From positions 1-33,000 of the forward strand of contig JAISXY010000029.1 of NCBI GenBank assembly GCA_031270285.1: 33,000 nt of DNA, in the 5' to 3' direction. Below, piece by piece: positions 1-33,000 of this stretch. Source of the stretch: Campylobacteraceae bacterium. Its GTDB lineage: Bacteria > Campylobacterota > Campylobacteria > Campylobacterales > Campylobacteraceae. The first letter of the stretch is position 1. Every line of letters starts with the position of its first letter. The notes beneath the pieces are model-generated. The model was not told where the DNA came from, did not search any database, and saw only the letters and a list, made by a program, of their open reading frames with translations. Made by a program: the position numbers and the translations under genes.

Positions 1-1
1 G

Positions 2-46
2 AATCCAAAAAAAGTCAAAAAACAAATAGACGATAATTTCAAGTAA
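2..46 (+). CDS. Possible 3' end of an upstream CDS truncated by the window edge (NPKKVKKQIDDNFK*)
   Basis: Frame 2 is open from the window edge to TAA at 44-46; the short lysine-rich tail is plausible but too short to identify. Confidence 0.3.
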   Translation, partial: NPKKVKKQIDDNFK

Positions 47-100
47 AAATGTATGTCTGTTTTTTTATTTTTCACTACTTTATTTATTGTATAAAGGTTT

Positions 101-129
101 TTGGATTCCCGCATGAAGCGGGAATGACG
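101..129. repeat. Short REP-like palindrome, TTGGATTCCCGC-ATGAA-GCGGGAATGACG
   Basis: Direct reading: ATTCCCGC/GCGGGAAT inverted arms flanked by TTGG and GACG; same family as the copies at 22118-22372. Confidence 0.8.
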
Positions 130-173
130 AAGGGAGGTTGGATTTCTGTTTTCATGGGAATAGCTAAGGAATG

Positions 174-240
174 TTGGATTCCCGCATTCCTCGCAAATAT
201 CGTTTTTTGCAAAAACGATTACGCTCGCACGGGAATGACG
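174..240. repeat. Long form of the REP-like palindrome with a nested inner hairpin
   Basis: Outer arms TTGGATTCCCG ... CGGGAATGACG; inner stem CGTTTTT-TGC-AAAAACG at 201-217. Confidence 0.75.
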
Positions 241-387
241 GAGAGAATATAACATTTTGAATTTCCGCACTCTTGCCAACTTTGGAGACCCTCGGGTTTC
301 ACATTTTACGCTTTTTCAAAGAGCTTAACGCTTGCGATCAAAAACGGTTGAAGAGGTTGGCAAAAATAGAGAAAATATATTAGTTTA

Positions 388-951
388 TTATTTTACTTTC
401 TCCAAGTATTCTCCTCTTGTGGTATCTACTTTTACGGTATCTCCCTCAAGTACATGAAATGGCACTTGTATAACTGCGCCGCTTTCTAAAGTCGCAGGTT
501 TTCTGCCGCCTTGCGTATCGCCTTTAAAGTTTGGCGGCGTCTCTTTTATCTTATATTCTACAGTTTGCGGTATCTCAACATCAATAGCAATATCATTATG
601 AAAAAGTACATCTACCATCATGCCATCAAGCATCCACTTAATAAGTTCGCCCATCTGCTCTTCGGAAATAGCGACTTGCTCGTATGTAGCAGTATCCATA
701 AATTGCAGATTTTCGCCGTCATCATATAGATACTGCATCGTTTTTTGAATGAGATTTGGATGTTCACACTTATCGCCGGCATGAAAAGTTTTATCTATAA
801 CCTTACCATTTATGAAAGATTTGATCTTGGCTCTCACAAATGCAGGTCCTTTACCGGGCTTTACATGCTGATACTCTACTATTTTATATGGTACGCCGTC
901 TAACTCTATTTTTAACCCTTTTTTTAAATCGCCCATAGAATATGAAGCCAC
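388..951 (-). CDS. efp: Elongation factor P
   Basis: 187 aa; [15 protein letters not shown] motif and EF-P-like C-terminus. Confidence 0.97.
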
Positions 952-968
952 TTTTTTCTCCTATTAAT

Positions 969-2552
969 TTATATATTTACGCTTTGCGCCCAAATACAAT
1001 TTGGAAGCTCATTTAGTTTTGTCAGAAGTTCTTTGCTTATATTTTGATCTATAAGTATAACCGCGAGCGCCAATCCATCGTTTCCGCGTCCCAAACGAAA
1101 ATCAGCTATATTTATCTCATTTTGCGCTAAAAGCGTACTTATAGATGCGATAACGCCGGGAACATCTCTGTTTTTAAATATAATCATTTTCCCTTTTGGC
1201 TTAAAATCTGTTTTAAACCCATTGATATTAACGATCCTCTGTTCATCTTCGCCAAATACCGTACCGCTGACTTCAGCTACGCCTTTATCGGTAGATATTT
1301 TGACAGTTACTTTATTGTTGTAACCGCTGACAGGTAAAACTTTTGAGCTTGTATCTATCTTTTTATCAGACGCCATATAACCGGCATTTACATAATTAAT
1401 ATTATCTCCCAAAGACTCTTTTAATGCCCCGACAATAGCAAAAGTTAAAAATGAATCCACATATTCGCTGATAGCCCCTTCACCCTCTACATGTATGCCT
1501 AAAATAGGTCGTTTATATATCTGCACTGCTAAAAAGCTTATTTTTTGTATAAGTTCAAGATATGGCGCTGTAGAGCTTGGTAAATCCTCTGTTTTAATAG
1601 GAAGATTGAGAGCGTTCGGATAACTAACTCCATGCACTGCCAATAGAGCCTGCTCTGCCGCCTGAATAGCAATCTTTTCTTGAGATTCAATCGTATTTGC
1701 ACCAAGATGAGGCGTTACCGTTACATTATCCAAATCTAAAATAGGATTATCAATGGAAGGCTCTTTAGAAAATACATCTATACCTGCAAATGCTATTTTG
1801 CCGCTTTTTAAACCCTCTGTTAAAGCCTCTTCATTATAGAGTCCTCCGCGCGCAACATTAATAAGTCTTACGCCGTCTTTCATTTTGGCAATTTCAGCTT
1901 TGTCTATTATATTAATAGTCTCTTTATTTTTTGGCGTATGAATAGTGATAAAATCGCATGCTAAAATATCGTCAAAATTTTCTGTATATGTCATGCCAAG
2001 TTCTGTTACTTTATTGTTTTGAATGTACGGATCATACGCTACAATATCCATGCCAAAAGCTTTAGCGCGTATGGCAACGCGGCTTCCTATATTGCCAAAT
2101 CCTATAACTCCAAGTTTTTTACCGAACAGTTCTACGCCGTACCATTTTTCACGCTTCCATACTCTATCTTGTTTTAAAGCGTTATGCGCATAGGGAAAAC
2201 TTCTCGCAGTTGAGAGAATATGCGTCATTGTGAGTTCTACGGCGGCTATTGTGTTTGCTGTCGGAACATTCATCGCAATCACGCCTCTTTTACTGCATTC
2301 GTCCAGATCCACATTGTCCACGCCTACACCAGCGCGTATAACCGCACTCAGTTTTTTGCCCGCATTTAAAAATTTTATATCCACATCTGTAGGACTTCTT
2401 GTTATGGCAACATCGGCATCTTCTATCAATTTGTACAACTTGTCTTTGGCTATTTCAGTCGCATCAATAACTTCTATATCGCTCTCTTTTTTTAACAGTT
2501 CAAAACCTTTTTCATGAATAGCATCGCATACAACAATCTTTTTTCGTTTCAC
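969..2552 (-). CDS. serA: D-3-phosphoglycerate dehydrogenase
   Basis: 527 aa; GxGNIGSRVA NAD-binding motif, LINVARGGLYNEEAL, C-terminal ACT-like domain. Confidence 0.96.
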   Translation of the reverse strand: MKRKKIVVCDAIHEKGFELLKKESDIEVIDATEIAKDKLYKLIEDADVAITRSPTDVDIKFLNAGKKLSAVIRAGVGVDNVDLDECSKRGVIAMNVPTANTIAAVELTMTHILSTARSFPYAHNALKQDRVWKREKWYGVELFGKKLGVIGFGNIGSRVAIRAKAFGMDIVAYDPYIQNNKVTELGMTYTENFDDILACDFITIHTPKNKETINIIDKAEIAKMKDGVRLINVARGGLYNEEALTEGLKSGKIAFAGIDVFSKEPSIDNPILDLDNVTVTPHLGANTIESQEKIAIQAAEQALLAVHGVSYPNALNLPIKTEDLPSSTAPYLELIQKISFLAVQIYKRPILGIHVEGEGAISEYVDSFLTFAIVGALKESLGDNINYVNAGYMASDKKIDTSSKVLPVSGYNNKVTVKISTDKGVAEVSGTVFGEDEQRIVNINGFKTDFKPKGKMIIFKNRDVPGVIASISTLLAQNEINIADFRLGRGNDGLALAVILIDQNISKELLTKLNELPNCIWAQSVNI

Positions 2553-2580
2553 TTAAACAACCTTTGAAATTTTTTGCATG

Positions 2581-2615
2581 TAAAAGCCGTTTTAATATAC
2601 TTTATGCGGCTTTTA
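2581..2615 (-). terminator. Hairpin downstream of rpsA, possible terminator
   Basis: TAAAAGCCG ... CGGCTTTTA inverted repeat (9-bp stem, 17-nt loop) just after the rpsA stop on the minus strand. Confidence 0.45.
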
Positions 2616-2620
2616 TAAAT

Positions 2621-4300
2621 TTATTTTAGCTGGTCTTTGATAATATCGCCTAAAGTCATTTTATCGTCTTTATTTATCTCGTTCAAGACTTCTCTCTCTT
2701 TGATTCTGGACAGTCTTTTCACGGATAAGCGTATGCGGTTTTTCTTTTCGTCTATAAAAATTATCGCCGCTTCCAATTCGTCTCCGATTTTCAAATCGCC
2801 GATATTGAGATTTCCTAAATCCTCTTTACGAATAAGTGCATCTACACCATCTTCAAGCTCTACAAATAGACCAAAGTCTTTTATGTCAAGAATTTTACCT
2901 TTTACAATATTGCCGTTACTGTATTTTTTGGCATATTTTTGTATCGGACTCTCTTGAAGCTCTTTTTGGCTTAATGAGATTTTTTCATTTTCCCTATCTA
3001 TTTTAATAATTTTAACTTCAATCTCATCGCCTTCTTTAAACATATCTTTGCATCTCGCATTTCTATCCCATGAAGAGTCTTCATTATGCAGCAATCCTTC
3101 AATTGCGCCGATTTTAATAAATGCGCCGAAATTTGTGAGAGTAGTTACAGTGCCTTTTATTGTATCTCCCACTTTATGAGTTTTTGTAAAATCTTCAAAT
3201 GGTTTTGGAAGAATATTTTTCAAAGAGACGCGAAGTCGTCTATCTTTAATATCTATCTCTATAACCTCTACATTTATCTGCTGTCCTTCGCTTATATAAT
3301 CTTTAGGATGCTTGATATTTTTGTCCCATGAGATTTCAGATATATGTAAAAATCCTTCAACATCATTTCCCAAATCAACAAATGCGCCGTAAGGTTCTAT
3401 ATTGCTGACGGTTACCTGTATAACATCTTTTACTTCAAGCTGATCTTCTATCTCTTTCCATGGATCAGGCTGGGCTGATTTTATGGACAATGAAAGGTGT
3501 CTCTTCTCTTTATCGTAGCTGATAACTTTTACTAAAACTTTGTCATTTTCTTTATAAAATGAGCTTGGATTAACAGGACCTTTGTAGCTTATCTCGCTGT
3601 AATGAACAAGTCCATCCACTCCGCCTACATCTACAAACATGCCGTAAGTAGTGATTTTTTTAACTATACCCTCTATAAGCCCGTCTTTTTCCATTAGTTC
3701 TTGAATAATATCTTTTCGCTTTTTGCGTTCTTCATCTAAAAATTTTTTTCTGGAAACTACTATAGACTCTTTCTCTTTGTCTATTTTTAAAATAGAAACT
3801 TTGATATTTTTGCCGAGTAGTGCATGAGGATCTTTAGCGGCAACTTGGGAGCGCGGCATAAAAAACTCTATTCCATCGCTGTTTTCAACTATAAGACCGC
3901 CTTTATTTTTGCCGACAACTTTTACATCAAACAGATGATTGTCATTTTCATTAAAATTATCCATGAAGGCTTTTAGTTTCTCTTTTTTAAGAGCTTTTTT
4001 GTGAGAAACTATCGGTTTTTCATTTTTGAAACCTGTTACAACGACTTTTATAGTATCGCCCGTTTTATGAGTAAGGTTGCCGTCTGCATCTTTAATCTCA
4101 GAAAGATAAAGTCTTCCTTCGCTCTTTTTGCCTACGTCCACCAATACAATATCGTCTCTAATCTCTACGATAACGCCGTCTATCGCTACTTCGTTGTCGG
4201 TCTCTTTTTCATACTCATCAAGCATTGCAGCAAAATTTTCTTCTTCTGTAAATTCTACGGCTTCGCTGTTTTGAACATTATTGTTCACCTCTTTTGCCAT
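2621..4300 (-). CDS. rpsA: 30S ribosomal protein S1
   Basis: 559 aa with repeated S1 motifs (GMFVDVGGVDGLVHYSEIS, GAFVDLGNDVEGFLHISEISW, etc.). Confidence 0.96.
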   Translation of the reverse strand: MAKEVNNNVQNSEAVEFTEEENFAAMLDEYEKETDNEVAIDGVIVEIRDDIVLVDVGKKSEGRLYLSEIKDADGNLTHKTGDTIKVVVTGFKNEKPIVSHKKALKKEKLKAFMDNFNENDNHLFDVKVVGKNKGGLIVENSDGIEFFMPRSQVAAKDPHALLGKNIKVSILKIDKEKESIVVSRKKFLDEERKKRKDIIQELMEKDGLIEGIVKKITTYGMFVDVGGVDGLVHYSEISYKGPVNPSSFYKENDKVLVKVISYDKEKRHLSLSIKSAQPDPWKEIEDQLEVKDVIQVTVSNIEPYGAFVDLGNDVEGFLHISEISWDKNIKHPKDYISEGQQINVEVIEIDIKDRRLRVSLKNILPKPFEDFTKTHKVGDTIKGTVTTLTNFGAFIKIGAIEGLLHNEDSSWDRNARCKDMFKEGDEIEVKIIKIDRENEKISLSQKELQESPIQKYAKKYSNGNIVKGKILDIKDFGLFVELEDGVDALIRKEDLGNLNIGDLKIGDELEAAIIFIDEKKNRIRLSVKRLSRIKEREVLNEINKDDKMTLGDIIKDQLK

Positions 4301-4366
4301 TATTTTCCTTTTGATGTGGTTGATCTATTCGTCTCTTTTAAGAACAAAACGAATTCGAAACGTATA

Positions 4367-5200
4367 TTATACTTTAATTTCTCTGATTTTTTCAATAATT
4401 TTTTCAATAATCCAATCAGGAGTTGATGCGCCCGCTGTTATTCCGCATATTTTCTTACCACAAAACCACGATAAATTCAACTCTCCCTCGTTTTCTACAA
4501 GAAAACTGTCTTTGCAATATTCTTTAACAATTCCATATAACTGTTTTGTATTTGAAGAGTTTTTTCCGCCTATAACTATAACGATATCGGTTTCCATTGC
4601 CAATTCGCGGGCAGCATCCTGATTTTCTAAAGTTGCATTGCAGATAGTATTAAAAACTCTTACTTCCGTGCATGTTTCTACTAAAAAATTTACAATTTTT
4701 AAAAATTCATTCACGCTGCGCGTAGTCTGCGATACAAGAGCCGTCTTTTTGCCGAGATTTATTCCTTGCAACTCTTTTATATCCAACACAACATATACGT
4801 TATCATGTACGCTGTAACTTTTCACTCCTTTTACTTCGGGGTGATTTTTATCGCCGAAAATAATAATCGTATAACCTTTTTCACTCATCTCTTTGCAAAT
4901 TTTTTGAGGTTTTGTAACAAAAGGACATGTGGCGTCTATTATTTCAATGCCAGATTTTTTGAGGCTCTCCAACTCCTCTTTTTGAATACCATGTGTGCGG
5001 ATAATCGCCTTTTTGATACCTTGCGCATCTTCTATGCTGTTTAATGTACCTACGCTAAAATTATTTTTTAGCCTTAAAATCTCTTCATTATTATGTATCA
5101 AAGGTCCTATAGTAAAAGCACCGGGTGCGCTTTGAGCAATATTTATCGCTCTTTTTACGCCAAAGCAGAAACCATAACTTTTAGCAAGTTTTATCTTCAC
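4367..5200 (-). CDS. ispH: 4-hydroxy-3-methylbut-2-enyl diphosphate reductase
   Basis: 277 aa; KSYGFCFGVKRAI N-terminus, DATCPFV and AGASTPDWIIE motifs. Confidence 0.96.
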   Translation of the reverse strand: MKIKLAKSYGFCFGVKRAINIAQSAPGAFTIGPLIHNNEEILRLKNNFSVGTLNSIEDAQGIKKAIIRTHGIQKEELESLKKSGIEIIDATCPFVTKPQKICKEMSEKGYTIIIFGDKNHPEVKGVKSYSVHDNVYVVLDIKELQGINLGKKTALVSQTTRSVNEFLKIVNFLVETCTEVRVFNTICNATLENQDAARELAMETDIVIVIGGKNSSNTKQLYGIVKEYCKDSFLVENEGELNLSWFCGKKICGITAGASTPDWIIEKIIEKIREIKV

Positions 5201-6474
5201 TATTCAACCTTTGTAAATCTGCTCAAAATATTAATAAAATTAGGAAACGATGTATTTATACACTCTGTATCAGTTATCTCTCCGCCGCAGTTTAAAGCCG
5301 CTATGGCAAAACTCATAGCAATTCTATGGTCGCCGAAACTATCTACCTTAAACGGTTTAAATCTGCCGCCGACTACGCTGTATCCATCTTCAGTTTCGCT
5401 CGCTTTGATGCCGCAAAGTTTCAAGTTTTGCACTACCGTTTTTATTCTATCGCTCTCTTTAACGCGCAGCTCTTTTGCATTTTCAACTCTGCTGACGCCC
5501 TCTGCGCATGCAAAAGCTATGGAAAGCGCAGGCAGTTCGTCTATAAGCCATGAGATATTTTCTTTTACATGTACGGCTTTTAACGGCGCATAAGAGATAA
5601 CGATATCTCCAACGCTCTCAAACTTATCATCTGTCTGGATAAACTTCACAACAGCGCCCATTTTTGCCAAAATATTATATGCTTCAATGCGCGTTTTATT
5701 TAAAAGCGTATTTTTTAATACAACGCTGCTATTTGGAGTAAGAGCGGCGGCAACGGCAAAGAAAAATGCGCTTGAAGGATCGGCTGGTACGGTGATTTTT
5801 AAAGGCATTAAAGGTTTTTTGCATGGATATATGGCGATACTATCGTTATCAATTTCTATCTTCGCACCCATGCCTTTTAATATTCGTTCGGTATGATCGC
5901 GGGAAAGTTCGCTCTCTTTGAAAAAACTCGGCGTATCGTTTTTGGAATTTAGGGCGGCTAATATAAGCGCTGATTTGACTTGTGCCGAAGATATGGGACT
6001 TTTATAATCAAATGATTTTAATTTTGCTCCTCTTACGCTGATGGGAGGCAAATTGCCATTATTTCGCCCGTCAATTACTGCGCCTACGCTTTTTAAAGGA
6101 TCGGCAACTCTTCTCATGGGGCGCGAAGCAAGATATTTATCGCCATGCAGCACGAAAAAACCTTCCATAGAACTTAAAAATCCCATCAAAATGCGCATGC
6201 TTGTTCCCGAATTGCCGCAATCAAGGACAGTTGATGGTTCCGTAATTTTATTTGGCGGCGTTATATACAAAATACCATTCTCATCTTTCACAACCGCACC
6301 CAAAGCTTTTATGACATTTAACGTGCAGATAGTATCTTCAGCGCGCAGAAAATTTTTGATAACGGAAGTCTTGTCGCTTAAAAGCGAAAATATCGCGCAT
6401 CTGTGAGAAATTGATTTATCCGGCGCAATATCTTTGATCGTCAGATTAAATGCATCGGCTTTATTTACTCTCAT
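5200..6474 (-). CDS. aroA: 3-phosphoshikimate 1-carboxyvinyltransferase
   Basis: 424 aa; [43 protein letters not shown] motifs. Confidence 0.96.
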
Positions 6475-8807
6475 CGCATTTTGACTTTCAGTTTTGATAA
6501 AAGAGCATTTAGTATCTGCTCTACAAAACCGTTAATCTCAGTTTCTACAAAAGTTTTTTCTTCGGGTATAAAAACAAGCGTCAAAGTAAGACTTTCGTTA
6601 TCTCCCAAAGAGTCGTCCGTGTAAATGTCTATCGGATAAAACTCTTTAAGTTCTTTGGGCGCATGTAATTTTAAACACTCTGATATTTCGGCGTAAGGCA
6701 GATTTTTTGGCACAAGAATACTCAAATCCCTTGATACGCTCGGCAGTTTAGAGTAAACTTTAGCTCTTTTTCGCTCAAAAGGCAGCATATCAAAATCTAC
6801 TTCGCAAATATAAGTGCGCATTAAATCATACTCTTTTTCTGCTGCTATTCTTGCTATAAAACCTGTCGTTTTGCCGTTTATTATTATCTCTCCATATTCA
6901 TAAGGACTGTAAAATTTACTGTTCGGCAGAGCTTTTTTTATTTGAAAACCGCCCAATATTAAAGCCATCTTTTGCGCAAAGAGAGCAAAATTAAACTCAT
7001 TTGGTTTGCCGCGATTTATCATACTTGGTTTTTCGCTTTGTCCTGAAGCGATAAAAGTCATAACAACTTTTTCATTCCGTTTTGCATCAAATACTTTACC
7101 CAACTCAAAAAGGCAGACGCTTTTTCTTCCCGCTTTTATGTTGTTACTTACGGCTTCCGTTAGATTCAGCGCACATGTAGTGCGAAGCGTATCAAGCTCA
7201 ACCGTTATGGGATTTAAAATATCAAGCTTCTCTTCTACGCACTCAAAACCATAAAGTTCCTGTTTCGTTCTTTGAGTAAATATATAATGCACGCTTTCAA
7301 AAAATCCGGCCGCAATAGCTTTATAGCGGTAAAATTTTCTTTTTTCAAAATCCTTATAAACTCTATTTGTACGGTTTGCCTCTGTAAATATAAGAGGTTT
7401 TGCCTCTATATTGTCAATACCGACTATCCTTACAATCTCTTCGCAAATATCATGTATATTTTCTATATCATGACGAAACGGCGGTATATCTATAACCATT
7501 ACATTCTGTTCCGCCTTAAATACGGAATTAAAGCATAGATTTTTAAGTATTGTAATAATCTCATTTTTTGGTATCTCTACGCCTATTATGGAGTATATGT
7601 CGTCAAAATTGACACTTATCTGCCGTAAAAGCTTTTTTTCCGCAGTATGTTGAGTACCCGTCAAAATGCCGACTTTTGATATTTTGCTTAAAAAAAGAGT
7701 TAAATAGTTAATACCAAAATTAAGATTTGGTTCGCTGCCTCTTAATGACCTGAATAATATTTCATCTGAATTTTTTATATTGCGCGCCCCATTTGAAGCT
7801 ATTTGAGCGGGATTTGCAAAACTTGCTTCTAAAATTATGAGTTCGTCATTATCGTTTGGTTTTGAGAAATTTTCCTGTGAAATGCCTATATAAGAGAGTC
7901 GTTCTTTACCCCATACGGCATCAAGAGAATTGTCGTCTTTTTTAATAGTAACGGTTAATTTATCATTCTCATTTTTTTGAAATGCGTCAGTTCTGTAAGC
8001 TCTTAAAACAACGCCTGTAGAGTGTGTGGCATATGCTAAATATTTCTCCAAAACGGTATCTGTTTTAATTTCAGCCATACCAAGATACAGATCCATAATA
8101 ACGCATGGTTTCAACTCTTTTATCAAAACTGCTTTATATACCAGAGATGAATCTATAGCGCCGTTAATATTTAAATCTAAAATACGGCCTATGCCCGTCT
8201 GGCTTAAATCTTCCGCAGCTTCCTTTGCAGGCAGATTGACTTTTGTATTATAAACTGCGCCAAGATCTCTTGCTATACCGTAAATACTAAGGCAGTCGCC
8301 ACGGTTTGGCGTCAGTTCTATCTCAATAGCATCGTCTTTAAATTCAGGTACTTCATGTAGCGGCGCACCCGGACTTAAAGAGAGTAAGGCGCTGTCTATT
8401 ACCATTATGCCGTCATTTGTTTTAGGATAGCCAAGCTCTGTAGAAGAGCATATCATGCCGCATGATTTTACGCCTCTTAATTCTGTCTCTTTTATCTTTA
8501 AACCATTCGGCAGTATGCAGCCTGCAAGAGCCACCGGGACCAATTGTCCCGCTTCTACATTTTTTGCGCCGCAGACTATTTGAACAGGCTCTTTTTCTCC
8601 AATATCAACCATACAGATACTGAGTTTTTCAGCATTCGGATGCTGCGATTTCGCTTTAACAACTCCTGCAACACAGTTTTTCGGCATACTGTATGATGTA
8701 ACCGAAGCTACTTCAAGTCCTATTTTATTAAGAGTTTTGCAGAGTTCGTCCGTACTTACCGAACTTAAATTTATCCACTCATTCAGCCAATTTCTTGTAA
8801 TTATCAT
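6471..8807 (-). CDS. pheT: Phenylalanine--tRNA ligase beta subunit
   Basis: 778 aa; N-terminal tRNA-binding domain, [20 protein letters not shown]-terminal FDX-ACB-like domain; 4-nt overlaps with aroA and pheS. Confidence 0.96.
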
Positions 8808-9796
8808 TTAAATTGCTCCAATAATCGTAAATCTCCCTCAAATAATGAGCGTAAATCGGGAACGCCGCATAAAAGCATTGCGAATCGTTCTATGCCAAGA
8901 CCAAACGCATATCCGCTCACATTTTTATAACCTACAGCTTTAAATACATTCGGATCAACCGTGCCGCAGCCTAATATCTCAAGCCAACCTGTATTTTTAC
9001 ATACCCTGCAGCCTTTTCCATGACAAAAAATGCAGCTTATATCCACTTCGGCGCTCGGCTCGGTAAAAGGGAAAAAGCTTGGACGGAAACGCACCGCTAC
9101 ATCGCCAAACATATGTTTTAAAAACTCTTCCAGTATAGATTTTAAATTTGCAAACGATACTGCGCCTTTTTTATCAACAACAAGCCCTTCTATTTGATGG
9201 AACATCGGCGTATGAGTCAAATCAAGGTCTGGTCTGAAAACAGAACCCGGACATATCATGCGAATGGGAGGTTTTTGCGAAAGCATTGTTCTTATCTGAA
9301 CAGGCGAAGTATGCGTTCTTAAAAGGGATCCGTCTTTAAAATAAAATGTATCCTGCATATCGCGCGCAGGATGAAATTTAGGCAAATTTAAAGCTTCAAA
9401 ATTATGAAAATCATCTTCTACCAAAGGACCGTCTTCTATAGAAAAATTAAGCGATACAAAATACTCTATAACTCTATCCATTGTACTCATGACGGGGTGC
9501 AGTGCGCCTACGCCGGAGATATTTCCATAAAGACTTATATCAACAGCGTCTTTCTTTAAAGCGTCAGTAGCCTCCCTGTTTTCCAAAAACTCTTTTTTTG
9601 TCTTTAAAAGAGCTGTAAATTTCTCCTTGGTTTCATTCACTTTTGCGGCAAATGCTATTTTTTCATCACCTTCCAATGTTTTCAGTTTTGTAAATTCTGA
9701 TGCAAAATAGCCTTTTTTACCGAAAACTTCAATGCGCAATCTCTCAAGTTCTTTGATATTTTCGCACTCTTGTATCTCTTTTTCTAACGGTTCCAA
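8804..9796 (-). CDS. pheS: Phenylalanine--tRNA ligase alpha subunit
   Basis: 330 aa; [45 protein letters not shown] motifs. Confidence 0.97.
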
Positions 9797-9907
9797 ATAA
9801 CTGCCTTATGTATGGATTTTAAAAGGTGATTGTATTCAAAATTTAATTATAAAGAGTTAAAGCAAAAATAGTTTATACTCTTTGAAAAACTTTTAAAAGG
9901 AGCAGAC

Positions 9908-10264
9908 ATGACTGTTTTTACGAAAATCATAAAAGGCGAACTGCCGTCGGATAAAGTGTTGGAAAATGACCATTTTCTTGCTTTTCATGATATAAATCCC
10001 AAAGCGCCGATACATATACTTATAATCCCCAAAGAAGAGGTTAAAGATTTTCAAAGCGTAAGCGGAAGATTAATGTCAGAAATGACGCTTTTTATGCAGG
10101 AAGTTGCAAAACTTATGGGATTGGATAAAAGCGGATACAGGCTTGTTGTAAATAACGGTAAAGATAGCGGGCAAGAGGTAATGCATCTGCATTTTCATAT
10201 GATGGGAGGCTCAAAACTTATCTGGCCTCACTTAGCAGACACAGATACAAAAAACTTTTTTTAA
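9908..10264 (+). CDS. HIT-family (histidine triad) protein
   Basis: 118 aa; VMHLHFHMMGG histidine triad motif; divergent from pheS. Confidence 0.94.
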   Translation: MTVFTKIIKGELPSDKVLENDHFLAFHDINPKAPIHILIIPKEEVKDFQSVSGRLMSEMTLFMQEVAKLMGLDKSGYRLVVNNGKDSGQEVMHLHFHMMGGSKLIWPHLADTDTKNFF

Positions 10265-10301
10265 TTCTTATACTCTGCGTTTAAAAAGCAGAGTATAAGA
10301 A
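10265..10301 (+). terminator. Perfect 14-bp stem hairpin directly after the HIT gene stop
   Basis: TTCTTATACTCTGC-GTTTAAAAA-GCAGAGTATAAGAA; no downstream T-tract. Confidence 0.55.
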
Positions 10302-10303
10302 CC

Positions 10304-10348
10304 TTGTGATATTTTTGTTATATCGTTCTTATATCATTCCTTTAAAAT
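10304..10348 (+). promoter_or_regulatory. Candidate Pho-box-type promoter of the PhoU-like gene: three 11-bp-phased repeats plus a -10-like hexamer
   Basis: TTGTGAT-ATTT-TTGTTAT-ATCG-TTCTTAT (10304-10332), 10 nt, TAAAAT (10343-10348), ATG at 10365. Confidence 0.5.
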
Positions 10349-10364
10349 AGTAAAGGTATAAACA

Positions 10365-10991
10365 ATGAATAACATAATAAATAATATTGTAAAAATGGCT
10401 TCAATAATTACCGAAACAGCTTGGAGTATACTTGAAGGATTAAAAAAAAATGATATTATATTGCTTGAAAAGGCTGTAGAACATCTATCGGCTATAGATA
10501 TAAATGCAAATAAGATAGATAATGAGATAATCTCTCTGATACCAATTCTTTGTAAAAATAAGCATGCTGCGAGAGAGCTTATATCGTATATTAGAATTAT
10601 TAATGAATTTGCGCAAACCGCAGTTACTTTAAAATATTTTTGTAAATATATGTCGCTATGCATGTATGAGCGCTCTTTTATCGCTACAAAAGAGCCTGCT
10701 TCGCAACTTCTCCAATCTTCTATAGACGCTTTTATAATGTCGGCTGAACTTATGGAAAACAGAGATAATATAGAGGATATATTTCGTAAAATTAAAATTA
10801 AACGATTGACAATGGATGATCTGTATCTCAAAATAGAGAAAACCATCATAGGACTTGATACGAAATTAACGATTAACTGTACAAAGATTTTAAATGCGGT
10901 AGAAAAGCTTGACGATATATTTAAAAGCGCTATTACCGTAACAAAGATTATATTACTTATACGAGACGGCGGAAAACTTAGAATATATTAA
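10365..10991 (+). CDS. PhoU-like (PhoU/DUF47-type) helical protein
   Basis: 208 aa, all-helical, with a PhoU-like pattern (ANKIDNEIISLIPILCKNKHAARELISYIRIINEFAQTAVTLKYF) that recurs weakly in the second half; start preceded by AAAGG. Confidence 0.6.
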   Translation: MNNIINNIVKMASIITETAWSILEGLKKNDIILLEKAVEHLSAIDINANKIDNEIISLIPILCKNKHAARELISYIRIINEFAQTAVTLKYFCKYMSLCMYERSFIATKEPASQLLQSSIDAFIMSAELMENRDNIEDIFRKIKIKRLTMDDLYLKIEKTIIGLDTKLTINCTKILNAVEKLDDIFKSAITVTKIILLIRDGGKLRIY

Positions 10992-10998
10992 TTATTAA

Positions 10999-11014
10999 AG
11001 AGGATCGCTCCTCT
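10999..11014. terminator. Small hairpin between convergent PhoU-like gene and metK
   Basis: AGAGGA-TCGC-TCCTCT inverted repeat in the 32-nt convergent gap. Confidence 0.4.
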
Positions 11015-11023
11015 CTAATAAAA

Positions 11024-12241
11024 TTATCTTAATAATTCCTTAAATAACTCAATAGCATCCAGTCTCTCCCATGGATAATCATCTTGCCCTACTTGTCCTC
11101 GCGCAGCAACATCAGCGTAAAGAAAAGTCTCTTTGCTTGGTTTATCAAGCGAAAATTGTTTCGTTATCCATTTTGGCGTTAGAGGAAAACTTTTCAAAAC
11201 AAAATCGGACAAAATATCATCATTTATGCGCTGATCAAATGTGCCCATTGTATCTACGCACACAGATATGGGATGCGCTACGCCTATTGCGTATGAAATT
11301 TGCACTATGCATTTGGCAGCTAAACCCGACGCTACAATATTTTTGGCTATCCATCTGGCTGCGTAAAGTCCGCTTCTGTCAACTTTTGTATAATCCTTGC
11401 TTGATTGTGCGCCGCCGCCGATTGGAGAATATCCGCCAAAACTATCTACAATGAGTTTTCGTCCCGTAAGTCCTGAGTCATGAAGCGAACTGTGATTAAC
11501 ATATCTGCCTGTCGGATTGATATGTATAATAGTCTCTTTTTTCTGCGGATCATAAAGATCTTTTGGCAGTCCCGCATTATCTACTATTTTTTTAATAAGT
11601 TCGCGCACTTTGACTATCGGCATATTCTCTACGCTTGGCGCTGAAACTATTATCGTATGAATGCGTTCTGGTTTACCGTCCTCAAAATTACTCTTATGTC
11701 CATAATCTACAGTAACTTGCGTTTTAATATCTACACCGAGTTCGTTTTTATGAGAAAGCGCATATTTATAGACTTTATCGCATATAATTCTTGCATATGT
11801 CAAGGCTGCGGGCATAAAAGTTTTTGTTTCATTTGAAGCGAAACCGAACATGATTCCTTGATCTCCCGCTCCTATTTCGCCATCTTCCTGATCAACGCCT
11901 TGATTTATATCGGGCGATTGTTGATTTAGTAAGACTTGAACCTTAACGTCATCAGGGTGAAGACGCTGCTCTTTTGTGAACGCATCTTTACCGTCATAAC
12001 CTATTTTCTTGAGAGCCTCTTTGGCTATTGTTTCATAATCGCTTTTGCTAAATTGTGCTTTTGTATTCACTTCTCCGCCAATAATTACATGCTTACCCGC
12101 TACAAAAACTTCGCTTGCAACTCTGCCGTTCGGATCGGCTTGCAAAATTTTATCAACGATTGAGTCTGCTATAATATCCGCACATTTGTCGGGGTGTCCC
12201 GGACTTACAACTTCCGAAGTAAAAAGATACATTTTATCCAT
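11024..12241 (-). CDS. metK: S-adenosylmethionine synthetase
   Basis: 405 aa; FTSEVVSPGHPDKCADIIADSIVD, GAGDQGIMFGFA, GGGAQSSKDYTKVDRSGLYAARWIAKNIV motifs. Confidence 0.97.
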   Translation of the reverse strand: MDKMYLFTSEVVSPGHPDKCADIIADSIVDKILQADPNGRVASEVFVAGKHVIIGGEVNTKAQFSKSDYETIAKEALKKIGYDGKDAFTKEQRLHPDDVKVQVLLNQQSPDINQGVDQEDGEIGAGDQGIMFGFASNETKTFMPAALTYARIICDKVYKYALSHKNELGVDIKTQVTVDYGHKSNFEDGKPERIHTIIVSAPSVENMPIVKVRELIKKIVDNAGLPKDLYDPQKKETIIHINPTGRYVNHSSLHDSGLTGRKLIVDSFGGYSPIGGGAQSSKDYTKVDRSGLYAARWIAKNIVASGLAAKCIVQISYAIGVAHPISVCVDTMGTFDQRINDDILSDFVLKSFPLTPKWITKQFSLDKPSKETFLYADVAARGQVGQDDYPWERLDAIELFKELLR

Positions 12242-12298
12242 CTCCTTTTTCTAAAACTTGTATTGTACCATAAAAATTACTGACAAAAAAGAGTTATT

Positions 12299-12949
12299 TT
12301 ATAATAATGGGCTTTTATCTCCCAAAAAATTGAGAAGGCGTAAAAATTTATCTCTTGAAATTTCTACTGCTCCAAGTGAAGATAGATGGGGATTTATGAT
12401 TTGACAATCTATAAGTCCGCCTTTTTTTGAGGCTGTTTGACACAATTCGTAGAGTGCGGATTTTGAAGCGTCTTTTTTTAGAGCAAACATGGACTCGCCG
12501 CAAAATACTTTTCCGACACATACGCCGTACAATCCTCCGACAAGTTCTTCATGTTCATCATAACTTTCCACAGAATGCGCAACTCCAAGTTCATGCAGTC
12601 TGCAATACGATTCTATTATTTCGTCGTTTATCCATGTAGTGTTTTTGCGGGTTTTGGCGCACATAGTGATAACTTTTGAAAAATTTGTATCAACTTCTAT
12701 CTTATATTTTTTTAAACTGTATCTTAAAGAGCGCGTAAGCCGAAATTTATCGGGATATATAACCGCTCTCGGATTCGGCGAAAACCAAAGCAGAGAAAAA
12801 TTAGAGTGAGGCCATGGAAAAATGCCGTTTTTGTACGCTGCGATAAGCCGTTCGCTGCTTAAGTCTCCGCCAAATGCCAGCAGTCCGTTTTTATCGGCTT
12901 CATTTGGATTTGGAAAAGCGATGTTATTTTTATTAAGTTCGTAAATCAT
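12299..12949 (-). CDS. aat: Leucyl/phenylalanyl-tRNA--protein transferase
   Basis: 216 aa; FPNPNEADKNGLLAFGGDLS, YKNGIFPW, WFSPNPRAVI, GGLYGVCVGKVFCGESMFA motifs. Confidence 0.96.
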   Translation of the reverse strand: MIYELNKNNIAFPNPNEADKNGLLAFGGDLSSERLIAAYKNGIFPWPHSNFSLLWFSPNPRAVIYPDKFRLTRSLRYSLKKYKIEVDTNFSKVITMCAKTRKNTTWINDEIIESYCRLHELGVAHSVESYDEHEELVGGLYGVCVGKVFCGESMFALKKDASKSALYELCQTASKKGGLIDCQIINPHLSSLGAVEISRDKFLRLLNFLGDKSPLL

Positions 12950-12953
12950 AAAC

Positions 12954-15596
12954 TTATTTCAATTCGCTCCAGTTGCTACCGATACTTATGGTGGTTTTTA
13001 ACGGCACATTCAGTACATAAATGTTTTCCATGATTGTGCCTGCTTTTTTGGCAAACTCCAACGCTTCAGACTCTTTTACTTCAAAAATAAGTTCGTCATG
13101 TATCTGCAGAAGAAGTTTTGCATTTTCATTTAAAACGGCGTCATGTATTTTTAGCATGGCAAGCTTTATCAAATCTGCCGCACTGCCTTGAAATACGGCA
13201 TTTACTGCTTCTCTGCTGTAATTTGCTGCCATAAAAGGCGTAGCTGAAGCAAAATCAAAATTGCGCCTGCGCCCTAAAAGCGTCTGTATAAAACCGTTTT
13301 TTCTAGCAAAATCCTCTATGGATGCAATATAACTTTTTACAGTCGGAAAGGAGGCAAAATAACTCTCTATATAACTTTTGGCTTGTGCTTGCGATACATC
13401 TATCGCCGCAGCAAGTTTTCTTGCGCCCATGCCGTACAGCAGTCCGAAATTAATACTCTTTGCTACATTTCTCATCTCTTTTGCTTTTGCGCCAAAAAGT
13501 TTTGCGGCTGTCTCCAAATGTATATCTTTATCATCTAAAAATGCCTTTACAAGCGCACTGTCCAGACTAAAATGCGCTAAAAGCCGCAGCTCTATCTGCG
13601 AATAGTCTATGCCGACTAATTTATAACCCTCTTTGGCTATAAAAGCGGTTCTTACTCCTTTTCCAAACTCCGTGCGTACCGGTATATTTTGCAGATTCGG
13701 ATCTCTTGAACTAAGTCGTCCCGTAGAAGTGCCCGTTTGTAAAAAGCTTGTGTGAACCCGCGAATCTTTATCGTTCAATCCAATTTTTAAAAGCGGCTCT
13801 ATATATGTGGATTTTAATTTATAAACCTCTCTGTATTCCAATAATTTCGGTATAACCGCATGTTCATGAAGCAACTCATTTAGCACATCTTCGTCTGTAC
13901 TATAGCCTGTTTTTGTCTTTTTTGACGAAGCAAGTCCCAAATGCTCAAACAAAACTGCACCCATCTGCTGTGTGGAATTGATATTGAACTCTTTATTGCT
14001 TAAAGCGTAAATTTCGCGCGTAAGCGTATTAATGGCGTTTCCGCTCTTTTCAAGCAACTCTTTTAAGTAAGCCGTATCTACTTTGATACCCTCATTTTCC
14101 ATAAATCTCAAAACCGTTATAAACGGAAACTCTATACCGCTTGCAAGCTCCAAAAGTTTAGGTTCCAAAAGCTCTTTTAATTTATGATAAAACTTTAGCG
14201 TTATCCATGCATCTTCTGCAGAATATTTGCATGCATCGCTAAGTTCCACATTTGCAAATGTCGCATTTTTAGGTACAACATCAGAAAATTTTATCGTGTT
14301 ATAACCAAACAGCCGTTTTGCAAGCGAATCCATTCCAACGCTTGACTCCGAATCTAAAAGCCATGCCATTATCATTGTGTCGGCATGAATTTTAATATCT
14401 TTAAAGCCAAAATTAAACTCTACAACATTTAAGTCAAATTTTATATTTTGCCCGATAATTTTATGTGTAAAAAGTTTTTTTAACGCCTCTTTTGCAATAT
14501 CTTTTTTTATCTGTTCGCCTACGCCAAGATAGTAATGCGCAATCGGCACATAATATGCTTTTGCATCATCAAAGCAGAATGAAAAACCTACAATAGCAGC
14601 GTTTCTTGAATTAAGCGAATCCGTTTCGGTATCAAATGCGACAAGAGTTTCTTTGGGAATAGAATCTATAACGTCAAAAAGTTTTGCCTGCGTATCCAAT
14701 AAAACCGCCTCAAAACTCATCTTTTCATCTATCTTTTTAGGTGCGGCGCCTAAACGGTTTACGATAGAGTACATATCGTTGTCCAGCAACTCCTTTTTGA
14801 TTGCTAAAAGCGGTTGAGACGATGGAAGTTTAAACTTTTCAAGTTTCTCATGAACGCTCAAAGAGTCGCAAAGCGCCGTAAGCTCTAAACTCATAAATGC
14901 ACTCTGTCTGCCTGATTCCAAAAGGGCTTTTGTGCGTTCATTCGGCACTTTGTCTAAATTTTCGTATATACTTTTTAAATCGCCAAATTCGTCCAAAAGC
15001 CTTTTTGCGCCGACTGCTCCAATACCTTTAACGCCGGGGATATTATCGGCGCTGTCGCCTGTCAGCGATAAAAAATCTCTTATTTTTGACGGCGGAAGTC
15101 CGAATTTTAAAAAACATCCGTTTTCATCTATCTCCACTTTTTTGACGGGTTCGTAAATAACAACTTTATTATCCTCTATAAGCTGATATAAATCTTTATC
15201 ATGTGTAACGATACGGACTTTTAAATCGTTTGTTTTGGCAAATTTTACCATAGAAGCTATGACATCGTCCGCTTCGTAACCATCTTCAAGATACTGTGCA
15301 AAACCCATTTTTTTTATCCACTCTATCGCTATGGGAAGCTGCGCTTTTAAATCAGATGGCGGCTCAATCCTGTTAGCTTTATAATTCGGATCTATATCAT
15401 GACGGAATGTTTTACCCTTGCTGTCTAACGCAAAAAGCAGATAGTCTGTCGGATAATCCCGCAAAGATGTCTGGATAAAATTGGCAAAACCTGTCAAAAG
15501 ACCGGTCGGTTCGCCTTTGGAGTTACGAAGATTAGGCAGCGCATAATAACTTCTAAAAAAAAATCCAAAAGTATCTATTATTGTTATAGTTTTCAT
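12954..15596 (-). CDS. polA: DNA polymerase I
   Basis: 880 aa; N-terminal 5'-3' exonuclease, middle 3'-5' exonuclease-like domain (AFDTETDSL), polymerase motifs (DYSQIELRLLAHFS, KSINFGLLYGM, QIHDELIFEV). Confidence 0.97.
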   Translation of the reverse strand: MKTITIIDTFGFFFRSYYALPNLRNSKGEPTGLLTGFANFIQTSLRDYPTDYLLFALDSKGKTFRHDIDPNYKANRIEPPSDLKAQLPIAIEWIKKMGFAQYLEDGYEADDVIASMVKFAKTNDLKVRIVTHDKDLYQLIEDNKVVIYEPVKKVEIDENGCFLKFGLPPSKIRDFLSLTGDSADNIPGVKGIGAVGAKRLLDEFGDLKSIYENLDKVPNERTKALLESGRQSAFMSLELTALCDSLSVHEKLEKFKLPSSQPLLAIKKELLDNDMYSIVNRLGAAPKKIDEKMSFEAVLLDTQAKLFDVIDSIPKETLVAFDTETDSLNSRNAAIVGFSFCFDDAKAYYVPIAHYYLGVGEQIKKDIAKEALKKLFTHKIIGQNIKFDLNVVEFNFGFKDIKIHADTMIMAWLLDSESSVGMDSLAKRLFGYNTIKFSDVVPKNATFANVELSDACKYSAEDAWITLKFYHKLKELLEPKLLELASGIEFPFITVLRFMENEGIKVDTAYLKELLEKSGNAINTLTREIYALSNKEFNINSTQQMGAVLFEHLGLASSKKTKTGYSTDEDVLNELLHEHAVIPKLLEYREVYKLKSTYIEPLLKIGLNDKDSRVHTSFLQTGTSTGRLSSRDPNLQNIPVRTEFGKGVRTAFIAKEGYKLVGIDYSQIELRLLAHFSLDSALVKAFLDDKDIHLETAAKLFGAKAKEMRNVAKSINFGLLYGMGARKLAAAIDVSQAQAKSYIESYFASFPTVKSYIASIEDFARKNGFIQTLLGRRRNFDFASATPFMAANYSREAVNAVFQGSAADLIKLAMLKIHDAVLNENAKLLLQIHDELIFEVKESEALEFAKKAGTIMENIYVLNVPLKTTISIGSNWSELK

Positions 15597-18418
15597 GTAT
15601 CTCCTAATAGTGCAAATTCGTAAGATAAAAATTCGCCCGTGTAAGAGCCTGTTTTTTTATAGTTTTCAGCCATTTTTAAAGGCGGCGCACTATCTACGAC
15701 TTTACCGCCCTTATCGCCTCCTTCAGGACCCATATCTATTACGAAATCGGCATTTTTTATAATATCCATATTGTGTTCAATGACTATTATCGTATTGCCA
15801 AGAGAAACCAAATGGTGCAAAACCTGCGTCAGTCTGTCCACATCGGCAAAATGAAGCCCTGTCGTCGGTTCGTCCAAAATATAAAGCGTGCTTCCCGTAT
15901 CTTTGCGGCTTAACTCTTTTGAGAGTTTTATCCTTTGCGCTTCGCCGCCGCTTAGCGTAGTAGCATTTTGTCCCAGCGTAATATATCCCAGACCAACATC
16001 TTGCAGCGTTTTTAGTATTTGATGGATTTTCGGTATAGCGGCAAAAAAAGTGATAGCTTCATCTACGCTCATGTTCAATACATCGGATATTGATTTACTT
16101 TTGTATTTTATCTCCAAAGTTTGGGCATTATAGCGTTTTCCGCCGCATGTATCGCATTTGACCATAATATCGGGCAAAAAGTGCATCTCTATTTTTATCT
16201 CGCCGTCTCCCTGGCACTTTTCACATCTGCCGCCTTTCACATTAAACGAAAAACGTCCTGCTTTGTAGCCTCTGATTTTTGCCTCTTTGGTTTTAACAAA
16301 AAGCGCCCTTATCTCATCCATGAGTCCCGTATATGTTGCGGGATTGCTTCTGGGCGTCCTTCCTATCGGGCTTTGATCAAGATAGATAACTTTGTCAAGC
16401 TGCTCCAATCCCTCGCACTCTACTCCCGAAACTTTCTTAATCTTTTTCGCTCTGTTTAAAATCCCTTTTGCAACAGGCAGCAGAGTTTGGAGTATTAAAG
16501 AGCTTTTGCCGCTGCCACTTACGCCCGTAACTGCCACTAAATTTTGAAGAGGAATTTTAACGTCCAATTTATGAATATTATTAATATTTACATTTTTAAT
16601 CTCAAGCCATTTTTTCTGTTCTCTATTTTGTCGGTAATCTATCGTTTTTTTACCTGTCAAGTACATGGCTGTTTGCGTGTTACTTTTTTCAAGCTCGGCT
16701 AATGTGCCGGCAAATACTACTTCTCCGCCGAATTTTCCGGCAGCAGGACCAATATCTACAATAAAATCCGCACTTTTAATCGTCTCTTTGTCATGTTCAA
16801 CAACAATAAGAGTGTTTCCCTTTTCCTGTAAAGCTTTCAAAGTTTTTATAAGTTTTAGCGTATCTTTTTCATGTAGTCCGATACTCGGTTCGTCAAGCAC
16901 ATACATGACGCCTGTAAGTCCGCTTCCGATTTGCGAGGCTATTCTTATCCTTTGCGCTTCGCCGCCGCTTATGGTTCTGGAATCTCTGCCAAGAGTAAGA
17001 TAGCCCAGCCCCACATCATACAAAAACCGCAGCCTTTCATTTATCTCTTTTATGATAGGCGCCGCTATTGTTTTTTCCTGCTCTTTAAAGTATTTAAAAT
17101 TGTTTTGGTTAGAGAAAAATTCAGCCGTTTTTTCTATCGGCATGACAAGTATATCAGCAATACCTTTACCTGCTACTTTGACGGCAAGCGATTCAGGTTT
17201 GAGTCTGAAACCTCCGCATTTATCGCACACCTTTTCACTCATGTATTCGCCGAATCCCTGTTCGTCTTTTATAATATCATACGCTATTTTGATAACGCCG
17301 TCAAATATTTTACTTATTTTGTGATGCTTCCAGTAAAAAGAGATTGCCTCTGTGCGTCCATGCAAAACGGCTTTTTTTTCATACTCTTTAAGATCTCTGA
17401 ACGGTATGGAAATATTTATCTTTTCACTTTCGCAAAAAGCTGTCAAAAATTTATAATAAAAGCTTTTATTAAAACCGTAAAACAGCCGAACGGCTCCATT
17501 TTCAATACTCAAATCCTCATCTATAATCTTGCCCGTATCCAAAGTGTATCGTATGCCGAGTCCGTCGCACGCTTCACATGCGCCGTTTGGCGAATTAAAT
17601 GAAAATGAGAGCGGTTCAAGCGGATTAAAACTTATTTTACAATTAAAGCAAGCTAAATGTTCGCTAAAGTGTATATTCTCTTTTTCGTATCCTATCTCTT
17701 TGGCATTAAGTATCTCTACTTCAACCTCTTCATAACTCTCTTCAAGCGCTTTTTCAACGCTTATGGCTATTCTTTCCTTGTTTTCTTCATTCATTATCGT
17801 ACGGTCTATAATAACTTTTATCGTATGTTTTTTAGTCTTTGAAAGTTCTATCTCTTCATCAAGTCTAACCATAACGCCGTCTATCATGGCTCTTACATAT
17901 CCTTTTAAACGCAAAGACTCTATCAAATCCGCAAAAGTACCTTTTTTTTCGCGTATAAGCGGAGCTGTTATAACAAGTTTTGCATTATCCGGAAGCTTTA
18001 AAATCTGCTCTATAATATCCGAAGCGGACATTTTTGAGATAGGCTTTTTGCATAAATGACAGTGCTGTATGCCAACTCTTGCATAAAGAAGTCTTAAATA
18101 ATCATATATCTCCGTAATAGTTCCCACCGTTGAACGCGGGTTTTTACTTGTGCTTTTTTGGTCTATGGCTATTGCGGGAGTAAGTCCTTCTATTTTATCA
18201 ACATCCGGTTTGGCGACTTTATCTAAAAATAGTCTTGCATATGAAGAGAGAGATTCTATATAGCGCCTCTGTCCTTCCGCATACAAGGTATCAAAAGCGA
18301 GCGTACTCTTGCCGCTGCCTGAAATACCCGTAAAAACAATCAGTCTGTTTTTGGGGATATTTAAATTGATAGACTTTAAGTTGTTCTCTTTTGCCCCATA
18401 TATTTTTATGCTGTCCAC
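15593..18418 (-). CDS. uvrA: UvrABC excinuclease subunit A
   Basis: 941 aa; two ABC ATPase modules (GISGSGKSTLAFDTLYAEGQRRYIESLSSYARLFL; GVSGSGKSSLI), zinc-finger CxxC motifs; 4-nt overlap with polA. Confidence 0.97.
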   Translation of the reverse strand: MDSIKIYGAKENNLKSINLNIPKNRLIVFTGISGSGKSTLAFDTLYAEGQRRYIESLSSYARLFLDKVAKPDVDKIEGLTPAIAIDQKSTSKNPRSTVGTITEIYDYLRLLYARVGIQHCHLCKKPISKMSASDIIEQILKLPDNAKLVITAPLIREKKGTFADLIESLRLKGYVRAMIDGVMVRLDEEIELSKTKKHTIKVIIDRTIMNEENKERIAISVEKALEESYEEVEVEILNAKEIGYEKENIHFSEHLACFNCKISFNPLEPLSFSFNSPNGACEACDGLGIRYTLDTGKIIDEDLSIENGAVRLFYGFNKSFYYKFLTAFCESEKINISIPFRDLKEYEKKAVLHGRTEAISFYWKHHKISKIFDGVIKIAYDIIKDEQGFGEYMSEKVCDKCGGFRLKPESLAVKVAGKGIADILVMPIEKTAEFFSNQNNFKYFKEQEKTIAAPIIKEINERLRFLYDVGLGYLTLGRDSRTISGGEAQRIRIASQIGSGLTGVMYVLDEPSIGLHEKDTLKLIKTLKALQEKGNTLIVVEHDKETIKSADFIVDIGPAAGKFGGEVVFAGTLAELEKSNTQTAMYLTGKKTIDYRQNREQKKWLEIKNVNINNIHKLDVKIPLQNLVAVTGVSGSGKSSLILQTLLPVAKGILNRAKKIKKVSGVECEGLEQLDKVIYLDQSPIGRTPRSNPATYTGLMDEIRALFVKTKEAKIRGYKAGRFSFNVKGGRCEKCQGDGEIKIEMHFLPDIMVKCDTCGGKRYNAQTLEIKYKSKSISDVLNMSVDEAITFFAAIPKIHQILKTLQDVGLGYITLGQNATTLSGGEAQRIKLSKELSRKDTGSTLYILDEPTTGLHFADVDRLTQVLHHLVSLGNTIIVIEHNMDIIKNADFVIDMGPEGGDKGGKVVDSAPPLKMAENYKKTGSYTGEFLSYEFALLGDT

Positions 18419-18541
18419 GCTTGTCCTTAAATAGTATAATGAAACTTATTATTGTATAATAGAGGCTCTTAATGTATGATATATTGCAAGTAAAGAAAAA
18501 TTATTATAGACTTGTATGTTTATTTTAATAAGGAATAAAAA

Positions 18542-19204
18542 TTGCGTATCGTTATTTTTTTGCTTTTATCTATTGCCTTGCTATTCGGCGCAAATATTAC
18601 AGATATAACTCACTCGGATAAACATGATAAAAAAAGCGGCGCATTTAATCTTATTCTCTCATTTGATGGCAGTTTCAATACCTCTTTTGAACAAAAATAT
18701 GAAGACGGCGCTATAACGCTGATTTTTGACGGTTTAAACAGCAATAAACCTTTCATGAAGACATTTAGCGACTCTGCGATTCAAAGCGTAAGCATCAAGC
18801 AGTCAGATAAAAACTCTACTAAAATCTCATTTGCCAGCAAACAACTGTTTGATATATCTATCTCAAATAACAGCGATAAACTTTATATCGCTCTAACTCC
18901 CAAAGCCGTTCCGCTTACAATGGAAGATATTGTAAAAAATACGGGAGACGGAAAAATCATCAGTTATATTTTGGATATACTTTTTTATGTCGTTATAGGA
19001 TTATTTGTTCTAACGGCCGCTCTCATGCTGTTTTTGAAGGTTAAACTATTTTCTGTCAAAAAAACAGAGACGATAGAAGAGCCTGAAAATTCTACCTCAG
19101 AACTCAATTCTAATGAGATAAAAATAAAAAAATCTACTCTGCCAAGACAGCCAAAAACAAAACCTCAAAAAAAGAAAATACCGCAGAAAACTCTTTTTGA
19201 TTAG
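18542..19204 (+). CDS. Exported/membrane protein with an AMIN-like beta domain, one TM helix and a basic C-terminal tail
   Basis: 220 aa; TTG start after AAGGA; N-terminal signal peptide, alternating beta-type sequence, TM segment (IISYILDILFYVVIGLFVLTAALMLFL), K-rich tail. Confidence 0.65.
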   Translation: MRIVIFLLLSIALLFGANITDITHSDKHDKKSGAFNLILSFDGSFNTSFEQKYEDGAITLIFDGLNSNKPFMKTFSDSAIQSVSIKQSDKNSTKISFASKQLFDISISNNSDKLYIALTPKAVPLTMEDIVKNTGDGKIISYILDILFYVVIGLFVLTAALMLFLKVKLFSVKKTETIEEPENSTSELNSNEIKIKKSTLPRQPKTKPQKKKIPQKTLFD

Positions 19205-19232
19205 CAGTTTTTAAAAGCTGTAAATATTAAAA

Positions 19233-20018
19233 TTACCCGAACTTGCCCGTTATATACTCTTCCGTTAATCTCTCTTTGGGGTTTATGAAAAGCTCTTCGG
19301 TCGGACTTAACTCAATCAAATCTCCAAGATACATGAACGCCGTATAGTCGCTGACGCGGGCTGCTTGCTGCATATTGTGCGTTACGATTATGATGCTAAC
19401 GCTGCTTTTAAGTTCTGTTATAAGCTGTTCAACCGCTTGCGTTGAGATAGGATCAAGCGCCGAAGTCGGTTCGTCAAACAAAAGCACTTGAGGCTCAACC
19501 GCTATAGCGCGCGCAATACAAAGTCTTTGCTGCTGACCGCCCGAGAGTGAGTTTGCATCGCTTTTCAACCTGTCTTTGACTTCATTCCAGATAACCGCTT
19601 TTTTTAAAGCTTTTTCTATTTTTTCATTTAATTCGGATTTTGATTTAATGCCTTTGAGCTTTAATCCATATGCGATATTGTCCCAAATAGACATGGGAAA
19701 GGAGGTCGGTTTTTGAAAAATCATACCGATTTTTGTACGCAAATCAATCAAATCCGTCTTTGGTTCAAGTATATTTTGTCCGTTAAAAATAATCTTGCCT
19801 TTATAAATATTGCCCGCATATAAGTCATGAATACGGTTAAAACACCGCAGCAGCGTAGTTTTTCCGCAACCGCTCGGACCTATAAGAGCAGTGATTTTGT
19901 TTTTACCGATAGGCATATTTATATCTTTTAAACTGCTTTGCGCTGTGTTTGCATAAGAAAAAGAGAGATTTGTTACCTCAAGGGCTCTATTTTCTTTAAT
20001 ATCTGCGATTGTTGCCAA
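19233..20018 (-). CDS. pstB: Phosphate ABC transporter ATP-binding protein
   Basis: 261 aa; [20 protein letters not shown] Walker [34 protein letters not shown]. Confidence 0.96.
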
Positions 20019-20019
20019 A

Positions 20020-20856
20020 TTATCTCCTCTTTTTAATGATTAATCTGCCTGTTATATTTATCCCGAGAACAAATATAGAGAGTAAAAATGCCGCCGCCCA
20101 ACCGAGATTTTGCCAATCCGTATAAGGACTTGTGGCATAGTTAAACATGGTAACTGTAAGCGACGACATAGGTGCGTTTAAGTCCGTACTGAAAAAGTTA
20201 TTATTGAAAGATGTGAACAGCAGTGGAGCAGTTTCGCCGCTGATTCTTGCGATTGAGAGAAGTGCGCCTGTTAAAATGCCTATTTTAGCGCCTCTATATA
20301 CAACGCCCGTTATAACTTTATATCTTGAAGCTCCCAAAGCAGCCGCAGCTTCTCTTTGGGTTTGAGGGACAAGCGAGAGCATATCGTCCGTTACTCTTAA
20401 AACTATCGGTATCATTATAATCACCAGTGCAACTATGCCCGCCCAGCCTGAAAAGTGTCCTGCCGGATGAACCAAAATCGCATATACAAATGCGCCTATT
20501 ACTATTGAAGGCGAACTCATCATGATATCGCTCAAATCCCTTATAAGATTTGCGAGTTTACTTTTTTGTCCGTATTCGCTTAAAAATGTACCTGCCAATA
20601 TACCTATGGGAATTCCCACAATAGAGGCAAAAAATACAAGCATTGCCTGACCTGTCAGGGCATTTTTTAAACCGCCGCCTTCAATACCCGCAGGCGCTGC
20701 ATTATGTAAAAATATATCAAGATTGAGCGCAAAAAAACCTTTATAAAGCAATACAAAAAGTATCCAAAACAGAAAAGCTATGCCAAAAACGGCGCTTAAA
20801 ATACAAAGTGTTAAAACAATACGGCTGATGATCGTTCTTTTTGTTTTGGCTGTCAT
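20020..20856 (-). CDS. pstA: Phosphate ABC transporter permease PstA
   Basis: 278 aa membrane protein; [47 protein letters not shown]. Confidence 0.94.
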
Positions 20857-21713
20857 TGAGCCGTCCTTAATTTTCTAAAAAATATAAATTTTGCTATGCC
20901 TATAACTATAAAACTAATCGCAAAGAGTATAAGAGCCAGATAAAAAAGCGATGAATAGTAAAGCGCGCTGTCGGCTTCTGTGAATTCATTTGCCAAAGTT
21001 ACGGGGATAGAGGTAGCAGCAGATGTTATCGTATCCGGTATTTTGTGAACATTTCCCATGACAAATGTTACAGCCATAGTCTCTCCTATAGCACGCCCCA
21101 AAGCCAAAATAGCAGCTCCCAAAACGCCGGCTTTTGCGTAAGGGATTATCACGCTTTTTATCACATCCCATTTTGTTGCTCCCAAAGCGTAAGCAGACTC
21201 TTTTAAAATATCCGGCGTTGTGTTCATGGCATCTCTTGCGACAGAAGCCATAAATGGCAATATCATGATAGAAAGCACTATACCCGCACTCAAAAGCCCA
21301 AGTCCGTTTCCTCCAAACAACACCCTTAAAATCGGCGCAAAATAGAAAAGTCCCCACATGCCGTAAATCACAGATGGAATCGCGGCCAGCAGTTCAATAG
21401 CGACACCAACAGGCGCTTTTAGTTTTTGGACGGCTATTTCACTTAAAAATATCGCTATTCCAAGAGCTAACGGCACAGCTAAAGCCATAGCTATGAGCGT
21501 AGAAAGAATGGAGCCTGCGATGGCAGGAAAACCTCCGAAAATCTCAAGATTGGGCGCCCATTTTGATGATATTAGAAAGTCCGTTCCAAAAGTATCTATA
21601 GCGGGTTTTGCTTCAATAAACAAAACTATAAATATCGCCAAAAGTATAACAAAAAGAGCAAAAGCCGCAAGCCTTGTAATATTTAAAAATATAAAATCGT
21701 TTATTTTATTCAC
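20853..21713 (-). CDS. pstC: Phosphate ABC transporter permease PstC (GTG start)
   Basis: 286 aa membrane protein; KESAYALGATKWDVIKSVIIPYAKAGVLGAAILALGRAIGETMAVTFVMGN; 4-nt overlap with pstA. Confidence 0.94.
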   Translation of the reverse strand: MNKINDFIFLNITRLAAFALFVILLAIFIVLFIEAKPAIDTFGTDFLISSKWAPNLEIFGGFPAIAGSILSTLIAMALAVPLALGIAIFLSEIAVQKLKAPVGVAIELLAAIPSVIYGMWGLFYFAPILRVLFGGNGLGLLSAGIVLSIMILPFMASVARDAMNTTPDILKESAYALGATKWDVIKSVIIPYAKAGVLGAAILALGRAIGETMAVTFVMGNVHKIPDTITSAATSIPVTLANEFTEADSALYYSSLFYLALILFAISFIVIGIAKFIFFRKLRTAQ

Positions 21714-21744
21714 AAAAAGCCTTAAATTGATACTTTGAGTTTTT

Positions 21745-21778
21745 ATTTTAACGCCTGCTTATTGCAAAATGGTTACAA
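21745..21778 (-). promoter_or_regulatory. Candidate Pho-box-type promoter of pstCAB
   Basis: Minus strand TTGTAAC-CATT-TTGCAAT (21778-21761), 10 nt, TAAAAT (21750-21745). Confidence 0.55.
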
Positions 21779-21985
21779 AGATTTGGAAGAATTTTGTTAT
21801 TGCAAATCGCTTTGATAGGCGATAATCCCTTTTGTTTCATCATTATAAACAAAACCTCTTATACATTCCGCCCCCTATTCTTTCATTATTCCTATGTTTT
21901 CTCATGTCATTCCCGTTTGAATAATGCGACCCAGTCTCTTTTTCTCATTCCCACCTCCTCTTATGTTATTCCCGCTCCCTTTTAT

Positions 21986-22052
21986 GTCATTCCCGCGACC
22001 TACGCCCAAGCTTACGAAGTAAGCGCATATCGTGAGGGATGGCGGAAATCCA
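21986..22052. repeat. Long REP-like element with nested hairpin (reverse orientation, diverged)
   Basis: GTCATTCCCGC ... GGCGGAAATCCA outer arms; inner stem GCTTAC-GAA-GTAAGC at 22010-22024. Confidence 0.6.
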
Positions 22053-22117
22053 TCTTCTCATGACGACTATTTGTTAAAAATCCATTTTTCCGTAAAAGCA
22101 TTTTTGTTGTTTCTTTT

Positions 22118-22145
22118 TTGGATACCCGTTTTCACGGGTATGACG
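22118..22145. repeat. Short REP-like palindrome, TTGGATACCCG-TTTTCA-CGGGTATGACG type
   Basis: Inverted arms ATACCCG/CGGGTAT with the same TTGG/GACG flanks. Confidence 0.8.
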
Positions 22146-22155
22146 AAGGGTGTAT

Positions 22156-22182
22156 GTCATTCCCGCGCAGGCGGGAATCCAA
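22156..22182. repeat. Short REP-like palindrome, reverse orientation
   Basis: GTCATTCCCGCGCAGGCGGGAATCCAA. Confidence 0.8.
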
Positions 22183-22264
22183 AACAAGCGAAGCGTTTTT
22201 GCGTAAGCAAAATGTTTCCTTGAAAACAAGCGAAGCGCTTTCGGCTTGCTGAAATGTTTCCTTG
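22181..22264. repeat. Tandem duplication of a 42-bp unit, each with a 6-bp-stem tetraloop hairpin
   Basis: 22181-22222 and 22223-22264, 33/42 identical by hand alignment; nearly all differences fall in the hairpin. Confidence 0.8.
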
Positions 22265-22344
22265 AAAGCGCATTAAATTATTTTGCATATTAAATAAAGT
22301 AGAAGCGCATAAAACTAAAAAACCTTATTTTTTATATTCTTTTT

Positions 22345-22371
22345 TTGGATACCCGACTACTCGGGTATGAC
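22345..22371. repeat. Short REP-like palindrome, TTGGATACCCG-ACTA-CTCGGGTATGAC
   Basis: Inverted arms ATACCCG/CGGGTAT. Confidence 0.75.
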
Positions 22372-22396
22372 AAAAGGGACGGATATGACGAAAGGG

Positions 22397-22419
22397 GGCG
22401 GTAAACAAATCTTACCGCC
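22397..22419 (-). terminator. Hairpin downstream of pstS
   Basis: GGCGGTAA-ACAAATC-TTACCGCC, 8-bp perfect stem; no clear T-tract on the minus strand. Confidence 0.35.
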
Positions 22420-22460
22420 GCCAGCGCCGCCAAAATTGACAAACCTCATTCAATTTTGTA

Positions 22461-23459
22461 CTATTTCAAACCGTTATCTTTCCAGTATTCTCGTATAAGA
22501 TTTTTGGTTTCCAAAGGTAACGGAACATATCCTAATTTTGCTATCATGTCATCGCCCTTGTCAAAAGCCCAATTGAAAAAGTTTATAATCTTTTTGTTCA
22601 TGTCAGGCTTGTCCGTAGGCAGTAAGATAAAAGTCGCCGCAACAATCGGATATGCGTTATCGCCCTCTTGCAACACTAAAATTTGATAAAAGTTATCAGC
22701 CTTGCTCCATTTTGCCATTTTAGCGGCAGATTTGAAATTGTTATCGTTAGGCTCTACCCATTTGCCGCTTTTTGTCGTCAAAACAGCTCTTGCAAGGTCA
22801 TTTTTGAGCGCATATGCATTTTCAAGATAACCTATAGAGTTTGGGGTTTGCGCTATCATGGATGTAACTCCCTCGTTTCCTTTTGCGGCGATGCCTACAG
22901 GCCAGTCAATCGCTTTACCGATGCCATAACTATTTGTCCACTCTTTACTGATACCGGCTAAAAAACTTGTAAAGTTATAAGTTGTTCCCGAGCCATCGCT
23001 TCGTCTTACAACTGTTATAGCGCTGTTCGGAAGCTTTAAATTTGGATTGTCTTTGGCGATTTTGGCGTCATTCCATTTTGTAATTTTACCAAGATATATG
23101 TCAGCCACAACCTCATTTTTTAGTTTCAACTCACTATCTTTAATTCCTTCAATGTTATAAGCCAAAACTATTGAACCTACAAGTGAAGGAAACTGCAAAA
23201 CTTTCGCCTCCGCTATACCTTTTTTGTCCAACGGTTCGTCTGTCGCACCAAAATCAACAATTCTTGAGGTTATCTGCTTGACCCCTCCGCCGGAACCTAT
23301 GGATTGGTAATTTATCTGGTTACTGCTTTCCTGTTCGTAAGAGTATGCCCAGCTAAAATATGCAGGCGCAGGAAATGACGCACCCGCTCCATTTATCTTA
23401 TCGGCGGCAATTAAAGCCATAGAACACAGCATCAAAGATGCGATACTTTTTCTTAACAT
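22461..23459 (-). CDS. pstS: Phosphate ABC transporter substrate-binding protein
   Basis: 332 aa; signal peptide, INGAGASFPAPAYFSWAYSYEQ, RRSDGSGTTYNFTSFL motifs. Confidence 0.96.
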   Translation of the reverse strand: MLRKSIASLMLCSMALIAADKINGAGASFPAPAYFSWAYSYEQESSNQINYQSIGSGGGVKQITSRIVDFGATDEPLDKKGIAEAKVLQFPSLVGSIVLAYNIEGIKDSELKLKNEVVADIYLGKITKWNDAKIAKDNPNLKLPNSAITVVRRSDGSGTTYNFTSFLAGISKEWTNSYGIGKAIDWPVGIAAKGNEGVTSMIAQTPNSIGYLENAYALKNDLARAVLTTKSGKWVEPNDNNFKSAAKMAKWSKADNFYQILVLQEGDNAYPIVAATFILLPTDKPDMNKKIINFFNWAFDKGDDMIAKLGYVPLPLETKNLIREYWKDNGLK

Positions 23460-23489
23460 AATTTTCTCCTTAAAGTTTTTACATGCAGA

Positions 23490-23523
23490 AGTATATGGAG
23501 CTTTTGTTGCAGAAAGGTTACAA
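23490..23523 (-). promoter_or_regulatory. Candidate Pho-box-type promoter of pstS
   Basis: Minus strand TTGTAAC-CTTT-CTGCAAC (23523-23506), 10 nt, TATACT (23495-23490). Confidence 0.6.
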
Positions 23524-23745
23524 GTTTTTGTTGCATAATTTCAATCATAAAAATAATGCGTTGTATGCAATATTTGTATATTTTGTTTTTGATTTTGCAA
23601 TTATAGTGGTAATTAGGGGGTTACTATTTATAACTTTAAAAGATAATACAGCTGCATGAGGCATTAAAAAAATTTTGTTTTAAACCATAAGCAGGATTTA
23701 AAACTAACTGTCATAAATGTTATATTATTATATATCCGTAGTAAA

Positions 23746-24435
23746 TTATGCGCAAATCATCGGCGAATATATAACGGTCTCTTTCGGCTTAAAATAGACT
23801 ACGCAATTCATGCCCTGCGCTAACTGCTCTATCATGTGCTCTTTTTTCGCATCTCTATCGCTACCCTCTATACTGAGCAAAAATATAGGATATCTTTTAT
23901 CGTTGAACTTTATATATTCGCCTGTCTTGACAGCAAGCTTTATCGTAATAGAAGCGCTATGTTGATGGCTGTCAAGCAGTTTACTCACAAGCTGTGTAAA
24001 TTTTTCTATCTGCAGTTTAAGTTCCGGAAACGTAGGATCAAAGTCTTTTTTAAAGGCTATTTTACGGCTTATGGAAACTGCGCTGATACACAAATCTAAA
24101 AGTGAATAAATATTGACAAATTCACCGCTTTCATCAAATGAGACAAATCTTTTGACATGCTTTTTGTAAAGTTTGATACCTATATTATCATCGTCTAAAT
24201 ATCCGACTGTTATGCCATAAAATGAATTTTCACCAAGCCGAAAGTCAAAGAGCGTCGTTTTAAATCCGAAAGTCATGCTTGCGTAAGCGCTTGCCATGTC
24301 AAAAAGTTCTCTTGCTCCGACCTGCGGAAGCAGATACTGCGCCTCTTGATTTATCATCACTATTTTGCCGTTTAAATCAAAAAGAATAAACGGGTTATAG
24401 TCATTATCTATCCATTGTTCGTAAAATTGCACCAA
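23746..24435 (-). CDS. PAS-domain protein with an uncharacterised C-terminal domain
   Basis: 229 aa; N-terminal PAS-like segment (DNDYNPFILFDLNGKIVMINQEAQYLLP); no H-box, G-box or output domain recognised. Confidence 0.6.
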   Translation of the reverse strand: MVQFYEQWIDNDYNPFILFDLNGKIVMINQEAQYLLPQVGARELFDMASAYASMTFGFKTTLFDFRLGENSFYGITVGYLDDDNIGIKLYKKHVKRFVSFDESGEFVNIYSLLDLCISAVSISRKIAFKKDFDPTFPELKLQIEKFTQLVSKLLDSHQHSASITIKLAVKTGEYIKFNDKRYPIFLLSIEGSDRDAKKEHMIEQLAQGMNCVVYFKPKETVIYSPMICA

Positions 24436-24440
24436 GCGTT

Positions 24441-24722
24441 TTAACCTCTATAATACTCTATAAGTAATCTGCCGATTCTTGGACTTTTTAACTTTTTGAT
24501 AGCTGTATTCTCTATCTGTCTCACTCGTTCCCTTGTAGTATTTAATATAATAGATACTTCCTCAAGCGTCATGTCGCCTAAACAATATTCGCCGTAAATC
24601 GCTTTCGCCAAACCAACATAATACTCTGCCGTATCTTTTATACATCTCTCCTCTACGGCGTGTATTTTAGCCCTTTGTTCATTAGTCAAAGATAAATTAT
24701 CTACTTTGTTTGTCTTTTTCAT
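24441..24722 (-). CDS. Sigma-70 region 4-like mini-protein (sigma factor-like HTH protein)
   Basis: 93 aa; C-terminal 44 residues align without gaps to the RpoD C-terminus encoded next door (28/44 identical by hand); no region 1-3 equivalent. Confidence 0.85.
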   Translation of the reverse strand: MKKTNKVDNLSLTNEQRAKIHAVEERCIKDTAEYYVGLAKAIYGEYCLGDMTLEEVSIILNTTRERVRQIENTAIKKLKSPRIGRLLIEYYRG

Positions 24723-24789
24723 CTGCCCGCTTATGCTTATAATTTATTTGATAATGCAAATTCATAGATCATGCGACAATATATCAGTT

Positions 24790-26655
24790 CTATCCCTCAA
24801 TATAATTTTTCAGTTTTCTGCCGACTTTTGGATGTTTCAATTTTTTGATAGCCGAACTCTCTATCTGTCTTACGCGTTCTCTTGTAACATTAAGTTCTTT
24901 GCCTATCTCTTCAAGCGTTCTGTCGCTCTCATCATCTAAAAGTCCGAAACGCATTCTAATAACGGCTTTTTCGCGTTCGTTAAGCTGCTCCAAAACTTCG
25001 TCTATCTGTTCTTTTAAATCATTTTTGAGTATATGTTCTATCGGCGAGAGCGTATTTCTATCCTCTACAAAATCGCCGAATTTTCCATCGTCTTCATTGC
25101 CGATAGGAGCTTCCAGCGAAATAGGCTCTTTGGTAATTTTGATAACATTTCTAACTTTATCGGGACTTAATCCAACTTCAAGTGCAATAGTATCTATATC
25201 AGGTTCTTTTCCATTCTCCTGCAAATGTTTTCTTACCACTTTATTGATACGATTTATCGTCTCTATCATGTGAATAGGTATGCGGATTGTACGCGCTTGA
25301 TCTGCAATGGCGCGGCTGATTGCCTGTCTTATCCACCATGTAGCATATGTTGAAAATTTAAAACCTTTTTTGTATTCAAACTTATCTACAGCCTTCATGA
25401 GCCCTATATTGCCCTCTTGGATAAGATCCAAAAACGGTAAACCTCTGTTTGTATATCTTTTTGCGATTGAAACAACAAGGCGAAGATTTGATTTTGCCAT
25501 ACGTTCTTTTGCTTTGTCTGTTATTCTTTTACCGCGTTTAATCTGCTCCAAAATCTCTTTTAAAACTTCAGGTTCAAGGCTGAAAGACTTTTTGGAAGCC
25601 TCTTTGGTTTGGAACAGTTTTTTTATATCGGTATATGTTGAAATCATCGTAGCTTCAGGTACAACAGAGGCGATTTCATCTTTACTGAGTTCTGTTATCT
25701 TGGACAGTATCTTTTTATGATTATCCTTTAAAGCATCATTAAAAAGCGAGAGTTTATATTCCAATCTTTTTAATTCTTTATCAAACTCCGAATCGCTTTT
25801 TAAAGCTGTTTCTATAGCGCGCACCAATTCGTTGATAAGCTTGCTCGTAGGTCCTAAATCCATCAGTTTTTCTTTTAAAATTCTCTTTTTATAAGCAACG
25901 GCAAGACTATACTCCAAAGAGATATCTTCATTTTTATTGTCATTCATTTTTGTGGTAAATTTCATCCACTCTTTTTTTGCTTTTTCTAAAGCTCTGAAAC
26001 TTTCTATGACATTTTCAGAACGCTTAAGCTCTTTTTTTGTAGGCGCTCTTTTATTTTCATCAGCGTCGTCTAACTCCGTGTCCTCGTCATCTTCGTCTAT
26101 ATCCTCTTCCTCTTCGTCTTCTAACTCGTCATCAAAACTTTTAAACAGCTCTTTTACTCTTCGCTCTCTGTTTACAAGCGCTTCTTTATACTCTAATATA
26201 AAATCTATAAGATACGGTACAGAGCAAAAAGCGTCTATAATGATATCTTCTCCGAGCTCAATTTTTTTACTGATAAAAATCTCTTCATCTTTTGTCAAAA
26301 GCGATATCTGCCCCATTTCGCGCAGATACATTCTAACCGGACTATCGCTTCTTGACCACTCCAAAAGCTCTTTTTCATTTGCCAAATCAAACTCATCTTC
26401 CAAAGCTTCGTCTTGAAACTTCTGTTTTTCCTGTTCTCTTTTTTTGGCTTCTTCTAAATTACGCATTTTGGCTATTTCGGCCGAAGTTACAAGAGTTACG
26501 CTGTATTTTTTCAAGAGCGTTTCTATTTTTTTAATAATAACTGATGTAGGTTGTTTGGGGAAAAATTCTATCAGTCCGTCATAAGTTAAATAACCTTTTT
26601 CATTTTTTTTTAAGAAGTCTTCTAAAGCTATAAAAACATCTTTTGTTGCAGACAT
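24790..26655 (-). CDS. rpoD: Primary sigma factor RpoD (sigma-70)
   Basis: 621 aa; region 2 ([63 protein letters not shown]), region 4 ([19 protein letters not shown]). Confidence 0.97.
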
Positions 26656-26789
26656 AAGACTTGCTCCTTTGCAGAGTTTGAAAGTGTTAAAAAGGGAGAT
26701 ATTATACCTAAATTTTTTTAAAACTTATTGAGATGAAATAAAAACTCCAAAAAAATATTGTTACAAATTGATATTATAAATCAAAAAAG

Positions 26790-26807
26790 TCGTTTTAAAA
26801 TCGTTTT
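26790..26807 (+). promoter_or_regulatory. Direct repeat TCGTTTT-AAAA-TCGTTTT upstream of aspA, possible response-regulator site
   Basis: Perfect 7-4-7 direct repeat, followed 7 nt later by TACAAT (26815-26820). Confidence 0.35.
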
Positions 26808-26846
26808 GCAGGCTTACAATTTATTAAATTTTTTAAGGAGAGGAAA

Positions 26847-28292
26847 ATGGTATTTCGTATAGAACACGACTTGATAGGAGACAAGGAGATCTCCAATGAT
26901 TGTTATTATGGTGTGCAAACGGCACGAGCAAAAGAGAATTTTTATATAACGGGAGTAAAACTTTCAAGTTTTCCGACTTTTATAAAATCATTAGCTCTTG
27001 TAAAAAAAGCGGCGGCTTTGGCAAATTACGAGTTAAACTTGATTAGTGAAGCCAAAAAAAATGCTATTTGCGAAGCATGCGATGAGATTGTAAACGGCAA
27101 ATACCATGACCAGTTTGTTGTAGATATGATACAAGGAGGTGCGGGAACTTCAACAAACATGAATGCCAATGAAGTTATTGCAAACATCGGCTTGGAACTC
27201 ATGGGACACAAAAAAGGCGAGTACAAATATCTTCATCCGAACAATGATGTAAATCTCTCACAATCCACAAACGACGCCTATCCTACGGCTTTGCGTATAG
27301 CTATTTACGAGAGGTTGGGTGGTTTGATAGAGTCCATGAGCATCATAAAAGACTCATTTGCAAAAAAAGCTTTGGAATTCAAAGATGTGATAAAAATGGG
27401 AAGAACGCAGCTTCAAGATGCCGTTCCCATGACTTTGGAGCAAGAGTTTAGAACATATGCGATTATGATTGGCGAGGATATCCAAAGAGTAGATGAGGCA
27501 AGACAGTTGGTAAGAGAGATGAATCTCGGCGCAACTGCCATAGGAACCGGCATAAATTCGCATCCGGATTATCCAAAACTCGTGGAGAGTAAACTTCAAG
27601 AAGTAACCGGCCGCCCGTTTATAACGGCAAAAGATTTGGTAGAAGCTACTCAAGACACAGGAGCTTATGTACAAATATCCGGCGTTTTGAAAAGAGTCGC
27701 TACTAAAATGTCAAAAATCTGCAACGATTTAAGGCTTTTGAGTTCCGGTCCAAGAACAGGATTTAACGAGATAAATCTTCCTGCCATGCAGCCCGGAAGC
27801 TCAATAATGCCCGGCAAAGTAAATCCCGTAATTCCCGAGGTTGTAAACCAAGTCTGCTTCCAAGTAATAGGCAGCGACATCACCGTAACATTGGCAAGCG
27901 AAGGCGGACAGTTACAGCTTAATGTCTTTGAGCCTGTTATCGCTTACAATCTTTTTAACTCTATAAACATGATGAGCCATGCGTTTAAAACGCTCTCTTT
28001 TGCTTGCGTGGACGGTATCACGGCAAATAAAGAGAGATGTAAGGATTTGGTACTGAACAGTATAGGTTTGGTAACGGCTTTAAATCCGTTTATAGGTTAT
28101 GAAAATTCAACCTCCGTAGCAAAAGAGGCTTTGGAGAGCGGCGGTTCCGTATATAACATAGTACTTGAGAGAGGACTTTTGGCAAAAGAAGAACTTGACG
28201 ACATTATAAGACCTGAAAATATGATTAAACCTCGTAATTTCGGACTGTCTGAAAAACATAAAATAGATGGCAAGCAGACCATAAAAAAATAA
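26847..28292 (+). CDS. aspA: Aspartate ammonia-lyase
   Basis: 481 aa; RIEHDLIGDKEISNDCYYGVQTARA N-terminus, GSSIMPGKVNPVIPEVVNQV fumarase/aspartase signature; AAGGAGAGG RBS. Confidence 0.94.
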   Translation: MVFRIEHDLIGDKEISNDCYYGVQTARAKENFYITGVKLSSFPTFIKSLALVKKAAALANYELNLISEAKKNAICEACDEIVNGKYHDQFVVDMIQGGAGTSTNMNANEVIANIGLELMGHKKGEYKYLHPNNDVNLSQSTNDAYPTALRIAIYERLGGLIESMSIIKDSFAKKALEFKDVIKMGRTQLQDAVPMTLEQEFRTYAIMIGEDIQRVDEARQLVREMNLGATAIGTGINSHPDYPKLVESKLQEVTGRPFITAKDLVEATQDTGAYVQISGVLKRVATKMSKICNDLRLLSSGPRTGFNEINLPAMQPGSSIMPGKVNPVIPEVVNQVCFQVIGSDITVTLASEGGQLQLNVFEPVIAYNLFNSINMMSHAFKTLSFACVDGITANKERCKDLVLNSIGLVTALNPFIGYENSTSVAKEALESGGSVYNIVLERGLLAKEELDDIIRPENMIKPRNFGLSEKHKIDGKQTIKK

Positions 28293-28302
28293 GGAGCAAC
28301 AG

Positions 28303-29655
28303 ATGCTTAGCGCTTTTTTTAGTCCTGAAGTGCTTTTGATACTGCAAATAGCTGTAGTATTGGGAGCTATCTTTATAGGTGTTCGTTTGGGTGGCATAGC
28401 GATAGGATATGCCGGCGGTATAGGATTGGTATTTCTATGTCTATTTTTGGGCATGGATCCCGGCGGAGTTACAGGAAGTAAGGTTCTTATACCTATAGAT
28501 GTTATTTTAATCATAATGTCCGTTATAGCGGCTATTGCAGCGATGCAGGTTGCGGGCGGGCTTGATTATCTGGTGCATTTGGCAGAAAAACTTTTAAGAA
28601 AACATCCTAAATATATAACATTTTTAGGTCCCACGGTAACATATTTTTTGACCATATTTGCAGGCACAGGCCATACGGCGTTTTCAGCGCTTCCGGTTAT
28701 TGCGGAAGTCGCAAAAGAACAGGGCGTTAAGCCGTCCGTTCCATTGAGCGTCTCTGTCGTATCCTCCCAGATAGCCATTACAGCTTCACCTGTCTCTGCG
28801 GCTGTTGTTTTCATGAGCGGCGTATTAGAGCCTCTTGGTGTCGGATATCTTACCATTTTGGCGATTTGCATACCTACAACATTTACAGCCTGCATGATAA
28901 CCGCATTTATTTGCAATCTTTTTGACACCGACCTTTCTAAAGACATCGTTTATCAGGAGAGATTGAAAGAGGGGCTGGTTAAACTTCGCGGTCAAAGGGA
29001 GTTTGTTGCCCAAAAAGGCGCTAAACTGTCCGTTTTACTTTTCTTAATCGGCGTTTTGGCTATCGTTTTATATGCTACCGCCATCAGCAGTACCGTTAAA
29101 TGGATAGAAAATCCCATTGTAGGGCGCGATGCGGCTATCATAATGTTCATGCTCACAATCGCAACTTTGATTGCATTTTTTTGCAAGATAGACACCGATA
29201 AAGTCTTAAATGCTTCTACCTTCAAGTCCGGTATGACAGCTTGTATCTGCGTTCTTGGCGTTGCATGGCTTGGTTCTACTTTTGTGGGCGGCAATATCGA
29301 CGGTATTAAAGGCGTTGCGGGAGATTTATTGCAACAATATCCATGGATGTTAGCGGTAATTTTGTTTTTTGCAAGCACTCTTTTGTATTCGCAAGCGGCA
29401 ACTGCAAGAGCGCTCATTCCTACGGCGATTTTATTAAGTGTAGAACCCACGACGCTCATAGCGTCATTTGCGGCAGTAAGCGCACTGTTTGTTTTGCCTA
29501 CATACCCTACACTTTTAGCAGCCGTTCAGATGGATGATACGGGAAGTACTAGGATCGGCAAATATGTCTTTAACCATCCGTTTTTATTTCCCGGGGTGTT
29601 AACTATAGCGATAGCGGTAACGTTGGGATTTATATTGGCGCCGATATTGATTTAA
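28303..29655 (+). CDS. dcuA: Anaerobic C4-dicarboxylate transporter (Dcu family)
   Basis: 450 aa polytopic membrane protein; AAMQVAGGLDYLVHLAEKLLRKHPKYITFLGPTVTYFLTIFAGTGHTAFSALPVIAEVAKEQ; directly downstream of aspA. DcuA versus DcuB not certain. Confidence 0.85.
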   Translation: MLSAFFSPEVLLILQIAVVLGAIFIGVRLGGIAIGYAGGIGLVFLCLFLGMDPGGVTGSKVLIPIDVILIIMSVIAAIAAMQVAGGLDYLVHLAEKLLRKHPKYITFLGPTVTYFLTIFAGTGHTAFSALPVIAEVAKEQGVKPSVPLSVSVVSSQIAITASPVSAAVVFMSGVLEPLGVGYLTILAICIPTTFTACMITAFICNLFDTDLSKDIVYQERLKEGLVKLRGQREFVAQKGAKLSVLLFLIGVLAIVLYATAISSTVKWIENPIVGRDAAIIMFMLTIATLIAFFCKIDTDKVLNASTFKSGMTACICVLGVAWLGSTFVGGNIDGIKGVAGDLLQQYPWMLAVILFFASTLLYSQAATARALIPTAILLSVEPTTLIASFAAVSALFVLPTYPTLLAAVQMDDTGSTRIGKYVFNHPFLFPGVLTIAIAVTLGFILAPILI

Positions 29656-29680
29656 AGGCTTATTTAAAATTTTTAAAGCA

Positions 29681-29707
29681 GATAGAGCGTTACCGATGCG
29701 CTCTATC
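29681..29707 (+). terminator. Hairpin downstream of dcuA, possible terminator
   Basis: GATAGAGCG-TTACCGATG-CGCTCTATC, 9-bp perfect stem; no strong T-tract. Confidence 0.45.
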
Positions 29708-29911
29708 CTAAAATCTAAAACGATTAAACGTCCGCATATTCCAAACGCTTAAAGGCGAAACGGAAATCTAAAGAAATTACAAAAACTATTTCTAAAACAG
29801 TAAAAGTTCTTAAATACTTTTTGTTTTTCCATATTATTTCAAAAAAGTAACATGGAAAAACTATTTTTTTCGCTAAAATATATCATATTTTTTGAGGTAT
29901 TAACGGATATA

Positions 29912-31744
29912 ATGAAGTTTTGTATAAAAATTTTTATTTTATTGTTAATGATAACCTGCGCTTTTGCAGAAGATAAACAGGTTCTTGTTATCAACTCTTA
30001 CCATCGCGGCTTTCAGTGGAGCGATGACGTGATAAAGGGCTTGGAGACAGTTTTATCACAGCATATAGATATAACGGTCAATGTTTTATATATGGATTCA
30101 AAACGAATCAACTCAAAGGAATATTACAAAAAGCTGCTGGAGCTTTACAAACTTCAACTGAAAAATCACAAATACGAATTGATTATAACCGTTGATAAAT
30201 TTGCTTATGATTTTGTACTGCAATACTATCATGAGCTTTTTACTAATGAGCCGATACTCTTTTCGGGACTTGAGCGAAATTCTATAGAAGATATAAGAAA
30301 AAGCGGTCTTGAAGATAGGGTTTTTGGAGTATATGAAAAAAGAGCTATCGGTGAAACTATCCTTATGATTTCAAAACTGATTCCGAACTTAAAAAAACTC
30401 TATATTATCAACGACCAAAGCGAAAACGGAGACGATTCGCACCCTTTTATCATGCAGGCGATAGAAGAGAATGACGAAAAGCTGGATATAGAGTACATAA
30501 GAGCGTCCACTTTGAATGAACTTGAAGAGAGATTTTCTTCATACAAAAACGATGAAGCGATTTTTTATGTGAGATTTTACAATGACAAATATGGTAATTT
30601 TTACAGAAACAACCAGATAGCCACGACTTTAGAAAAACTAAAACTGCCCGTTTTTGTTACGGACACTCTTTTTATAGGCAAAGGCGCTTTTGGCGGCAAA
30701 CTTGTATTGATTGACGGGCTTGGACAGGAGACGGGAAAAGTTGCGGTTGATATTTTAGAGGGCAGATTAACACCACTTTTTACTACAACATTTGATAAGT
30801 ATGATTTTCAATTTGACCTCAATAAAATGAGAGAGTTCAACATAAATCCAAGTCTTGCCGTTGGAAATTATACTACTATAAATATGCCGATGACATTTTT
30901 TGATAAACACAGAGAGTTTATAAATTTTGTCTTTATCATTTCGCCGCTGTTGGTTTTTCTTATTTTGGGACTTTTGCACAATATCTACATGAGAATTAAA
31001 AATGAGAAAAAACTGCGCCTTGTAGAGCTTGAGAAAAACAAACACCAGCAGTTTGTTATCCAGCAGTCAAAACTTGCCGAGATAGGCGAAGTGTTTTCGT
31101 CCATTGCTCATCAGTGGAAAAATCCTTTGGTAGAGATAGCGACCATAGCACAAGAGCATGCATTTAAAGAGCGCGATAAAAACAGTCAGTTTGTAAAAGA
31201 TATCATGGTGCAGATACACTACATGACAAATACTATAAGCGATTTTCAAAAATTTATAGCTCCATCTGCCGTTAAAACCTCATTTAATGTCGAAGAGGCT
31301 ATAAAATCCATGATGAAGATCATAAATCATACGATAAAATATAACTATATAGATATCGTTATAAACAAAAAAGACGCCGCAAAACTTACTGTTGAGGGCT
31401 ACAAAAACGAGTTCATGCAGATACTTTTAAATATCGTAAATAACGCAAAAGACCAGATAGCGGAGCTTAGAGCCAAAGGAACGATAAAAAGAGGCAGGAT
31501 AGAATTTCTCATATATAACAGGAAAAATCTGGTCATTATAGAGATAGGCGATAATGCGGGCGGTATAAGAAGCGACAGACTTCCATTTATATTTGACGCT
31601 TACTATACGACAAAGAAAAACGGGCACGGCATAGGTCTTTACATGTCAAAACTCATCATTGAAAATAAAATGGGCGGAAAGATAGAAGCTTTTAATAAAG
31701 ATGACGGAGCTTGTTTTAAAATATCACTGGAGGCGGTAAAATGA
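29912..31744 (+). CDS. Sensor histidine kinase with a periplasmic ABC-substrate-binding-like sensor domain
   Basis: Start placed at the internal ATG giving signal peptide MKFCIKIFILLLMITCAFAED (the ORF opens at 29852); VLVINSYHRGFQWSDDVIKGLE, TM segment, H-box SIAHQWKNPL, N-box NNAKDQI, G-boxes GDNAGGI and GHGIGLYMSKLI. Confidence 0.88.
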   Translation: MKFCIKIFILLLMITCAFAEDKQVLVINSYHRGFQWSDDVIKGLETVLSQHIDITVNVLYMDSKRINSKEYYKKLLELYKLQLKNHKYELIITVDKFAYDFVLQYYHELFTNEPILFSGLERNSIEDIRKSGLEDRVFGVYEKRAIGETILMISKLIPNLKKLYIINDQSENGDDSHPFIMQAIEENDEKLDIEYIRASTLNELEERFSSYKNDEAIFYVRFYNDKYGNFYRNNQIATTLEKLKLPVFVTDTLFIGKGAFGGKLVLIDGLGQETGKVAVDILEGRLTPLFTTTFDKYDFQFDLNKMREFNINPSLAVGNYTTINMPMTFFDKHREFINFVFIISPLLVFLILGLLHNIYMRIKNEKKLRLVELEKNKHQQFVIQQSKLAEIGEVFSSIAHQWKNPLVEIATIAQEHAFKERDKNSQFVKDIMVQIHYMTNTISDFQKFIAPSAVKTSFNVEEAIKSMMKIINHTIKYNYIDIVINKKDAAKLTVEGYKNEFMQILLNIVNNAKDQIAELRAKGTIKRGRIEFLIYNRKNLVIIEIGDNAGGIRSDRLPFIFDAYYTTKKNGHGIGLYMSKLIIENKMGGKIEAFNKDDGACFKISLEAVK

Positions 31745-32385
31745 AAATTCTGGTTTTGGAAGATAATGAGAGACTGGCAAATCTGATAAAGGTTACTTTG
31801 GATCAGGAAGGTTTTAAAACGGATGTTTTTTACGACGGCGAAAAGGCGCTGGATGCGATAAACAACGGTTATCACTGCTATGTTTTGGATATAAACGTTC
31901 CCTCGCTGGACGGCATAAGCATACTTGATACGATAAGACTTTATCATAAAAACATACCGGTCATAATCATCAGCTCAAATCATGAATTGGAAAATATCCA
32001 AAAAGCTTATGAAATAGGGGCTGATGACTATCTTAAGAAGCCGTTTTTCAATTATGAACTTGTTCAAAAAATCAAAAAATTCTGCCGACCTTCTGCGGTT
32101 TCGGTTATAAATTTGACGGGCGGATATCTATTTAACTACGAAACCAGCAGACTTCATGACAAAGACGGCAACGAAGTGCAGCTTGCAAAAAAGGAGATAC
32201 TTTTTTTCGAACTCTTTATAAAAAACCGTCAGCGTATAGTTACATTTGAAGAGATGGAAGAGTATATATGGGAGGGCGAGGATACTTCTATCTTAAACAT
32301 TAGAGCGCTCATCAAGCGGCTACGCAAAAAACTTCCCGAAAATGCCATAAAAATAGTCAAAGAGATAGGTTACGCACTGAATTAA
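31741..32385 (+). CDS. OmpR/PhoB-family response regulator
   Basis: 214 aa; receiver domain (LVLEDNERLA, VLDINVPSLDG, IISS, KKPF) and C-terminal winged helix; 4-nt overlap with the kinase. Confidence 0.9.
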   Translation: MKILVLEDNERLANLIKVTLDQEGFKTDVFYDGEKALDAINNGYHCYVLDINVPSLDGISILDTIRLYHKNIPVIIISSNHELENIQKAYEIGADDYLKKPFFNYELVQKIKKFCRPSAVSVINLTGGYLFNYETSRLHDKDGNEVQLAKKEILFFELFIKNRQRIVTFEEMEEYIWEGEDTSILNIRALIKRLRKKLPENAIKIVKEIGYALN

Positions 32386-32726
32386 AGCTGTTTTGTGATA
32401 TATTCGTACAGACTCTCCATCTCCTCATCTGTTAAAGAGTATTTGGGCATAATATCTTTAGGATTGTTTAAAGCTTTAAAAAAAACGGCTCTTGTTGCAT
32501 TGTTTATAGATGGTGCGGAAAACTTTTTAATCTCTCCTTTTACCTTGATATTTGCTATTACTTCTCCTCTTGCATCATTGCCATGGCATTTGTTACAGCC
32601 GATACCGCGCGGATTTGAGTAGAGCAGTTTTGCATACTCCATTCTCGTTATAAAATCATCTGCCAAAAGAGCGGAAAACAAAAAAAACAGTATAAATATC
32701 AAGCGCATTTTAACTCTTTTTGCCAA
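32382..32726 (-). CDS. Exported c-type cytochrome (one CxxCH)
   Basis: 114 aa; signal peptide, GCNKCHGNDARGE, PKYSLTDEEMESLYEYI; a second in-frame ATG at 32708 fits the signal peptide better. Confidence 0.82.
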   Translation of the reverse strand: MAKRVKMRLIFILFFLFSALLADDFITRMEYAKLLYSNPRGIGCNKCHGNDARGEVIANIKVKGEIKKFSAPSINNATRAVFFKALNNPKDIMPKYSLTDEEMESLYEYITKQL

Positions 32727-32791
32727 AATTTAATAGTTAAATGGTATCATACCCAAACAATTTTTATATCACTTTTAAAAAAGGGAAATTA

Positions 32792-33000
32792 ATGACGCTG
32801 CTTGACGGAAAAACGCTCTCAAACTCCATTCAAGATGAAATAAAAAAAGAGACGGATAAACTTAGAAAAAAAAATATAACCGCAGGACTTGCCGTGATTT
32901 TGGTAGGAGACGACCCTGCAAGTCAATCATATGTAAAAATGAAAGAAAAAGCGTGCGACAGAGCCGGTATATACTCCATTTTACATAAAATGCCCTCTTC
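32792..33000 (+). CDS. folD: Bifunctional methylenetetrahydrofolate dehydrogenase/cyclohydrolase, 5' part truncated by the window edge
   Basis: Manual translation MTLLDGKTLSNSIQDEIKKETDKLRKKNITAGLAVILVGDDPASQSYVKMKEKACDRAGIYSILHKMPSS; not in the ORF track because the stop lies outside. Confidence 0.92.
   Translation, partial: MTLLDGKTLSNSIQDEIKKETDKLRKKNITAGLAVILVGDDPASQSYVKMKEKACDRAGIYSILHKMPS

Follow-up and report, generated by a model that had tools for sequence, protein, structure and literature searches.

Putative Pho boxes at the pstS and pstC promoters and a candidate PhoB-type regulator in a genus of Campylobacteraceae

Results

The pst locus and its two promoter elements

We have analysed a window of 33,000 nucleotides (the whole stretch of DNA under study) that carries pstS, pstC, pstA and pstB on the minus strand (Table 1). 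The assembly searched comprises 1.50 Mb in 106 contigs and is 91% complete, so that some further targets may be absent from the counts given below. The closest PstS records come from MAGs named 'Campylobacteraceae bacterium' (L003-L005, 72-89% identity), and the genus is represented in this analysis solely by MAG-like assemblies. The analysis computed the sequence, spacing, direct-repeat symmetry and position of the boxes, how specific they are within the genome and how well conserved, and the presence of phoU, phoB and phoR orthologs.

Table 1. Genes and predicted promoter elements of the pst locus, in window coordinates
Feature	Position	Strand	Evidence
pstS, phosphate-binding protein, 332 aa	22461..23459	-	NCBIfam TIGR00975, 350.9 bits (cut-off 205)
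pstC, permease, GTG start	20853..21713	-	NCBIfam TIGR02138, 279.4 bits (cut-off 196)
pstA, permease	20020..20856	-	NCBIfam TIGR00974, 262 bits (cut-off 193)
pstB, ATPase	19233..20018	-	NCBIfam TIGR00972, 379.8 bits (cut-off 343)
Putative Pho box of pstS, TTGTAAC-CTTT-CTGCAAC, direct repeat, period 11	23506..23523	-	Sequence read; whole-genome pattern search; orthologous promoters
Predicted -10 of pstS promoter, TATACT, 10 nt past the box	23490..23495	-	Sequence read; spacing in orthologous sites
Putative Pho box of pstC(AB), TTGTAAC-CATT-TTGCAAT	21761..21778	-	Sequence read; whole-genome pattern search; orthologous promoters
Predicted -10 of pstC promoter, TAAAAT	21745..21750	-	Sequence read

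On the minus strand the pstS element reads TTGTAAC-CTTT-CTGCAAC-AAAAGCTCCA-TATACT from 23523 down to 23490, and the pstC element TTGTAAC-CATT-TTGCAAT-AAGCAGGCGT-TAAAAT from 21778 down to 21745, both with the same layout of a 6-mer, a 5-nt spacer, a second 6-mer, 10 nt and TANNNT. A preliminary description of this DNA had reported this pair (21745-21778 and 23490-23523), and direct reading of the sequence confirmed both the elements and the identity of their plus-strand cores at 15 of 17 positions. The closeness to the start codons was also right; counted from the final base of the second half-site, the distance is 46 nt for pstS and 47 nt for pstC, and the earlier figure of 48-49 comes from a core beginning one base later. 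The -10 of pstS agrees with gnTAnaAT, the motif of C. jejuni -10 elements (PMC3847290).

The intergenic gap between pstS and pstC spans ∼750 bp and holds many short repeats (window 21830-22460); the same gap measures ∼120-150 bp in L004 and L003, in which the pstC box is retained. It also holds a single copy of a perfect dRS3-type palindrome, ATTCCCN8GGGAAT (window 22159-22178), of which we counted 68 copies across assembly G000 and none for the reversed-pattern control. Many of these copies read ATTCCCGCCTACGCGGGAAT, a form consistent with the dRS3 subtype that the filamentous prophage Nf1 targets in Neisseria (PMC3898611), and the presence of such repeats within a Campylobacteraceae genome was unexpected. 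Upstream of pstS, where relatives have a divergent phoU, lies a minus-strand gene for a 229-aa protein (window 23746-24435) with no match in Pfam or NCBIfam.

Genome-wide specificity

The 18-bp pattern YTGYAAY-N4-YTGYAAY matched the whole genome at the pstS and pstC sites only, with no match for the reversed-pattern control. When the -10 was added and the half-sites were slightly relaxed (TGTWAY-N4-YNGYAAY-N10-TANNNT, the strict pattern), three matches were found in 1.5 Mb, located before pstS, pstC and a phoU-phoB-phoR operon on another contig, again with none for the control. The whole-genome scan proposed as a check in the preliminary description has therefore returned non-random matches, all of them at pst/pho promoters (3/3), although these search patterns were partly tuned on the same promoters and the out-of-sample part is formed by the other congeners. 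A scan allowing one mismatch gave 8 matches (5 of them new) versus 6 for the control, with no general enrichment for further targets.

Conservation among congeners

Across 14 congeneric genomes the strict pattern had 32 matches versus one for the reversed pattern. Twenty-six of them are at pstS, pstC or phoU promoters, so that the element sits at pst and phoB-type operons and is rare elsewhere, both in the genome (3/3) and in the genus (26/32). Twenty-five were placed by ORF, on the correct strand and 41-49 nt from the start (some pstC distances being measured to a GTG start), and one (G002, at a contig end) by its resemblance to the pstC box. The other six fall within ORFs (four), 139 nt before a peptidase-like gene and before a lipoprotein gene. 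The congener G006 (74% complete), which lacks both pstS and a close PhoB ortholog, yielded no match to the strict pattern.

With relaxed matching, 14/14 genomes (G023, of the nearest genus, and 13 congeners) showed a box upstream of pstS, at a distance of 45-49 nt. A pstC box was recovered at 8/8 loci that extend as far as this gene, and a phoU box at 9/9 divergent loci; G008 has an additional strict match before a pstC ORF beyond those eight. A relaxed box at 40-60 nt, present in all 14 orthologous pstS promoters, occurred in 0.024% of dinucleotide shuffles, while the strict pattern detected 7 of the 14, missing half of them, and appeared in 0/21,000 shuffles. The conservation at orthologous pstS and pstC promoters that the preliminary description looked for is thus there. 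It also bears on whether the two elements are a chance likeness of AT-rich promoters or the product of a recent duplication of one of them, as the 15/17 identity of the cores might suggest: the boxes have lasted, with drifted sequence, at all these promoters of both genes and also in other families, the flanking bases differ and shuffles rarely produce them, all of which renders this explanation extremely improbable.

Repeat geometry and half-sites

Half-sites were compared over 38 sites from the genus and the nearest genus. Direct identity averaged 3.8/6, versus 1.3/6 for the inverted and 1.6 ± 0.2 for the shuffled comparison, with a clear repeat peak at lag 11; a palindromic reading of the site was rejected on the low inverted match. 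The two direct half-sites of 11-bp period that define a Pho box are therefore present, and a dimer of the PhoB/OmpR type would be expected to use such a repeat. Within the box, T3, T10 (in the spacer) and A15 are invariant or nearly so although the relaxed pattern does not force them, whereas TANNNT at the N10 spacing, seen in all 38 boxes, is part of the search pattern. The same spacing, with the same reservation, puts a -10 about 10 nt downstream of the box at both promoters of the window and also upstream of phoU.

The half-site YTGYAAY of the preliminary description holds as an approximate form distinct from that of E. coli, but it is better described as TGTWAY in the first repeat and YGYAAY in the second, with a 5-nt T-rich spacer between them. 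When compared to the E. coli half-sites (CTGTCAT), 8-9 of 14 positions are equal. This mismatch does not exclude the elements from the Pho boxes, because the consensus differs between species (PMC4415409), and the extent of the match therefore points to a drifted Pho box and not to a new class. As for the earlier suggestion that the box replaces the -35, the absence of a -35 is no argument for it: C. jejuni sigma70 promoters, which show periodic T positions, have none anyway (PMC3847290).

A porin and other candidate targets

Of the additional sites from the one-mismatch scan that were examined further, one is backed by conservation. It reads TGTTAT-TATTT-TGTAAG-N10-TATAAT and lies 48 nt before a Campylo_MOMP porin gene (PF05538; L214, G000:C87:60648-60680). 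The box is kept in 6/6 orthologs, 48-52 nt from the start, and is absent from eight paralogous porins (0/8); its variation falls mostly at tolerated half-site positions, and in four of the six the final base is G instead of Y. These promoter sequences make the MOMP-type porin a likely further Pho target, for which E. coli PhoE offers a parallel as a Pho-controlled porin.

A strict box was also located 44 nt before a gene for a secreted lipoprotein with a Y_phosphatase3 domain (tyrosine phosphatase family; L144, 1438, minus strand, G011:C162:1467-1499), a possible species-specific Pho target.

The porin sites are relevant to another reading, in which the elements would belong to ordinary sigma70 promoters of constitutive type instead of being activator sites. 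The invariant spacer T at box position 10 would suit such promoters, given the periodic T positions and missing -35 of C. jejuni (PMC3847290). However, that signal includes neither the G at positions 2 and 13 nor a direct repeat of exactly 11 bp, a generic motif would recur at many promoters instead of at three in 1.5 Mb, and one porin keeps the motif in six orthologs while eight paralogous porin promoters are devoid of it, so we regard this reading as highly improbable.

The candidate regulator

The preliminary description considered the regulator not identifiable, and in fact neither phoB nor phoR was found within the window. Nevertheless, we were able to identify it on another contig (C77), where one of the 10 Trans_reg_C (OmpR-type) proteins of the assembly is encoded between phoU, which comes first, and the gene of a PhoR-like kinase (L084); in the close relatives L004 and L005 this phoU-regulator-kinase operon is divergent from pstS. 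The operon has its own box, TTGTAAT-ACTT-TGGTAAT-N10-TAATAT, 47 nt before phoU, which is the third and last strict match of the genome and whose position indicates a probable autoregulation of phoU-phoB-phoR.

The C77 regulator has a receiver domain (PF00072) and a Trans_reg_C domain (PF00486), both above cut-off, and the two NCBIfam models that it matches best are both for PhoB (NF053854, 151.9 bits; TIGR02154, 148.7 bits), with scores below their equivalog cut-offs of 270 and 296. Similarly, PhoU is above the Pfam cut-off (PF01895) and below the NCBIfam equivalog one (58 versus 130 bits), and the best match of the kinase is TIGR02966 phoR, with 145 bits against an equivalog cut-off of 334. 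An operon shared with phoU and the gene of a PhoR-type kinase, and linked to pst in L004 and L005, is what is looked for in a PhoB, and the regulator has it. Its identity is 77-91% within the genus (full-length proteins) and 64% in G023; orthologs in other genera are 40-64% identical (40-52% in the sister genera), and the next paralogs about 24-32%. A different PhoU-like protein, distinct from the phoU product of C77, is encoded in the window (10365-10991, plus strand; Pfam 22.4 versus a cut-off of 23.5 bits).

Beside aspartase/dcuA-like genes, the plus strand of the window (29852-32385) encodes a histidine kinase whose sensor domain is ABC_sub_bind, and an OmpR-type regulator. This regulator (31741-32385), or another of the 10 Trans_reg_C proteins, could bind the boxes, since the family generally binds direct repeats of like period, and the signal need not then be phosphate. 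We find this very unlikely: the third box precedes the phoU-phoB-phoR operon itself, boxes track this operon and pst through the genus, the C77-type regulator adjoins pstS in relatives, and the window regulator, near its aspartase/dcuA-like genes, has no strict box close by.

DNA-contact residues

We placed the C77 regulator on E. coli PhoB (1GXP chain) over equal-length stretches of 84 aa, an ungapped register being assumed. Under this assumption the residues Thr194, Val197 and Arg201, which contact bases in E. coli PhoB (PMC3264566, PMC3973317), are all retained, which would be fitting with the retained TGT/G core of the box. By contrast, the recognition-helix residues Arg200 and Arg203 are replaced by Ser and by Leu/Cys/Val/Ser, respectively, and the wing residue Arg219, which lies in the minor groove and is a PhoB feature, by Trp. 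All 12 full-length proteins from the genus and the nearest genus (G023) have this Trp, as do those of G105 and G145, of another family, and Arg219 is kept in the remaining aligned orthologs.

A simple coupling between the Arg219 to Trp change and the half-site change is not supported: Trp219 alone fails to explain the half-site drift because the two Trp219 genomes of another family have TGTTAC/TGTAAT boxes. That this change, together with those at 200 and 203, co-evolved with the half-site shift (second half YGCAAY), orthogonal to the TGTTTC genera, is in our opinion doubtful.

Discussion

All these data suggest that both elements are Pho boxes, each of which would be bound by a dimer of the C77 PhoB-type regulator, a reading to which we assign a probability of about 0.92. 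The Pho-box-like, paired and well-placed promoters of the preliminary description are in this way supported by conserved, non-random sites. The system would be a Pho regulon of the canonical, autoregulated type, in which the half-site is particular to the lineage and has diverged in sequence from the E. coli one.

PhoB binding, activation, the phosphate response and the start sites are predicted here from sequence comparison. With plentiful phosphate PhoU would restrain PhoR, while under scarce phosphate the flux through PstSCAB would drop and PhoR would phosphorylate PhoB. PhoB-P would then bind the 11-bp direct repeat head-to-tail, 10 nt upstream of the TANNNT -10, and recruit sigma70 RNA polymerase to pstS and, separately, to pstCAB, to its own phoU-phoB-phoR operon (autoregulation) and probably also to the gene of the MOMP-type outer-membrane porin.

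This arrangement resembles the E. coli PhoB system in its direct half-sites of 11-bp period ∼10 nt upstream of the -10, in the presence of boxes at pst and a phoBR-type operon, and in the retained Thr194, Val197 and Arg201; it differs in the half-site (TGTCAY in E. coli, TGTWAY/YGYAAY here), in the separate box before pstC, and in Ser at position 200, Leu/Cys at 203 and Trp instead of Arg at wing position 219. Winged-helix domains of the OmpR/PhoB family bind direct repeats of 6-7 bp head-to-tail (PMC3264566, PMC3973317, PMC4832192), and the C77 regulator would do so on tandem repeats like KdpE, PmrA and M. tuberculosis PhoP, although these have other half-site sequences and respond to other signals.

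Closer to this genus, a PhosS/PhosR phosphate regulon of Campylobacter jejuni was reportedly described by Wosten and colleagues in 2006. C. jejuni belongs to the same family and its pst genes are also driven by an OmpR-type regulator (PMC9449129, PMC3197622), whereas here the regulator lies within a phoU-phoB-phoR operon. The C77 regulator has clear single best matches in the sister genera (none labelled as PhosR), and it may be orthologous to PhosR (Cj0890c). The sister genera are presumably Campylobacter proper, and their box presumably the published PhosR box.

Other genera of the family have pstS promoters with the same layout (6-mer, N5, 6-mer, N10, TANNNT), which in the sister genera is identical, but with TGTTTC-like half-sites replaced here by TGTWAY/YGYAAY; the L179 promoter, for instance, reads TGTTTC-CATTT-TGTTTC-N10-TAAAAT. 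Deeper relatives have TGTWAC-type boxes, such as AGTAAC-CTTTT-TGTTAC-N10-TACAAT in L007 and, before phoU, TGTAAC-CTTTC-TGTTAC-N10-TACTCT in L008, and further families likewise share the layout.

The Pho-box layout is thus conserved while the half-site bases drift among genera (TGTTTC, TGTWAY, YGYAAY). This work supplies an operator motif and a matching candidate regulator for this genus of Campylobacteraceae, by means of which Pho regulons would become annotatable in such MAG-like genomes, and it predicts that the gene of one outer-membrane porin belongs to the phosphate-starvation genes.
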